Assembly: GCF_018802605.1 (NCBI RefSeq)
Contig: NZ_CP069161.1
Span: 2,356,001 to 2,420,000, forward strand
DNA: 64,000 nt
Source: Paludibacterium paludis
GTDB lineage: Bacteria; Pseudomonadota; Gammaproteobacteria; Burkholderiales; Chromobacteriaceae
Direction of reading: 5' to 3'
Of this stretch, positions 1 through 64,000 are shown one piece after another (within the stretch, counting starts at the first letter, position 1; each line of letters opens with the position of its first letter). The notes under the pieces were generated by a model. The model had not been told where the DNA came from and did not search any database. It saw nothing but the letters and a program-made list of their open reading frames with translations. Made by a program: the position numbers and the translations under genes.

Positions 1-39
1 GGCCCGGCACGCCGGACTGCTGGCGCAGCATCTTGACTG

Positions 40-2733
40 TCAGGACGAGACCAGATCGCCCGCCTCCTGCTGCCGCAATTGCGCCTCGAAACGCTCGGCC
101 GTCACCGCCGGCGACCACAAATAACCCTGCCCCAGCGAACAACCGAGCATGATGAGCCGGTCCCGCTGCAACTCGGTTTCCACTCCTTCGGCGATTACCG
201 CCATACCAAGATTGCCGGCCAGCGAGACGATGGCGCTGACGATATTGCGCGCGGACGGATCGTGTCCTAGGCGGGCGACGAATGACCGGTCGATCTTCAG
301 GCGGGAGGCCGGGAACGACTGCAGGTAGGACAAACTCGAATAGCCGGTACCGAAATCGTCGATGGCCAGCGTCACTCCCAGACGGCACAGCGCCTCCATG
401 GTCAGGGCCGCATCCTCGGGATGCAGCATCAAGGCGCTTTCGGTGATTTCCAGCACCAGCGCCGCCGGCGGCAGGCCCGATTCGGCGAGCTGGCCGCGGA
501 TTTCCTCCACCAGCTCCGGCCGGGAGAACTCTCCGGCCGAAACATTGAACGCCAGTGACAGCAGGCCAAAACGCTTCACCCAACCGGCCGCCTCCCGGAA
601 AAACCGCTCGCGCATCTGCCACTCCAGTTCGGGAAGAATGCCCATCGCCTCGGCGACCGGCAGCATCTCGGCGGGCGAAATCCGCCCTCTTTCCGGATGC
701 ACCCAGCGCAGCAGGGCCTCGGCGCCGACGATGCGGCCGCTTTCCATATCCACCACGGGCTGGTACTGGAAGGCGAACTGACCGGCCAGCATGCCTTCGC
801 GGATCGCCGACTCCATATCGAGCCGCGCACGCACGGCCACCTCCTGCTCGCGGCTATAGAAGCGCAAGGCGCCACCCGAAGCGGAACGGGCTTCCTGCAA
901 CGCAAACCCCGCCTGCTTGAGCAGTTCCTCGGCCCCACTCCCGTCCGCCGGATAGCAGGCGATACCGATCGCCGCCGTCAACGCGATGCGCCGCCCACCC
1001 GCCGGCATCGGATCCTCGACGGCGCGCCGCACGGCATCGATCAGCCCGGCCAGCGCCCGATCTCCGCCATCCGCATCGGCCAGCACGGCGAACTCGGCGC
1101 CCCCAAGCCGCGCCACGCTGCGCACCGGCCCCGCCGCATCGGACAGGCGCCGGGCCACTTCGACCAGCAGCGCATCGCCTTCCTGATGCCCATAGGTATC
1201 GTTGATGGCCTTGAAACGGTTCAGATAAACCCGGATCACCGCCAGTGGCCGGCCCAGACTTTGCGCGCGGGCGAGACTCTGCACCAGCCGGTCGGTCAGC
1301 AACCCCCGGTTGGCCAGACCGGTGAGCATGTCGTAATGCGACAGATACTGAATGCGTCGCTCCAGCTCCAGGCGTTGCGAGAGGTCCACAACAGTGGCGG
1401 ACACAAAACTGCCTTCGCCGGTGGTGATCGGCTGCAAGGACACCCGAACCGGAAAACGCCGACCGTCCCGGTGCTGGCCGAACAGCGTGGGACGCAACCC
1501 CATCTGGCGCGGACGGGGGTCGGCCATGTAGTGACGCGCCAGATGGTTATGCGCCTCCCGCTGTGACTCCGGCAGGAGCTGGTTGACCGGCTGGCCGAGC
1601 AGTTCATCGACCCGATAGCCGAACATCGCGGCGCCCGATTCGTTCACCGAACAGATGCGCATCGCGGCATCGCACAGCACGAATCCGTCAGTGGATGCGT
1701 TGAAGACCGACTGAAAATGCCGCTCGACGTTGTCCAGCAACCGCTCCATACGGCCAAACTCTCCGGGCATTCCCCAGACGGGCCGGGGAGGGTCGCCGGC
1801 AACCGCGGCGCCCGTCCGCTCATTGCCGAGGCGCGCCGCCAGACGCTGCAGGTGCTTCCAGGCGCGATCCATGACAATCACGAAATAGCCGCCCGCGCTC
1901 AACGAAAACAACAATCCGAACACAATGACAGTCGCGGGAAGCGCAAACACCCTGACGATCTGCCGCCATACCTCCTCTTCCGGCAAGGCGGCCAGCACCA
2001 CCCAGTCCTTGCCGGCCAACGGAGCTTCCACGCGCCAGTAGCGGCGCCCCTCCACCTGCATGAACGCGGAGGACTCCTCGTCTGGCGTAACGCGCCAGTG
2101 CGCGGGCAGGGGGCGCCCGGCCGACTCGCCCAACAATTCGATCCCCGAACGGGTTGCCACCTTGATTTGCACATTGCGTTCCGGCAGCGCGGGCAGGGAC
2201 AGGGCATTGAGCCGCATGGCCAGCAGTACGCTGCCGACCTTGCGCCCTTCGCGCCACACCGGCATCACCAGATAACTGACATTGTCCCGGGTGGCCGGCG
2301 AGACCAGGGGAGGACCGAGCCAGGCCCGGCGGGAAGCACGCAGCGACTCGAAAAACGCCAGCCGGCGAAATGCCGACTCGGCCTGTGGCGTCACGCTCCT
2401 GGCCGAGCACAGCACCCGGCCGTCCGCATCCAGCAACGAAACATTGGAGAACGCCGGCAACGACAGCAGTTGCTCGCGCAGCGCCTCGTCCGGACACACG
2501 GCCATGCCGCCGCGCATGGGCCAGCGCCGGGACGCCAGGCTTTGCGCCGCGGCGAACCCGACTTGCAACTGACGCTCCAGATCGACACGCACAAGTCCCG
2601 CCATAGCAGCCAGATCCGTTTGGGCACGGTTCATCCGGTCCGTCACGTACACGCTGAACAACCAGCCCAGCGACAGGCACAGGGGAAGCGTGATCACCAG
2701 AAGGTACAGAGACAGATAGCGCGAGAGTTTCAC
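40..2733 (-). CDS. Membrane GGDEF/EAL protein with PAS domain
   Basis: Inner-membrane c-di-GMP turnover protein of 897 aa. TM helices lie near residues 8-28 and 262-288 and flank a Cache-like extracytoplasmic sensor region. A PAS domain (about 335-450), a GGDEF domain (about 465-620) and an EAL domain (about 635-885) follow. The EAL signature GAEALLRW, the downstream LEITES and DDFGTGYSS motifs and AEGVET are intact, so phosphodiesterase activity is expected. The GGDEF signature reads GGAEF, with the catalytic acidic residue replaced by Ala, so cyclase activity is probably lost and the domain may be regulatory. The start is GTG and no strong ribosome binding site is visible. It is monocistronic, convergent with whatever lies left of the window and read away from the Lrp gene. 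Confidence 0.93.
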   Translation of the reverse strand: MKLSRYLSLYLLVITLPLCLSLGWLFSVYVTDRMNRAQTDLAAMAGLVRVDLERQLQVGFAAAQSLASRRWPMRGGMAVCPDEALREQLLSLPAFSNVSLLDADGRVLCSARSVTPQAESAFRRLAFFESLRASRRAWLGPPLVSPATRDNVSYLVMPVWREGRKVGSVLLAMRLNALSLPALPERNVQIKVATRSGIELLGESAGRPLPAHWRVTPDEESSAFMQVEGRRYWRVEAPLAGKDWVVLAALPEEEVWRQIVRVFALPATVIVFGLLFSLSAGGYFVIVMDRAWKHLQRLAARLGNERTGAAVAGDPPRPVWGMPGEFGRMERLLDNVERHFQSVFNASTDGFVLCDAAMRICSVNESGAAMFGYRVDELLGQPVNQLLPESQREAHNHLARHYMADPRPRQMGLRPTLFGQHRDGRRFPVRVSLQPITTGEGSFVSATVVDLSQRLELERRIQYLSHYDMLTGLANRGLLTDRLVQSLARAQSLGRPLAVIRVYLNRFKAINDTYGHQEGDALLVEVARRLSDAAGPVRSVARLGGAEFAVLADADGGDRALAGLIDAVRRAVEDPMPAGGRRIALTAAIGIACYPADGSGAEELLKQAGFALQEARSASGGALRFYSREQEVAVRARLDMESAIREGMLAGQFAFQYQPVVDMESGRIVGAEALLRWVHPERGRISPAEMLPVAEAMGILPELEWQMRERFFREAAGWVKRFGLLSLAFNVSAGEFSRPELVEEIRGQLAESGLPPAALVLEITESALMLHPEDAALTMEALCRLGVTLAIDDFGTGYSSLSYLQSFPASRLKIDRSFVARLGHDPSARNIVSAIVSLAGNLGMAVIAEGVETELQRDRLIMLGCSLGQGYLWSPAVTAERFEAQLRQQEAGDLVSS

Positions 2734-2875
2734 GGTATGAGCGGCAGGAGCGGTTCAAAGGGAACCATTTTTACTCTTTTAAACACACTCATTCCATTGG
2801 AATATTACCCATTATGGGCATTTCCCCTGTGGCAATGACGCATTCACACAACGCCCATCGGTCATGACCCGACCG

Positions 2876-3358
2876 CTATGTCCTCGTATTCGGATACTCC
2901 GGTTTGCTGCGATGAATCGCGAAAAACGCTCGTACATTGCGCACATTCGCATCCATCGCGAACACGCGCTGCGATAGCGCATGGTAGGCCGGCATATCCG
3001 TCACCGAAACAATCATGACGAAATCAGGCCCGGGCGACACGCGCCAGCACTGAACCACCGCGCCCTCCCCTGCCATCCGAGCCTCGAACGCGGCCAGCGC
3101 GTCGCTGTCCTGCCTGTCCAGCGTAATCTCGACAATCGCCTCCAGCTCGGGCCCCAGCATGCGCCGGTCGATCTGGGCCGTCACCTTTCGTATCACCCCG
3201 ATGTCTTTCAGGCGCCGCACGCGGCGAAGGCAGGTTGGCGGCGAGGCGAACACCTTTTCCGCGAGAGCTTGATTCGTCAGGGAAGCATCGTCCCGCAATA
3301 CCTCGATCAATCTGCGATCAAGATCGTCCAGATCCACCCGTGGATTTTCTTGGTTCAT
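2876..3358 (-). CDS. Lrp/AsnC family transcriptional regulator
   Basis: Feast/famine regulator of 160 aa, the usual family length. The N-terminal winged HTH (residues about 10-65, with the phrase LDRRLIEVLRDDASLTNQAL) is followed by a RAM ligand-binding/oligomerisation domain (about 75-150). Such proteins normally sense an amino acid and control a neighbouring gene. It is divergent from glmS across an AT-rich gap, but no target is proved. Confidence 0.92.
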   Translation of the reverse strand: MNQENPRVDLDDLDRRLIEVLRDDASLTNQALAEKVFASPPTCLRRVRRLKDIGVIRKVTAQIDRRMLGPELEAIVEITLDRQDSDALAAFEARMAGEGAVVQCWRVSPGPDFVMIVSVTDMPAYHALSQRVFAMDANVRNVRAFFAIHRSKPEYPNTRT

Positions 3359-3513
3359 GAGTCAAATTCTTTCATTAATGCGCAAAATATTTTCCATAAA
3401 TTTTATATCAATCCAATATGAAATTTTTAGTCATCCACACAGAATTTTTGATTATTACTTTCATCCACGCTTCACTACCATGGCCGCATCATCCACCGAC
3501 ATGGAGACGACTT
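3359..3513. promoter_or_regulatory. AT-rich divergent intergenic region (Lrp gene / glmS)
   Basis: A 155-bp gap, strongly AT-rich compared with its surroundings, separates the divergent Lrp-type regulator from glmS. It should hold both promoters and possibly an Lrp-type site. I could not assign a clean -35/-10 pair. No glmS ribozyme-like structure was recognised. Confidence 0.4.
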
Positions 3514-5343
3514 ATGTGTGGTATCGTTGCCGCCGTCGCACCCCGCGACATCACCCCCCTGCTTCTCGAAGGCCTCAAACGCCTCGAGTACCGTGGTTAT
3601 GACTCCTGCGGCGTCGCCGTTTACCAGGACGGAACCCTGCGCCGCTGCCGGGGAACGCGCCGCGTGGCCCAGCTGGCCGAGTCGGTGGCGCAGGACGGAC
3701 TCACGGGCTTCACGGGCATTGCGCACACGCGCTGGGCCACCCACGGCAAGCCGGCGACCCATAACGCCCATCCGCACTTCTCGCCGCACCGTGACAAACC
3801 CCGCCTCGCCCTCTCCCACAACGGCATCATCGAGAATCATCAGGCGCTGCGCCAGGATCTGGAAGCGGCGGGCTACCGCTTCGAAAGCCAGACCGACACC
3901 GAGGTGATCGCCCACCTGATCGATCATCTTTACGAAGGCGACCTGTTCGAAGCGGTGCGACTCGCGGTCGGCAAACTGACCGGCAGCTACGCTATTGCCG
4001 TGATCTGCCGCGAGGAACCCCACCGGGTGGTCGGCGCGCGCCAAGGCTCACCGCTGGTGATCGGCGTAGGCGACGGAGCGCACTTTCTGGCATCGGACGC
4101 CATGGCCCTGGCCGGGCACACCGACCGCATCGTGTATCTGGAGGACGGCGATGTGGCGGACATCCAGCTCGAACGGCACTGGATCATCGACCGGAACGGT
4201 CGGCGCATCGAACGGGAAGTTCTGACCGTGCCGGCCTTCACGGCCGCGGCGGAGCTCGGACCTTACCGGCACTTCATGCAAAAGGAGATTTTCGAGCAGC
4301 CGCGCGCTGTGGCAGACACGCTGGAGGATGTGAACGGCATCATGCCGGAGCTTTTCGGCGACGGCGCCTACCGCGCATTCCGCGAAGTCAAATCCGTGCT
4401 GATCCTCGCCTGCGGCGGCAGTTATCACGCAGGACTCACCGCGAAAAGCTGGATTGAACAGCTCGCAGGGCTGCCCGCGACGGTGGAAATCGCCAGCGAA
4501 TTCCGCTATCGCCACATCCTGCCCGATCCGGACACGCTGGTGGTGGCCGTTTCGCAAAGCGGCGAGACCGCCGATACCCTCGGGGCGCTAGAGCGCGCGA
4601 TGGAACTGGGCATGACCCGCACACTCGCCATCTGCAACGTCGCCAGCAGCCAATTGATGCGCCGCGCCGCGCTGGGTTTCGTGACCCGGGCCGGGGTGGA
4701 AGTCTGCGTGGCGTCGACCAAGGCATTCACCACCCAACTGGTCGCCCTGTACCTGCTCGCCCTTGCGTTGGCCGAAACGCGCGGGCAACTGGGGGAGGAG
4801 GAAGCCGCGGCCCATCTGACCGCGCTGCGGCACCTGCCGCTGGCGATCCAGGGGGTGCTCGCCCTCGAACCGCAATTGATCGCCTGGTCGGAGGATTTCG
4901 CCCGCAAGGAGCATGCCCTGTTCCTGGGTCGGGGCATGCATTTCCCGGTCGCGATGGAAGGCGCGCTCAAGCTCAAGGAGATCACCTACATCCACGCCGA
5001 GGCCTACCCGGCGGGGGAGCTCAAGCACGGCCCCCTGGCACTGGTCTCGGAGGACATGCCGGTGGTCACGGTGGCGCCGCGCGATGCGTTGCTCGACAAG
5101 CTGCGCTCCAACATGCAGGAAGTGGGCGCTCGCGGCGGACAATTGTACGTGCTCACCGAGGCGGACACCGGCTTCAGTTCCACCGAAGGCCTGTCCGTGA
5201 TCCGGCTCGCCGAGCATTACGGACTGCTCTCCCCGATCCTGCATACCGTGGCGCTGCAGCTCCTGGCCTACCACACCGCCCTGGCGCGCGGGACCGACAT
5301 CGACAAACCGCGCAACCTCGCCAAATCGGTGACCGTCGAGTAA
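3514..5343 (+). CDS. glmS: Glutamine--fructose-6-phosphate aminotransferase (isomerizing)
   Basis: Makes glucosamine-6-phosphate from fructose-6-phosphate and glutamine, the first step to UDP-GlcNAc for peptidoglycan and LPS; cytoplasmic. The product is 609 aa, the normal length. The start was chosen at MCGIVA because Cys2 is the obligatory N-terminal nucleophile after Met removal; an upstream ATG at 3418 would bury it. The glutaminase domain (about 1-225, with [11 protein letters not shown] and SHNGIIEN) is followed by two SIS sugar-isomerase domains (with [34 protein letters not shown]) and the terminal KSVTVE. The SIS loop has CGGSYHAG where CGTS is common, a minor change. A hairpin terminator lies 90 bp downstream, so this is a single-gene unit. 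Confidence 0.98.
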
Positions 5344-5431
5344 TTGACCGTGGCCCGGTTAGGAGTTGATCAGAAAAAATAAAGTCATTAATGACGAAGG
5401 CATGATTAATTGCTTGCCAGTAGTACGAAAC

Positions 5432-5460
5432 AAAGAGGCCCGGAATGGCCTCTTTTTGTT
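5432..5460 (+). terminator. Rho-independent terminator downstream of glmS
   Basis: A perfect 9-bp stem (AAAGAGGCC / GGCCTCTTT) with a 6-base loop is followed by a T-rich tract. It lies about 90 bp after the glmS stop. Nothing convincing is seen between it and the next gene at 5721. Confidence 0.85.
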
Positions 5461-5720
5461 GGAAATTGTTTGGTTTGATAATTCACATGGAAGGATCGAA
5501 GGGGCCGCTCGTCGGCCTAAGCGGACAGTATCTACCAAGAGCCGCGACGTCCGGTTCAGGATTGGAAGCTGTCGTGAAGGTATCGGGGGGGGCGATTCAT
5601 TGACAGATCCAATGGCTTGTAAAACAAGGCAAAATGCCCGTAACATTCATAGGCTGTACTCACAGACAGACCAAATATTCACCTGCACAGGTGTATATTT
5701 CACGTTAGGCAGCCAAGAAC

Positions 5721-6308
5721 ATGTTATCTCGTGGATACAACCATCGCGGAGGCTGTGCCTGCCGCTTCTGCCTGCCTTCCAAGGCGGGAGAAACTCTACC
5801 GACCACTGCAGATCTCGTCTCAGTGGAAGGCTTGAGCCATAGTTATACGCTGCCCACCACTTGCCCTGTTTGCGGGGAGGCAGTCTTCTTATTTATGTCA
5901 GAGCACGGCGGCAGGGTGTTTTTTGACGAGCTAGGTCCTCCCTGGCCCAAGCATCCATGCACTAATGACGCCCTAGCTGCGCCATTGGCGACATCGACTG
6001 CTGCGAACAACCAGGTATTGTCTCGGCGTTACGCATGGCAGGAAGCCGGGTGGCATCCCATCACCGAAGTCTTGGTTGAGGCAAGTAGCGAAAGTGTTCG
6101 CCTACGCGGCTTGCATGATGGCAAACGGTTAGCTTTGTGCATTCTCTTGTCCGAACTGGATGACCTATCCGACCCTGTGGCAGAGCTAGCTTGCTCACCA
6201 ATTCACGCTCGGCACACAGTTACGGGCTTATACGAGGTGGCCTTTCTAAGCTCAGACATTCGTCCCAGAATGGTCTCAGCCGTACCTGAGGACACCGGTC
6301 GGCGCTAA
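5721..6308 (+). CDS. Cys-rich hypothetical protein (zinc-ribbon-like N-terminus)
   Basis: A 195-aa product with no recognised function. The N-terminal third has CRFC, then CPVCG about 35 residues later, then an HPC motif after VFFDELGPPWPKH. This spacing suggests a small Zn-binding unit. The remaining about 110 residues have no motif I know. GC content and codon use look lower than in neighbouring genes, which suggests acquisition by transfer. It stands alone between the glmS terminator and another hairpin terminator. No ATG with a strong RBS is seen upstream, so the start is tentative. Confidence 0.6.
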   Translation: MLSRGYNHRGGCACRFCLPSKAGETLPTTADLVSVEGLSHSYTLPTTCPVCGEAVFLFMSEHGGRVFFDELGPPWPKHPCTNDALAAPLATSTAANNQVLSRRYAWQEAGWHPITEVLVEASSESVRLRGLHDGKRLALCILLSELDDLSDPVAELACSPIHARHTVTGLYEVAFLSSDIRPRMVSAVPEDTGRR

Positions 6309-6375
6309 CTCTCGTGGATGGCTACCTAAGGCCGACTGAATCGCCCTGGAGCTTGTAGACAATTAAGCCTCATGG

Positions 6376-6420
6376 AAAATGGTAATGGCTGTTCTGTAAA
6401 CAGAGCCGGCCATTTTTCTT
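6376..6420 (+). terminator. Hairpin terminator after the Cys-rich hypothetical gene
   Basis: An outer stem AAAATGG / CCATTTTT encloses an inner GGCTGTT...AACAGAGCC-type hairpin, and a T run follows. It lies 70 bp after the stop at 6308. Confidence 0.7.
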
Positions 6421-6617
6421 TGAAGTGTTCATCAACTGCAGAGAGGCAGGCTACCGGCTATCTCGCAATGGCCTGGCTATTGATCGGCCGAAGCAGTCGT
6501 CTAACCTCAAAACATTCTACGACTGCTCTTGGCTTAAAAACCGACGATTGACGGGGCTGACGGAAGTCCGGATCATTCACGTAGCCCTTGCAAGAAAAAA
6601 ACGTCCACGTCACCACC

Positions 6618-7049
6618 ATGAAAAAAATCCTCAAGAATGCCCTGCTCGGCACAGCCGTCAATATTGGCGGCACCTATTCTATCAGCTACATTGCTTCGAT
6701 CAGCTATGCCGTCTTTCTCGCTAGTCACAACGTTGGGTACCGAGAGATATATCAATCTCTCTATTCTGTCGGCTTTCTTACGTTTTTACTGCTGGTCAGT
6801 GTCCTGCTAGATATCCTAGGCGGCTACATTGCGGCCGCATTGAATAGCGAACGCCATGTTCTGGTCGGGATGCTATCCGCCTTGCCGTGTCTTTTTATAG
6901 GAGTTTTTAGTCTACTCAGCCCGTTACCTAACCCTACTCCGATATGGTTCATCCTTATATCATGGTTGGTGGTCATTCCAGCTGCGATGATTGGCGGGTA
7001 TCTGGCTAAACGTTTGCATACAGTGACGGAGACACCAGTCGGGGCCTGA
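6618..7049 (+). CDS. Small multi-pass membrane protein, unknown function
   Basis: A 143-aa product starting MKKILKNALLG, chosen because the first helix follows directly; an upstream in-frame start at 6588 adds ten polar residues. Four hydrophobic stretches (about residues 10-32, 45-75, 80-100, 110-130) predict four TM helices. No family was recognised. Base composition is more AT-rich than the surroundings, and it sits in the same atypical patch as the preceding Cys-rich gene. Confidence 0.6.
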   Translation: MKKILKNALLGTAVNIGGTYSISYIASISYAVFLASHNVGYREIYQSLYSVGFLTFLLLVSVLLDILGGYIAAALNSERHVLVGMLSALPCLFIGVFSLLSPLPNPTPIWFILISWLVVIPAAMIGGYLAKRLHTVTETPVGA

Positions 7050-7448
7050 CGTCAGCAAGTAGGGGGCGCTCTTCTAGTGCGCCGTCGTTCGCGTGCCCTC
7101 TTGATCTGTGAGCGTCGGCAGGAGAGACTTTTGATTTGAGCAGACTCTCCGACCGCTTCGGCCGAAAAACAGTCATGAAGGCCAAGATCGTCGACTGTGA
7201 CCGGTTGTCGGCCAAAGCTGCCATCCCGTAAACAACTGCCCGATGACCGTGTTGCACAAAACCCCGGACATGCTCTGAGACCGCCATCATGCGGGACCCG
7301 GGCGCTCCCTGAGATAACGGACAAAACGTCCTCCCCATCGCCTTCCCGGCGCTCAGATTGTGCCGGCCGGCGGCCCATGCGATCATGCCTCCGGGGTCGG
7401 CCCGGCCTAATGCTTGCGTGCGCCCCTCTTGATCAGGAGACATGCGCC
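7050..7448. other. Intergenic stretch without a supported gene
   Basis: About 400 bp between the small membrane protein and the GST. Open frames on both strands lack start signals and protein character. It presumably contains the GST promoter; no clear element was identified. Confidence 0.5.
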
Positions 7449-8180
7449 ATGTCGACGCTCTATCAGTTTCCCTTCTCGCACTTTTGTGAAAAGGCGCGCT
7501 GGGCACTGGATTACAAACAGCACCCCTATGCAGTCCGCAATCTGCTGCCACTGTTCCATCTGACCACCACGCTGCGCCCGGGCAGAAAAACCTCGCTGCC
7601 CCTGCTGATCGAGGGAGATCTGCGACTGCAGGACTCCGGCGAAATCATCGACTATCTGGACCGGCGTCATCCGCACAAGCCGTTGACACCCATACCGGCG
7701 GAGGAAGCCCGTCTGGCCCGCGAATGGGAACGGGTACTGGACAAAGACCTGGGCGTTACCCTGCGAAGGTGGTTCTATTTCCATACCCTGCCAGACACGC
7801 CCCATGCCCGATATTTTCTGGAGCAGGACCTCCCCGCCTCGCGGCGGCATTTGTTCCGACTGTGCTTCCCTCTGGTCCGGCGGGCCATGCAACACAGGAT
7901 GCGCATCACGCCGGACACCGCCGCTTCCGCTCTGGATACGTTGGAAAGGACGCTGGACAGGCTGGACACCATCGTTGGCGGGCAACCTTTCCTGGTCGGA
8001 AACCATTTCAGCCGGGCCGACCTGACCGGCGCCGCCTTGCTCTCCCCGCTCCGGGCGCGGGGGCGCACACAGGAAGAGCTGCAAGCCATCTTCTCCCCGC
8101 CGGTTTGGCAGTGGTGGAAATCGTTCCACCAGCGCCCGACCAGCACTTGGCTGGAGCAGATGTACCGGGATTACCGGTGA
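7449..8180 (+). CDS. Glutathione S-transferase family protein
   Basis: A 243-aa cytosolic GST-like protein. The N-terminal thioredoxin-fold half opens MSTLYQFPFSHFCEKARWAL, with SHFCEKARW in the active-site helix region and the DSGEIIDYL phrase of the glutathione site at about 57-67. The C-terminal half is the all-helical GST domain, with LVGNHFSRADLTGAALL. The start at 7449 is supported by CAGGAGA about 8 bp upstream; the long in-frame extension upstream is not protein-like. The substrate is unknown. Confidence 0.87.
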   Translation: MSTLYQFPFSHFCEKARWALDYKQHPYAVRNLLPLFHLTTTLRPGRKTSLPLLIEGDLRLQDSGEIIDYLDRRHPHKPLTPIPAEEARLAREWERVLDKDLGVTLRRWFYFHTLPDTPHARYFLEQDLPASRRHLFRLCFPLVRRAMQHRMRITPDTAASALDTLERTLDRLDTIVGGQPFLVGNHFSRADLTGAALLSPLRARGRTQEELQAIFSPPVWQWWKSFHQRPTSTWLEQMYRDYR

Positions 8181-8731
8181 CCTATCCCTTCCGTGAGCCA
8201 TGAAGGTCCGGTCAACCTCATCGGCGCCCGCCCCACAGGAGAAGGACAGTCGCGCCCGATTATCCACAAAACGCCAAAGGCATCCCGCCCTTCCCCCGCA
8301 CAAAACTCAAATAGCACAATGCACAACCTGCGTTTACCCTCCTCGAGGCGCAGAGCGTCACCTCTCTGTCACCCTGTTCCCATCGTGGTTCGCACTGGTC
8401 GTGCCGGATTGGCCGCACTTATTGATTAAAGGCGATTTCCAGTTATTTCGAGGCGGCCCCCCACCAGCGCTGCGCGTCTTGAGAAGATCAAGGTCGAATG
8501 CCAGACCCGCCCGCTGATTCGTTCATTCCTGGACTTCGTTCTGAAAAGTGAATGGCATCACCCTTTGAAAGGCGATGCCCCCCAGAACGAGCGTCAATCG
8601 GTGCGCGCGGTGTGTTGCAAGCGCCTTGTCGGCAACGCCTCATGAGCCAGCGCGGCGAGGCGGCGCCGGCGCGGGGATATTCTGCTCCGGGCGGGAAGAC
8701 ACGGATACCTGCGAGAGTCCCGGCGCCGCAC
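8181..8731. other. Intergenic stretch without a supported gene
   Basis: About 550 bp between the convergent GST and YjdF-like genes. Several short open frames exist on both strands, but they are Pro/Arg/Ser-rich shadows without RBS or motifs. No terminator hairpin was confidently placed. Confidence 0.45.
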
Positions 8732-9343
8732 TCAACATGACCATGCGCGAATCTGCCGGTCATGCTCGCGGGAGAACAAGAGCAAGGCCGCGCAGGCACC
8801 GATCAGCGCGCAGAACATGTCCGATTGCGTGTCCCATGGATCGCCCTGGGTACCCAGGAATGCGTCCGCCCCTTGTCCCATGGCCAGGGCCGAGGTCCAT
8901 TCGAGCAATTCGTAAGCGGCACTGATGGCCAGGGCAATGCAGATCGTGACGAAGGCCAGCATTTTGCGTCCGGCAACATGCCGACCCCGCAGCAGGATTT
9001 CGCGGATGATCAGTGCCGGAACGAAGCCCTGGAACAGGTGCCCGATCTTGTCGTAGGGGTTACGCTGGGTTCCCAGCAGATGGGCGAGGTCGAAGCCGAG
9101 TGGAACCCGGGCATACGTGTACTTGCCGCCCAGCATCAGTACGCAGCAGTGCAGGAAGATCAGGGCGTACACCAGCGGCGTGAAGGTGAAGCGGCGGTAG
9201 GTCAAAACCAGAAGCGGGATCCCGATGAGCACCGGCATGACTTCGAGCAGCCAGGTGGTCTGGTCGTACGGCTGGTAGCCCGATACGGCCAGCAACGCGA
9301 TAAGCAGGAAGAGGCCGGCACGGCAGGGTGTGTCGGGATGCAT
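8732..9343 (-). CDS. DUF2238 (YjdF-like) inner membrane protein
   Basis: A 203-aa product from MHPDTPCRAG; an alternative start at 9439 adds 32 unlikely residues. Six or so TM helices are predicted. Family-typical phrases are GGKYTYARVPLG, NPYDKIGHLFQGFVPA, AAYELLEW and GDPWDTQSDM. The function of the family is unknown; the conserved polar residues in helices suggest a metal- or lipid-related role but that is speculation. It is divergent from slyD. Confidence 0.85.
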   Translation of the reverse strand: MHPDTPCRAGLFLLIALLAVSGYQPYDQTTWLLEVMPVLIGIPLLVLTYRRFTFTPLVYALIFLHCCVLMLGGKYTYARVPLGFDLAHLLGTQRNPYDKIGHLFQGFVPALIIREILLRGRHVAGRKMLAFVTICIALAISAAYELLEWTSALAMGQGADAFLGTQGDPWDTQSDMFCALIGACAALLLFSREHDRQIRAWSC

Positions 9344-9527
9344 GATTTTGTTTATGGATAATCGATGAATCGGCCAGTATGGCAGAACATTCACCTTGTT
9401 GCTCACCCCCAGGATTTTCTTGTTGAAAAGAGTCATCAATGCGGCGGGTCAACGAGGAGCGATTCAGTTGACACTCCCTCGCCGACCTGCGAACCTTCCC
9501 GCTTCTATTTATTTGCCGTTGCCTGCC

Positions 9528-10004
9528 ATGAAAATCACCACGAACACCGCCGTCACTCTGAGAATGAAAGTCACCGATAATCAGGGCTTGGTTTACGACG
9601 ATGGCAAGAATCCGGTCTCCTACCTGCACGGCGATTACGACAACCTCTTCCCTAAACTGGAAGCAGCGCTGGAAGGTCAGGAGCCAGGCTTTCAAGTCAC
9701 CTTGGAACTCACAACCGAAGATGCCTTCGGCGAACGTGACGAAGCGCTTGTCACCACCATGCCCAAGGCCGAATTCCCTCCCGGCATCAAGGTCGGAGGG
9801 CAGATCCAGCGCATCGGTCCGGATGGCCAACCGCGCTACTATTTCGTCACCAAGATTAAAGGTCCCACCGTATTGCTGGACGGTAACCACCCGCTTTGCG
9901 GCAAAACCCTGCGTTTTGCCCTCAAAGTTATGGATGTACGCACGGCAACCGCCGAGGAAATCGCCCACCAGCATGTGCATGGCGAACACGGGCATCAGCA
10001 CTGA
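9528..10004 (+). CDS. slyD: FKBP-type peptidyl-prolyl isomerase SlyD
   Basis: A 158-aa cytosolic prolyl isomerase and chaperone. The FKBP fold (MKITTNTAVTLRMKVTDNQG, then YLHGDYDNLFPKLEAALEG) contains the insert-in-flap chaperone domain (about 72-125). The tail is His-rich (HQHVHGEHGHQH), matching the metal-binding tail that links SlyD to nickel delivery, though shorter than in E. coli. The start at 9528 gives the canonical N-terminus; the upstream in-frame extension is low-complexity. A strong hairpin follows. Confidence 0.93.
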   Translation: MKITTNTAVTLRMKVTDNQGLVYDDGKNPVSYLHGDYDNLFPKLEAALEGQEPGFQVTLELTTEDAFGERDEALVTTMPKAEFPPGIKVGGQIQRIGPDGQPRYYFVTKIKGPTVLLDGNHPLCGKTLRFALKVMDVRTATAEEIAHQHVHGEHGHQH

Positions 10005-10026
10005 CACCTCGGGCCCCGCACACAAC

Positions 10027-10053
10027 ATCGCCCTTCCTGCCCGGAAGGGCGAT
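10027..10053 (+). terminator. Strong hairpin after slyD
   Basis: A perfect 11-bp inverted repeat (ATCGCCCTTCC / GGAAGGGCGAT) with a 5-base loop lies 23 bp past the stop. There is no U tract, so it is either an atypical terminator or an mRNA 3'-end stabiliser. Confidence 0.6.
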
Positions 10054-10565
10054 CCGAAGCACGGGAGGATTCCGCACGACACAGCAATCACAACAACGGC
10101 GATGCCGGCATCCGGCCGGGGTGATTGTGCGTGAACTGTCGTCTGAACACCGTCGAGCCCATCCCCACGCCTGTAGCGGGTCTCCTCCGCTCAATCCAAT
10201 CCTGCCGCATCGGCAATCCCCGCTACCGAAAGCATCGTCTGGCGCAGCCATTCCCCGGAACGCGCCGGATAACGGTTCATTCACGCATCAAGGCTTGTTT
10301 CGCCACGTACCCGGTTGTCGACGACACGCTCCGGCAATGTCATGATTTCGTCCTGATCGATGCGCACTGCCCCGGACTCTTTGCCAAGGCCTCCGGCCCA
10401 TCATTCGCCATCTGCCACACGGCAGGTTCATTGAATCGGAGCGAAAACCAGAGCCGGTGAAGGGTTCGAACAGAACACGGGACGGACGCCATCGACCCGT
10501 GCCCGGGAAGCGTCCGCTGGCGCCTTCCGGACAACGAATAACCACGCCAAACGCGGGGAGGTTCG
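10054..10565. other. Intergenic stretch without a supported gene
   Basis: About 510 bp before the M23 gene. Short open frames on both strands show no start signals or recognisable protein features. Confidence 0.45.
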
Positions 10566-11246
10566 ATGAAAGAAGACGTGATCGTTGAGTTTCCTCTATC
10601 GGGCGAGTGGTTCGTCGGCGCCGACGGAACGGAAAAGGGCCATGAACTGGCCTTCGATTTTGTCCGTGTGGATGCCCGGCTCAGGGCAACCCGGACGACC
10701 GCCTTGCGGGAGCTGTTGACCACCGTTCCGCTGACTGACTATTACGGCTGGGGACAGCCCATCCATGCCCCCTTCGACGGACACGTCATCACCGCCATCG
10801 ACGGATGCCCGGAGGTCTCCCGGAGCGTGGCGTCCATCCTTTTCGACAGTCTCGTGTCGCTGTTTTCGTCCGGACAGGAGGCGCTCATCGCCCGGATGAA
10901 GGCGGACGGTGACGGGGACATCCGTTGCTTTGCCGGCAACCACCTCGTGATCGAGTCGTCCCTGAGACCTGGCGTGTTCGCCTTCATCGCGCACGCGCGA
11001 TCCGGCTCGCTCACCGTGGCGCGGGGGGAGACGGTGAGCGCCGGGCAACCGGTGGCCGAAGTGGGAAACAGCGGGCTCTCCACGATGCCCCACCTGCATT
11101 TTCACGTGATGTCCGACCCCTCGCCCCTGACCGATCGGGTCATTCCATTCCGATTCGCGCGCTACGAAGCCCTCATCGATGGCCAATGGCAACTTCGCGA
11201 AGCATCGCTGCCGACGCGACGACAACGCATCCGCCGTGTCGATTGA
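10566..11246 (+). CDS. M23 (LytM-like) metallopeptidase family protein
   Basis: A 226-aa product with the peptidase M23 fold. Zinc-ligand candidates are the HELAFD segment near residue 27, a His in FIAHARSG and the terminal HLHFH near 178-182. M23 enzymes cut peptidoglycan cross-bridges, but this protein shows no signal peptide or TM helix, so export is unclear. A GGGAGG motif precedes the ATG. It is monocistronic. Confidence 0.8.
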   Translation: MKEDVIVEFPLSGEWFVGADGTEKGHELAFDFVRVDARLRATRTTALRELLTTVPLTDYYGWGQPIHAPFDGHVITAIDGCPEVSRSVASILFDSLVSLFSSGQEALIARMKADGDGDIRCFAGNHLVIESSLRPGVFAFIAHARSGSLTVARGETVSAGQPVAEVGNSGLSTMPHLHFHVMSDPSPLTDRVIPFRFARYEALIDGQWQLREASLPTRRQRIRRVD

Positions 11247-11402
11247 CCGGTAGTCGCCGCGCGGCGGACGGCAATGTTTTTTTGCCCGGCGCGGGTTTTC
11301 AGGGGAAGATGGGCGGCGGGAGGCGTCCACCCGACGCCACTTTGCCGGGAAGGCCATGTCTCCCGGCACGTTTCCATTACCCCACTCCGTCATCGACCAG
11401 CC

Positions 11403-11870
11403 ATGCCAGAAACCGACATCCAATGGGACTTGCCCGATCCGTTCACCCTCTCCCTCTCTCCCGCTCCGGAGGATATCGACGGACTGGGGCACACGAACAA
11501 CGCCGTCTATGTGCGCTGGTGCGAACAAGCCGGCTGGGCGCACTCCAGAGCGCTGGGGCTGGATATCGACGACTATCGGCGGCTTGACCGGGGCATGGCC
11601 ATCCGGCGCGGCAACTACCATTACCTGCTGCCGACCACCGAAGGCGAGCCGCTGTTGCTGGGAACCTGGCTAATCGCCGGCGACAGCCCCCTGTCCGCGT
11701 TCCGGTGCTTTCAGCTGGTTCGCCTAAGCGACCGGAACACCGTGCTGCGGGGGCGATGGGAACTGGTATGCATCGAGCTTTCCAGCGGCCGCCCCAAGCG
11801 CTTGCCCAAAGAATTCAAGGCGGCCTATCAACCGGCGATGACCGCGGCGGCGTGCCCGCCCGAGCTTTAG
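11403..11870 (+). CDS. Acyl-CoA thioesterase (hot-dog fold)
   Basis: A 155-aa YbgC/FadM-like 4-hydroxybenzoyl-CoA-thioesterase type protein. The hallmark is DIDGLGHTNNAVYVRW near residues 20-36, with a His-Asn pair in the usual place. The substrate is unknown. The start at MPETDIQW was preferred over an upstream in-frame start at 11274 that adds Arg-rich sequence. It is convergent with the TetR gene, 3 bp away from its stop. Confidence 0.85.
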   Translation: MPETDIQWDLPDPFTLSLSPAPEDIDGLGHTNNAVYVRWCEQAGWAHSRALGLDIDDYRRLDRGMAIRRGNYHYLLPTTEGEPLLLGTWLIAGDSPLSAFRCFQLVRLSDRNTVLRGRWELVCIELSSGRPKRLPKEFKAAYQPAMTAAACPPEL

Positions 11871-11873
11871 CGG

Positions 11874-12512
11874 TCAGGCATACGGGGTACCGGCCATCGC
11901 GGCATTCAGGCCCGCCGACCCTTTATCGATCAGGGCCAGAAACAGCGCCCTCGCCTTTTCGGTATCCCGATCCTGCCGGAACGACCGGTGCGCCTCAATC
12001 AAGGCCACCGACCACATTGCCAGCAGCAGGCAGGCGGCCAGATGGGCGTCGGCGTCCGAAGGCTCCCGCCCCGCACCGATCATCAGTTCCACGGCCAGAA
12101 TCTGCGCCAGTTCGTCGCGGATGGCCCGAGCCCGGGCCTTGAGGGTTTCGCTGTCACCGATCGCCTCGACGAAGGCCTGACTCGCCGCCGAGAACTCGAC
12201 CAGCGGGCTGCGCTCTTCCACCAGCCGGTGCGCCAGCCGGCGCAACGCCTCGACCGGTGATATCCCGCACTCTCTTTGCCGCAGTGCGGCGCGCAGAATT
12301 TCTCGCCCCTCTTCGTCGCGGTCGAAGAACATGTCTTCCTTGCGCGGAAAGTGATTGAACACTGTCATTCTGCCGACGTCGGCGGCCGCCGCGATTTCAT
12401 CCACCGTGACATGGTCGAAACCCCGTTCCAGAAAAAGGCGCGTGGCGACCGTGGAAATACTCTGCCGTGTCGCAAGGCGTTTGCGCGAACGACGGTCTGT
12501 TGGAATTGACAT
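11874..12512 (-). CDS. TetR family transcriptional regulator
   Basis: A 212-aa repressor-type protein. The N-terminal HTH (about 15-60: RQSISTVATRLFLERGFDHV, then VDEIAAAADVGRMTVFNHF) precedes an all-alpha ligand domain. It is divergent from an MFS efflux gene with a palindrome in the shared gap, the standard arrangement for a local repressor of the pump. The inducer is unknown. Confidence 0.92.
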   Translation of the reverse strand: MSIPTDRRSRKRLATRQSISTVATRLFLERGFDHVTVDEIAAAADVGRMTVFNHFPRKEDMFFDRDEEGREILRAALRQRECGISPVEALRRLAHRLVEERSPLVEFSAASQAFVEAIGDSETLKARARAIRDELAQILAVELMIGAGREPSDADAHLAACLLLAMWSVALIEAHRSFRQDRDTEKARALFLALIDKGSAGLNAAMAGTPYA

Positions 12513-12550
12513 GATGTAAGTGTGAGGCGTAAATTATGTACTGAGTACAT
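12506..12550 (+). promoter_or_regulatory. Candidate efflux promoter and TetR-type operator
   Basis: TTGACA at 12506, an 18-bp spacer and TAAATT at 12530 form a plausible promoter for the MFS gene. Right after it is the perfect palindrome ATGTACT-G-AGTACAT (12536-12550). On the other strand the same palindrome overlaps a CATAAT -10-like box for tetR, so one bound repressor could block both genes. Confidence 0.55.
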
Positions 12551-12665
12551 TTTAATGTTGAGTATAAATTTATTATAGCCGTCACCCCGCCGCATGTCAC
12601 GCCCGCCGGCCCCGGCGTGTCGCCACCCGTTTCCCTGCCCCCGGGGGCGTTACCGGAATACCACC

Positions 12666-13862
12666 ATGACACCACCCCTTATCATTATTTTCATTGCCAT
12701 CGCGCTTGACGCCATCGGTATCGGCTTGATTTTTCCCATTCTGCCGCGGTTGCTTGCCGAGGTCGCCCACACCGGCAATATCGCGCCCTATCTGGGCATC
12801 ATGACGTCCTTGTACGCCTTGATGCAGTTCCTCTTCGCACCGGTGCTGGGCGCATTGAGCGATCGACTCGGACGGCGGCCGGTGCTGCTGGCCTCTCTGG
12901 CCGGCGCCGCTGTCAACTACTGGGTGATGGCCTTCGCGCCGCAGCTGTGGATGCTGCTCGTCGGCCGCGCCATCGCGGGGCTGAGCAGCGCCAACCTTTC
13001 CGTGGCCACCGCCTACATCACGGACATCACCCCGGCCGACCGGCGCGCACAGCGATTCGGTCTGTTCAACGCCATGTTCGGCATCGGTTTCATCATCGGC
13101 CCGGTGCTTGGCGGCCTGCTCGGCGATTACGGACTGCGTCTGCCGTTTATCGCCGCCGCCGCACTCACCAGCGGCAACCTGCTGCTCGCGTTCTTCGTCC
13201 TGCCCGAATCGCGCGCACCGCGCCGCGAGCCCATCGATCTCGTGTCGCTCAACCCGTTGCGCCCGCTGCGCTGGGCCCTCTGCGCGAAACCCCTGCTGCC
13301 CGTCACCGCCCTGTTTTTCATCCTGAGCGCCGCCGGCGAAGCCTACGGCACCTGCTGGGCACTGTGGGGTCATGACACGTTCCGCTGGGATGGGCTGCAC
13401 ATCGGCCTGTCGCTGGGTCTCTTCGGTGCGTGCCAGGCCCTGGCCCAGGTCTTCCTGCCAGGGCCCGCGATCAAATGGCTGGGGGAGCGCGGCACCGTGC
13501 TGACCGGACTTGCCGGCGCCATTGTCACCCTGACCGTGATGGCGTTCGCCCGGGAGGGCTGGATGGTGTTCGCGGTCATGCCGGCGCTTGCGCTGGCGGG
13601 CATCGGAAGCCCGGCCCTGCAAGCGCTGGCGACACGCCTCGTCGACGAACACCGGCAGGGTCAGCTTCAGGGCGTACTGGCATCGGCGGTCAGCCTCGCC
13701 TCCATCGTGGCTCCTTTTGTCTTCTCGACTGTCTATTTCACGGTTGGCGGGCAATGGCCGGGCGGTGTCTGGCTGTTCGCGGTGGCGATACAGGCACTCG
13801 CGGTGCCACTGGTGCTCGGCCTGCGGTCTCCCCCCCATGACGTCATGCCGCCGGTCGAATGA
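12666..13862 (+). CDS. MFS drug efflux transporter, TetA-like
   Basis: A 398-aa inner-membrane drug/H+ antiporter of the major facilitator superfamily with 12 predicted TM helices. The loop 2-3 motif is GALSDRLGRRP, the MFS signature. The N-terminus LDAIGIGLIFPILPRLL resembles TetA and related 12-TM pumps. The start at 12666 places a short tail before helix 1; the longer frame from 12594 has no membrane character. Resistance spectrum cannot be read from sequence. It is probably repressed by the divergent TetR gene. Confidence 0.9.
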   Translation: MTPPLIIIFIAIALDAIGIGLIFPILPRLLAEVAHTGNIAPYLGIMTSLYALMQFLFAPVLGALSDRLGRRPVLLASLAGAAVNYWVMAFAPQLWMLLVGRAIAGLSSANLSVATAYITDITPADRRAQRFGLFNAMFGIGFIIGPVLGGLLGDYGLRLPFIAAAALTSGNLLLAFFVLPESRAPRREPIDLVSLNPLRPLRWALCAKPLLPVTALFFILSAAGEAYGTCWALWGHDTFRWDGLHIGLSLGLFGACQALAQVFLPGPAIKWLGERGTVLTGLAGAIVTLTVMAFAREGWMVFAVMPALALAGIGSPALQALATRLVDEHRQGQLQGVLASAVSLASIVAPFVFSTVYFTVGGQWPGGVWLFAVAIQALAVPLVLGLRSPPHDVMPPVE

Positions 13863-13924
13863 CGGAAAACTTTGTCGTTGTCGTCAAATAGCGCCGTCGC
13901 CAGACGGCCCTTCCGGGTGCTCTT

Positions 13925-14632
13925 TTACTTGCCAACAGGAAAGAGCAGCGCCTCATAGTCGATATCGTTTCTCCCGTTCTTACTGTTTCTCACTGAGAAG
14001 TAAATTATTCCATCACCATTATCAATTCGCTTTCCAATTGCAAGTTTCATTGCCAACAACGGTTCTGCCGCACTGGGTTTATGTTGCCATTGCGTTCCTG
14101 TCCAACGACCTGTCGCACTATCCTTATCTTGGTTATTGATACGATTCACTTCCGTCAACCTCGCGAGTGGTGTTGTTGCTGAAGTTGCGTCCGGAGCGAT
14201 AATGAATCCGTTGATCCTGACTGTGGAAGGTTGGGTAACCAGTCGCAGCGCGCCGTTCGGTAGTCGCTCGGTCGACAGGCGAATGCTTGCGACTTGCACC
14301 AACTGGGGCTTCTTCGCCACAGACTGCAAGTATGCGTACTCTTTTTCTGTGACCCGAAAATTCGGATGATAGGGAAGAGGCTGATCTGGTTTGGCATGAG
14401 CCAGATACGTGTTAGCCCATTCAGGCTGATCCGCAATAGCCGCTTGGAAGCGCAGGGCGATTCTCTGAGCCTCGATCGGCAAGCCGATTTTCATCACTCT
14501 GGCTTGCACCGGGGTCGACCCCGGCAGCAATGAGAGAGGAAAACTCGCAGCGGTGGCAGCGCAAACATGAGGAGCAGCAACCAGCACGCTGAGAACGACA
14601 ACCGGCATAATATGACGCATACAAACTTTCAT
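13925..14632 (-). CDS. Secreted hypothetical protein
   Basis: A 235-aa product with an N-terminal signal peptide (MPVVVLSVLVAAPHVCA, cleavage probable after the second CA/AA region). The mature part has motifs such as NTYLAHAKPDQPLPYHPNF and ends GRNDIDYEALLFPVGK, but I do not recognise a family. ATG 14632 was preferred to a TTG at 14647. Its composition is lower in GC than its neighbours. Confidence 0.6.
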   Translation of the reverse strand: MKVCMRHIMPVVVLSVLVAAPHVCAATAASFPLSLLPGSTPVQARVMKIGLPIEAQRIALRFQAAIADQPEWANTYLAHAKPDQPLPYHPNFRVTEKEYAYLQSVAKKPQLVQVASIRLSTERLPNGALRLVTQPSTVRINGFIIAPDATSATTPLARLTEVNRINNQDKDSATGRWTGTQWQHKPSAAEPLLAMKLAIGKRIDNGDGIIYFSVRNSKNGRNDIDYEALLFPVGK

Positions 14633-14693
14633 AAAGTGGTCTGACAAGACGAATACCGTTTCTTTTGAAGAAATCCCAAGTGAATAATATTAC

Positions 14694-14708
14694 AATGTTT
14701 TAAACATT
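14694..14708. promoter_or_regulatory. Palindrome in the promoter region of the secreted protein gene
   Basis: AATGTTT-T-AAACATT is a perfect 7-bp inverted repeat about 60 bp upstream of the minus-strand start. On that strand a TTGAAA and TAATAT pair with about 18 bp spacing overlaps it, so it could be an operator. This is a weak call. Confidence 0.35.
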
Positions 14709-14802
14709 AATTTCAAATTAGACCAGCGACCTCCCCTGAACCGGCGCTACGGGTACGCGGTGTGGTAGTATTTTCCTACCCCCCATAGCCGGAGTCCGGA
14801 AC

Positions 14803-15444
14803 ATGCACACCGCGCCCCCCCTGACCCATTCCCCCGCGCCGATCAATACGGTGATTTTCGATCTGGGCGGAGTACTGATCGACTGGAATCCGCGCTATCT
14901 CTACCGGCAGATTTTCGCGGATCCCGGCGAGATGGAATCGTTTCTGTCCTCCGTCTGCAATCAGGCCTGGAACGAGCAGCAGGATGCCGGGCGTCCATGG
15001 GCCGAGGCCGTACGCGAACTGACCGCGCGCCATCCGGACCACGCCACCGCGATCGCCGCCTATCACGAACGCTGGCCCGAGACGCTTGGCGGCGAAATCG
15101 CCGATACGGTCGATATCCTGAGCCGGCTGAAAACAGCCGGACTGCGGCTCTATGCGCTGACCAACTGGTCCGCCGAAACGTTCCCTGTCGCGCTGGAGCG
15201 CTTCGCCTTCCTGTCCTGGTTCGCGGGGATCGTCGTCTCCGGCGAGGAACGGCTGATCAAACCCGACCCGCGCCTCTTCGAAGTCATGTTGTCAAGGTAC
15301 GATATCGACCGCTCCCGTGCGCTGTTCATCGACGATTCCGCGCGCAATGTCGCGGCGGCCGGCAACCTCGGGTTGCGCAGCCTGCACTTCACGGATCCTG
15401 ACACGCTGCGCCGCGATCTCGAATCGGCCGGCATCGCGCTGTAA
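14803..15444 (+). CDS. HAD-IA family hydrolase
   Basis: A 213-aa cytosolic haloacid-dehalogenase-superfamily phosphatase-like enzyme, similar in layout to YihX. HAD motif I is VIFDLGGVLIDW (the nucleophile position is Asp, followed by Leu-Gly-Gly-Val), motif II is LTNWS, motif III includes KPDPRLF, and motif IV is LFIDDSARNV. The substrate is unknown. Confidence 0.87.
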   Translation: MHTAPPLTHSPAPINTVIFDLGGVLIDWNPRYLYRQIFADPGEMESFLSSVCNQAWNEQQDAGRPWAEAVRELTARHPDHATAIAAYHERWPETLGGEIADTVDILSRLKTAGLRLYALTNWSAETFPVALERFAFLSWFAGIVVSGEERLIKPDPRLFEVMLSRYDIDRSRALFIDDSARNVAAAGNLGLRSLHFTDPDTLRRDLESAGIAL

Positions 15445-15545
15445 GGCGCGGGCTGTACAAAAAAGACAGGTCACCCCGGCAAAACCGGCGAGGATCTTCA
15501 GGCTGGACTAAAACCAAAACACGTCCTGTCACGGGGGAGTCCGAC

Positions 15546-17369
15546 ATGAAGGCCCACGCCGATTCACCACGCATTCTCGCCGACTCCACCGCGGATACCC
15601 CACTCCGCTCACAGGGAGGCATATCCGTCACCCCTCACCATATCGTCGATGGCAGCCGCCGCGTGCTTGCGGCCAAGACCGTCCAAATGGCGGCGGACCG
15701 AAGTGCCCAGGCCGCCCGCGCAGCCCGCTATCAAGCGATGGCGGACACGCGCCTGGCGGCCAGATCCCTGTCCGCGCCGGCCCCATCCGGCGCGCAAGGG
15801 CTGCCGGACCGGTTGAAATCGGGCATCGAACACCTGGCCGGCCTGCCCATGGACGATGTGAGGGTTCACCGCAATTCCGCCTTGCCAGCCCAGCTGCACG
15901 CCCACGCCTTCACGCAAGGCACCGACATCCACCTGGGCGCCGGCCAGGACCGCCATCTGGCGCACGAGGCCTGGCATGTGGTGCAGCAAAAACAGGGACG
16001 GGTGAAACCGACGATTCAGTTACACGGCGGCGTCGCCATCAATGACGAAAAAGAACTGGAAAACGAAGCCGACCGGATGGGCGAGCGGGCGCAGCGCGGG
16101 GTGCCTGCCCCCATGCCAGCCGCCCCGGGTGGCGCTCCGGCCGTTCATGCCGTCGGCGCCGTCGTGCAACACAAACGGCTTGCCGGACAACCGGCGGAAA
16201 ACATCATCCAGTGCGCCACCAAAACGTCGCTGTACGGCACCTTCGAAACCGAGGCCTATGCGATCAAGGATGGCGCAGAAGGGGATGAGGTCGACTTCAA
16301 CCTGACCTTTCTGCCCAAGGACTCGGCCGACGCGACCAAGGTGGCCCTGGTGCAGGTCGTCAAAAGCGTTTACAAGGGGGATATCGAAGCGTCGACGCCG
16401 AACAACATCGCCAAACAGACGGAACAGGGTCACGAGATCGACCAGCACCCGACCAACCGCAACCCTCTTTACGCCACCGAGGACGAACCGGCCGACAACG
16501 CCGACACGCTGGCGGCCTACGCGACCAACCATCCCTCTATCGGACAGCACGCGATCAAGCGCACTGGCACCTGGGTGCAAAAAGCCCGGCTGATCGATGA
16601 GCCCACCATCGCCGACGAGGCCGACTCGAGCATGGAATTCGAAACCTCGGCCCTGGCGATCGAAGGCAATGATGCCGGCACCTACTACGGCTCGGTGTCC
16701 TGGGGCTGGAAAAACATCACCGGAAACCATGCCGAACTCCTGCCATTCAACCTGGCCTCGCAAGGCGTGCCGACCGCGAATTTTCTGGCGGCGGCGAAGA
16801 AATGGAACAGCGCCAAAGCCAGCACAGGGTTCTACTACACCAAAGCGGACAACACACGCGTGGTCAATGGCAAGGACAAGCTGCTGTTCCTGCTGCCCAA
16901 GGACACCAAAGTCAAATACATAGACGACACCGAGGACGGCTGCATCGAAATGCGCGTGGTGGGTGGCGGGCACGATGGGAAAAAAGGCTACATCAAGGTC
17001 GGCGACCTGAAAGACCGGGGGGACGGCAAGGACACGGTCAAGCTTCCTGTCATGGACAAGGCGCCCGAAGAGGTGAAATGGTTCGTCGCGCAATTCGCGC
17101 GCGCCAAGGAATACGTCGTCGCGGCCTTCATCCGTTTGCCCGATCCGCGCATCGACTACATGAATTTCGTCAGCGAGGCATCGATGCGCAAGCACGGCTG
17201 GAACTCGACCGGGGAAATGTACCGGGATTTGCAGCGGTACAAGAAGGCATTCGAAAAATACGAGCCGCTCGAACAGCTGTACGGCTGGAGCCGTCTTGCC
17301 ACGGTCGGCATGGCGATGAACGGAGGGCGAGCCGCCGGGCCCTCCGAACCACCCGACTACTTTATCTGA
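15546..17369 (+). CDS. DUF4157 (eCIS leader) protein, candidate eCIS cargo 1
   Basis: A 607-aa product. DUF4157 proteins are the typical cargo of eCIS particles. The leader (residues about 85-180) reads MDDVRVHRNS, then HLAHEAWHVVQQKQGR, with HEAWH (near 140) as an HExxH zincin-like motif. It closely resembles the leader of the second cargo gene at 41965. Gly/Ala/Pro-rich linker follows to about 215, and the rest (about 220-607) is a beta-rich module with VQVVKSVYKG, AGTYYGSVSWGWK and FLLPKDTKVKYI, of a type seen in other DUF4157 proteins but of unknown activity. A GGGGGAG ribosome binding site sits 7 bp before the ATG. It lies 1.4 kb upstream of the eCIS operon, apparently as its own unit. 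Confidence 0.88.
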   Translation: MKAHADSPRILADSTADTPLRSQGGISVTPHHIVDGSRRVLAAKTVQMAADRSAQAARAARYQAMADTRLAARSLSAPAPSGAQGLPDRLKSGIEHLAGLPMDDVRVHRNSALPAQLHAHAFTQGTDIHLGAGQDRHLAHEAWHVVQQKQGRVKPTIQLHGGVAINDEKELENEADRMGERAQRGVPAPMPAAPGGAPAVHAVGAVVQHKRLAGQPAENIIQCATKTSLYGTFETEAYAIKDGAEGDEVDFNLTFLPKDSADATKVALVQVVKSVYKGDIEASTPNNIAKQTEQGHEIDQHPTNRNPLYATEDEPADNADTLAAYATNHPSIGQHAIKRTGTWVQKARLIDEPTIADEADSSMEFETSALAIEGNDAGTYYGSVSWGWKNITGNHAELLPFNLASQGVPTANFLAAAKKWNSAKASTGFYYTKADNTRVVNGKDKLLFLLPKDTKVKYIDDTEDGCIEMRVVGGGHDGKKGYIKVGDLKDRGDGKDTVKLPVMDKAPEEVKWFVAQFARAKEYVVAAFIRLPDPRIDYMNFVSEASMRKHGWNSTGEMYRDLQRYKKAFEKYEPLEQLYGWSRLATVGMAMNGGRAAGPSEPPDYFI

Positions 17370-17398
17370 AACAGACGCCGACGACTGGCGCGCCCCCG

Positions 17399-18004
17399 CT
17401 ACTCGACGACGGGAATCCCTGTTTCGCCAAGACTCGCGTCCTCCAGACCGCCCAGTTGATATTCCAGCGGACAGTCGAACGGCTCCTCCTCGCGCAGCGG
17501 CGAATACACCCAGGACGCCGAGCGGCACCCTCTGCCCAGATAGAACCCCACCGATTCGATCGCCGAATGGGACGAAATATACAATTTCTCGGCTTTCATG
17601 CGCCGCCCCCTCGCGACGCACTCGGCAAACAGCCGCTTGCCGAAACCGCGTCCACGGTATCGGCTGTCGACATGGAATTCCTTCAGGAGCGCATACTCGT
17701 TCTCGTCGCCGATACACTCTGCCTCGAGCAGGGCGAACCCCGCCAGTTTGCCGTGCAGGAAAAGCCCCAGCGCATAACCTCCCCGGCTAACCGCCTCCCG
17801 CATGCCGGCCGATATCATTCGTCTCTCTTCCGGCGCCCAATCGTCGATGAACGGCGCCGGCTCGATCCTCATATTGCCTTTCTCTCCCCGGTAAACCAGT
17901 CCCACCGCCTGATGGCGGACAAATTGATCCAGAAAATCCCCGCCGATTTCACCGGCCTGCAACTCCCTGACCTCGATCGGCTCTGATCTTACTCTTGCTT
18001 GCAT
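17399..18004 (-). CDS. GNAT family N-acetyltransferase
   Basis: A 201-aa product with the GNAT fold; the acetyl-CoA site is the R-G-x-G-x-G/A loop here YRGRGFGKRLFAEC (about 118-131), preceded by LKEFHVDSRYRGRG. The substrate is unknown. The start at 18004 (MQARVRSEP) was chosen because the upstream in-frame extension is not protein-like. It is convergent with cargo 1 and divergent from the next GNAT gene. No link to the eCIS is evident. Confidence 0.82.
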   Translation of the reverse strand: MQARVRSEPIEVRELQAGEIGGDFLDQFVRHQAVGLVYRGEKGNMRIEPAPFIDDWAPEERRMISAGMREAVSRGGYALGLFLHGKLAGFALLEAECIGDENEYALLKEFHVDSRYRGRGFGKRLFAECVARGRRMKAEKLYISSHSAIESVGFYLGRGCRSASWVYSPLREEEPFDCPLEYQLGGLEDASLGETGIPVVE

Positions 18005-18214
18005 CGGATATCCCGTCTGTCCAGTTTTTCGTTTACGTATGACCCGGCAGCCGGGCGGATCGTTCGGCCATGCGGGCATTTTCCCCTCCGCTCCGACAGC
18101 ACAATCATCCAAAACGCGCCGCGCGCGCATTGCCGGCGACAGGCGGCCAAGTTATAACTGATGTCCCGGCTCGCGCCGGTCCCGATTTTTTCAAATGTGT
18201 GTCCGGAGCCCCTC

Positions 18215-18634
18215 ATGTACCGTATCGAAATTTCCCTGCCTTCCGTCGAAACCTATCGTCATCTTCGCACCCGCTCCGGATTGAGCGACAAGACCGCCGA
18301 AGCGGCCGAAAAGGGGCTGGCCAACTCGCTCTTCGCCGTTCAGGTCCTGTTCAACGACACGCCCGTCGGCATGGGCCGGGTGATCGGGGACGGAGGCTGC
18401 TTCTTCCAGGTGGTCGATATCGCCGTCCTTGAAGAACACCGCGGCCAGGGACTCGGCAAAGCCATCATGAGCGCCATTCGCGCCTACATCGACGAACAGG
18501 TTCCCGAATCCGGTTACGTATCGCTGATCGCCGACGGCCGGGCACAGGATCTTTACGCCCAGTTCGGTTTCACCCCCACCGCGCCGGCCTCGGTCGGCAT
18601 GGCCTACCGCCGGACTCCCACCCGTAACGCCTGA
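18215..18634 (+). CDS. GNAT family N-acetyltransferase
   Basis: A 139-aa, single-domain acetyltransferase. The acetyl-CoA-binding motif is EEHRGQGLGKAIMSAI (about 84-99). The start was placed at MYRIEISLPS; the upstream frame adds an unlikely leader. The substrate is unknown. Confidence 0.82.
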   Translation: MYRIEISLPSVETYRHLRTRSGLSDKTAEAAEKGLANSLFAVQVLFNDTPVGMGRVIGDGGCFFQVVDIAVLEEHRGQGLGKAIMSAIRAYIDEQVPESGYVSLIADGRAQDLYAQFGFTPTAPASVGMAYRRTPTRNA

Positions 18635-18813
18635 TCCGCCCCTCCCGCGGCGTCCGCTCACGAACGCCGCGCCCCCTTTCCCGTCGCGCCCGCCCTATCC
18701 GCCAGTCTCAGTTTTCAGGATGACGAATTCATCTTTTTGCTGATGGAATCAAGGGTTCCGTCCCCGGCAAAATTCCGCATACCGCGCTTTATTACCTGAA
18801 GAACCACGCACCG

Positions 18814-19389
18814 ATGATCGATCGCGCGCTAAGCCATCTGGCCTCACAACTTAACCAGCATTTTCGCCAGCGCTTCACCCCGGCGGAGGATCCTGTTGTC
18901 GTGTCCAACCTGCTGGATCCGGGCGGGAGCCCGGAAATGATCACCGGCAACAAGCTCGTGCTGTTCGTCAGCGGTATCGAACGCGAAACCGCCGCCCATC
19001 GCGCGCAGCCGGCCGGCATGGAAACAGCGGCCAGAATGCGGGGGCCCGAGCCCATGTTTCTCAACCTGCTGGTGATGTGCGCGGCCACGTTCAGCGGCAG
19101 GGGGTACACCGAAGCGTTGCGCTATCTGTCCGATGCCATTGCATTTTTCCAGAGCCGGCCAGTGTTCGATCACCACAATTCGCCCGATCTCGATCCGCGC
19201 CTGGAGCGCCTGGTCCTGAATATCGAGAACCTTTCCGGCAGCGACATGCACAGCCTGTGGAGCTTGCACGGAGGTCGCTACCTGCCCTCCGTACTGTACC
19301 GGGTGCGGTTGATCTGCCTGGATGAAAGCCCGCTCACCCGCCGCGAAAGCCTGGTGCAGACACCGGACATCGAGGTTGGCCGTTCATGA
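18814..19389 (+). CDS. eCIS tail terminator/cap protein (DUF4255, Pvc16-like)
   Basis: A 191-aa product of the DUF4255 family, which caps the sheath-tube end distal to the baseplate in eCIS. The N-terminal pattern is DRALSHLASQLNQHFRQRF followed by VVVSNLLDPGGSPEMITGN and NKLVLFVSGIERE, typical for the family. It is first in the operon. No strong promoter was found in the 180-bp gap upstream. Its stop overlaps the next ATG by 4 bp. Confidence 0.85.
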   Translation: MIDRALSHLASQLNQHFRQRFTPAEDPVVVSNLLDPGGSPEMITGNKLVLFVSGIERETAAHRAQPAGMETAARMRGPEPMFLNLLVMCAATFSGRGYTEALRYLSDAIAFFQSRPVFDHHNSPDLDPRLERLVLNIENLSGSDMHSLWSLHGGRYLPSVLYRVRLICLDESPLTRRESLVQTPDIEVGRS

Positions 19390-20183
19390 CCGGCGCCGCG
19401 ACCTGCCGCGACGTCAACAGCCACCTTGCGCTGGCCGCGCTTTCCCTGCGTCATCCCTACTTCGCCGATGGGCGTCCGACCGGGCTGTACCTCGAACCGG
19501 ACGCCCGGAGCGCGGCGCTGATGACCCGTTTCGGCCTCTCACTGCGCGCCGACGCCGCGGGATTCGGGGTGACGGCTCAAACCGCCCGTCTGGAAGGACT
19601 GTGGAGCGAACGGCATGACTGGCCGGAAGGAGGACTGGTATTCGCCGTTCACTCCGCCGATCCGATGAGCGCCTGCTACACGGATCTGGACACATTAACA
19701 CGCAAGGGACGGTTCCGCGCCATCGTCGGCACCTCCTTGCAACCCGACGGATCCCCTTTCGAGTCGGGAAGGGGAACACTCGCGGAGGTCGTCCTTCCTC
19801 TCGCGCCAGCAGGATGCCCGGACCTCGCCTCGTGGCGCAGTGCCCTCCCCGCGCGCTGGGATCTCACGCTGCCCGTGCGCGCCACCCTCTGGAAATACCT
19901 GCTGATCGGCGAGTGGGGCACCGACCTGAAAATCGAAGACCAGGAAGGATCCATCGCCTTTGGCGGCGCCTGCTCCGAAATACTGCCGGGAGGCGCGAGA
20001 GCCGTGGCGATCCGCTCGCTCGCGCCGATCCCGCTGCAGGAGCGCCCGCCCTACCGTTTTGAATTGCGCCGACGCGAACGCGTGGTGGTTCCCCGCCTGC
20101 CCATGGCGGCACCGGGGGCCTTGCTGCGCGAAACCGTGAATGGCGAGCTGTGCGATGTCTCGGAAATCTTTCTCAACCGCTAA
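19386..20183 (+). CDS. eCIS operon protein of unknown function (265 aa)
   Basis: Located between the DUF4255 cap and the sheath genes, overlapping the former by 4 bp and 21 bp from the latter. No family was recognised. There is no signal peptide and no TM helix. A central stretch (KIEDQEGSIAFGGACSEILP) and a C-terminal VVVPRLPMAAPG segment resemble a compact beta-rich structural protein. Placement suggests a cap- or sheath-associated part, by inference only. Confidence 0.6.
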   Translation: MTGAATCRDVNSHLALAALSLRHPYFADGRPTGLYLEPDARSAALMTRFGLSLRADAAGFGVTAQTARLEGLWSERHDWPEGGLVFAVHSADPMSACYTDLDTLTRKGRFRAIVGTSLQPDGSPFESGRGTLAEVVLPLAPAGCPDLASWRSALPARWDLTLPVRATLWKYLLIGEWGTDLKIEDQEGSIAFGGACSEILPGGARAVAIRSLAPIPLQERPPYRFELRRRERVVVPRLPMAAPGALLRETVNGELCDVSEIFLNR

Positions 20184-20204
20184 CGACTTCATCGGGGGTA
20201 CGCA

Positions 20205-21734
20205 ATGGGTGTCATGAAAACGCCAGGCGTCTATATCGTAGAAAAGAATGCCTTTCCCAACTCCATCGTGGAAGTGGCGACAGCGGTGCCGGCCTTCATC
20301 GGCCATACCCAGATCGCCGACAATCGCAACAAGCCCCTGGCGATGAAGCCCTGGCGCATCAGCTCGATGGCCGAGTATCACCAGTTTTTCGGGTATGCCC
20401 CGGTGCCGCTCTTCAACGTCGCGGTCAAATCCGACGACGCGGCCACGGCGGCCTTCCGCGCCGGCGGCAAGGACTACTCGGTCGCGCAGGAGCCGGGCCA
20501 GAAAGGTGGCAACTACCTCCTTTACTCCGCCTTGCGGCACTTTTTCCAGAACGGCGGCGGCCCCTGCTACATCGTATCGGTCGGCAGCTACGCGGACGAA
20601 CTGGATGCCGACCGTTTCCGCAACGGCATCGGCGAACTGCTCAAGGAGCAGGAACCGACCATGCTGGTCGTGCCCGAGGCGGTGAAACTCGGCCTTGACG
20701 CCTGCACCGCCGTACAGCAGGAAATGCTCGACCACTGCGGCAACAAAATGAAAAACCGCGTAGCCCTGCTCGACCTGTGGGGCGGCGACAAGCCGGACCG
20801 GGACACCATTCCGCGTTTTCGCGACAAGCTGGGCATCAATTTCCTCGACTTCGGCATCGCCTACTACCCGTGGCTCAACACCTCGGTGATCGGCGAAAAA
20901 GAGCTCGACTTCACGCATATCGCCTCCACCGAGCTGTTGCAGGGGCTGATCCGCGAAGAGCTCAAACTGCCCGAGGCCCTGGCGGACGGCGCCACGGAAA
21001 AGGACAAGGCCTGCTTTGGCGCCATCGCCGACATCGCCAAGGACTGGAGCGGCACCGACGATGCCACGCTGACCCAGAAAGCGCTGCTGCACAAAACGCT
21101 GCTGTCGATCAGCGGGATCTACAAGACCATCCTCGACGAAATGCGCTTCCAGTTGAACCTCTTGCCGCCCAGCCCCGCCATGGCCGGCATCTACACCATG
21201 GTCGACAACACCCGCGGTGTCTGGAAGGCGCCGGCCAACGTCAGCCTGAACGGCGTGATCTCTCCGGCGGTCAGCATTTCCGCGGTCGACCAGGAGGACA
21301 TGAACGTCACACCGCAGGGCAAATCGATCAACGCCATCCGCAGCTTCATCGGCGAGGGCGTGCTGGTGTGGGGCGCGCGCACCCTGGACGGCAACAGCCT
21401 GGACTGGCGCTACGTCAACGTGCGCCGCACCATGATCATGCTGGAGGAGTCGTGCCGCCTAGCCGCCAAGGCGCTGGTGTTCGAGCCGAACGTGGCCAAT
21501 ACCTGGGTCACCATCAAGAGCATGATCCAGAACTTCCTGACCGGCATCTGGAAACGCGGCGGACTCGCCGGCGCGGTGCCCGAGGACGCGTTCAGCGTGC
21601 ATGTCGGACTGGGCGAGACGATGACGCCCGAAGACATCCTGGAAGGCATTCTGCGCGTCACCGTACTGGTGGCCATGGTAAGACCGGCGGAATTCATCGA
21701 GATCACCTTCCAGCAGCAGATGCAGAAATCCTGA
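20205..21734 (+). CDS. eCIS contractile sheath protein
   Basis: A 509-aa phage tail-sheath-family protein. The N-terminus PGVYIVEKNAFPNSIVEVAT and the following PAFIGHT are diagnostic of the sheath family, and the C-terminal part (AFSVHVGLGETMTPED, then LVAMVRPAEFIEITF) is the conserved subdomain that packs on the tube. Contraction of this polymer drives injection. GGGGG about 11 bp upstream supports the ATG at 20205; ATG 20214 is a possible alternative. One sheath gene is present, whereas several PVC loci have three. Confidence 0.95.
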   Translation: MGVMKTPGVYIVEKNAFPNSIVEVATAVPAFIGHTQIADNRNKPLAMKPWRISSMAEYHQFFGYAPVPLFNVAVKSDDAATAAFRAGGKDYSVAQEPGQKGGNYLLYSALRHFFQNGGGPCYIVSVGSYADELDADRFRNGIGELLKEQEPTMLVVPEAVKLGLDACTAVQQEMLDHCGNKMKNRVALLDLWGGDKPDRDTIPRFRDKLGINFLDFGIAYYPWLNTSVIGEKELDFTHIASTELLQGLIREELKLPEALADGATEKDKACFGAIADIAKDWSGTDDATLTQKALLHKTLLSISGIYKTILDEMRFQLNLLPPSPAMAGIYTMVDNTRGVWKAPANVSLNGVISPAVSISAVDQEDMNVTPQGKSINAIRSFIGEGVLVWGARTLDGNSLDWRYVNVRRTMIMLEESCRLAAKALVFEPNVANTWVTIKSMIQNFLTGIWKRGGLAGAVPEDAFSVHVGLGETMTPEDILEGILRVTVLVAMVRPAEFIEITFQQQMQKS

Positions 21735-21768
21735 CCCGGACCAACACCAAAACTGAGGAGACCCGACC

Positions 21769-22227
21769 ATGGCAGATGACGGTTCCGCACAATCGGCCAA
21801 CGTATGGCCGCTACCCAAATTCCATTTCCAGGTGAAGTGGGATTCCACCGAAATGTCCTTCGAAGAAGTGTCGGGGCTGGACGTGGAGGCCCAGATGATC
21901 GAATACCGCCGCGGCGACAGCCCGGAGTTTTCCACGGTCAAGATGCCGGGCCTCAAGAAGTACGGCAACGTGACCATGAAAAAAGGGATTTTCAAGGCGG
22001 ACAACAAGTTCTGGGACTGGTTCAACCAGATCAAGATGAACACCATCAAGCGCGTGCCGGTGATCATCAGCCTGCTGGACGAGAGCGGCAAGCCGACCAT
22101 GGTCTGGACGCTGAAGAACGCCTGGCCCGCGAAAATCACCGGCACCGACCTGAAGGCCCAGGGCAACGAAGTCGCCGTGGAGACGATCGAGATCGCCCAT
22201 GAAGGGCTGACGATCGCCAACAGCTGA
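21769..22227 (+). CDS. eCIS inner tube protein 1 (gp19/Hcp-like)
   Basis: A 152-aa T4 gp19-type tube protein: FHFQVKWDSTEMSFEEVSGL at the N-terminus, then YRRGDSPEFSTVKMPG and NVTMKKGIF. Rings of this protein make the inner tube that carries cargo. It follows the sheath gene by 34 bp with a GAGGAG ribosome binding site. Confidence 0.92.
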   Translation: MADDGSAQSANVWPLPKFHFQVKWDSTEMSFEEVSGLDVEAQMIEYRRGDSPEFSTVKMPGLKKYGNVTMKKGIFKADNKFWDWFNQIKMNTIKRVPVIISLLDESGKPTMVWTLKNAWPAKITGTDLKAQGNEVAVETIEIAHEGLTIANS

Positions 22228-22247
22228 CGAGAGATGGTCGGAAACGC

Positions 22248-22754
22248 ATGGTGATCAACGCAACATCGTCTGCGGGCAGGCTGATGGACGAGCTGGCGAG
22301 GACAGAAATCAACGCCATGCCCGTCGCCTTCCATTTCCGTGTCTGGCTGAACGGGGTACTGCCGCCGCTGGACTGTTCATTCCAGGAAGTGTCCGGCATC
22401 GAACAGACCATGCAGACCGAGGATGTGGTCTGCGGCGGCGAAAACCGTTTCGTTTACAAACTGCCGACCGGCATGCACCAGAACAATCTGGTGCTCAAGC
22501 GCGGCATCGCCACGCTGGCCTCCCCGCTCTATCTGTGGTGCCGGTCCGTGCTCGAGGGCGGTCTGTCGATCCCCATTGTGCCCATGGGTATCCATGTACA
22601 CCTGCTCAATGCGGACAGACTGCCGGTCCGGGCCTGGATGTTCCACGATGCGTATCCGGTGAAATGGTCGGTCGACGCTTTTAATGCCACAAAAAACGAT
22701 GTTGTCATTGAATCCATTGAACTGGCCTACCTGCATTCCACTCGAGTGTTGTGA
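22248..22754 (+). CDS. eCIS inner tube protein 2 (gp19-like)
   Basis: A 168-aa second gp19-family protein, divergent from the first: FHFRVWLNGVLPPLDCSFQE, then NNLVLKRGIATLASPLYLW. eCIS loci commonly have two tube paralogs, one for the main tube and one for the baseplate-proximal ring. The exact start is uncertain because in-frame ATGs occur at about residues 13 and 24. Confidence 0.88.
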   Translation: MVINATSSAGRLMDELARTEINAMPVAFHFRVWLNGVLPPLDCSFQEVSGIEQTMQTEDVVCGGENRFVYKLPTGMHQNNLVLKRGIATLASPLYLWCRSVLEGGLSIPIVPMGIHVHLLNADRLPVRAWMFHDAYPVKWSVDAFNATKNDVVIESIELAYLHSTRVL

Positions 22755-22757
22755 ACC

Positions 22758-22943
22758 ATGACGATCGAAGTCCGCCAGCTGCTGATCAAGTCGGAACTGG
22801 ACCGCCACTCCGGCAAACCGGCACCCGCACCGGAAGAAGACAACTGCTGCGAGGAGGATGCCGAACTTGGCCGCCAGGTGCGGGCCGGACGCGCCGAATT
22901 GCGATTGCTGCAAGAACGTCTCGCGAAACTGAGGGAACGCTGA
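22758..22943 (+). CDS. Small eCIS protein (DUF5908)
   Basis: A 61-aa product with the DUF5908 start IEVRQLLIKSEL, a family recurrent between tube and LysM genes in eCIS loci. The rest is charged and probably helical. The start codon follows the tube 2 stop by 3 bp, and its TGA overlaps the next ATG by one base. Confidence 0.75.
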   Translation: MTIEVRQLLIKSELDRHSGKPAPAPEEDNCCEEDAELGRQVRAGRAELRLLQERLAKLRER

Positions 22944-23632
22944 TGCTGTCCGTCTCCGCCCAACGCACGCCGCTCAAGATCACCGCCTGCGAAGACAACA
23001 ACGGCCAGATCCGGTCGCTTGGCCGTTCGGTATCGCTACTGATCAATCCGGCGCAACTGGTGCATGAGCGCCGCACCTGCTTCAGCTCGGCCAAACCCAT
23101 GGGTGATGTGGCATCCGGGCGCCAATTCAGCCACATGCCTCCCGGCAAGCTGTCGTTTACCGTGGTGCTGGACGGAACCGGCGCCGTGCCGAAGCCGGCA
23201 CTGAGTCTGTTGCCCGACGATGTGGACGGACAGATCCAGGCTCTCGGCGACATCATTTACGACTACAAGGGCGTCTCCCACCAACCCTGCATTGTCGAGA
23301 TCCTGTGGGGACGCATGCTGTTCACCGGGCGGCTGACCAGCTTCAACGTCACCTATACGCTGTTCAAACCCGGCGGCGCGCCGCTGCGCGCCACCGCCGC
23401 GCTCGCTTTCGACTCCTACACCAGCCGCAAAAAGAGCCAGCTCAAGGCCGCGCGCAGCTCGCCCGATCTGAGCCACCATGTCGAAGTGCAGTCGGGCGAC
23501 ACCCTGCCCCTGCTGTGCGAACGCATCTACGGCGACAGCCGGTACTACGCGGACGTCGCCCGCTTCAACGGACTGCGGAACTTCCGCGAACTGCCGCCCG
23601 GCACGCGGCTGCATTTTCCGCCACTGGAGTAG
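22943..23632 (+). CDS. eCIS LysM-containing hub adaptor (Pvc7-like)
   Basis: A 229-aa product. The N-terminal part resembles the T4 gp53/Pvc7-type baseplate protein (LLINPAQLVHERRTCFSS, LSFTVVLDGTGAVP), and the C-terminal about 55 residues form a LysM domain (HHVEVQSGDTLPLLCERIYG, then LPPGTRLHFPP). In phage-tail-like systems this protein links tube to spike hub. It starts in an ATGA overlap with the DUF5908 gene. Confidence 0.85.
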   Translation: MLSVSAQRTPLKITACEDNNGQIRSLGRSVSLLINPAQLVHERRTCFSSAKPMGDVASGRQFSHMPPGKLSFTVVLDGTGAVPKPALSLLPDDVDGQIQALGDIIYDYKGVSHQPCIVEILWGRMLFTGRLTSFNVTYTLFKPGGAPLRATAALAFDSYTSRKKSQLKAARSSPDLSHHVEVQSGDTLPLLCERIYGDSRYYADVARFNGLRNFRELPPGTRLHFPPLE

Positions 23633-23635
23633 CCC

Positions 23636-25423
23636 ATGGCCGGCAAGTCGACACTGGACAACGACGGCGTGCTGTGGATACGGATCCACGGCGAGGAAGG
23701 CGAGCTGCCGGATCTGCCGCTGCTGTCGGTCACGATCCGCCGCGCCTTCAACAGAATCGCATGGGCGGAACTAGTCATTCAGGACGGAGACATGGCCACC
23801 GGCAAATTCGAGCAGGGCGACAGCCCGCGCTTCGCGCCCGGCGCGGCCATCCGCATCGACGCGGGCTATGGCAACGAGCAGGACACCCTGTTCTCCGGCA
23901 TCGTGGTGCGCTTTGGCGTGAATATCGATGGAGGCGGCCATGCGCGCCTTGTCGTCGAGTGCCGCGATGCGGCCGTCAAGATGACGCTCGGTCGTTACAA
24001 CGCCAATTTCCTCAAGAAAAAAGACAGCGACATCATAAGCTCGCTGATCGGCAAATACGGCCTTGACGCCGAGGTGGCGGCGACGCAGCAGGAGCACGGC
24101 GAGTTGGTGCAGTACAACGCCAGCGACTGGGATTTTATGCTGGCCCGGGCGGAGTTCAATGGCATGCTGGTCGATGCGGCCAATGGCAAGATCCGGGTGC
24201 GCCCGCCGGGCGACATGACCAGGGATACCGGTCTCGCGCTGGCCTGGGGACGCGACCTGTACGAGTTCCATGCCGATATCGATGCCCGCCGTCAATGCGC
24301 GGCGATCAGCGCCACCGCCTGGAACAGCGGCGAACAGGCGATCGTGACGGGCGGTCAGGCGGCGCCCGTCAAACTGAACGCGCAAGGCGACCTCGACGGC
24401 GAAACCCTGGCCCGGGTCGCCAGCCCGGATGAATTGATGCTGCGCACCCCGACGCAGCAGGACAAGGCGGCGCTGAGCACCTGGGCCAGTGCCGCACAGA
24501 CCCGCGCGGAACTGGCTCGCGTCCGTGGCCGGCTGGCGTGCATGGGGATGCCGGCAAAACCGGGAGACCTGCTGGCGGTCGAAGGCGTCGGCGCCCGCTT
24601 CGCGGGCGACATTTTCGTCAGCGCGGTCGAACACTCGCTGGCCGGCGGCGACTGGCAGACCGACATCGAATTCGGTCTGGATCCGGACTGGCACATGACG
24701 CGCGACGACATCGCCGCGCCGGCCGCGTCCGGGCTGCTGCCCGGCGTGGGCGGACTGCAGATCGGCATCGTCGTCAAACTCGATGGCGACCCGCAGGAAG
24801 CGCAACGGATTCAGATCAAGTTGCCGGTCACACAGGCGCAAACCGAGGGCATCTGGGCCCGGCTCATCCAGTTTTACGCGTCCGATGGCATTGGCGCCTA
24901 TTTTTTGCCCGAGCCGGGCGACGAAGTCATCGTCGGTTACCTGAACGACGACCCATGCCATCCGGTGGTGCTCGGCGCCGTCTACAGCGCCAAGCGCAAG
25001 CCGCCCTACGAGATCGAGGCCGCCAACGATACCAAGGCCATCGTCACCCGCGCCAAGCACAAGATCGAGTTCAACGAAAAGGACAAGATCCTGACCATCA
25101 CCACGCCGGGCGACAATCGGGTGGTGTTCGACGATAAAGACAAGTCCATTCTCGTCAAGGATCAGCACGACAACAGGGTCAAACTCTCCAGCGACGGCAT
25201 CGCGCTGGACAGCCAGGCCGATATCACGATCCGGGCCAAGGGCAAGATCGCGCTGACGGCCAACGCGGACATCACGCTGAAGGCTCAGGCCAACGTCAAG
25301 GCCGAAGGGCTGAATATCAGTTGCGAAGCCCAGATCGGATTCACCGGCAAGGGTTCTGCCACGTCGGAATTGTCATCCACCGGACAGACCACCGTCAAAG
25401 GCGGCATGGTCATGATCAATTAA
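23636..25423 (+). CDS. eCIS spike protein, VgrG-like (Pvc8-like)
   Basis: A 595-aa central spike. The N-terminal gp27-like hub (about 1-370) is followed by an OB/gp5-like domain (GLQIGIVVKLDGDPQEAQRI, then EGIWARLIQFYASDG, then PEPGDEVIVGYLNDDPCHPV) and a beta-helical C-terminus with repeating DITI-type strands. It forms the trimeric puncturing device that is tipped by the PAAR protein encoded next. It could be confused with T6SS VgrG, but no T6SS membrane or TssBC genes are near. Confidence 0.93.
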   Translation: MAGKSTLDNDGVLWIRIHGEEGELPDLPLLSVTIRRAFNRIAWAELVIQDGDMATGKFEQGDSPRFAPGAAIRIDAGYGNEQDTLFSGIVVRFGVNIDGGGHARLVVECRDAAVKMTLGRYNANFLKKKDSDIISSLIGKYGLDAEVAATQQEHGELVQYNASDWDFMLARAEFNGMLVDAANGKIRVRPPGDMTRDTGLALAWGRDLYEFHADIDARRQCAAISATAWNSGEQAIVTGGQAAPVKLNAQGDLDGETLARVASPDELMLRTPTQQDKAALSTWASAAQTRAELARVRGRLACMGMPAKPGDLLAVEGVGARFAGDIFVSAVEHSLAGGDWQTDIEFGLDPDWHMTRDDIAAPAASGLLPGVGGLQIGIVVKLDGDPQEAQRIQIKLPVTQAQTEGIWARLIQFYASDGIGAYFLPEPGDEVIVGYLNDDPCHPVVLGAVYSAKRKPPYEIEAANDTKAIVTRAKHKIEFNEKDKILTITTPGDNRVVFDDKDKSILVKDQHDNRVKLSSDGIALDSQADITIRAKGKIALTANADITLKAQANVKAEGLNISCEAQIGFTGKGSATSELSSTGQTTVKGGMVMIN

Positions 25424-25433
25424 GGAGATCGGC

Positions 25434-25733
25434 ATGCCCCCTGCCGCCCGTCTGACCGACATGCACACCTGCCCGATGCAGACGCCGGGTCTTCCGCCCA
25501 TTCCGCATGTCGGCGGACCGGTGGTCGGCCCCGGCGTTCCGACGGTGCTGATCGGCGGTCTGCCGGCCGCGGTGATCGGCGACAACGCCGTGTGCGTCGG
25601 CGATCCGGACATCATCGTCAAGGGGTCCTCCACGGTGATGATAGGATCGCGCCCCGCCGCGCGGGTCGGCGACAGCACAGCGCACGGCGGCGTCATTGTC
25701 ATGGGGCAGCCCAACGTGATGATCGGAGGATGA
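25434..25733 (+). CDS. PAAR-domain spike tip protein
   Basis: A 99-aa PAAR protein, a sharp cone at the spike end. PAAR-like turns include MHTCPMQTPG, GVPTVLIGGLPAAVIGD, and ARVGDSTAHGGVIVMG. The residues that bind the structural metal (His/Cys) are present in MHTC and AHGG. An AAGGAGA site is 5 bp upstream. Its TGA overlaps an ATG at 25730 of the next frame. Confidence 0.92.
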   Translation: MPPAARLTDMHTCPMQTPGLPPIPHVGGPVVGPGVPTVLIGGLPAAVIGDNAVCVGDPDIIVKGSSTVMIGSRPAARVGDSTAHGGVIVMGQPNVMIGG

Positions 25734-25735
25734 GC

Positions 25736-26149
25736 ATGAGCGCTTTTCTTGGCCGCGGCTGGCAGTTCCCGGTATGTTTCGACCGCCGCAACGGCGAAGC
25801 GGCGATGGTCGAAGGGGTCGAGGACATCGAAGAGAGCCTCGGGATACTCCTTGGCACCCGCCCCGGCGAACGGGTCATGCTGTCCGGCTACGGCTGCGGA
25901 CTGCGCGGCGTCATGTTCGACGCGCTCAATGACAGCACGGTGACCGAGCTCCAGGAAAAGATCCGCGACGCGATCCTGTTTTACGAACCGCGCATCGAAC
26001 TGGAGCACATCGGCACGGACTGGGGCGACCCCCGCGAGGGAAAACTCATGGTCACGCTGGCGTACCGGGTGATCGCCACCAACACCCGGCACAACCTCGT
26101 CTACCCCCTCTATCTGGATCAGGCCAGCGAGGCCGTTTCACCCTATTAA
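25736..26149 (+). CDS. eCIS baseplate wedge protein (gp25-like)
   Basis: A 137-aa GPW/gp25-family protein. Typical phrases are LGRGWQFPVCFD, EDIEESLGILLGTRPGERVM, and YGCGLRGVMFD. The start at 25736 is best supported by GGAGGA ending 5 bp upstream; ATG 25730 overlapping the PAAR stop would add two residues. It nucleates the baseplate wedge and sheath. Confidence 0.92.
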   Translation: MSAFLGRGWQFPVCFDRRNGEAAMVEGVEDIEESLGILLGTRPGERVMLSGYGCGLRGVMFDALNDSTVTELQEKIRDAILFYEPRIELEHIGTDWGDPREGKLMVTLAYRVIATNTRHNLVYPLYLDQASEAVSPY

Positions 26150-26152
26150 CGT

Positions 26153-29100
26153 ATGCGACACGGCACCGAACAACAGCAGCGACTCCCGGACGCCTTGCGC
26201 CCCGGGTATGTCCTGCCCGACGAATGGAGCCTCGCCCAGCGGACACGGCTGACCTTGCTGGATGCCGCCGGTCTGCCTTTTGACGAAAACACCTGGGATA
26301 CCGTGCTGCGCCGGGACGAAGCCTTTGTGCTGGCGGACCTTGCCGCTTTTCCCGCCGGCGCATGGCTGCAGGCGTTTCTTGACAGGCTCGACTGGGACGA
26401 CGAGACGCGTCTGTGGCAGGACGCCCGGGACCTCATCGCGCGCTGCGACGACTGGTGCCGGCGCCTGGGCGACGCCGCTTCGCCGGCCGCGCGCGAGATC
26501 GGCCGGTCATTGCGCTACCGCATCGAGCAAAAAGCCGCCGTGCCCGTCGGCGAATGCCTGCGCCTGTGCGACCATGGACCTTCCCGGCTGCGGCCGGTCT
26601 GGGAACGGCGCGACGGTGTCGCGGCGCAAGGGGGCGAAATGGCGGAAGAAACGGCGCGCCGTCAATGGCTGCGCCGCGGCGCCATGGCCTTGACACAAAC
26701 CATCGCGGCGCAGCAGGATGCGGCGCACGAGGCTTTCCGCGCCAGCCTGCACAGCGGCCGTCACGATCCGGCCATGGGGCTGTTGCTCGCCGCCCTGCAA
26801 CTGGCGCAGGACAGCCGCGCCGTGATCAACCGGATCCCGGACCGGCTGGTCGACTTCTATTACCGTGACGTGCTGCGCCTGTCGGCCCGGCCGTCCCGCG
26901 CCGAACGGGTGCATCTGCTGCTGCGGCGCTCGCCCCGGCATCCGGGCACGCTGCGCATCGAAGCCGGCGCCCGCTTTAGCGGCGGCAAGGACGCCGGGGG
27001 CCGGCCGGCCGTTGTGACGGCCGATCATGCGCTCGAGGCGGGCGACACGCAGGTGGCGGCCTTGTGCGCCTTGCGCGCGGAGCGCGATCCGGCGATCTCT
27101 CCCGAACGCGAGTTCGGCTACGCCACCCGGATCAAGGTTGAAACGCTGCCGCTGCAGGCGCCCGAAACGGTGAACGTTCCCGCCGCGCCATGGTGGCCAC
27201 TATTGGGCGGGCAGGCCAGGGGTTCCGCCTCCCGCGCCGCCGACGCGGTATTCGGTCTGGCGATCGCCTCGCCGCTGTTGCAGCTCAAGGAAGGACGGCG
27301 CGAAGTGCGTCTGCGCCTGAGGCTTTCCCATCCGTCGGATGACGACGCGGCGCTGCGCCAACTGCTACGGGTGAACCCCGCCCGGCGCGGAGCCGACTGG
27401 CTCGCCGCCGCCTACGCCCGCTACGCCCGGCACGAAACCCTGCACGCTCCACCGCGCTCGCGTCCCGGCCCCCCGCCGGCGGCGCTCGACCCGGACGTCA
27501 TGGCGCGCGCCTCCTGGCAACGTTCGGAGCGGTTCGGTACGGATGTCTGGCTCGCGTTCCTGATCGAATCTTGCCTCGCCTGCCAGGACACCGACCGGTT
27601 CGCCGAACGGCTCGGCCGGCTTTTCGCGGTCTGGCTGGCGGCGGGCGGCGAGACGCTTCGGCAACCCGACCTTGCCGCGTTGCGCCGGCACGCCGCGCGG
27701 CTGCCGGGCGCCGGAGCGGCCGCCGATGTCCAGCTTGACGACCCCTTGAGCCTGATCTTCGCGCCGCACGGCAACGACGCCCTGTCGCCGGATCGCGAAC
27801 TGATTTTTCAGCGGGTGTTTTCCGGGGTATGGGACGCCCGTCTGAGCACGGCGCAAGGCTGGCTGACCCTCGACCGGGTGTTCATGGCCAGACCGCGCGG
27901 CCAGGAGGCGAATGAAATACGCGGCGCGCTGGATATCTCCCTGCGCCTCGATCCGTCCGAGCCACCGATCGACGCGTGCGGCGCGCAAACGCACGGCGCG
28001 CACTGGCCGGCCCGTCCCGTTCTGCAACTGAATCTGTCGACCCGCACTCCGCTTTACGCCTACAGCCTCCTGCGCCAGTACCGGCTTCAGGAGTTGAACC
28101 TCGAGGTGGCCGTCGAAGGGCTGCGCGACATCGTGCTTTACAACCCGTCCGGCCGGCTCGATCCCTCGAAACCCTTTCAGCCGTTCGGCCCGCTTCCGGC
28201 CCTCGGCAGTTATATCGTGCTCGGCGGACGCGAACTGATCGGCAAATCGCTGAGCGCCCTGCGCCTGCGGCTCGCCTGGGCGGGGCTGCCGTCCGGACCG
28301 GACGGATTTGCCGGTCATTACGCCAACTATCCCGGATCGGGGCATGCCGGCGCCTTCCGGGTGAACGCGCGCGTGCTGGCGGATGGCCAGTGGCGCACCG
28401 CGCCGGGCGACGGACTGCCCCTGTTCGGCGCCGACCGCCACGGGCGGCGCCCATTGAGCCGTCAGGTGCTGGAGTTTCCGGTCGAGACACTGCTCAACGA
28501 CCAGCGTGCCGTAGCGCCGCCGCCCGCCGGCCAGCCCTTCGGTTTCGGTCTTGACAGCCGCAACGGTTTTTTCCGGTTCGAGCTGATCTCGCCCTCCGGC
28601 GCCTTCGGGCACGCCGAATACCCGTCCCTCTTGACCGCGGCGCTGACGCTCAACGCGCGACGCAAGCGTCCCGGCCCCGTTCCGCGCGAACCCTACACTC
28701 CCACGCTGGAGTCCCTGACTCTCGACTACCGCGCCACCCAGGATATCCCGCTGACCGCGGACACGGCGCAAGGATCCGCGGTCCGTGATCCGGACAGCCT
28801 CGCGCACACGGTTTACCATCTACACCCGTTCGGTCTTCCGGGCATCGCGGCCAGCGGCGCCGGCCGCCATCCCCCGCTACTGCCGGCGGTCGCTCACGAC
28901 GGACAGCTTTACATCGGACTCGATGGCGACGACCCGCAAGGCGCACTGAGCCTGTATTTCCATCTGCGCAAGGAAGTGGCCGCCGAACGCTGGCTGGACA
29001 CCGCGCCCCGTCTGCACTGGTCCGTATGGCGGGCCGGCGTCTGGCATGAGCTGGCGCCACACGATCAGTTGGCCGACGGCACGCGAGGGCTGCGCCGTTC

Positions 29101-30187
29101 GGGCATCATCGTGCTTGATCTGCCGCCCGGCATGAGCCGCGGCTGCACCGCGCTGCCGGGCGATCACTACTGGCTGCGGCTTGGCGCGGACTGGGGTTTC
29201 GAACAGTTGGCAGGTCTGCACGGCGTGCACGCGCATGCGGTGACCGCCACCCGGGTCGGGACAGCCTGCGATCCGCTCGCGGCCGGCGTCATCGCCACGC
29301 CGGAGCAAGGCATCCCCGGTCTGGCCGGCGTCCTGCAGGCCGGTCCTTCCGAAGGTCGGCGGCGGCAGGAAACTTCCGAGGATTTGCGCACGCGCGCCGC
29401 GGAACGCCTGCGCCACAAACGGCGCGCTCAAACCCCCTGGGACTATGAGCGGCTGCTGCTGGAGGCCTTCCCTGGCGTATTCAAGGTAAAGTGCTTCGCC
29501 CACCACCTGCCGACCCTGGGCGACGAGTCAGGGCTGGGCTCCCGTCGTCCGGACCGGGCTCCCGGACAAACCCTGGTGGTGGTGGTCCCGGATCCGCGCA
29601 ACGGCGAGCCGCCCGACCACACCGCCGCGCCGGGCTTCGATGCCGCCACCCTGGACGAAATGCAGGATTTTCTCGAACACCGGGCCGCCGCGGGCGCCGC
29701 GATCGTGGTGCGCAACGCCGCTTACGAGCGCGTGCAGGTCAGAGCCACGCTGCGACTGGAGAAGGGCCGCCACCACGGCTCCATGCTGCGCGATCTGAAC
29801 CGTCTGTTGCTCGACTACCTTTCGCCCTGGTACCCGGGCGGGCCGGGCGCGCAGTTCGGCTGGTGCCTGCGCGCCGAAACGCTGGAGTCCCTGCTGCGCG
29901 CCCATCCCGGCGTGGCGCAGGTCGGCAGGGCCGCCATGCTGCATATCGTGCGCAACGATCGCCACTACCACGCCCTGCAAGGCGACACGACCGGCCCGGC
30001 CCGCCGCGAGCTGCATCCCGCGCAACCCTGGAGCCTGCTGCTGCCTGCGGCCCGTCACACCCTGATCCTGGCGGACGAGGATACGGCGCTGCCGACGCCC
30101 CCGACCGGCATCGGCCAACTCGAAATCGGCTCCACTTTCATTATCGGCCGTCCTTCTCCGGCCTCAACCGGTTCCCCTGCACCATGA
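26153..30187 (+). CDS. eCIS baseplate protein J-like (Pvc11-like)
   Basis: A 1344-aa product with a C-terminal baseplate J/gp6 core (residues about 1040-1330: ETSEDLRTRAAERLRHKRRAQ, WDYERLLLEAFPGVFKVKCF, and RATLRLEKGRHHGSM segments). The large N-terminal and central parts are lineage-variable and lack recognised domains. It forms the wedge ring that opens on contraction. Its stop overlaps the next ATG in ATGA. Confidence 0.87.
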   Translation: MRHGTEQQQRLPDALRPGYVLPDEWSLAQRTRLTLLDAAGLPFDENTWDTVLRRDEAFVLADLAAFPAGAWLQAFLDRLDWDDETRLWQDARDLIARCDDWCRRLGDAASPAAREIGRSLRYRIEQKAAVPVGECLRLCDHGPSRLRPVWERRDGVAAQGGEMAEETARRQWLRRGAMALTQTIAAQQDAAHEAFRASLHSGRHDPAMGLLLAALQLAQDSRAVINRIPDRLVDFYYRDVLRLSARPSRAERVHLLLRRSPRHPGTLRIEAGARFSGGKDAGGRPAVVTADHALEAGDTQVAALCALRAERDPAISPEREFGYATRIKVETLPLQAPETVNVPAAPWWPLLGGQARGSASRAADAVFGLAIASPLLQLKEGRREVRLRLRLSHPSDDDAALRQLLRVNPARRGADWLAAAYARYARHETLHAPPRSRPGPPPAALDPDVMARASWQRSERFGTDVWLAFLIESCLACQDTDRFAERLGRLFAVWLAAGGETLRQPDLAALRRHAARLPGAGAAADVQLDDPLSLIFAPHGNDALSPDRELIFQRVFSGVWDARLSTAQGWLTLDRVFMARPRGQEANEIRGALDISLRLDPSEPPIDACGAQTHGAHWPARPVLQLNLSTRTPLYAYSLLRQYRLQELNLEVAVEGLRDIVLYNPSGRLDPSKPFQPFGPLPALGSYIVLGGRELIGKSLSALRLRLAWAGLPSGPDGFAGHYANYPGSGHAGAFRVNARVLADGQWRTAPGDGLPLFGADRHGRRPLSRQVLEFPVETLLNDQRAVAPPPAGQPFGFGLDSRNGFFRFELISPSGAFGHAEYPSLLTAALTLNARRKRPGPVPREPYTPTLESLTLDYRATQDIPLTADTAQGSAVRDPDSLAHTVYHLHPFGLPGIAASGAGRHPPLLPAVAHDGQLYIGLDGDDPQGALSLYFHLRKEVAAERWLDTAPRLHWSVWRAGVWHELAPHDQLADGTRGLRRSGIIVLDLPPGMSRGCTALPGDHYWLRLGADWGFEQLAGLHGVHAHAVTATRVGTACDPLAAGVIATPEQGIPGLAGVLQAGPSEGRRRQETSEDLRTRAAERLRHKRRAQTPWDYERLLLEAFPGVFKVKCFAHHLPTLGDESGLGSRRPDRAPGQTLVVVVPDPRNGEPPDHTAAPGFDAATLDEMQDFLEHRAAAGAAIVVRNAAYERVQVRATLRLEKGRHHGSMLRDLNRLLLDYLSPWYPGGPGAQFGWCLRAETLESLLRAHPGVAQVGRAAMLHIVRNDRHYHALQGDTTGPARRELHPAQPWSLLLPAARHTLILADEDTALPTPPTGIGQLEIGSTFIIGRPSPASTGSPAP

Positions 30188-31002
30188 CCATCCGCAACCG
30201 CGAATCCCTGAAACGTCATTTCCGTGAAGGCGCGTTGCCGCGCGCCGACCATTTCGGCGACCTGATCGATTCGATGCTCAACATGAACGACGAAGGGTTC
30301 CGCAAATCCGTCGAACAGGGCTTCGAAGTCAGCGCGCCGCAAGGTTATGACGCGCTGATCAGTTTTTTCCGGGAACAGGATCCGGAATTGCCGGCCTGGC
30401 GTCTCGAGCTGGGCGGCGCGCGGGACCCTCTGCTGGTCAAATCGCGCGAGACGCCCGACACCGCAGGCGCGGAGGGCGGATCCGACGCGGCGACGGCCGC
30501 CCGGCTCTGCCTGACGCAGGACGGGCTGGTCGGTATCGGCACGGAGTCGCCGCGCGCCCAACTTGACGTCGCCGGGGTGGTGGCCAGCCATGGCCGGCGC
30601 GGGGCGCCGCCCGCCGGCGTGAGCCTGCCGCTGCTGGCCAATGGCCGATGGCAGGATCTGACCGGCGATCTCGCGGGATGCCAGGCCTTCGAGGTGGTGG
30701 CCGGCGCGGGGCACCAGGGCGCGGGGCGTTTCGGCCTGCTGCACGCGATCGCCCTGAACACCTACAACCCAACCCTCGGCATCTTCAATTTGTTCAACCG
30801 CAAGCGGGGCATCCGCGCCACGCACGGCTATTACAGCCGGCGCTGCGACCGCCTGCAATTGCGCTGGTTCGGCAGCAGCGGACGCAACGCGCGTTACCGG
30901 CTGCAGATCCGCACGGGGTGCGACTTCGGCGAGGGCGTGCGCATCGACGTCCACCTGACGCAATTGTGGTTCGACACGCATATGGATGGACTGCAACCAT
31001 GA
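30184..31002 (+). CDS. eCIS fibre-like/structural protein, unknown
   Basis: A 272-aa product. The first 30 residues (LKRHFREGALPRADHFGDLID) followed by GIGTESPRAQLDVAG, a repeated-type motif seen in tail-fibre and tail-spike proteins, suggest a trimeric fibre shaft with a compact C-terminal beta domain. It has no signal peptide. It may be a receptor-binding fibre, but this is inferred from context and two motifs. It starts in an ATGA overlap with baseplate J. Confidence 0.62.
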   Translation: MTIRNRESLKRHFREGALPRADHFGDLIDSMLNMNDEGFRKSVEQGFEVSAPQGYDALISFFREQDPELPAWRLELGGARDPLLVKSRETPDTAGAEGGSDAATAARLCLTQDGLVGIGTESPRAQLDVAGVVASHGRRGAPPAGVSLPLLANGRWQDLTGDLAGCQAFEVVAGAGHQGAGRFGLLHAIALNTYNPTLGIFNLFNRKRGIRATHGYYSRRCDRLQLRWFGSSGRNARYRLQIRTGCDFGEGVRIDVHLTQLWFDTHMDGLQP

Positions 31003-33488
31003 AACGGGAAGCCGGAACCGATACGGCAGCGAGCGCCCCACGTTTGCCGAGGCGGCGTGAGGACCCGGAACTGGGCTTCGCCGACCTGCGCCGGCGCGGC
31101 ATCGGTAATGCCCAGTCGCTCAGCGGCGAAATCTGGACCGATTACAACCATCACGACCCCGGCGTCACTCTGCTCGAAGCGCTGTGCTTCGCGCTCACCG
31201 GGTCGGTGTTCGGCGCCGAGGCGCGTATCGCGGATCTGCTGACAGCGCCGGACGGCCGCATCCACTACCGGCGGCACGGCATGCACCGCGCCGAGGAGGC
31301 GCTGCCCTGCCGACCGGCGACCCGCTGGGATCTGACACGCTATCTCCTCGACCGCGTACCCGCGCTGCGCCACGCGCGCGTGGACATGCCGGAACGCGAC
31401 GGCGTCTGGCGTCTGGCGTTGCGCGCGCCCGCCGGGCTGGGCGATGCGCTGGCCGCCGAGGCGGCGCGCGCCTTCTGGTCGGCACGCAACCTTGCCGAGG
31501 ACCTCGCCATGCCGCCGGGCATGCTCGCACCGCGCTGGTGCGCATTACGGCTGTCGCTCGGCATAGGGGGGGGCCGGGATCTGACGGATATACTGGCCGA
31601 GCTGGTCGAACGGTGTGACGCCCTGATCGGCATGGCGCCCCCGCGTCATCCTCCGCACAGCCGCCTGAGCCGACTCGGAGACCGGGACGGGCAGGAGGAC
31701 AGCGATGCGCTGTTCGACGGTCCGGTCACACACAACGACTGGATCACCGACGAGGACCTGCGCCGGGAACCGGCGCCGCGACTGCATTTCGCCGACCTGG
31801 CCCGCGAACTCGAAAGCATCGAGGGAGTCGACGCCATTGATCGGCTCGCGCTCGTTCCCCTTGGCGAGGATGCCCCGGACGCCGATGAATCGGGCATCGA
31901 CTGGCAGGGCGAGGGTTGGGCGCTGCAATTGCGCTGGCCGGACACGCCGGCCGATATCGCCTCGTGGACGGTGGTCCGGCGCGGCAGCCGTCTGACCCTC
32001 GATGCCGCCGCGCTGCTCGAGCAGTTGGCGGACCGGCGCAATATCGGCAAGACCCCGGGCGCGGCCATGGCCAGCGCGGTATCGGCACCGCTCGGGCGGC
32101 CCTCCGGGCAGTACATGGCGCCGTCACGCTATCTGTCCTTCTGGCACCATCTGCCGCCCCTCTACCAGTTGGCGCACGCCCCTCCCGCCGCTTCGGCCGG
32201 CATGGCCGCGCAGTTCGGCGGCTATCTGATTCTGCTCGAGCAGTGGCTCGCCCATGGCGACGCCCAGCTCGCGCACCTGCGCGAACTGTTCAGCCTGACG
32301 GCCCAGGCTCAGCGCAGTTACTGGTGGGAGCCGCTCGATGACCGCCACCTGCCGATCCTCGGCCCGAACTCGTCCGAGGCGCGGGAGCGCGCGCTGCGCG
32401 CCGCGGACGAAGCACTCGAGCGGCGCGGCCGCGTGCTGGACTTCCTCCTCGCGCTGCATGGCGAAGGATGCGGACAAAACAGTCTGCAGCGGTTCGGCCA
32501 CTACTTCAGCCCGCGCGACTGGCCGGCGCATCTTTTCGAGTGCAAACGCCAGTTCCTGCTGCGCATTGTGCGCCATACCCGCGACCGCTCGGCGGGATTC
32601 GATTACAGCCGCCCGTCGCTCGGACGCAAGTCCAACACCGCGCCCTTGGCCGAGCGTATCGCGCTGCTGCTCGGTTTCACCCATGCGCACAGCCGCCGGC
32701 TGAACGCCAGGCTCGAGGCGATCGGCTGCGCCGTGAGCGAAACCCGCGGCCCCGAACCGGGCGAGGTCCCGCCGTCCGACCTGCGGCCCTTGATGCTGTG
32801 GGTGCCGGCACGCGAACGCATCGCCGCGCTGTATGCCGAGGATGTACGCGTTGGCCGGGTCGCGGCCCGGCTCGCCCATTATTTCGCCGGGCTCGACCTT
32901 GCCGCGTTGCCCGGTCCCCTGCTGCGCTGCGCGGTGCACGAAGACCGCTATCGCCGCCTTGCCGGCGCCGATACGCCGCTGTGGCTCGGCCCCGACGAAA
33001 ACGGCCGCTGGTGGCCGCTGGATGTGCGCGTCGGCCGCGCCGGAGTGCGCTCTCCGGCCATGTACCTGCACGCATTCGCCTGCGATATCCAGCGCGAGGC
33101 CGAGGGCGTGCATCTGGTGGAACCGGTGCTGCTGCGCCCGTTGGCCGATGGGACAGAACCGGACCGGGCCGGGTACGCCCACCGCATCCTGCTGGTGTTT
33201 CCCGGCTGGACGGCGCGTACCGCCGATCCGAGCTTCCGGGATCTGGCGCGGGAAACCGTCGCGGAGAGTTGCCCGGCGCACATCCTGCCGCAGATCTACT
33301 GGCCCGATGCCGGCGATCTGGCGCGCTTCGAACGAAGTTATGCCGCCTGGCTCGATGCCCGCCAGGTCTACTGTGCGGCGCTGACACACGGCCGCGCGGT
33401 GGACGCCGCGATCACCGGGCACGACCGGCACGCGGCCGACCTGCTGCGGCTCTTCGGAGAGTGGGACGCCGCCGGGGAGCGCTCATGA
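30999..33488 (+). CDS. eCIS second large baseplate-associated protein (Pvc12-like)
   Basis: An 829-aa product in the position of Pvc12. The N-terminal phrase GIGNAQSLSGEIWTDYNHHD, then PGVTLLEALCFALTG, is a gp6/J-type wedge motif seen in eCIS baseplates. No catalytic motif was recognised in the rest. It overlaps the preceding and following genes by ATGA, so translation is likely coupled. Confidence 0.75.
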   Translation: MKREAGTDTAASAPRLPRRREDPELGFADLRRRGIGNAQSLSGEIWTDYNHHDPGVTLLEALCFALTGSVFGAEARIADLLTAPDGRIHYRRHGMHRAEEALPCRPATRWDLTRYLLDRVPALRHARVDMPERDGVWRLALRAPAGLGDALAAEAARAFWSARNLAEDLAMPPGMLAPRWCALRLSLGIGGGRDLTDILAELVERCDALIGMAPPRHPPHSRLSRLGDRDGQEDSDALFDGPVTHNDWITDEDLRREPAPRLHFADLARELESIEGVDAIDRLALVPLGEDAPDADESGIDWQGEGWALQLRWPDTPADIASWTVVRRGSRLTLDAAALLEQLADRRNIGKTPGAAMASAVSAPLGRPSGQYMAPSRYLSFWHHLPPLYQLAHAPPAASAGMAAQFGGYLILLEQWLAHGDAQLAHLRELFSLTAQAQRSYWWEPLDDRHLPILGPNSSEARERALRAADEALERRGRVLDFLLALHGEGCGQNSLQRFGHYFSPRDWPAHLFECKRQFLLRIVRHTRDRSAGFDYSRPSLGRKSNTAPLAERIALLLGFTHAHSRRLNARLEAIGCAVSETRGPEPGEVPPSDLRPLMLWVPARERIAALYAEDVRVGRVAARLAHYFAGLDLAALPGPLLRCAVHEDRYRRLAGADTPLWLGPDENGRWWPLDVRVGRAGVRSPAMYLHAFACDIQREAEGVHLVEPVLLRPLADGTEPDRAGYAHRILLVFPGWTARTADPSFRDLARETVAESCPAHILPQIYWPDAGDLARFERSYAAWLDARQVYCAALTHGRAVDAAITGHDRHAADLLRLFGEWDAAGERS

Positions 33489-36400
33489 AGCGCGACACTC
33501 CGCTCCCCCTTCTCGGCGGCCACGCCATCGAAACCCTGGACTGGCACAGTCTCGTCCCGGAGCAGGCTGCCGGCCGGGCGCACCTTGACCGGATCGCCGC
33601 GTTTCTCTCGGGTTCCGGGCTTGCCGCCATCGACGAGGTGTTTACCCGGGTGTCGGCAAGCGGCGGACACCGGACGATCGACACGCTCGAGGTCGACATC
33701 GGCCGCCTCCCGGAAAACGCTTCCTTCGCCGAATGGGCGGAACGCCTGAAGGAATCCCTGTACACGCAACTGCTGCGCCTGCCTCGCGAAGCTCCCGAAC
33801 CAACGCGACGGACCTCACCGGGCGTCAGGACCGGGCACCGGGAGCTGGATGCCTTCCTTCATTACCTTCGGCACGGGCACTTGCCCTGGTCGGTCGATCC
33901 GGTGGCGGGAAGGAAGCTTGCCGGGTGGCTTGAACACCTGGCGCGCCAGCACGGTGCGCGGCTGTGGGACGAGCTGCAGGCAATACCCCAGCCGGAACGC
34001 GTACTGGAACGCCTGGGCCGGATCGCGCCCCATCATGGGCTCCAGGCACTGATCGCCGTCCGGCACACGGAGCTCGCGGACAGCCTGATGCTGATCGACC
34101 GGCAGATCGTCGAACCGCTGCAAGCCCGCGGCAAGCTCGGCGGTTATCAGGCCGACCGGTTGCGGCAGGCCTGGCGCCGCTCGGCGCTCAGCGCGCTGTG
34201 GGGGCTGAATGCCGGCCGGCTGGGGGAAGAGCGGATACGCCGCCTGCAGGACGAACTGGCCGGGGCGCTGGGCCGGATGCTGGGCCGCGCCACGCCGGTC
34301 ATCGAGCGCCGGACCGGACCGCGCCCCGGCAGCGAATTGGGTCCGCGACTGCTCAGCGCGCTGCTCTTCGCGCAGGGCAGTCCCCTGGCGCGGTCCGGCA
34401 TGCGAGACCCCGCCCGGTTTCCCGCTAGCCCCGCGCAAAGATCACCGAAAAACGATGCTTCCCCGTCCCGTTCCGATGTGCTGCTCAGACGGCTGGATAA
34501 CGAACTGGACAGCGGGACGGGACCCGACGAAGGCCGTCTTATCGCCCTCCTCGCCGAGCTTGGCGAGCTTGCCGCCGAGCGGCTGCGCGCGCATTTGGCG
34601 TCCCGGCTGCTTGTCCGTAAAACCCGGGCGGGCTGCTTCGCCCGCCTTGGCGTCATCGCGCGGCGGCGCCTCATCGCCGCCCTGGCGCCGGACGGCGTAC
34701 CGTACTGGCGCGCGACGACGGAAACGGATCCGCTGACGGCCGCCTGGCGCTTCGACCGACTGGTGGAACAGCTGGCCCAGGAAAACCTCGCGCCTCCCGA
34801 CGACTCCTCCGCCACGCGGGAACCGGGGATCGCCACCGCCAGCGCATGGCTGCCCGAACCGGTATTGATGGCCGCGCGCGCCCATCCTCCACGCGCCCGA
34901 CGCCTCGCCCTGCGGCCGTTCATCTCTCGCCTCGCCTGGTGCGAATACGTCGCCGGACACTGGCCGCGGCGACAGGTGGAAGCCCTGCTCGCGCTGCTCG
35001 ATCCTGACCGGGACACCGCCCTGCTGCCTCGCATGATCGCCCGGTGCGCCGCGCTGGCCGACCGGCCAGGAGCATTGCGCGACCGGCGACGGGTGGTCTG
35101 GCTCTGGGCCACCGCCTTGCACCAGCGGGGACAAAGCGACAAAAAACCCGCCGAAGCCGATATCCTCCGGGGGTGGCTCGGCCGACTGGGCGTTGCCATG
35201 CCGTCCGAGGGATCTCCGGCCATCGAGCGCGTGCGGCAAGGACTCGACGTTATTTTCGGGCGTCCGGCCGGCGGAAACACGGACCACGCCGCACAACCCG
35301 CCGCAGCGCAAGCCGTGACGGCGAATCCGGGCCACCTCTGCGTGGCCGTCCCTCCCCCTGCAAGGCAAAATAGGCGGACGGACACCACGGGAACCCCCGT
35401 TTCCGACAACCGGGCGGCCGCGGCGCCGGATGTCGCCGCCGCGCGACGACGGGTAGAGCCGGCGGAAGAGCCCGCCGATGCCGGCCGCCGTGCTCCGCCT
35501 TCCCGGCTAACCGGCCTCCCTGACCCGACCATCGAACACGCGGCTGACGCACTGTCCGGAGCGCGGCCGAAGCGTCACTCCACCGGGGCTCGCCACCGGG
35601 AAACCATGCCACCCTCTTTGCACCCGGCCTCGACGCCCGGCCGGCAAGAAAACCGGCGGGACATCTCCCGCCATTTCGTTCCGGACGGCGACCAGAATGA
35701 CATGACCGGTGCCGAATCCCGTCCCCGGCTGACCGACGGCGAATCCTGCGCGTCCCCGGATGACCACGGATCGGTGCGCCACGAGGGTGTGGACGGAAGA
35801 CCGCAGGCAACGCTATCCCGCGGAGCCCCCGCCCCGGCCCGGCCCGTTGCCGCAGCGCCGGCTCCCGGTATGGAGGCGGAAAACGGCATGCTCCCTCATG
35901 TTCCGGGCAATGGCGGGGAAAAACCGGGGACGGGAAATGTCCCGGAGTGTCCCGCCCCGGCGCCAACCCCGCGGGAACGGTCCGGACTGGCGACCGACCC
36001 ACGGCAAGACCCGTCGTTTCCCGCGGCGCGATATCGCGCCGCCTCCAGCAGGCAGTCACGATATGCAAGAGTGAATCCGCCGGTTTCCGGGGCCGTGACC
36101 CCGAACGCACCCCGCCCCGTTGCGGACCTGGCGCGCCAGCGGTCTGTTCCCGACAGCGAGCACGGCGACCCGGCCGACAATGCCATCGCGATGCGCCATG
36201 CCCCGGGCTCCGACAGCGACGAAACGGCGCGGCCTCGGCCACTGGAGGGCGCACCCCGTCAGCCAACGGCGACCACCGGGTCGCGTCATGGCAAAACCGG
36301 TTTGCCGGCCGTGCGGCATGATGAAAATGACGAGCCATCGGATGTCAGGGCAACGCACCGGCACACGCGGTTGTCCGATACGGGCGCGCCGACCGACGGC

Positions 36401-38032
36401 GGCACAACAGCGTGGAAACCGCGAACCGGGCCGGTTCCACTCCCGGCTCGGGATGTCGGCAATGCTTCGGGCGCGGGCCGCCCCGGGCATGATGACGGAG
36501 CCGTCGCCGCACAGGCGCAGGACGCGAACGGCCATCATCCCGCCGCGGGCATGCGTCATGCGCCGGATGCTCCCCCCTCCACGCCCGGAGCCCCGCTCTT
36601 GTTCGCCTCGGCGCTGGCCCGGCTGTTGCCCGGCTGGCCGGAACACCGTCGCCAGGCGCTGCATGCCCGCCTGATCACGATGGCCGCGCAGGCGCAGGAA
36701 GGTCAGGTCGCGCAGAGCTATGCGCGCGCGCTGCGCGAAGCGACCGCCCCCCGCTTCGCCAATGATCACGAGGCGTTCTCGGCGCTCGCCCGCGCGGTAT
36801 CGTCGGCGGAACACGCCGGAGCGGTTCCGGCCCGGGTGTCGCGGGCCTTCCGGCGGGGCGGCTCGCTGGTGCAGCGGCTAGGGCGCCCCGCCGCGGAGCG
36901 GACGGTGGCGCGCGCCGAGGTCCCGCAGGCCGAAGCGCGGGATAACCGGCTCGAGCGCGTGCTCGGTTTTGCCGCCCGCCCCTCGGCGCAACGCCGCGCC
37001 GAGGAGCGCCTGCGGGTGGCCCTGTGGCTCGCCGATCCGGATCTCTACCGTGCCTGGGAGTCCGCCACGCGGCCCAGACAACGCCAGGCGCTGCTCACCG
37101 TCCTGTTTCCCGACGATGCCGGCCTGCTGCGCCGTTGCAGCCGCGCGCTGTTCGCCGCGCAGGCGCGCTTGCGCCCCGACCGCCCGGCCCGGGCGCGGCT
37201 GGCGAGCCACTGGGCGTTTCTCGGGGAGCATCTGCTGTTGAACGGACTGCCGCCGTCGCCCGATCTCATGGTCCGGCGTTATGCGCTCCACCTGTGCCGC
37301 GAGGATCTGGCCGAACGCGGCCAGGCGGCCTGGTCGTTCGCCGCCACGCTCGGCGCCCTGTTCCGCGCGCTCGCCGCCCGCGGCGAGATCATCGCGCCCG
37401 GACGCGAAGGCGCGCTGTTTCACCAGAACGCGTTGCGCCGCGCGCCCGATGCGGCCGAGCTGCGGCAAGCGTCCGGCCCCGTGCCTGACAACACGGGGTC
37501 CGACATCGCCGACGAAGCCGGCTGCCATTCGCTGCTCAACGCCGGTATCGTGCTGCTCGCCAATTACAGCCAACGCTTGTTCGGCCGACTGGAGCTGCTC
37601 GACGAATCGGGTTTCCGGGACGGTATGGCCCGTTCACGGGCGGTGCGCTGCCTCGCCTATCTCGTCGACGGGCACGACAGCGGCAGCGAACCGGAATGGG
37701 TGCTGCCCAAGCTGCTGTGCGGCATGCCGTTTTCCGAGCCGGTGGTCGATGATGGGCCGCTGGACGACGCCACGCGCGCCTTGCTGGACAGTTTGCTGCT
37801 CGCCGTGATCGCCCACTGGACAATCCTCGGCAACACCTCGCCGGATGGCCTGCGGGAGACCTTTCTGCAGCGCGAGGGGCGGCTTGCCCGGGAGGATGGC
37901 GAGGCGGGAGCCCGCTGGCGGTTGACGGTCAAACCCGGGCCGTTCGACATGCTGCTGGACCGTCTGCCCTGGTCTTATTCCACGATCAAGCTGCCCTGGA
38001 TGCGGGAGGTGCTGCATGTCGACTGGCGCTGA
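33485..38032 (+). CDS. eCIS tape measure protein (CIS_TMP-like)
   Basis: A 1515-aa product of the contractile-injection-system tape measure family. The N-terminus HAIETLDWHSLVPEQAAGRA with RTIDTLEVDIGRLP is family-typical, and the C-terminus ends LPWSYSTIKLPWMREVLHVD with NAGIVLLANYSQRLFGRLE upstream, a conserved segment. About 440 residues in the middle (about 595-1035) are Pro/Arg/Ala/Asp-rich and predicted disordered. Such proteins set tail length. It overlaps the ATPase gene by 17 bp. Confidence 0.85.
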   Translation: MKRDTPLPLLGGHAIETLDWHSLVPEQAAGRAHLDRIAAFLSGSGLAAIDEVFTRVSASGGHRTIDTLEVDIGRLPENASFAEWAERLKESLYTQLLRLPREAPEPTRRTSPGVRTGHRELDAFLHYLRHGHLPWSVDPVAGRKLAGWLEHLARQHGARLWDELQAIPQPERVLERLGRIAPHHGLQALIAVRHTELADSLMLIDRQIVEPLQARGKLGGYQADRLRQAWRRSALSALWGLNAGRLGEERIRRLQDELAGALGRMLGRATPVIERRTGPRPGSELGPRLLSALLFAQGSPLARSGMRDPARFPASPAQRSPKNDASPSRSDVLLRRLDNELDSGTGPDEGRLIALLAELGELAAERLRAHLASRLLVRKTRAGCFARLGVIARRRLIAALAPDGVPYWRATTETDPLTAAWRFDRLVEQLAQENLAPPDDSSATREPGIATASAWLPEPVLMAARAHPPRARRLALRPFISRLAWCEYVAGHWPRRQVEALLALLDPDRDTALLPRMIARCAALADRPGALRDRRRVVWLWATALHQRGQSDKKPAEADILRGWLGRLGVAMPSEGSPAIERVRQGLDVIFGRPAGGNTDHAAQPAAAQAVTANPGHLCVAVPPPARQNRRTDTTGTPVSDNRAAAAPDVAAARRRVEPAEEPADAGRRAPPSRLTGLPDPTIEHAADALSGARPKRHSTGARHRETMPPSLHPASTPGRQENRRDISRHFVPDGDQNDMTGAESRPRLTDGESCASPDDHGSVRHEGVDGRPQATLSRGAPAPARPVAAAPAPGMEAENGMLPHVPGNGGEKPGTGNVPECPAPAPTPRERSGLATDPRQDPSFPAARYRAASSRQSRYARVNPPVSGAVTPNAPRPVADLARQRSVPDSEHGDPADNAIAMRHAPGSDSDETARPRPLEGAPRQPTATTGSRHGKTGLPAVRHDENDEPSDVRATHRHTRLSDTGAPTDGGTTAWKPRTGPVPLPARDVGNASGAGRPGHDDGAVAAQAQDANGHHPAAGMRHAPDAPPSTPGAPLLFASALARLLPGWPEHRRQALHARLITMAAQAQEGQVAQSYARALREATAPRFANDHEAFSALARAVSSAEHAGAVPARVSRAFRRGGSLVQRLGRPAAERTVARAEVPQAEARDNRLERVLGFAARPSAQRRAEERLRVALWLADPDLYRAWESATRPRQRQALLTVLFPDDAGLLRRCSRALFAAQARLRPDRPARARLASHWAFLGEHLLLNGLPPSPDLMVRRYALHLCREDLAERGQAAWSFAATLGALFRALAARGEIIAPGREGALFHQNALRRAPDAAELRQASGPVPDNTGSDIADEAGCHSLLNAGIVLLANYSQRLFGRLELLDESGFRDGMARSRAVRCLAYLVDGHDSGSEPEWVLPKLLCGMPFSEPVVDDGPLDDATRALLDSLLLAVIAHWTILGNTSPDGLRETFLQREGRLAREDGEAGARWRLTVKPGPFDMLLDRLPWSYSTIKLPWMREVLHVDWR

Positions 38033-39362
38033 GACACTCGCCTTGCACGCCGAAGCGCTGCGGCTCGAGCTTGATTGGCTGGAAACCGTGCTGGCCGAAC
38101 GGTTCCGGCAGCATTTCGCCGACAGCGCCGCCGATGTTTCCGCGATGCCCCCTCCGACGCTGCCGGACGGCAGCGCGCTGGCGGAGATGGTGACGAGACT
38201 CGGTCTTGGCGCGCGCGAGCGCCTGGTGCTGGCGCTCGCGCTGGCGCCACACCTGCGCCCGCAAGCGCTCGATCTGTTCTTCGTGAAAAACACCCATTTC
38301 GACCGCGGATTCAGCGAGTTCGGCGGCACCCGGTCGCAACGCCATGCGGGATTCCTGCCCAGCGGAGAAACAGCGGCCTTTCTGGCGGCGGGTGGCAACC
38401 TCGCCGAACGCATCGCGCTGCTCGAGCTCTTTGACACCCGTCATCCGTTCGCGCGCGAAGGCATTGTGCGGCTTGACGGCGACGTGGGCGGAGAGCCGCA
38501 GTTGAGCGCGCTTCTGGAGGTCAGCGCCGAAGCCCTGCAACGATTGCAGTCAGGCGTGTGGCACAAGCCGGATTACAACGCCCGGTTTCCCGCCAAACTG
38601 GTCGAATCGGCTCTGGGGTGGGATGACCTGGTGCTCGCGCCCGACACGTTGGACGAGATCGGCATTGTGCGCGCCTGGCTTGAACGCGGTCCGGCGCTGA
38701 TGAACGAATGGGGCCTGGGGCGGGCGGTCAAGCCCGGTTACCGCTGCCTGTTCTACGGACCACCCGGCACCGGCAAGACGCTCACCGCCACGCTGCTCGG
38801 CCAGAGCGCCGGCCTGGACGTTTACCGGGTCGATTTGTCCATGGTGGTGTCCAAGTACATCGGTGAAACCGAAAAGAACCTCGCGCGCGTGTTCGACCAA
38901 GCGCAGAACCGGCGCTGGATCCTGTTTTTCGATGAGGCGGACGCGCTGTTCGGCAAACGCACCGCCACCACCAACAGTAATGACCGCCACGCCAACCAGG
39001 AAGTGGCCTATCTTTTGCAACGCGTGGAGGATTTTCCCGGGATGGTGATCCTGGCGAGCAACCTGCGCGGCAATATCGACGAAGCCTTTTCCCGGCGTTT
39101 TCAAGCCATGATTTATTTCCCCATTCCCGATGCCGCCCAGCGCCTCTGCCTGTGGCGCAACCTGTGCCGGCCCGAAAGGCTCGGCGACGATATCGACCTG
39201 CCGAAACTCGCCCGGAACCATGAGCTGTCCGGCGGTTCGATGGTCAACGCGCTCGCTTTCGCCGTGTTGCAGGCCTCCTGCGAAGGCGAAACGCGGCTCG
39301 CGATGCGCCATATCGAAGACGGTCTCGCGCGCGAGATGCGCAAGGAAGGGAGACTGTCATGA
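38016..39362 (+). CDS. eCIS AAA+ ATPase (Pvc15-like)
   Basis: A 448-aa product. Walker A is GPPGTGKT (about 249-256) and Walker B is ILFFDEADALF (about 306-316); SNLRGNIDEAFSRRF holds sensor and arginine-finger residues. In eCIS this cytoplasmic ATPase is thought to help load or fold cargo during assembly and is absent from the finished particle. A GGGAGG site precedes the ATG, which lies within the end of the tape measure gene. Its stop overlaps the next ATG. Confidence 0.95.
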   Translation: MSTGAETLALHAEALRLELDWLETVLAERFRQHFADSAADVSAMPPPTLPDGSALAEMVTRLGLGARERLVLALALAPHLRPQALDLFFVKNTHFDRGFSEFGGTRSQRHAGFLPSGETAAFLAAGGNLAERIALLELFDTRHPFAREGIVRLDGDVGGEPQLSALLEVSAEALQRLQSGVWHKPDYNARFPAKLVESALGWDDLVLAPDTLDEIGIVRAWLERGPALMNEWGLGRAVKPGYRCLFYGPPGTGKTLTATLLGQSAGLDVYRVDLSMVVSKYIGETEKNLARVFDQAQNRRWILFFDEADALFGKRTATTNSNDRHANQEVAYLLQRVEDFPGMVILASNLRGNIDEAFSRRFQAMIYFPIPDAAQRLCLWRNLCRPERLGDDIDLPKLARNHELSGGSMVNALAFAVLQASCEGETRLAMRHIEDGLAREMRKEGRLS

Positions 39363-41962
39363 CCGGCAAACGCAACGCTATCCGGCTGGCGGGGCTGGTG
39401 ATGATGTGCCTTGCGCTGTCAGCCCGCTCGTCGCCGGATGAACCGGTGGCGCAACCGTTACCGCTGACAATGACGAAATCCTGCCGGTATCGCGTGGATG
39501 CCTCGCCGCCGGCCGGCGCGTGCTTGCCGGGTGTGGAAGCCCTGAGCCTGCGCAAGTCGCGCGTCACCGCCCTGCCCGCGGCGCGCAAGGACCGTCCCTA
39601 TCTGTACCGTTTCCAGCCGCAAGGCGGCAAACCGCCCTACCGCTTCCTGGAGGTCGGCGAAGGGCTGCCGGCGGGCATCCTGCTGACCCAGGACGGCAAT
39701 GTGGTCGGCAACAGCGGATCGGCCGGACGCCACGAATTCACCGTGGAATTGCGCGACCAGTCGGGGCAGGTGCTGCGCCAGCGGTTTTCCCTGAGCGTGA
39801 CGGAGCCCAAACCGCGTCCGCGCCCCGCGTCCACGCCCGCCGCTTCCGCGCCGGCTCAGCGCGTCATCGAGGCGCTGCCGGACCGCAGCGCCGGAGCGAT
39901 CCTGGCACCGCAGGATGTGTTCGTCAGCTATCTGCTCGGCCAGTCGACGCTCGCTTCGATCAAGCCCGGCAAGCCCAAACCCGCCGGCAACGCGAGCGAC
40001 GCGAAAGCGGACGAGGCGCCATCCCTTGCCGCGTCCGCCCCCGCCACGGCTCCGCCACGCCCGGTACCCGCCGCCAGGATGATGCTGCCGATCGGCCCGG
40101 CGGGCTCGCTGATTCCGCTGGCGAATATCGACCCGACCGCGCCGCTGCCGGGCGACGATCCGGACGAATTCGGTGTCATGCAGGCGACGGCGCCGGTCCG
40201 GGCCGCGCCGATTACCGTCAAACCACCGCCCAAACCCGCCATTCCCGAAGAGCCGGGTATCGGCGAGCTGAGCGAGGCGGCGGTGGCGCAGTTGCGGCAG
40301 ATCCTGACGCCGTTGGTCGGTGTGGAGTATCCCGGCCGCGACCTCTTCGCGGCGGCGCTGGACGCGAAAGTGTGCCGTTTCGCCGCGGAACTGACCAACC
40401 GCGCCGCCCAGGAAAAGCGCCTTGCCTCGCCGACCCCGCGGCAATGGCAAACGCTGTGCCGCACCGCGTGGCTGACACCCCGCGCCGCGCCGCCCGTCGT
40501 CGTGCCTCCCGGGCACGTCAGCTGGCGCGATCTGCCGCGGCGGCTGATGCCGCCGAAGGTGCGCGCTTGGCTCATCGACGCGGCCCGGCAAACGCACCCG
40601 TTCCGTCCGGCCGCCGTGCCGGCGTGGCGCGCCACCGGCTGCAATTGTCTGATGAGCGCGCAACAGGGCAAGGTGGTCGGGTTCTTCCCCGGCTGGCACC
40701 TTCCCCCGAAAAGCCTGCCGCTCGATTTCAGCCTTTACGAGCGGATCCTTACCCTCGCCCAACCGTTCGATGAGGAAGGCCACGTCACGCCCTTGAAACC
40801 GGGAGCGGAAGAGCTCGAGTTTTTCCGGGCGGTGCGCCGATTCGGCAGCAAACTCGACCTGACGCTGTACCGCCGGGACTGGGTGTTCCTGCGCAGGCTG
40901 TCCGAGGCGAAACGCGCGCTGATCGCCCAGACCGCGGCGGCCGAAGCGAGGCTGTTGGCCGATACCCCGCTCGAGCGATTCGGCGCGAACTGGCAGGACC
41001 GCGTGCCGGGCAATGGCGCAGCGCGCCTGGCCGATGGCATCGTGCTGTACCTCGATCAGATTCCGGCGCCGGGCGACGACGGCTATGCGGAGTTCGACGC
41101 CTTCCGCGACGCGCTGATCAAGGCGCTGATCGAAGAGCTGCGCAAGGGCGGGCGCGCCTACACCCTCTCACTCGTCGTCAACGGCAACGATCTTCTCGGG
41201 CTGCGCCAAGCGGACAAGCCCGGTCAGACCGGCGCCCCCGCCTGGACCATCGACAAGCTGTTCAGCTACCTCCTGCTCGCCGAGGATCCAAGGATCGACA
41301 ACCGGCGCATTCTCGCCGGGAAGAACGGCGAAACCGGGCGCACCAATCTGACTTTGCACTACGTGGTGTTGCTGCCCGAACCGGTCAACGACACCAAGAA
41401 AGCGCTGCGTGAACTGGCGGAGCTCTCGCCCGCCCTGCCCGGCAACAACCGCCGGGTGTTCTTGCGCAAGGTGCTGCCGCTGGTCTCGCTGGGCAGCGTT
41501 CCCGAGCAGCCGCTGAAGGACGACATGGCCTACTTCTCGGACAACTTCGGCGGTATGGCGCTGTGGCCCAAACCCGAAGCCGACGCGAAGCTCGCGGCGT
41601 TTTTCGCGCAGTCCGTGCAAAGCGTCATTCTGGGCAACGAGTCGCCCGAGACCCCTGTCTGCACCGTGGTATGCGACTGGCGCTGGCCGTTGCGCGCGCT
41701 GTTCGGACTGTTTCTCGCGGCGGGCCTCGTCTCGCTCCTGCTGTACGCCGTCTCCTGCCGAGTACGCGCCCTGGGGCGGCCCTATCAGCTCTACCTGATC
41801 GCCATCGCGATCGTCCCCATCGTCATCGGCACGTTACTGATGTCCTGCGACCCCGACCTCGTGCGCCTCGGCCTGAGCACCTACCTGCTCGTCGCCGTGC
41901 TCGCCGCGGTCATCCTGAGCCTGCTCATCCCGCTGCTCAAGCCGAAAGTGGAGAAACCGTGA
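39359..41962 (+). CDS. eCIS-operon membrane protein with Ig-like and GH18-like domains
   Basis: An 867-aa product. Residues about 8-24 form a signal peptide, about 60-150 an Ig-like beta domain (PYLYRFQPQGGKPPYRFLE), and about 150-330 an Ala/Pro-rich linker. About 430-745 resemble a GH18 chitinase-like barrel: VVGFFPGW at the first strand, ADGIVLYLDQ where GH18 has the DGxDxDxE signature, and FGGMALWPK near the final strand. The catalytic acid is not conserved, so it may be a non-enzymatic glycan binder. Three TM helices follow at about 778-800, 809-828 and 839-860. It overlaps the ATPase stop. Association with the eCIS is positional. Confidence 0.65.
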   Translation: MTGKRNAIRLAGLVMMCLALSARSSPDEPVAQPLPLTMTKSCRYRVDASPPAGACLPGVEALSLRKSRVTALPAARKDRPYLYRFQPQGGKPPYRFLEVGEGLPAGILLTQDGNVVGNSGSAGRHEFTVELRDQSGQVLRQRFSLSVTEPKPRPRPASTPAASAPAQRVIEALPDRSAGAILAPQDVFVSYLLGQSTLASIKPGKPKPAGNASDAKADEAPSLAASAPATAPPRPVPAARMMLPIGPAGSLIPLANIDPTAPLPGDDPDEFGVMQATAPVRAAPITVKPPPKPAIPEEPGIGELSEAAVAQLRQILTPLVGVEYPGRDLFAAALDAKVCRFAAELTNRAAQEKRLASPTPRQWQTLCRTAWLTPRAAPPVVVPPGHVSWRDLPRRLMPPKVRAWLIDAARQTHPFRPAAVPAWRATGCNCLMSAQQGKVVGFFPGWHLPPKSLPLDFSLYERILTLAQPFDEEGHVTPLKPGAEELEFFRAVRRFGSKLDLTLYRRDWVFLRRLSEAKRALIAQTAAAEARLLADTPLERFGANWQDRVPGNGAARLADGIVLYLDQIPAPGDDGYAEFDAFRDALIKALIEELRKGGRAYTLSLVVNGNDLLGLRQADKPGQTGAPAWTIDKLFSYLLLAEDPRIDNRRILAGKNGETGRTNLTLHYVVLLPEPVNDTKKALRELAELSPALPGNNRRVFLRKVLPLVSLGSVPEQPLKDDMAYFSDNFGGMALWPKPEADAKLAAFFAQSVQSVILGNESPETPVCTVVCDWRWPLRALFGLFLAAGLVSLLLYAVSCRVRALGRPYQLYLIAIAIVPIVIGTLLMSCDPDLVRLGLSTYLLVAVLAAVILSLLIPLLKPKVEKP

Positions 41963-41964
41963 CC

Positions 41965-42600
41965 ATGAAAGCCCGTGAACACGCCCCCCGGACAAGCACC
42001 GACACCCATGATGCCCCCCGTCAGCCCAAAGGCGCGCTGCAACGGCAGGTCGACGAAAGCCCGCGCCAGCTCGCGCAAGGAGAACGGCTGGCGCAACTGC
42101 AAGCCGACACGCACCCCAACGGCCTACCCGCTCAACTGAGGCACGGCATTGAAAACCTTTCGGGCCTGGACATGGGCGACGTACGCGTGCACCGCAACTC
42201 GGACAAGCCCGCGCAACTGAACGCCCACGCCTATGCGCAAGGCAGCGACATCTACCTGGGACCGGGACAGGACAAACACCTGCCCCACGAAGCCTGGCAT
42301 GTGGTTCAGCAGAAACAGGGACGCGTCAGGCCGACGGTACAGATGCAAGCTAACATTCTATTGAATGATGAAAATAAATTAGAAAAAGAAGCCAATGTAG
42401 CTGGAGAGAAAGCACTACAGCCAATCAATATGGATACCTCGAAAAAAGAAATTTATCAATTTCACAACAAAAACATCATCCAAATGTCCAATAAAAAGGA
42501 AGAAACGGGCAAAAAGAGAAACAACAAGGAGGTCGATAACAAAACCAAAACACCTAACAAAAAAATAAAAAAAACACTTACAAAGAGAAAGATGACGTAA
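41965..42600 (+). CDS. DUF4157 (eCIS leader) protein, 5' half of candidate cargo 2
   Basis: A 211-aa frame. The leader matches that of cargo 1: MGDVRVHRNSDKPAQLNAHAY, then GPGQDKHLPHEAWHVVQQ, with the HExxH motif near residue 108. Composition changes from GC-rich to AT-rich near 42345, although leader homology runs to about 42417. The tail is Lys/Asn-rich and ends TKRKMT. It stops 26 bp after a run of 8 A residues (42567-42574); a -1 shift there joins the next frame. Without a shift, only leader plus a short basic tail is made. It starts 2 bp after the GH18-like gene stop, as the last gene of the operon. Confidence 0.85.
   Translation: MKAREHAPRTSTDTHDAPRQPKGALQRQVDESPRQLAQGERLAQLQADTHPNGLPAQLRHGIENLSGLDMGDVRVHRNSDKPAQLNAHAYAQGSDIYLGPGQDKHLPHEAWHVVQQKQGRVRPTVQMQANILLNDENKLEKEANVAGEKALQPINMDTSKKEIYQFHNKNIIQMSNKKEETGKKRNNKEVDNKTKTPNKKIKKTLTKRKMT
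42559..42574 (+). other. Slippery A7-T-A8 tract with -1 frame change
   Basis: AAAAAAA-T-AAAAAAAA. In the leader frame codons AAA AAA at 42568-42573 are preceded by A, so A_AAA_AAA is a canonical slippery heptamer. Frame -1 is open from 42558 to 43955. Alternatives are sequencing error in a homopolymer, phase variation, or polymerase slippage. Confidence 0.8.
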
Positions 42601-42824
42601 CTCTAAAAATATTAAAAGAAACCCTGCAAAATAACAAAGAAAAATCCAACCAAGAAAAATCCAACCCAGAAATATACGAGCGGAATAATGCACAAAAAAA
42701 TTTTAACGAAGCTTTAACTCTTATAAAGGACAACTACAAAACAGCTCCAGAGGAGGGAAGGATAGCATACCAAAAAACACTATCGGAATACCTCGGAAAA
42801 AATCTCGACAGAATACCACGAGAT

Positions 42825-43955
42825 ATGAAGGACTTTTATTTGTCTATATTTTATAATGCAAAAAGCACTGAAGCAGAAAAAGAGTTTTCTAAAATAACTG
42901 AAACTTTCAAAAAAGAAACAGAAATGTCAACTGGCAGAGCAACATTTAGTACCACCCCTAGAGAGCATGCCGGACATAGATGTACGCTGAAAGATCTATT
43001 TGGCGCTGAATCATTATCAAATGAAATAGATCAAGACGAACCTCAGGCCAAGCTTGGCAAAAACGCCTCGGCTGAAATATCAGCAGCCACAATCGCACCT
43101 AAACAGATAGAACGAGACTCTGCTCCAGCAGGTTATAGTAAAATCGCGGCAAATGAAATATACCTCCTCACAGGCATACCGCCCAACATGCAACCTGTCA
43201 CCTTTGACGCCGGCCATCTAATTGGCGACCAATTAATCGGCGGCTTATTCAACTCAAATAAAGAAGGCAATATCACACCTCAGATCACCAAATTTAACAC
43301 TCCAGCGTATGTCAACGCATTGGAAAATCCAATAAAAAATGCGGTAGACCCAAATCCAGAAAAGCACAACAAGACCAATTCCACCGAAGTAAAAAATAAA
43401 GAAAATCACGTAAGGATAGAATATAAAGTAGATCTTGAATATGATTCTGATTTCATCATACCAACAAAGAAACTTGTATATGCAAAAATAATCAAAGGGG
43501 ACATAGATGAAACAGCAAATAAAATCACAATAAATAAAAAAACTTTCCCCATAAATCATGAAGTCAAATTCAATAGATCAATACCCAGCAAATGGAGTGC
43601 TTCGGCGAAATCCGCAGACAAAAAAACACCAATACATATAAAAACCACTAGAGAAGCGAAAACATTCAAGAACCTTGTTAAAAAGCATGAAGAAAAAAAA
43701 GATCTGTCCAACACTCCTGAATTCAAATTCACACTAGAACACACAGACAATGGAAAACTGAAACAATATCCAATTAACGAAAAGAATAGAAAAGACAAAA
43801 ACGCTGGGAAAGACGACTTACACCTCAACTCTATAACATACATTCCAACACCGAAATTTAGCATAACAAAAGAAGATGCCATTCTTGCCTTAAAAAAAAC
43901 ATTTCCATATATAAGCGAAAACGAAATTATAGAGCTATTTGCCAATAAAAAATAA
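42825..43955 (+). CDS. AT-rich C-terminal part of cargo 2: endonuclease-like domain
   Basis: A 376-aa product from the first ATG; the open frame actually runs back to 42558 and reads through with a -1 shift from 41965, giving about 663 aa. The motif FDAGHLIGDQLIGGLFN followed by NITPQITKFN and YVNALEN resembles DNA/RNA non-specific endonucleases (Endonuclea_NS_2 type: DxGH, N, E residues). No signal peptide or TM helix. AT content and Lys/Asn richness contrast with the rest of the window, so it was probably gained by transfer. No immunity gene is evident. Nuclease activity is inferred. Confidence 0.72.
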   Translation: MKDFYLSIFYNAKSTEAEKEFSKITETFKKETEMSTGRATFSTTPREHAGHRCTLKDLFGAESLSNEIDQDEPQAKLGKNASAEISAATIAPKQIERDSAPAGYSKIAANEIYLLTGIPPNMQPVTFDAGHLIGDQLIGGLFNSNKEGNITPQITKFNTPAYVNALENPIKNAVDPNPEKHNKTNSTEVKNKENHVRIEYKVDLEYDSDFIIPTKKLVYAKIIKGDIDETANKITINKKTFPINHEVKFNRSIPSKWSASAKSADKKTPIHIKTTREAKTFKNLVKKHEEKKDLSNTPEFKFTLEHTDNGKLKQYPINEKNRKDKNAGKDDLHLNSITYIPTPKFSITKEDAILALKKTFPYISENEIIELFANKK

Positions 43956-43963
43956 CCAAACAC

Positions 43964-44543
43964 AAATCGATGGGTCGCTCTGGTGTATCAATGGTTCGAA
44001 CGTCCGCGCGCATACAGTCGCGGCTGGGGCGAAAAAAACGCACCGGCGAATGAGTCGGCTGATCACGCTTTGGGACGCCGTAGAGGGGGATGGGGAACCA
44101 AGCTCCCTATCGTCACCGATGGTGCCGGCTTGCCGCTGAAGGTGAGGCTCAGCCCCGGCCAGTCTCATGAGTCCCGGTATTTTGAACTCTTGCTTGAGGC
44201 CATCCGGATTGGCCGTCGGAGCGGAACGGTACGGCAACGACCGCAAAGGGTGGCGGGTGACAAGGGGTACAGCCATCGATGGATTCGTCAATGGCGGCGT
44301 AAGCGGGGAATACCGGCCGTCATTCCCGAGCGTAAAGACCAGAGAGCCCACCGTCGGGGCCGACCGCCCAAGTTCGAACGGGAACAGTATAGGCGGCGCA
44401 ACGTGATCGAACGCTGTCTTGGCTGGCTCAAAGAAGCGCGCGCCGTAGCGACACGCTACGAAAAACTGGCGCTACATTATTTGGCAAGCATTCACATTGT
44501 CATGATACGACGATATTTGAGGGCCTTAGCAAACAGAGCCTAG
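43964..44543 (+). pseudogene. IS5-family transposase remnant
   Basis: Residual DDE transposase. The reading frame from about 43964 (GSNVRAHTVAAGAKK) shifts -1 at an A7 run (44032-44038) to ADHALGRRRGGWGTKLPIVTDG. The rest of the transposase (LSPGQSHESRYFE, VAGDKGYSHRWIRQW, RRRNVIERCLGWLKEARAVATRYEKLA) continues to 44543. The N-terminal about 130 residues of a full-length IS5-like transposase are missing, and the fragment abuts the cargo 2 stop. A right terminal repeat near 44523-44545 is plausible but unproved. Confidence 0.85.
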
Positions 44544-44670
44544 ATCCAGGCCGATCATTCTCCAGTTTATGGTGATGCTCCCCCCTTCCTGAGCCGGCAT
44601 CGAGGTGCCACCACGAGATTGCTACCCCCTCACTGCCTGTGAAGGGAGATCCATCCCATAAACAAAGTTC

Positions 44671-45324
44671 TTACCAATCCACCGGACTCAACCCCTCCCG
44701 CATGGCGTAGCGGGTGAGTTCGGCGATGGTTTTGATGTCGAGTTTCCGGAAGATGTTTTCCCGGTGGGTGCCGATCGTTTTGGTGCTGAGAAACAGGCGG
44801 CTGGCGATCGCCTGGGTGCTGTGCCCCTCCGCGAAGAGCTGCGCCACCTGGCGCTCGCGCGCCGTGAGTTTGGGCAGCCTGATCCGCTCTTCGACACTCT
44901 GCGGGGCACGGCGGGCCTGCACCACGGAGCCGATGAGCTCTCCGCTCAGGTAGATCTGGTTGGCCATGACCCTGCGTATGCCGCGGGCGAGCTCTTCGTA
45001 CGAGTTGTCCTTGAGCACGTAGCCGGCGGCCCCGGCATCCAGCGCATCGAGCACCGACTGGGGCCGGTCGGTCACCGACAGGCACAGCAGTTTGCAAGGC
45101 AGCGCCTCGGCGCTCAGGCGTCGGATCACTTCAAGGCCGTTCATGATGGGCATGGCCAGATCGGTGATCACCACATCGGGCTGGAGGGTTCGAGCCAGTT
45201 GCAGGAGTTCCATGCCGTTTTTCGCCTGGGCCAGCACCTGAATATCGTGCTCCCGCTCCAGCAGCGCGATGAGACCTTCGCGCAGGATGGCATGGTCGTC
45301 GCCGAGAATGACGCGAATGCTCAT
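44671..45324 (-). CDS. LuxR/NarL-type response regulator
   Basis: A 217-aa response regulator. The receiver domain (about 1-120) has acidic pocket GDD and phospho-acceptor Asp in VVITDLAMPIMNG. The LuxR HTH (about 145-210, LTARERQVAQLFAEGHSTQ) is C-terminal. The start at 45324 overlaps the kinase stop as ATGA, so the pair is co-translated. Target genes are unknown. Confidence 0.92.
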   Translation of the reverse strand: MSIRVILGDDHAILREGLIALLEREHDIQVLAQAKNGMELLQLARTLQPDVVITDLAMPIMNGLEVIRRLSAEALPCKLLCLSVTDRPQSVLDALDAGAAGYVLKDNSYEELARGIRRVMANQIYLSGELIGSVVQARRAPQSVEERIRLPKLTARERQVAQLFAEGHSTQAIASRLFLSTKTIGTHRENIFRKLDIKTIAELTRYAMREGLSPVDW

Positions 45325-46007
45325 GACCGGCTCCCGGGCATCGATGGCCAGACCAGTTCGGCGCACACGCCCGCGCCCGCGCCCTTCTCCGTGCGCAAGG
45401 TCAAGCCGATGCCTTCGGCCCGCAACCGCGCGGGCAGGCGGCACAGCCCGCTCCCGCCGGCACGCGGCGCCAGAATGCGTTGCGGATCGAAGCCCGGACC
45501 GTCGTCCCGCACGGTCAGTTCGATGCCTCCGCGCCGCTCGCGCAGCCGCAGGGCAATACGCGCCTCCGGCGCATGCTTGCAGGCGTTGACCAGCAACTCG
45601 CGCGCGGCATCCAGCAGAAGGCGGGCAACAGGTTCGGGAAGGCTTATCCGGACAGCAGGGCAATCGGTGCCAATGATCTTGCCGGCCATGGTCCCGACCT
45701 CGCGGGCGACGGACTCGCAGCGCTCCGCGAAATCGTCGGCATTCGGCATTCGCCCGCCGGGGTTTTCTCCCTGTAACTGACCGATCAGTTCCCGCGTGGC
45801 CCCCAACGCCTCCCGAACCAGTCCGCGGCAATGCGCCAAGGGAGCCGGGTCGTTCGCGCCGGCGCGGGCATCGTCAAGATGGATCAAGGCAAAAACCAGA
45901 CGTTGGGCCAACTCATCGTGCAGCCGCCGGGCGATCTCCTCGTTCGCCGCTACGAGCTGCCCGAATCCCGCTTCGTATTCGATGCCGCATTGTCGCGATC
46001 CATGCAT
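45321..46007 (-). CDS. Soluble NarL/LuxR-type sensor histidine kinase
   Basis: A 228-aa product with no TM helix. The HisKA_3 H-box is ARRLHDELAQRL near residue 28 and the HATPase domain follows (LVNACKHAPEARIALRL, DDGPGFDPQ). The ATG at 46007 was selected because AAGAGGA sits 5 bp upstream; longer starts reach 46085. It partners the adjacent response regulator. The signal is unknown. Confidence 0.85.
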   Translation of the reverse strand: MHGSRQCGIEYEAGFGQLVAANEEIARRLHDELAQRLVFALIHLDDARAGANDPAPLAHCRGLVREALGATRELIGQLQGENPGGRMPNADDFAERCESVAREVGTMAGKIIGTDCPAVRISLPEPVARLLLDAARELLVNACKHAPEARIALRLRERRGGIELTVRDDGPGFDPQRILAPRAGGSGLCRLPARLRAEGIGLTLRTEKGAGAGVCAELVWPSMPGSRS

Positions 46008-46281
46008 GATATCCTCTTGTTCTGGCATGTGACGGCCGGGCGCAGACTGCGTGAACTCGCCGTCGCTCTCGTGTCTGTAAGACAATAATCAAACTGACTG
46101 GATAGTTTCTGTTGAACGTCTTATCAAAGATACCAATAGAATAAATACTACCAAAAAACATTCCCATTCTGGAAGATTTGACGCTACCCTCTGGTACAGG
46201 CGGAAGATCCAACGCCAATGCGAGTGCTCCCTGTCCCGTGACGACTTGATTGCCGTGCCCCATGACCCGACGATTACCGCA

Positions 46282-46851
46282 ATGAATACACCCGACATCC
46301 CCCTCCCGCGCCTGCGACTGCGCGACTTCACCGGACATGACCTGCCCTTCGTCTATGCGGGCTTGTCCCATCCTGACGTCATCAAGCATTACGGCATTTC
46401 CTATGACAGTATCGACGCCTGCCAACTCCAGATGGACTGGTTCCAATCCATCCGGCGGGATGGTACCGGCCGCTGGCTGGCCATCGAACGCAAGGATGAC
46501 GGCCAGCCGATCGGCGCCATCGGACTGAGCTCGCTGTCCCGCGAACACCGGTGCGCGGAATTGGGATACTGGCTGCTTCCCCAATTCTGGGGGGAAGGCT
46601 ACATGCGCGAAGCGCTGGCCGGTTTTGTGGAGTATGCGTTTCGCGAATTGGGATTGCACCGGATCGAGGCGGAAGTGGAACTGGACAATACCGCGTCGCA
46701 AAAGCAGCTGGCCGCCGCCGGCTTCACTCTGGAAGGTATTCGTCGGGAGTGCGAAATGAAAAATGGCGCCTTCCTTTCCCTGGCCGGCTACGCGCGACTG
46801 AGCACCGACCCCGACCCGCGCGCCGGACGCGCCAATGCTGCCCACACTTGA
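46282..46851 (+). CDS. GNAT acetyltransferase (RimJ/RimL-like)
   Basis: A 189-aa product. The GNAT core is ELGYWLLPQFWGEGYMREAL, with the acetyl-CoA loop GEGYMREAL and the HRIEAEVELDNTASQ segment. The start at 46282 gives MNTPDIPLPRL. It overlaps the next GNAT gene by 17 bp. Confidence 0.87.
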   Translation: MNTPDIPLPRLRLRDFTGHDLPFVYAGLSHPDVIKHYGISYDSIDACQLQMDWFQSIRRDGTGRWLAIERKDDGQPIGAIGLSSLSREHRCAELGYWLLPQFWGEGYMREALAGFVEYAFRELGLHRIEAEVELDNTASQKQLAAAGFTLEGIRRECEMKNGAFLSLAGYARLSTDPDPRAGRANAAHT

Positions 46852-47350
46852 GACCGGGCGCCTAGCGCTGCGGCAGCGCGCCCTGGCCGACCTTCCGGAA
46901 TGTCTGGCGATGGATCGCGACCCGGAGGTCACGCGCTACATCGAGGGTCCCTGGACGGATCCCGTGGCGCACGAAGCATTCGTGCGCGAGCGGATCGCCC
47001 GTTGGCCAGGACCCGACTTCGGCTACTGGACGGTCATTCCCCGAACAGGGCTGTCATGCGTTCTTGGCTGGATCATGCTGCTGCCCACCTCATCCCCGCA
47101 CAGCGCCGAACTTGGCTGGCGTTTCGCGCGCGCCGCGTGGGGAATGGGCTACGCGACCGAAGCCGCCCTCGCCGTCATTGCCCACGCCCGCCGGATCGGC
47201 ACGGTGCGCAGCCTGATCGCCGACATCGACACGCGCAATACCGCCTCGCGGCGGGTCGCCCACAAGCTTGGAATGAGGCCTGACAGCGCGCATGGGACGC
47301 GTGGCGAACAGCGCTTCGAACTGTCTCTGGACGACATCCGCGCGCACTGA
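46835..47350 (+). CDS. GNAT acetyltransferase (RimJ/RimL-like)
   Basis: A 171-aa product with LGWRFARAAWGMGYATEA as the acetyl-CoA-binding region and TRNTASRRVAHKLGM near the C-terminus, typical of RimJ/RimL-like enzymes. It begins inside the preceding GNAT gene. The substrate is unknown. Confidence 0.87.
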   Translation: MLPTLETGRLALRQRALADLPECLAMDRDPEVTRYIEGPWTDPVAHEAFVRERIARWPGPDFGYWTVIPRTGLSCVLGWIMLLPTSSPHSAELGWRFARAAWGMGYATEAALAVIAHARRIGTVRSLIADIDTRNTASRRVAHKLGMRPDSAHGTRGEQRFELSLDDIRAH

Positions 47351-47437
47351 CGTTGCGTTCGCGGCCCATGCCCGCCCAGCTCTCCGTCGCTCGCCGGATT
47401 TTCCCGAGAGAAACGCCGTGTCACGGGGCAAGGCGCG

Positions 47438-48202
47438 TCAGCGCGAGTCGGCGCGCAGCACGGTCACGCCCAGCGCATCGATGGCGGCAAGGCACGCCGA
47501 CGCCGCGTCGTGCTCCACGATCACCCCGCTGACCTCGGCGCATGGCGCGATCACCCAGGGCGACGCCGCATCGAGCTTTTCCGAGGACGCCAGCACCCAG
47601 GTTTCGGCGGCACGGCCCATCAGCGCGCGCTTGATGCCGCTCTCCTCCTGATCCCCCGTGGTGAGTCCCGCGCCGGCGCTGATGCCGGTCACCCCCATGA
47701 AGTACAGATCGGCGTGGATTCTGCCGGCCATTTCCACCGCCGCCGCGCCGACCGTGACCATCGAATGCTTGAACAGACGACCACCGATCAGCACCACATC
47801 GATACCCTCGTGATCCGTCAGTTCCACCGCGACGGTCGGACTGTGGGTGACCACGGTGGCCACCAGATCGCGCGGGAGCTGGCGGGCCAGCTCCCGGCAG
47901 GTGGTTCCGCCGTCCAATAGCACGATCTGCCCCGGCCGCACCATGGCCGCCGCGGTTTTCGCGATGGCGCGCTTGCCTTCCGGCTCCACCTTCGCCCGGC
48001 CGGCCAGGTTCGCCGTGGCCGGCGACGCCGGCAGAGCGCCGCCGTGCACCCGCAGCAGGCATCCCCTGGCGGCCAGATCGCGCAAATCGCGCCGGATCGT
48101 GTCCTCGGAGACGCCCAGCTCACGGCTGAGCGTGGCGGCCACCACCAGTCCTTCCTCGCGAAGCCGGCTCAGAATCCATTGTCGGCGTTGACGGGTCAGC
48201 AT
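47438..48202 (-). CDS. DeoR family transcriptional regulator
   Basis: A 254-aa regulator: N-terminal HTH (RRQWILSRLREEGLVVAATLSREL, shortened here to RQWILSRLREEG; then VSEDTIRRDLRDLAARG) and C-terminal DeoR sugar-phosphate sensor domain (MVTVGAAAVEMAGRIHADLYFM region). It is divergent from nudK and the shared gap carries three copies of a direct repeat, likely its operator. The effector is probably a phosphorylated sugar. Confidence 0.9.
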   Translation of the reverse strand: MLTRQRRQWILSRLREEGLVVAATLSRELGVSEDTIRRDLRDLAARGCLLRVHGGALPASPATANLAGRAKVEPEGKRAIAKTAAAMVRPGQIVLLDGGTTCRELARQLPRDLVATVVTHSPTVAVELTDHEGIDVVLIGGRLFKHSMVTVGAAAVEMAGRIHADLYFMGVTGISAGAGLTTGDQEESGIKRALMGRAAETWVLASSEKLDAASPWVIAPCAEVSGVIVEHDAASACLAAIDALGVTVLRADSR

Positions 48203-48226
48203 CGAAGTCTCCCCATTGGCATCAAG

Positions 48227-48280
48227 TTATGCACGATATTACTTGTTAGTGCACGATACTGCACGATATTATGCATAAAG
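48227..48280. promoter_or_regulatory. Triple direct-repeat operator between deoR-type and nudK genes
   Basis: GCACGATA(T/C)T occurs at 48231, 48251 and 48261, spaced 20 and 10 bp, with TTATGCA-like flanks. The phasing matches one helical turn. DeoR-family repressors often bind direct repeats, so this is a candidate site. Confidence 0.7.
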
Positions 48281-48316
48281 CATCACCTTCATTCACCCAC
48301 AGGAAGGCGCACGCTC

Positions 48317-48901
48317 ATGAACGATCCCATCCGCATCGTCGCGGTGGAAGTTCTTTCCGACGACTGGTTCATCCTGAAAAAAACCACCTTCGACTACCGT
48401 CGCCGCGACGGCAGCTGGCAGCGTCAGAGCCGCGAAACCTATGATCGCGGCAACGGTGCGACCATCCTGCTTTACAACAGGGAGGCGCGCACGGTTATCC
48501 TGACCCGCCAGTTCCGTTTTCCGGCGTTCGTCAACGGCTCCCCGGACGGCATGCTGATCGAAAGCTGCGCGGGCCTGCTCGATCTTGACGATCCGCTGAC
48601 CTGCATTCGCCGGGAAACCGAGGAAGAAACGGGATTCCGGGTAACGGACGTGCGCAAAGTGTTCGAGGCCTACATGAGCCCCGGCTCCGTCACCGAAAAG
48701 CTGTACTTTTTCGTCGGTCATTATCAAAGCGCAAACCGGGTCCGCGACGGCGGCGGAGACGCCAGCGAAGGCGAGGATATCGAGGTGCTGGAATTACCCA
48801 TAGAGCGGGCGATGGCGATGATCGACAGCGGAGAGATCCGAGATGGCAAGACCATCATGCTGCTTCAGCACGCCTGCCTGCACGGTCTTTTCGAACACTG
48901 A
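48317..48901 (+). CDS. nudK: GDP-mannose pyrophosphatase, Nudix family
   Basis: A 194-aa NudK-like enzyme that would hydrolyse GDP-mannose to GMP and mannose-1-phosphate. The Nudix region SCAGLLDLDDP, then RRETEEETGF, matches NudK rather than the strict box. The start MNDPIRIVAVEV follows the intergenic repeats. Divergent orientation with the DeoR-type gene suggests control by it. Confidence 0.82.
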   Translation: MNDPIRIVAVEVLSDDWFILKKTTFDYRRRDGSWQRQSRETYDRGNGATILLYNREARTVILTRQFRFPAFVNGSPDGMLIESCAGLLDLDDPLTCIRRETEEETGFRVTDVRKVFEAYMSPGSVTEKLYFFVGHYQSANRVRDGGGDASEGEDIEVLELPIERAMAMIDSGEIRDGKTIMLLQHACLHGLFEH

Positions 48902-49082
48902 ACCTTGTATGGCGATTACCGTCCGTTTCGTGCGGGCGGACCTTATCCGGAAAAAGCGGTCGGCGCTCTTCTTTCCTGTCTAACGTCATACACACGCTTT
49001 CTTGTCCATGACATGATATCGGAATACGTGAAGCATGATCGAACCCCCGATTCCGCGACGCCTCATGAGGAGCGCCCTGCCC

Positions 49083-50561
49083 ATGGCGACAGAAACCGAA
49101 TTGACACTGCGCTTGCCGCCCGGCCGGAATGCCGTTTTCCGCCGTTTCATCGCCCGGCACGCGGGCGAACACAACGGCCCGGTACGGGAGCGTCTGCGCC
49201 GCATCCACTACGACACCGAGGATGTCTCGCTGGCGCGGCACGGCCTGAGCCTGTGTCTGATCCGGCAGGACGGGCGATGGCGGCAATGTCTGACGCGGCG
49301 GGGACGGAGTAGCCGAACACCACGAACCGTTGAGATGCCCCTGAACGGGCCGGCACCGGGCCTGCATGGATTCGCCGGAACGGCAATCGGCAAGACCCTG
49401 GCAAAAGCGGTCGGGAACCACGCCATCGTCCCCCGGTTTTCCGAGACGTTGATCCGGACCGTCTGGATCGTGGGCGGATCGTCCGGCCGGCGGATCCGCG
49501 TACAACTCGATCAGGGCTCGCTGCGCGGTAACGGCCGGATGTTCGCCATCAACGATGCGACCTTTGCGCTCGAGCAGCAGGGGCCCGCCGAGGCCCTGTA
49601 CGCGCTGGCGCTGGAGGTGGCCGCCCGCTTGCCCGTGGAGCCGGTCGCTTCCGACCCCGGCGCGCGCGGCCGCATGCTATACGAGCCCGCGCAAGCGCCC
49701 GCGCCGTCACGGGCATGCCGCTTGGAGCCCGAATCGGGAGAAACCCGTTCCGGAGCCTTCCGTCTCGTCGTCCGCGAGTGCCCGCGCCATTTGCGCGCCA
49801 ATGTTCCGGGCATTCTTGACCGCTCCGACCCGGAGTGCATCCACCAGGCTCGCGTGGCGTTGCGCCGGCTGCGCAGCGCGCGCGCCCTGTTCTTGCGTGC
49901 GCAAACGGACGATGCCTGGACGATCATCGACACCGAAGCGCGCTGGCTGGCCGGCCGGCTTGGCGCCGTGCGCGATCTGGACGTGTTTCTGGATGAAACA
50001 CTGGCTGGCGCGGGAACCAATCATGACGACATCACGGCGCTGGCTGCCGCTATCGCGGCAAAGCGCGAAGCGAGCCGTGGAGAGCTGGCGGCAGCGCTGA
50101 CGTCGTCCCGTTACGGCCTGTTTTTGCTTCGTCTGACGCTCTGGCTGGCGCAAGACGGAACCGGCAAGACCGCATGGAACGGATTCGCCCGCCGTGCGCT
50201 TGAGCGGCGCAGGCGCGCGCTCGAAAAGCCCCCCCCTGTCGCCGGCAAGGAGAAAAAACGGCACATATTGCGCAAACGGGCGAAGAAGCTGCGCTATGCG
50301 GCGGAATTTCTCGCGTTCCGGTTCGATCGCCGGTCCGTTCGGCGTTATCTCGCGCCACTGAACGATCTGCTTGCCGTTCTGGGCCGGATGAATGACGCCG
50401 CCGTGGGGCGCGCCCTGCTGCTCCGGCTCGCCGAAGACACTCCATCGCTCGCACCGGCCGCGCGGACGGTGATCGCCCGCCTCGACGCCATGGAAAGCCG
50501 CAGGAAACCACAATTGGCGCGCGCTCGCCGGCGGTTGAGACATACCTCTGCGTTCTGGTGA
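49083..50561 (+). CDS. CYTH-CHAD domain protein
   Basis: A 492-aa product. The N-terminal CYTH triphosphatase-like domain (residues 1-215, opening ETELTLRLPPG, where the canonical ExExK has R in place of K) is followed by a CHAD domain (about 240-490: IHQARVALRRLRSARALF, KRHILRKRAKKLRYAAE) rich in basic residues. CHAD proteins bind polyphosphate. The start at 49083 was chosen because the domain begins there; ATGs at 49035 and 49065 are alternatives. It is convergent with the HD-GYP gene. Confidence 0.87.
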   Translation: MATETELTLRLPPGRNAVFRRFIARHAGEHNGPVRERLRRIHYDTEDVSLARHGLSLCLIRQDGRWRQCLTRRGRSSRTPRTVEMPLNGPAPGLHGFAGTAIGKTLAKAVGNHAIVPRFSETLIRTVWIVGGSSGRRIRVQLDQGSLRGNGRMFAINDATFALEQQGPAEALYALALEVAARLPVEPVASDPGARGRMLYEPAQAPAPSRACRLEPESGETRSGAFRLVVRECPRHLRANVPGILDRSDPECIHQARVALRRLRSARALFLRAQTDDAWTIIDTEARWLAGRLGAVRDLDVFLDETLAGAGTNHDDITALAAAIAAKREASRGELAAALTSSRYGLFLLRLTLWLAQDGTGKTAWNGFARRALERRRRALEKPPPVAGKEKKRHILRKRAKKLRYAAEFLAFRFDRRSVRRYLAPLNDLLAVLGRMNDAAVGRALLLRLAEDTPSLAPAARTVIARLDAMESRRKPQLARARRRLRHTSAFW

Positions 50562-50577
50562 GGCGGCCGCCGCGGAT

Positions 50578-51552
50578 TCACCCCTGCCAGGTATCCCGGA
50601 TCCGGCGGATTTCGGGCAAAATGGAGACAAATGTCCCGACGTAGTCCGGCGCGAAATGCGATCCCGCCGAACCGGCGATTTCCGCCACGGCAGCCTCCAT
50701 GGACCACGGTTCCTTGTAGGGCCTTCGCGTTGTCAGCGCATCGAACACGTCGGCGATCGCCACGATCCGGGCGCTCTCGGGAATGGCGTCCCCGGCCAGG
50801 GCATCGGGGTAACCGCTGCCATCCCATCGTTCGTGATGACGGAGCGCCACTTCGGCCGCCATCACGAACAGCGGCGTATCGCTTTTTCTGAGGATTTCAT
50901 AGCCGATATCCGTGTGCCGCTTCATCACATCCCATTGTTCGGGCGAGAGCCTGCCCGGGAACTTCAGGATGTCGTCGGGTATACCGATCTTGCCGGTATC
51001 GTGCATCGGCGCGGCCAGCTCCAGCATGTCGGCGCGCTCGGCCGACCAGCCGGCGGCAAGCGCCAAGGCCCTCGCGTAGGCGGCCATACGCCAGATATGC
51101 GCGCCGGTGTCCGTGTCGTTGTAGTGTCCGGCCTCGCCCAGCATGAAAATCGCTTCGCGCTGGCGGTTCTCGACCTCGCGCGCCTTCACCAGCATCAGGT
51201 GCGTCTGGATGCGGCGCAGCACGATCGGCGCGGATACCGGCTTCTGGATGTAGTCGACCGCGCCGACATCGAACCCCAGCGCCTCGTCGTCCACCGACTC
51301 CATGGCGGTGACAAAAATCACCGGAATGGCCTGCGTCTCTGGCAAGGCCTTCAATTCGCGGCACAACTGATAACCGTCCATGTCCGGCATCGAAATGTCG
51401 AGCAGAATCAGATCCGGCCGGTGCTGCCGCGCCGCTTCCAGCCCCTTTCTGGCGTTTGTCGCGAAAACGAGCTGATAGCTGCCTTTGAGGATTTGCCGCA
51501 AAAGCTGCAGGTTGTTGGGTTCGTCATCCACCGCCAGGATTTTTTTCAGCAT
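50578..51552 (-). CDS. Response regulator with HD-GYP c-di-GMP phosphodiesterase domain
   Basis: A 324-aa product. REC domain (about 1-120, with phospho-acceptor in LILLDISMPDMDG) is followed by a complete HD-GYP domain: HDTGKIGIPDDILKFPG, HTDIGYEIL, LRHHERWDGSGYPDALAG, and FDALTTRRPYK. It should degrade c-di-GMP when phosphorylated. It starts 4 bp after the hybrid kinase stop, with GGAGTGAGG upstream, so they form an operon. Confidence 0.92.
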   Translation of the reverse strand: MLKKILAVDDEPNNLQLLRQILKGSYQLVFATNARKGLEAARQHRPDLILLDISMPDMDGYQLCRELKALPETQAIPVIFVTAMESVDDEALGFDVGAVDYIQKPVSAPIVLRRIQTHLMLVKAREVENRQREAIFMLGEAGHYNDTDTGAHIWRMAAYARALALAAGWSAERADMLELAAPMHDTGKIGIPDDILKFPGRLSPEQWDVMKRHTDIGYEILRKSDTPLFVMAAEVALRHHERWDGSGYPDALAGDAIPESARIVAIADVFDALTTRRPYKEPWSMEAAVAEIAGSAGSHFAPDYVGTFVSILPEIRRIRDTWQG

Positions 51553-51556
51553 GGCC

Positions 51557-54500
51557 TCACTCCTTCACTTCCCCCGAGCCACCGGAGAGTTTTTCCACCT
51601 CGTCCCGTGCCCCGTCAAAATCGAAGGCGGCAATCCGGGTTCGTAGCGGGGCCAGAGCGGCATCACCCACGCATCGGGCCAATTCGTCGATCACGGGTTC
51701 CACCACATCGGGGTCGAGCGAATCCAGCCCCGCCCGGATCGCCGCCAGAAGCCGCGCGACCGTCGATGGATCGGCGTCGCCCGCCCACGCGGATCCGCCA
51801 TCCGGCAGCACCAGCCGGGCGATGCCGCGCGCGACCTGGGTCAGCTCATTCGCCAGATCATGAAGCACGGCCCCGATTTGCTGCATGTCGCCCGATTTGA
51901 GCTGCGCATCCACATGCGCGGCCAGGCTCGCCACCCGATCCAGCGCAAGGTTCGCCGCCACACCCTTGAGCGCATGGGCGACCACTCGCGCGCGCTCCTT
52001 GCCGTTCTCCTCGCCAAGCCGGCGCGCCATTTCACCGGCGTCATCGGCATTGCGCTCGGCGAACTGGATCAACGCTTTGGCATAGGCCTGCGCGTCGCCC
52101 CAGGACAGCAACGCCCGCGGAACATCGGCGCAGCGCGATACCGGGGCAAAGTCCACCTGAACTCCCGTGGCTCCCTCCATATCGCGGGCAAGATGCAAAC
52201 TGCCCCGGCCTTCCGGCACATGCTGCTCCATAGTGGCCAGCAAATGGTTGAAATCGATCGGTTTGGCTTCGATTCCGTCCATGCCCGCGGCGAAGCAGCG
52301 GCGATTGTCTTCGCGCATCACGCTCGCGGTCAGCGCCAGAATCGGCGTGCGCGCACCAGCGGCCGACTCGAGGGCACGGATAGCGCGCGTCGCCTCCAGG
52401 CCGTCCATTTCCGGCATCATGACGTCCATCAAAATGATATCGAAAGACTCGTGACGAATTTTTTCCAGGGCTTCCAGACCGTTTTTCACCCACGTCACCT
52501 CGTGCCCCTGACGTTTCAGCCGCAAGGTCACCAGGATGGCATTGGCCTCGATATCCTCGGCCAGCAACACTCTGAAAGTGCGCGGTGACTGAAATTCGTC
52601 GCAGGTGACAAAACCCTCGTCGGGCAAGCATTCCTCGCCCTGGCTCCAGGTCGGCATCCTAGCCGTGAAATGGAAAACCGACCCCTGTTCCGGCTCGCTT
52701 TCCACCCAGACCTCGCCCTCCATCAATTCGACGATCTGCCGGGTGATGGTCGTTCCAAGCCCGGTGCCGCCGAACCGGCGGGTCGTGCTGATGTCGGCCT
52801 GGGAAAACGCTTCGAAGACTTTTTCGACCTGTTCCGGCGTCATTCCGATACCGCTGTCGCTGACGGAGAAGTGCAGCATGTCAGGCCGGTTCGCCGCTGC
52901 CACGGCAAGCCGCACGCCACCCTTTTCGGTGAACTTGATCGCATTGCTGACCAGGTTGAGGATCACCTGGCGCAAGCGTGTCGGGTCTCCGACAAAATGC
53001 ACCGGAAGCGAAGCCGGGTAATCGACAGACATCGTCAACCCTTTTTCGGCGGCGCGATGCTCGATCGTCCCCAGCGCCGCCACCAGCGTGTTGGGCAGAT
53101 GGAAGCCGACCCGCTCGAGGGTGAATTTGCCGCTCTCGAGCTTGGAGATGTCCAGGACATCATTGATGATGCCAAGCAATGACTTGGCCGAACCGAGAAT
53201 GGTTTGCACATAGCGCGTCACTTCGGCGGACAAATGCCGCTCCTGCAGGACAAGTTCGGCGAAACCGATGATGGCATTCATCGGTGTGCGGATTTCGTGA
53301 CTCATGTTGGCGATGAATGCCGCCTTGACCCGAACGCCGGCCTCGGCGTCTTCCTTGGCTCGCTGCAATACCGCTTCGGCGCGTTTCTGGGAAGAGATAT
53401 CGGAAATGAACCCGACGAAAAGATGGCGATTGGCGGAGATCTGCGCGTGCCCCACCGACAGATACGCGGGAAACTGTGTGCCGTCCTTGCGCCGGGCCAG
53501 CACTTCCCGTCCGCGTCCGATGACCGTGCTGCGGCCGGTGGCGAGGAATGCCTCCAGGTGGCGCTGGTGCAGGCCCGACTCCTCCGCCGGCATGAGAAGG
53601 GAAACATTCTTGCCGCTCACTTCCGCCAGCGACCAGCCGAAAAGGGCTTCCGCGGCGGGGTTGAAAGTATGGATCAGCCCGTGTTCGTCGATGGTGACGA
53701 TACCGCTGACCGCGGTCTGCACGATGGCCTTCACCTCGGTGGTGGCGATCGCCACCAGTTCCTTCAGGTGATCCCTGTGCCGGGTCAGTTCCGCCTCGGC
53801 GGCCTTGCGCTCGGAGATATCGGCGATGATGCCGACGAACATCGGCTCGCCGCCGACCTGCATCGCGCCGACGGACAAATGCATCGGAAATGTCGAGCCG
53901 TCCTTGCGTAACCCCTCCACCTCCCGTCCCTTGCCGATCACGCGCGGATTCCCTTCCCGCAAAAAGCGCTCAAGGTAACCGTCATGCTCCGAGCGATAGG
54001 GTTCGGGCATCAGCATCCTGACATTCCGGCCGGCCATGTCGTCCGCCGCATAGCCAAAGAGCCTTTGCGCCGCGGGGTTGATCGTTCCGATGATCCCGCG
54101 CGCGTCGATGGTGATGATGGGATTGGCGGCCGTATCGAGAATGGCGCGTGTCATTTCGAGGCTGACGGCGAGCTTGCCCTCCGCCTCCTTGAGCTTGCTG
54201 ATGTCGGCAATGATGCCGACGAACAGCGGCTTGCCGCCGACTTGCATCGCGCCCACGGACAGGTGCATCGGAAACGTCGAGCCGTCCTTGCGCCGGCCCT
54301 GCACCTCCCTGCCCTTGCCGATGATGCGCGGCTCTCCGCCACCAAGAAAACGCGCCAGATACCCGTCGTGCTCCGACCGGTAAGGTTCGGGCATCAGCAA
54401 GCTCACGTTGCGGCCCAGCACGTCGTCCCTGGCGTAGCCGAACAGTCGCTCGGCCGCGGGGTTGAAGGTGCTGACGAGTCCCGACGCATCGATGGTGATG

Positions 54501-54946
54501 ATGGGATTGGCCGCCGTATCGAGGATGGCCCGGGTCATCTCCTGGCTGGAGGCGAGATCTTCCTCGACATGCCGCTGGCCGGACAGATCGACGACCGATC
54601 CGACAAATACTCGAAGTTGGCCAAGCTTCACCTCGCTGACAGCCAGCCACATCGGGAATACCGTGCCATCCTTGCGCAGGCCGACGACCTCCCGGCCCTT
54701 GCCGATGATTCTGGGATTTCCTTCGCTCAAATAACGCGCCAGATACCGGTCATGCTCCGAGTGGTAAGGCTCGGGCATGAGGCGGGAAACATTGTTTCCC
54801 TGCACCTCGTCCGCCGAAAAACCGAAAATGCGCTCGGACACGGCATCGAATGACAGAACCCGGCCCTGTTCGTCCAGGGTCACTGTTCCCACCGCGGTGA
54901 TGCCGCCCCGTCGGGAACGGGATACTGATTTTTCGCCATGACTCAT
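51557..54946 (-). CDS. Hybrid sensor histidine kinase, four PAS domains, REC and Hpt
   Basis: A 1129-aa cytoplasmic kinase with no TM helix. Four PAS domains (about 15-140, 140-265, 265-395, 395-525) precede the HisKA box FIANMSHEIRTPMNAIIGF, HATPase (DSGIGMTPEQVEKVFEAF), REC (FDIILMDVMMPEMDG) and Hpt (VVAHALKGVAANLALD). GAGGAGG with a 6-bp gap supports the ATG at 54946; 54982 is the longer alternative. PAS units 2 and 3 are nearly identical. It likely passes phosphate to the HD-GYP regulator encoded next. Confidence 0.92.
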   Translation of the reverse strand: MSHGEKSVSRSRRGGITAVGTVTLDEQGRVLSFDAVSERIFGFSADEVQGNNVSRLMPEPYHSEHDRYLARYLSEGNPRIIGKGREVVGLRKDGTVFPMWLAVSEVKLGQLRVFVGSVVDLSGQRHVEEDLASSQEMTRAILDTAANPIITIDASGLVSTFNPAAERLFGYARDDVLGRNVSLLMPEPYRSEHDGYLARFLGGGEPRIIGKGREVQGRRKDGSTFPMHLSVGAMQVGGKPLFVGIIADISKLKEAEGKLAVSLEMTRAILDTAANPIITIDARGIIGTINPAAQRLFGYAADDMAGRNVRMLMPEPYRSEHDGYLERFLREGNPRVIGKGREVEGLRKDGSTFPMHLSVGAMQVGGEPMFVGIIADISERKAAEAELTRHRDHLKELVAIATTEVKAIVQTAVSGIVTIDEHGLIHTFNPAAEALFGWSLAEVSGKNVSLLMPAEESGLHQRHLEAFLATGRSTVIGRGREVLARRKDGTQFPAYLSVGHAQISANRHLFVGFISDISSQKRAEAVLQRAKEDAEAGVRVKAAFIANMSHEIRTPMNAIIGFAELVLQERHLSAEVTRYVQTILGSAKSLLGIINDVLDISKLESGKFTLERVGFHLPNTLVAALGTIEHRAAEKGLTMSVDYPASLPVHFVGDPTRLRQVILNLVSNAIKFTEKGGVRLAVAAANRPDMLHFSVSDSGIGMTPEQVEKVFEAFSQADISTTRRFGGTGLGTTITRQIVELMEGEVWVESEPEQGSVFHFTARMPTWSQGEECLPDEGFVTCDEFQSPRTFRVLLAEDIEANAILVTLRLKRQGHEVTWVKNGLEALEKIRHESFDIILMDVMMPEMDGLEATRAIRALESAAGARTPILALTASVMREDNRRCFAAGMDGIEAKPIDFNHLLATMEQHVPEGRGSLHLARDMEGATGVQVDFAPVSRCADVPRALLSWGDAQAYAKALIQFAERNADDAGEMARRLGEENGKERARVVAHALKGVAANLALDRVASLAAHVDAQLKSGDMQQIGAVLHDLANELTQVARGIARLVLPDGGSAWAGDADPSTVARLLAAIRAGLDSLDPDVVEPVIDELARCVGDAALAPLRTRIAAFDFDGARDEVEKLSGGSGEVKE
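53800..54567 (-). repeat. Tandem PAS repeat inside the hybrid kinase gene
   Basis: Two in-frame units with a period of 384 bp (128 codons) share KDGSTFPMHLSVGAMQVGG and neighbouring text almost exactly. The copies reflect a recent internal duplication. Edges are approximate. Confidence 0.6.
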
Positions 54947-55045
54947 GGTCGCCTCCTCGAGACCGCCCTCGTCACGGGCCATGTTACTTATGGATAGCCA
55001 CTCCCCTCCCTTTATGCCAAATCAAGTCGCCCGCCCAAAGAACAG

Positions 55046-55192
55046 TCAAAGCGCCATGCCCAGGATTTTCATCGCCGTTCTCAGTGCAACGGCAAGCACG
55101 GCGAGCGCCGCCGTGCCGCCGCACCAGAGTCCGGCGAACCACACGATTTTCTCGAGGCGTGACGATTCGCGTCTCGCGTTTTGCGGTCTCAT
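55046..55192 (-). CDS. DUF2474 small membrane protein
   Basis: A 48-aa product, MRPQNARRESSRLEKIVWF then one TM helix (AGLWCGGTAALAVLAVAL). DUF2474 proteins accompany cyanide-insensitive bd oxidase genes and probably act as a small third subunit, like CydX. The start codon directly follows the cioB stop (0-bp gap). Confidence 0.75.
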   Translation of the reverse strand: MRPQNARRESSRLEKIVWFAGLWCGGTAALAVLAVALRTAMKILGMAL

Positions 55193-56197
55193 CTAGTGGT
55201 ACCCCTCGTCCGACGCGCGCACCTTCCCGCGAAAAACCCAATACCCCAGCGCCGAATACACCAGGATGACCGGGATGATGATCACCGCGCCGACCAGGGT
55301 GAAGGCGAGACTCGACTCGGGCGCCGCCGCCTGCCATAACGACACCGAAGGCGGTATCAGCATGGGCCAGATGCTGATCACGAAACCCGCGTACCCGAGC
55401 GCGGCAAGCAACAGGGCGAAGCCATAGGGCTGTCGTTCGTTCTTATTGCGGCACGCGCGCAGGATTGCCGCGACGCAGGCCAGCACAGCCAGGGGAACCG
55501 GCATCAGGAAGAACAGATTCGGCAGACGGAACCAGCGCTCGCCTATCGCCGTGTCCAGCAGCGGAGTCCAGATACTGACCATCCCAATCGCCGCCAGCCA
55601 CGCCCAGGTCAGAAACGGCATGATCCGGAACAGCCGGCGCTGCAGATCGCCGTCGGTCTTGATGATCAGCCAACCGCAGCCGAGCGCGGCATAGGTGATC
55701 ACGACACCGGCGCCGGTGAACAGGCTGAACGGTGTGAGCCAATCGAAAACACCTCCGGCGAACTCCCTTCCCTCGACCCGGATGCCCTGGATGTAGGCGC
55801 CCAGGGCCACCCCCTGAAAGAACGCCGCGCCGGATGAGCCCAGGATAAAGGCCAGATCCCACACATGGCGCGTTCGCCGCGCCTTGCCGCGGATTTCGAA
55901 CGCCACTCCCCGGAAAATCAATCCGCACAACATCAGGATCAACGGCAGATACAGCGCGGAAAGCACGGCCGAGTAGACAACGGGGAAGGCCGCGAAGAGA
56001 CCGGCCCCGCCAAGCACCAGCCAGGTTTCGTTGGCATCCCATACCGGAGCCACGGTGTTCATCATCACATTGCGGTCGCGTTCCTCCGGGAAAAACGGAA
56101 ACAGTATCCCGATTCCCAGATCGAATCCGTCCAGCATCACGTAGATAAATACTCCCAGAGCGATGATGCCCGCCCAAACCGACGGTAAATCAAACAT
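55193..56197 (-). CDS. cioB: Cytochrome bd-type quinol oxidase subunit II
   Basis: A 334-aa CydB/CioB-like membrane protein with about 9 TM helices. The N-terminal phrase VMLDGFDLGIGILFPF and DANETWLVLGGAGLFAAFP are diagnostic. It starts 8 bp inside the end of cioA, with GGAGG upstream, which favours MFDLPS as the start; an upstream in-frame start at 56236 adds 13 residues. With cioA it would form the terminal oxidase. Confidence 0.92.
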   Translation of the reverse strand: MFDLPSVWAGIIALGVFIYVMLDGFDLGIGILFPFFPEERDRNVMMNTVAPVWDANETWLVLGGAGLFAAFPVVYSAVLSALYLPLILMLCGLIFRGVAFEIRGKARRTRHVWDLAFILGSSGAAFFQGVALGAYIQGIRVEGREFAGGVFDWLTPFSLFTGAGVVITYAALGCGWLIIKTDGDLQRRLFRIMPFLTWAWLAAIGMVSIWTPLLDTAIGERWFRLPNLFFLMPVPLAVLACVAAILRACRNKNERQPYGFALLLAALGYAGFVISIWPMLIPPSVSLWQAAAPESSLAFTLVGAVIIIPVILVYSALGYWVFRGKVRASDEGYH

Positions 56198-57629
56198 GGC
56201 CTTCGCCTCCTTCCGAATCGTCTTCCACACCGCCACCCGCGCCCGAGAGCGGTCGCCGACCCGACCAGGTCACCCACGGCCCGAACGGCTCTTTCTGGCC
56301 TGAGGGCGTCGGCTCATGGGTGCCGGGACCTTTTCTCAACAACCGCAGCAAGTAATACATTCCTGTTCCGAAAACAAGGAAGTACACAACCACAAAGATC
56401 ATCAGGGACACCCCCACGGCCTGGCGTGTCACCGGCGACACGGCATCGGCGGTACGCATCACGCCATAGACCACCCAGGGCTGACGCCCGACTTCGGTGG
56501 TGAACCATCCGGCGAGCATGGCGATGAAGCCGGCCGGACTCATCAGCACGGCGAAGCGGAGGAACCAGCGGGTTTCGAAAAGCGCGCCGCGCCGGCGCAA
56601 CACCCAGGAGGCGCCGGCCATCGCGAGCATCAGCAGCCCGAGGCCGACCATCACCCGGAAACTCCAGAACACGATCAGCGCATCGGGACGATCCGCTTTC
56701 GGAAAGGCCTTGAGTCCACGGACTTGACCGTTCCAGCTGTGCGTCAGGATCACGCTTCCGAGCCGGGGTATTTCCAATGCGTAGCGGGTGGTTTCCGCTT
56801 CCATGTCGGGAATGCCGAACACCGTGAAAGGAACGCCGTCCGGCCCCGACTCCCACAGGCCTTCCATGGCCGCGAGTTTGGCCGGCTGATGGCGAAGCGT
56901 ATTGAGCCCGTGCAGGTCGCCCACGAACACTTGCAGCGGAGCCAGAACCAGCAGGATGCCCAGCGCCATGGACAGGGAAATGCGCACGCCTTCGGCGCGC
57001 GTTCCGCGCAACAAGTGCCACGCCGCGCAGCCCGCCACCAGCAGCGAAGTGGCGATGAAGGCGGACAGGGTCATGTGCGCCAGCCGATAGGGGAAGGATG
57101 GATTGAATATCACAGCCCACCAGTCAACCGGCACGACCCGGCCGTCGGCGATGGTAAAACCGGCGGGTGTCTGCATCCAGCTATTGGAGGCCAGAATCCA
57201 GAACGTCGAGACCAGCGTGCCGACGGCCACCATCACCGTGGCGGCAAAATGCGCCCGGCGTCCGACCCGGTTCCAGCCGAACAGCATGATCCCAAGAAAA
57301 CCGGCCTCCAGGAAAAACGCCGTGAGCACTTCGTAAGTCAGCAACGGCCCAGTGATCGAACCGGCGAAATTGGAGAACGCGCTCCAGTTCGTCCCGAACT
57401 GATAACTCATCACCAGCCCGGAGACGACCCCCATGGCGAACCCCACCGCGAACACCTTCGACCAGAACCGGCACAGATCCAGATAGACCTGGCGGCCGGT
57501 TTTCAGCCACAGCCCTTCCAGGACGGCGATGAAGCTCGCCAACCCGATGCTCAGGGCGGGAAACACAATATGAAACGAAACGGTGAAGGCGAACTGGATG
57601 CGCGCCAGGTCCAGGGCGGTCAGAGTCAT
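56190..57629 (-). CDS. cioA: Cytochrome bd-type quinol oxidase subunit I
   Basis: A 479-aa CydA/CioA-like membrane protein. Haem-ligand regions are FHIVFPALSIGLA (N-terminal His) and the segment AHMTLSAFIATS; GWFTTEVGRQPW is the conserved haem d/b site. The Q-loop is short, as in cyanide-insensitive enzymes. It oxidises quinol and reduces O2 without proton pumping. A MocR-type gene is divergent across 237 bp. Confidence 0.92.
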   Translation of the reverse strand: MTLTALDLARIQFAFTVSFHIVFPALSIGLASFIAVLEGLWLKTGRQVYLDLCRFWSKVFAVGFAMGVVSGLVMSYQFGTNWSAFSNFAGSITGPLLTYEVLTAFFLEAGFLGIMLFGWNRVGRRAHFAATVMVAVGTLVSTFWILASNSWMQTPAGFTIADGRVVPVDWWAVIFNPSFPYRLAHMTLSAFIATSLLVAGCAAWHLLRGTRAEGVRISLSMALGILLVLAPLQVFVGDLHGLNTLRHQPAKLAAMEGLWESGPDGVPFTVFGIPDMEAETTRYALEIPRLGSVILTHSWNGQVRGLKAFPKADRPDALIVFWSFRVMVGLGLLMLAMAGASWVLRRRGALFETRWFLRFAVLMSPAGFIAMLAGWFTTEVGRQPWVVYGVMRTADAVSPVTRQAVGVSLMIFVVVYFLVFGTGMYYLLRLLRKGPGTHEPTPSGQKEPFGPWVTWSGRRPLSGAGGGVEDDSEGGEGHV

Positions 57630-57866
57630 GTGGGGTTCCTGTTGTTTCCGGACGGTTAAGAGGGCAACACGCCACTGTTATCGGCTTAAGCGCTGACGAG
57701 CTTACTCCATCGCGCGAACCGGGGTCCGGCCGGCCGGTTCGGCGATGCGCGCCGGGCGCCACAGTGCGGTGCCTGTCCGCTTCCGGCACAGTATCGGCGA
57801 ACGAAATAATGGGTAACAGAATCAGAAAAATGATATTTTTGCGTATCAGATGGGAGAGGAGGCCGA

Positions 57867-59318
57867 ATGAAACGCTACGAAGAGATTGCCGAATCGCTGG
57901 CCGGCGAGATCCGCTCGGGGCAATGGCCGCCAGGCAGCCGCCTCCCTTCCATTCGCGAACTGACCGCGCGCCATGGCATCAGCCCGGCGACCGCGTTCAA
58001 TGCGTATTACCGGCTCGAAGAGCGCGGGCTTGTCAGAGCCAGGGAACGATCGGGCTATTTCGTGACTGGCGGGCCGCAAGCGATTCGCGCCGAACCGGCC
58101 GCATGCGCCCGCACCCAACTGTCATCCCATGTCGATATCAGCGAACTGGTGTTCGACGTGCTTGGCGCGGCGCAGGATCCGGCCATGCTGCCGCTGGGCT
58201 CCGCGTTCGCATCGCCCGACCTGTTTCCGCTTTCGCGTCTGGCCCGCTCCATGGCCGCCTCGACGCGCTTCATCGACCCGCGGGAGATCGTGGCCAGTCT
58301 GCCGGCGGGCAACAGCCAGTTGCGGGAACAGATCGCGCGGCGCTACCTGGGGATGGGCATGCACGTCGCGCCGGAGGAACTGATCGTCACCAGTGGCGCC
58401 CTGGAGGCGCTCAACCTTTGCCTGAGCGCGGTGGCAAGGCCGGGTGATCTGATCGCCATCGAATCACCCGGCTTCTATGCCGCCTTGCAGGCGCTCGAGC
58501 GACTCGGCATGAAAGCGCTCGAAATTCCGGTGCACCCCAAGCGTGGTCTGGACCTTGCCGCACTGGCCAACGCCCTGGACCGCCATCCGGTCAAAGCCTG
58601 CTGGTTCATGACGACCTTCCAGAATCCGATGGGTGCCAGCATGGCGCAAGAAAGCAAACAGGAGCTGGTGGAGCTGCTCGCGCGCCACAACGTGCCTCTG
58701 ATCGAAGACGATGTATACGGCGAACTGTATTTCGGTCGGCACTGCCCGCTGCCGGCCAAGGCCTTCGATCGCCTGGGCCTCGTCATGCACTGCAGCTCGT
58801 TCTCCAAGACACTGGCGCCGGGTTATCGCGTGGGATGGGTGGCGCCGGGGCGCTACGGACAGGCCATCGAACGACTCAAGCTGATGACCACGCTGTGCGC
58901 GAGCATACCCGCGCAGGTCGCGCTGGCCGATTACCTGGGAAGCGGCGGGTACGACAAGCACTTGCGCAAGCTGCGCCACACCCTGGAGGGACGGTTGGCC
59001 GTCGCGAACGAGGCGCTGGCGGCGCATTTCCCGGCCGGGGCGCGCCTGTCCCGGCCGGATGGCGGGTATTTTCTCTGGGTGGAGCTCGACGAAGGCTTCG
59101 ACACGCTGGAACTGCACAGGACGGCGGCGGCCCACGGGATAGGACTGGCGCCCGGGCCGGTGTTTTCCGCGAGCCGCACACAATACCGGCATTGCCTGCG
59201 GCTCAATTTCGGGGCCGCGGGACCCGATGCGATGTCCAATGGAATTGGGAATTTGGGTGAACTGATCCGATCAGCCGGACGTGGCTCACAGAAAGCAGTC
59301 AAGCCTGCCCCCAACTGA
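57867..59318 (+). CDS. MocR-type (GntR/aminotransferase) transcriptional regulator
   Basis: A 483-aa product. The GntR-like HTH (1-75: MKRYEEIAESLAGEIRSGQW, shortened; then PSIRELTARHGISPATAFN) is joined to an aminotransferase fold-I domain that binds pyridoxal phosphate (SSFSKTLAPGYRVGWVAPG holds the Lys). MocR proteins regulate neighbouring genes by PLP or an amino acid. A GGGAGAGGAGG site precedes the ATG. It is divergent from cioA. Confidence 0.9.
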   Translation: MKRYEEIAESLAGEIRSGQWPPGSRLPSIRELTARHGISPATAFNAYYRLEERGLVRARERSGYFVTGGPQAIRAEPAACARTQLSSHVDISELVFDVLGAAQDPAMLPLGSAFASPDLFPLSRLARSMAASTRFIDPREIVASLPAGNSQLREQIARRYLGMGMHVAPEELIVTSGALEALNLCLSAVARPGDLIAIESPGFYAALQALERLGMKALEIPVHPKRGLDLAALANALDRHPVKACWFMTTFQNPMGASMAQESKQELVELLARHNVPLIEDDVYGELYFGRHCPLPAKAFDRLGLVMHCSSFSKTLAPGYRVGWVAPGRYGQAIERLKLMTTLCASIPAQVALADYLGSGGYDKHLRKLRHTLEGRLAVANEALAAHFPAGARLSRPDGGYFLWVELDEGFDTLELHRTAAAHGIGLAPGPVFSASRTQYRHCLRLNFGAAGPDAMSNGIGNLGELIRSAGRGSQKAVKPAPN

Positions 59319-59436
59319 ATATGCGCAGTGATACGGGATCAAGGATTACTCGACAGCATCGCTAGTCGCGTTCTTATGCTAAGATCGCAGGTTATCTCAG
59401 AACAACCAACGGGATCGACCACAAGGTCGCTTTCTC

Positions 59437-60819
59437 ATGACACTTTCCCCCGAGTCGTCCATTTCATCCGGCAGAGCAGTTATCCTGGTGGCAGCGCATG
59501 CCGACGATTTCGCCCTGGAATTCGCTCAACGCCTGACAGGAAGTCCAGTCATGGCGAAATACCGCTTCATTCTCCTGACCGACTCGGAGCGATCCTTCCC
59601 TCCTGGAGTCGAATGCCTGCGCCCTTCAGAAATCGACCGCCTGCTTGCCGCCAACAGGTCTCTCATTGTGCAAAGCCTGAGCCGCGAAGATCATCAGTTC
59701 GCCGCCAAGCGATTTCTGCGCAACCGCAATGGTCATTATTTGCTGGCCACTCACCTTGACGGCAAAGGCATTCCCGGCGGAATACTTCGCCATATTGTTT
59801 ACAACAAGCTAACCGACATCAATCTGTTCATCGACCAAAACGCGCGCGCGCCATCTGGCGCCCCGGGGTTTCTCGGATTGAAAAATCCGATGGTGCTCGA
59901 TCAGCCGCAATTGGGAGATCGGGCCGACCTGCGCATGCTGCATCATGCCTACGAAGCATTATTGCACCCCTCCCGCACGGATGTGTCCGGACTTCGCAAA
60001 CAAGATGACAGCGACATATGTCTTGCTTATGTCACACACTTTTATTGCAACCAGCAAGACATCAGCTCTGTCACAAATCTGCTGGCGCGCTACGCGGCCT
60101 ACCCCTCAGAAGTGATCAGCCGTGTCCATTTCGTTGTGGTCGACGACGGGTCTCCCATTGAGTACGACATCCCCGACCTCGCTCTTAACCTGACTTGGCT
60201 GAAAATCGATCAGGATATTCGTTGGAATCAGGCGGGAGCACGCAACCTGGGTGCGGTATACGCGAAATCCGACACCATGCTGCTCACTGACCTGGATCAT
60301 GAGCTTCCCGTCGACGCGATGCGCCGTCTGATCGCCCGTCCGCCGTGCGGGAAGCGGATATACAAGATTTATCGCAAAAAACCGGATGGATCAGTGTACA
60401 GCGGTCACTCAAACATGTTCCTCGTCTCACGAGGACGGTTTTTCGAATGCCACGGCTATGATGAAGAGTTCGCCGGCCATTACGGCGCCGAGGATTTTCG
60501 CTTTATCAAATACCATAAAGCGCGTGGAACCTTGCAGCGCTACTTGCCAAAGTCGATCCTGTGCATTGAGAGAGAAGATATCAACCGTCGAAAATCCTAC
60601 CACTCGCTGGCCCGGGATCTGTCCTTCAATACGCCGGTAGACAGCCGAAAAAAACGTGAACTTGCCGTAAACGGCCACGGTCACGGCCACAGCCGGATGT
60701 TTCTCAATTTTACCTGGCGCATCCTACTGGACCGGCGCTTGCCCGTAACCTCCAGGCGAACCCGGCACACGATCTGGAAACACCTCGCCATCTTCCGTCA
60801 GATCTTACCCAGATTCTGA
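59437..60819 (+). CDS. Glycosyltransferase family 2-like protein
   Basis: A 460-aa cytoplasmic product. Residues about 190-430 show a GT-A fold: VVVDDGSPIEYD, NLTWLKIDQDIRWNQAGARN, TDLDHELPVDAM (a DxD-like motif), and HYGAEDFRFIKYHKARG. The N-terminal about 190 residues resemble no family I know. No TM helix. The acceptor is unknown. A standalone gene, 118 bp after the MocR gene. Confidence 0.75.
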   Translation: MTLSPESSISSGRAVILVAAHADDFALEFAQRLTGSPVMAKYRFILLTDSERSFPPGVECLRPSEIDRLLAANRSLIVQSLSREDHQFAAKRFLRNRNGHYLLATHLDGKGIPGGILRHIVYNKLTDINLFIDQNARAPSGAPGFLGLKNPMVLDQPQLGDRADLRMLHHAYEALLHPSRTDVSGLRKQDDSDICLAYVTHFYCNQQDISSVTNLLARYAAYPSEVISRVHFVVVDDGSPIEYDIPDLALNLTWLKIDQDIRWNQAGARNLGAVYAKSDTMLLTDLDHELPVDAMRRLIARPPCGKRIYKIYRKKPDGSVYSGHSNMFLVSRGRFFECHGYDEEFAGHYGAEDFRFIKYHKARGTLQRYLPKSILCIEREDINRRKSYHSLARDLSFNTPVDSRKKRELAVNGHGHGHSRMFLNFTWRILLDRRLPVTSRRTRHTIWKHLAIFRQILPRF

Positions 60820-60963
60820 ACCACAGCACCGTTTTTACTGAACTCAAGAGCAGTTATCAGGAAACATTACTACAGAATAGTTAGATCGAAAGACACGTGA
60901 GAAAATCCCCTCAAATTTCGGCAAGACAGACTATGTTGAAAACATCCACATGGAGAGTCGCCT

Positions 60964-62850
60964 ATGAAAATCTCACACAAGAGCGGTCTGCTGTCTGCCG
61001 TGGTCTTGGCCTCCACCATCGGCATTCTGTCCTGGCTACAGTACGCTGCTGTCTCATCCAGCCTGCTGGAAGGGAAGCGCCAGGAAATCGCCCAGACCAG
61101 CCAAATCCTCGTTGCGCAAATCGAAAACTGGCTCAATGGCAAATTGCGCCAGATCGATCTGGTCTCGGAGGCTATCGACTCGGGATTCAGTCCTGACCGC
61201 ATTCAGGAAGTCTTTCACCGCCCTCTCCTGAAAAAAGAATTCCTGCTGATTTTCGGCGGCCTGGACACCGATGGCAAACCGCTGACCAATGACCCCACCT
61301 GGAAACCACCGTCAGACTGGGATGCCCGCAAACGCCCCTGGTATCCTATCGCCACCGGCAGCAGCCGGGCGGTGCTGACCGAACCCTACGCCGACGCGGC
61401 GACCGGCGAGATCCTGATTTCCGCCGTGGCGAAACTGACGGAAAAGGGAGCACAGCGCGGCGCCTTCGGCGGGGACCTGAGTTTGCAGACCATCGCCAAA
61501 ACCCTGAATACCGTCAACTTCGACGGCGAGGGCTACGCCTTCCTGCTGTCCGCCGAAGGCAAGATCATCAGCCACCCCAATCCGAAGCTCAATGGTAAAC
61601 CGGTCGCCGAACTGTTCGGCGGACAGGCTCCGGCATTCACCCCGGACCTGCAGGAAATCGAGGCCAACGGGCAAAAACTGATGGTGTCCTTCACGCCATT
61701 GACCCATCTGGATGGCACGCGCTGGATGGTCGGTATCGTGCTCGAATCGGACAAAGTCCTGGCCCCCGTCCATGCGCTCGGCTGGCGTTCGCTGATCGGC
61801 GCGCTGATCGGTGTCGCGGTGAGTCTCGTTCTGCTCAGCTCGATGATGCAGCGCATTTTGCGCAAACCGCTGGAACAACTGCAACGTTCGCTGGCCGAAC
61901 TCAATAGCGGCGACGCCGATCTGACCCGACGGGTGGACGCATCCGGCAATGACGAGTTCGCCGCCGTGGCGCGCGAACTGAACGGTTTCCTGAGTTACCT
62001 GCAACAGTTGGTCGGCGACATCAAATCCATCGCGCAGCATGTCACGGACAGTTCGCGGGACAGCGCGGGCAAATCGGAACTCAGCTGCAAGGAAGTGGAG
62101 CATCTCGAAACGGAATTGAACCGCCTGGTCGATGCCATGCGTCAGATGGCCGACACGGCAGGAGAGATGGAACACAATGCCCAGACAGTCGCCAAGGTCG
62201 CGGAACAAGCCCATGAGGAGATGAGCGACAGGATGCAGCAGGTCGTTCAATCGGGCGTGACGACGCGCCGCATGGCCGAAGTCATGGAGGAAACCTCCCA
62301 GTCGATGAACGAACTGGCGACATTCAGTCAGAACATCGAATCCATTGTTTCGGTCATCACCGTGGTCGCCGACCAGACCAACCTGCTTGCCCTGAATGCC
62401 GCGATCGAAGCGGCACGGGCCGGAGAAGCGGGACGCGGATTCGCCGTCGTGGCCGACGAGGTTCGCAAGCTGGCATCCCAGACGCAGCAGGCGACCCAGG
62501 AAATCCGCAGCATGATCGATCAGTTGCAAAAGGGTGTGTCGCAGGCCAAAAACAAGATGCAGGAAAGCCGGGACATGGCGAACACCTCGGTCAACGACTC
62601 GGAACAAACCAGCGAAGTCCTGGCCAGGATCAAGGATGCGATCGCCGACATCAACGAGAAAAACTCGCAGATCGCCCGGACGGTTTACCAACAAAGCAGC
62701 GCGACGAGGGATATCAGCCAGAACGCCGGAGAGCTGCTGCAGATCGGTCAGCGGGTTTCCGCCTCGGCGCAGAGCCAGCGACGTCTCTCCGGAGATGTCG
62801 CGCACAAAGTGGACGAGCAGGATTCGCTGATTTCGCGCTTCCGCATCTGA
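60964..62850 (+). CDS. Methyl-accepting chemotaxis protein with dCache sensor
   Basis: A 628-aa receptor. TM1 is about residues 8-30, the periplasmic double-Cache domain about 35-270, TM2 about 275-297, HAMP about 300-355, and the signalling domain ([20 protein letters not shown] and [14 protein letters not shown]) about 400-620. Sensor residues RKRPWYPIA with EPYADAATG match the amino-acid-binding dCache signature, so amino acids are likely ligands. A GGAGAG site lies upstream. It is followed closely by a solute-binding protein gene. Confidence 0.9.
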
Positions 62851-62880
62851 ACGCGGTAAATGCCAAGGGGGAGACACGGC

Positions 62881-63723
62881 ATGAAGTTCGGAAAAACGCT
62901 GGGGTGGTGCGGCCTGATGGCCTTGACGCCGCCCGCCCTGGCGGCCGGCGGCGTGACCGAAGTCGTGGTGTACGCCGATGCCGGATATCCGCCCTACGCT
63001 TATCAGGAAGGAGGCATGCCGCGCGGGGTTTATACAGATATACTGAAACAGGCGTTTTCCAGGATGAAAGGCTACTCGGTCACGATCCGCGCCGAGCCGT
63101 GGCCGCGCATTCTCGCCTCAGTGAAGCGCGGCGAGTATTTCGCTTTTTACCCTCCCTACCAGCATCGCAAGGAACGACCGTATGTGGAACCCTATTCCGT
63201 CGCGATACTGGAAGAGCGGGTGGAACCCCTATGCCGCGAAGCGGTGATGCATGCCAAACGCACGCGCTTCCCCGACGACTTTGGCGGACTGCGCATCCTT
63301 CGCAATGCGAGTTTCGCGATCGGCGGAGAAGGGCTGGCATCCTTCAGCGCCCAAGGTCGGATCCAGCTGGCCGAAGTGGCCAGCACCTCCCAGGCACTCA
63401 GGATGATTGCGGCCAACCGCGCAGACTGTTATCTGGGCGATCCGCAGGCGGTCGGTTTTGAATTGCGCGCCAACCCGGTCTACGACGTTTCGGGCAAGCT
63501 ACTGACACTGCTTCCCGGCCCGGAGATTTCGCGAAACACGGGTCACGTGGGGTATGCGGCCGATGGCCGGCGCTTCCCGTTCAAGGATGATTTCGTGCGT
63601 CAGCTGGACGCCATTCTTTCCCGCATGCGACAGAACGGCGAGATCGATGCGATCGCCAAACGCCATTTCAAACAGGAAAACGCCAAACAAGGGAGGCTTG
63701 ACGCCCCGCCCAATGGAAGGTAG
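62881..63723 (+). CDS. Family 3 extracellular solute-binding protein
   Basis: A 280-aa periplasmic protein: signal peptide (MALTPPALAAGG, cleavage after AA), then SBP_bac_3 fold (VVYADAGYPPYAYQEGG, GVYTDILKQAF). It may bind an amino acid or polyamine. No ABC transporter genes are next to it, so it could work with the preceding chemoreceptor. GGGGGAG upstream supports the ATG at 62881. Confidence 0.85.
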   Translation: MKFGKTLGWCGLMALTPPALAAGGVTEVVVYADAGYPPYAYQEGGMPRGVYTDILKQAFSRMKGYSVTIRAEPWPRILASVKRGEYFAFYPPYQHRKERPYVEPYSVAILEERVEPLCREAVMHAKRTRFPDDFGGLRILRNASFAIGGEGLASFSAQGRIQLAEVASTSQALRMIAANRADCYLGDPQAVGFELRANPVYDVSGKLLTLLPGPEISRNTGHVGYAADGRRFPFKDDFVRQLDAILSRMRQNGEIDAIAKRHFKQENAKQGRLDAPPNGR

Positions 63724-63759
63724 CGTGTCGCACGCCCCCATGTTACTCCGGTTATCCCG

Positions 63760-64000
63760 ATGCAACCCTTGACAACCTACGGTGTGCTCCTGCTGGCGAT
63801 CGTTCTTGAAGTGATCGGCACGTCCTCCATGCAGGCATCCCAGCAGTTCACCCGCTTGTGGCCGAGCCTGCTAACGCTATGTTGCTATGCCGGCGCTTTT
63901 TTCTGTCTGTCGCTCACACTCAAGCACATCCCCGTCGGTCTGGCCTACGCCATGTGGAGCGGCATCGGCATCGTGCTGGTTTCGCTGATCGGCTACTTCG
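63760..64000 (+). CDS. SMR family small multidrug transporter (partial, runs off the window)
   Basis: The first 80 codons of an EmrE/SugE-like protein. The conserved membrane Glu is in LAIVLEVIGTSSMQAS, and AYAMWSGIGIVLVS is the family helix 3 motif. The stop is beyond the window. Start at MQPLTTYGVL. Confidence 0.88.
   Translation, partial: MQPLTTYGVLLLAIVLEVIGTSSMQASQQFTRLWPSLLTLCCYAGAFFCLSLTLKHIPVGLAYAMWSGIGIVLVSLIGYF

What the first reader, a model, noticed from the sequence alone, without database searches (positions are those of the whole stretch)
42559..43955. Cargo 2 is split by an A8 tract: programmed -1 frameshift, slippage, phase variation or error
The DUF4157 leader frame ends at 42600, yet the -1 frame is open from 42558 and encodes the nuclease-like domain. 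The switch point is A7-T-A8 with A_AAA_AAA in the leader frame, a classical slippery site. A -1 shift gives about 663 aa. If functional, it would set the ratio of leader-only to toxic product.
Basis: partly seen in the sequence, partly recalled or inferred. Interest (0 to 1): 0.8.

Follow-up and report, generated by a model that had tools for sequence, protein, structure and literature searches.

The report
Frame-broken cargo of a contractile injector
A gene for a probable DNA/RNA-cutting protein that a phage-tail-like injector would deliver is split into two reading frames at a run of A bases, and the evidence points to an ordinary one-base slip (in the cell or in the sequencing) more than to a built-in frameshift switch.

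Summary
A 211-codon leader ORF (41965-42600, eCIS_core/DUF4157) ends while the -1 frame is open from 42558 to 43955 (465 codons, PF13930 nuclease), with A7-T-A8 and an in-phase A_AAA_AAA in the 43-nt overlap. Programmed frameshifting is not supported. No downstream RNA structure and no Shine-Dalgarno at the stimulating distance was found. An A8 run and an in-phase slippery heptamer are unremarkable in this AT-rich gene (chance 0.17-0.25 per 42 nt). Of 100 other distinct complete eCIS_core ORFs none shows this split just after the leader, although 37 carry in-phase A_AAA_AAA. Seven database proteins join an eCIS_core leader to a matching nuclease region in one ORF, and the stretch before the second ORF's first ATG already looks coding. 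So this is most likely one former gene whose frame was broken by an indel at a slip-prone tract. A real mutation, leaving the cargo off or nearly off, is preferred over a sequencing error, which cannot be excluded without reads. Leaky slippage, phase variation or two separate genes remain possible. The nuclease half is the most diverged of its family and shorter than all 14 relatives. Interest is low to moderate.

The parts
39359..41962 (+). ORF of 867 aa just upstream of the cargo; its counterpart in same-genus genome G004 (842 aa, 48% identical over 822 columns) is also followed at once by an eCIS_core cargo gene
41965..42600 (+). Leader ORF, 211 aa, ATG 2 nt after the upstream stop; ends at TAA 42598-42600
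42124..42321 (+). eCIS_core (DUF4157, PF13699) domain, residues 54-119 of the leader, with HEAWH motif
42558..42600 (+). 43-nt overlap in which the -1 frame is open before the leader frame ends; a -1 change that links the two must lie here
42559..42565 (+). A7 run
42567..42574 (+). A8 run; A_AAA_AAA in leader phase at 42567-42573
42526..42533 (+). AAGGAGGT, Shine-Dalgarno-like, but about 36 nt from the motif (stimulating range 6-17 nt) and with no ATG/GTG/TTG of the -1 frame before 42825; probably chance
   Evidence: range from PMC4066793 passages
42601..42824 (+). Stretch between leader stop and first ATG of the second ORF, coding-like in the -1 frame (no stops against 5 and 3; position score 1.3 against -19.7 and -17.8; 0.7% of shuffles reach it)
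42558..43955 (+). -1 open frame, 465 codons: lysine/glutamate-rich, probably helical linker, then nuclease domain
   Evidence: helices only from a low-confidence model
42825..43955 (+). 376-aa ORF from the first ATG of that frame, the form held in the protein database (P0003); no Shine-Dalgarno at usable spacing
43191..43370 (+). Endonuclea_NS_2 (PF13930) match; keeps AGHLxxDQL, NxxPQ, NxPxY shared by all 15 aligned, but not every column that the other 14 share
43966..44542 (+). IS transposase remnant (DDE_Tnp_1), 97% to a copy at G000:C1:3074803; begins and ends inside that copy's transposase region, so cut at both ends

Best explanation
This is one cargo gene of an extracellular contractile injection system: a DUF4157/eCIS_core leader, a linker and a non-specific nuclease domain. 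Its reading frame is broken by a one-base length change within the 43-nt overlap, most likely in the A7-T-A8 stretch, its most slip-prone part. Read as it stands, the ribosome makes a 211-aa leader-only protein. The nuclease half has only a weak in-frame start at 42825 and would lack the leader, so the cargo is off or nearly off. I put a real slipped-strand indel at about 0.44 and a sequencing or assembly error at about 0.28. Shown here: the two frames, the domains, coding character before the ATG, single-ORF relatives, no frameshift stimulator found, no such split in the relatives read. Inferred: that the leader loads the nuclease into the particle, that the break is young (no second frame lesion in 1.4 kb), and that the product is lost.
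For: Single-ORF proteins of this make-up exist: 7 of 14 listed proteins matching the nuclease region (query P0004 included) carry PF13699; 6 of these 7 also have a nuclease Pfam (PF13930 or PF01223), the seventh (P0017) matches by sequence only. P0004 matches both halves. The -1 frame is coding-like before its first ATG. In genus-mate G004 both cargo genes at the same place are single ORFs. Of 100 other distinct complete eCIS_core ORFs, 7 end less than 120 aa after the core, and none of these has an overlapping frame of 80 or more codons; here it runs 452 past the stop. GeneTack's authors see unclustered frame breaks confirmed by BLASTp and Pfam as sequencing errors or indels (PMC3711429, passages). 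For mutation over error: an IS remnant 10 nt after the stop; a nuclease half shorter than all 14 relatives by 107-267 residues and keeping only 27 of 43 columns invariant in the others; one contig at 100% completeness.
Against: The same GeneTack paper expects BLASTp-confirmed singletons to be sequencing errors more than indels. No second isolate and no reads were available. My scan of 464 kb for other frame breaks did not list cargo 2 itself, so it is blind to AT-rich cases and weak as a control. It gave 6 candidates without a near start (none at a run of 6 or more) and 30 with one, not examined; 5 of the 6 were checked by Pfam, none confirmed, 4 of them with no Pfam hit at all. Relatives of the nuclease half are distant (27% identity), so the ancestral frame across the linker cannot be read from them; the divergence may be a separate subfamily and not decay.
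Confidence: 0.72

Rival explanations
1. Sequencing or assembly error at the A tract: the cell carries one continuous frame and makes a normal cargo. (Part of the 0.72 above; the confidences here overlap and do not add to one.)
For: Homopolymers are common error sites (general knowledge). The rest of the 465-codon frame is open. GeneTack's authors expect BLASTp-confirmed singletons to be errors more than indels (PMC3711429, passage).
Against: One contig, 100% complete. Two of the three 8-base runs outside this gene lie in long open ORFs (G8 31566-31573 in 30648-33488; C8 50229-50236 in 49035-50561); these are G/C runs, and the third (G8 5585-5592) was not assessed. Two further A8 runs in the -1 frame do not break it.
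Confidence: 0.28
2. Phase variation: tract length changes in the population switch the injector cargo on and off, and this isolate was caught off.
For: A8 and A9 tracts do act so elsewhere: V. cholerae wbeL (A8) and manA (A9), reversal shown for manA only (PMC3441752, passages). In this genome two 97%-identical IS copies have A7 and A10 at the same place, so A runs do change length. 19 of 100 other eCIS_core ORFs carry A8 or longer in the cargo part.
Against: Tract-length variation could not be looked for; the A8 count is what composition predicts; none of the 100 other ORFs read shows an off version just after the leader.
Confidence: 0.12
3. Leaky recoding: RNA polymerase slippage on A8, or spontaneous ribosomal slippage, gives a small share of leader-nuclease product.
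For: Slippery heptamer in phase. Runs of 8 are thought productive for some IS elements (PMC1088944, passage). T6SS tssM1 is read through an A11 tract (PMC4256274, passages).
Against: Avoidance of A/T runs is usually seen from 9 on (PMC1088944). Frameshift-prone heptamers without stimulator gave 2.1-10 times a background of about 0.055% in E. coli, so below about 1% (PMC4066793, section 17; my arithmetic).
Confidence: 0.1
4. Programmed -1 ribosomal frameshift that sets the ratio of leader-only to nuclease-bearing product.
For: A_AAA_AAA in the leader phase in a short overlap.
Against: No 3' structure (MFE -3.3, z 0.34; 20 windows with z -0.62 to 0.34; pseudoknots not modelled); no Shine-Dalgarno within 6-17 nt; no such split in relatives; heptamer weaker than A_AAA_AAG (PMC5009743, passage).
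Confidence: 0.03
5. Two separate genes: a leader-only DUF4157 protein acting in trans and a nuclease started at ATG 42825.
For: DUF4157 genes beside, not fused to, toxins are known, and a chaperone role in trans has been suggested (PMC11297309, passages). Of the 7 short eCIS_core ORFs, 4 are followed within 600 nt by an ORF of 120 aa or more, 2 of them within 100 nt. 7 of 14 listed relatives, P0006-P0008 among them, lack PF13699.
Against: No Shine-Dalgarno at 42825, and the stretch before it looks coding in the same frame. In a low-confidence model (mean pLDDT 58) residue 90, the ATG, lies inside a run of helices from residue 2 to 124.
Confidence: 0.1

Closest known systems
eCIS-associated toxins with N-terminal DUF4157/eCIS_core (PMC8213781; PMC11297309; passages read)
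   Same: DUF4157 leader, linker, C-terminal enzyme domain, place at the 3' end of an eCIS cluster
   Different: Here leader and enzyme lie in two frames; in the relatives listed they are one ORF
eCIS_core + PF13930 proteins of the database: P0004, P0005, P0009, P0014, P0015
   Same: Same two domains; AGHLxxDQL, NxxPQ and NxPxY shared
   Different: Single ORFs; they go on 205-252 residues past the point where cargo 2 stops; in BLASTP with P0004 the match begins only at residue 171 of the -1 frame, so the linker is unmatched
C. rodentium tssM1, read through an A11 tract by transcriptional slippage (PMC4256274, passages)
   Same: Premature stop shortly after an A run in a contractile-injector gene
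   Different: A11 against A8; there both products were shown and needed; nothing shown here
V. cholerae O1 wbeL/manA poly-A phase variation (PMC3441752, passages)
   Same: A8/A9 run in a coding sequence, a slip gives an early stop
   Different: Variation and, for manA, reversal were observed; here one sequence only

Membership tests
eCIS-associated toxin with DUF4157 | eCIS_core (PF13699) domain at the N-terminus | tested here: met
   E 4.1e-12
eCIS-associated toxin with DUF4157 | Encoded at the end of an eCIS cluster | tested here: met
   Sheath, tube, spike, baseplate and AAA ORFs upstream in the window
eCIS-associated toxin with DUF4157 | Leader and toxin domain in one polypeptide | tested here: not met
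   Two frames; met in 7 of 14 listed relatives of the nuclease region
DNA/RNA non-specific endonuclease (PF13930) | Profile match above the curated cut-off | tested here: met
   29.6 bits, cut-off 27
DNA/RNA non-specific endonuclease (PF13930) | Conserved residues of the family kept | tested here: inconclusive
   27 of 43 columns invariant in the other 14 rows are kept, the AGHLxxDQL motif among them; each other row keeps 27 of 27-31. Which residues are catalytic was not tested
Programmed -1 ribosomal frameshift | X_XXY_YYZ heptamer in the upstream frame | tested here: met
   42567, chance 0.17-0.25
Programmed -1 ribosomal frameshift | Stimulator: 3' structure starting 5-8 nt on, or SD 6-17 nt before | tested here: not met
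Programmed -1 ribosomal frameshift | Site and overlap conserved in homologues | tested here: not met
   0 of 100 other eCIS_core ORFs have a long overlapping frame just after the leader; no close homologue of the nuclease half was found in which the site itself could be compared
Transcriptional slippage site | A run of 9 or more | tested here: not met
   A8; 8 may suffice in some organisms (PMC1088944, passage)
Transcriptional slippage site | Transcripts of several tract lengths | not testable with these tools
   No RNA data
Phase-variable locus | Tract length differs among cells or isolates | not testable with these tools
   One assembly only

The most novel reading that the evidence does not exclude
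The A tract is a working contingency or leak switch on an injector cargo: most cells make only the DUF4157 leader, and rare slipped transcripts or slipped cells make the self-harmful nuclease form, so that a population loads it without poisoning itself.
Probability: 0.1. Interest if true: 0.6.

Novelty: new member of a known kind. Interest (0 to 1): 0.25.

Why it matters
As a broken member of a known toxin kind it mainly warns annotators: the database holds the nuclease half as a stand-alone 376-aa protein without its leader. If tract-length switching of an injector cargo were shown, it would offer one answer to how a producer tolerates such a nuclease.

Tried and rejected
Programmed frameshifting was tested by RNA folding, Shine-Dalgarno scan, Rfam (no match at gathering score) and a survey of relatives, and rejected as the leading reading. 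Relatives of the nuclease half: none in plasmids, phages or viral contigs; none in the 60 other genomes; none in the 398 other genomes (order); in the 397 other genomes (phylum) one weak 55-residue match, G550. A profile search of solved structures gave nothing useful (8 matches, best E 0.082, none named a nuclease). NCBIfam gave one match far below its cut-off for the leader and none for P0002 and P0004; PADLOC none. The structure model of the -1-frame piece is poor (mean pLDDT 58.1, pTM 0.46); I ran no fold search on it and claim no fold. The idea that AAGGAGGT at 42526 drives internal initiation failed: no ATG/GTG/TTG of the -1 frame lies before 42825. An earlier argument of mine, that the nuclease half keeps every invariant residue, was withdrawn: it keeps 27 of 43 columns that the other 14 rows share.

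Limits of the survey: it used a strict motif (HE-x-[WG]-H, QQ, QG), so loci such as L034 and L064 gave no row; 9 duplicates and 7 ORFs running off a locus end were dropped. Eleven other ORFs, and cargo 1 of the window, have a frame of 80 or more codons past their stop, but only after 283-706 aa beyond the core; I took these for next genes or shadow frames and did not examine them, so later breaks in those are not excluded.

Full report
What is there. The window is G000:C1:2356001-2420000 of a 4.07-Mb single-contig genome. Genome G004, placed in the same genus by the tool, has a contig of 429,009 bases, the same length as the contig of a protein named from Paludibacterium purpuratum (P0026). 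From this I infer that the window comes from a Paludibacterium (Chromobacteriaceae). The window holds an eCIS cluster: sheath, tube, spike and baseplate ORFs, an AAA ATPase and an 867-aa ORF, then cargo 2. The genome search found two eCIS_core genes, both in the window: cargo 1 (15546-17369, one ORF of 607 aa) and cargo 2.

The split. The leader ORF starts 2 nt after the upstream stop and ends at 42600; the -1 frame is open from 42558 to 43955. The tract is A7-T-A8 with A_AAA_AAA in leader phase at 42567. The leader has PF13699, the -1 frame PF13930. The open -1 frame is far beyond chance.

One gene or two. Of 14 listed proteins matching the nuclease region (P0004, the query, among them), 7 carry eCIS_core in the same ORF; 6 of these have a nuclease Pfam too and one matches by sequence only. 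P0004 matches the leader at 54% over 117 columns and the nuclease half at 27% over 306. The 224 nt between leader stop and the first ATG of the second ORF have no stop in the -1 frame (5 and 3 in the others) and the base-position pattern of the rest of that frame; 0.7% of shuffles score as well. The ATG at 42825 has no Shine-Dalgarno at a usable distance. In G004 the counterpart of the upstream ORF (48% identical over 822 columns) is followed by two tandem eCIS_core cargo genes, each one ORF, of 303 and 450 aa. A poor model of the -1 piece puts the ATG codon (residue 90) inside a run of helices from residue 2 to 124. Against this, 7 of the 14 relatives lack PF13699, and leader-only eCIS_core ORFs with a separate ORF behind them do occur. 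I conclude that cargo 2 was probably one gene.

Is the slippery site special? Three A8 runs lie in the AT-rich part (2.6 expected); two more A_AAA_AAA lie in phase in the -1 frame, which stays open across them (43694, 43892). Random 42-nt stretches of shuffled codons contain an in-phase slippery heptamer with probability 0.25 (leader part), 0.17 (-1 frame) or 0.18 (both), and 82 of 451 real stretches of the -1 frame do. The RNA after the site is no more structured than shuffles (MFE -3.3, z 0.34; 20 further windows, z -0.62 to 0.34). The nearest upstream Shine-Dalgarno-like sequence is about 36 nt away, against 6-17 nt taken as the stimulating range in PMC4066793 (passages). [quoted passage not shown] coli (PMC5009743, passage). 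Both are E. coli results.

Survey of relatives. A scan of genome contigs with the leader alignment gave 79 loci, from the best 80 of 541 relatives. Together with loci from whole genomes and the window, 102 distinct complete eCIS_core ORFs were read (drops and limits under Tried and rejected). Of the 100 others, 7 end within 120 aa of the core, and none of these has an overlapping frame of 80 codons or more. Thirty-seven of 100 carry 64 in-phase A_AAA_AAA in the cargo part; after these the -1 frame stays open for a median of 9 and at most 31 codons, and at 2 of 64 sites (near the gene's end) the -1 product would be slightly longer. The sites are not enriched near the leader: 17 of 9616 codon slots in the first 300 nt, 47 of 30744 beyond. 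So a frame change after the leader is not a habit of this gene kind in the sample read.

Mutation, error or switch. GeneTack's authors hold singleton breaks confirmed by BLASTp and Pfam for sequencing errors or indels, and expect those confirmed by BLASTp to be errors more than indels (PMC3711429, passages); this counts for an error. Against an error: the assembly is one contig at 100% completeness, and two of three other 8-base runs lie in long open ORFs (the third was not assessed). A codon-score scan of 464 kb gave 36 candidate frame switches, 30 with a start codon near (not examined) and 6 without, none of these at a run of 6 or more. Five pairs were checked by Pfam, none was confirmed and four had no Pfam match at all; the sixth (L123) was not checked. 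That scan did not list cargo 2 itself among the six, so it is a weak control. The held protein P0003 lies on 2 contigs, but so does another protein of the window (P0018), so these are probably two records of one assembly and not independent evidence. For a real lesion: an IS remnant starts 10 nt after the stop and is cut at both ends; all 14 relatives continue 107-267 residues past the end of cargo 2; and of 43 columns invariant in the other 14 rows cargo 2 keeps 27, while each other row, left out in turn, keeps 27 of 27-31. This may be decay or a distant subfamily. For a switch: A8/A9 tracts vary in V. cholerae (PMC3441752, passages), and two IS copies here have A7 and A10 at the same place. 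None of this shows variation at this tract. On checking I moved 0.03 from mutation to error because of the GeneTack expectation; the sum is unchanged.

Known literature. In the held library, DUF4157 with frameshift, extracellular contractile injection with programmed frameshift and Paludibacterium with contractile injection gave 0 papers; contractile injection system with frameshift, toxin and pseudogene gave one off-topic review (listing only). PMC11297309 and PMC8213781 (passages) describe DUF4157 fused to or next to toxins and leave its role open.

Verdict. Observation confirmed; programmed frameshift not supported; a frame-broken eCIS nuclease cargo is most likely, real indel preferred over error, with phase variation, leak or two genes not excluded.

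Noticed in passing
L105 (G000:C1:3074000-3077000) 528-1569; window 44032-44038: A 97%-identical IS copy elsewhere in the genome has an A10 run (L105 870-879) where the window remnant has A7, and its transposase reads as successive overlapping ORFs; whether the A10 run links them was not tested. A-run slippage is known from IS elements (PMC1088944, passages).
   Followed up: partly
window 43955-43966: Only 10 nt separate the cargo stop from the IS remnant, while all 14 aligned relatives continue 107-267 residues further; cargo 2 may also be trimmed at its 3' end.
   Followed up: partly
window 15546-17369: Cargo 1: eCIS_core leader in one GC-rich ORF with a C-terminal part without Pfam match.
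   Followed up: no
L103 5082-5993 and 6164-7516: Same-genus genome G004 has two tandem eCIS_core cargo genes, C-terminal parts without Pfam match, at the place of cargo 2: perhaps a cargo-swapping site.
   Followed up: partly
window 42558-43067 (P0002 residues 1-170): Long linker of cargo 2, unmatched in the BLASTP with P0004.
   Followed up: no
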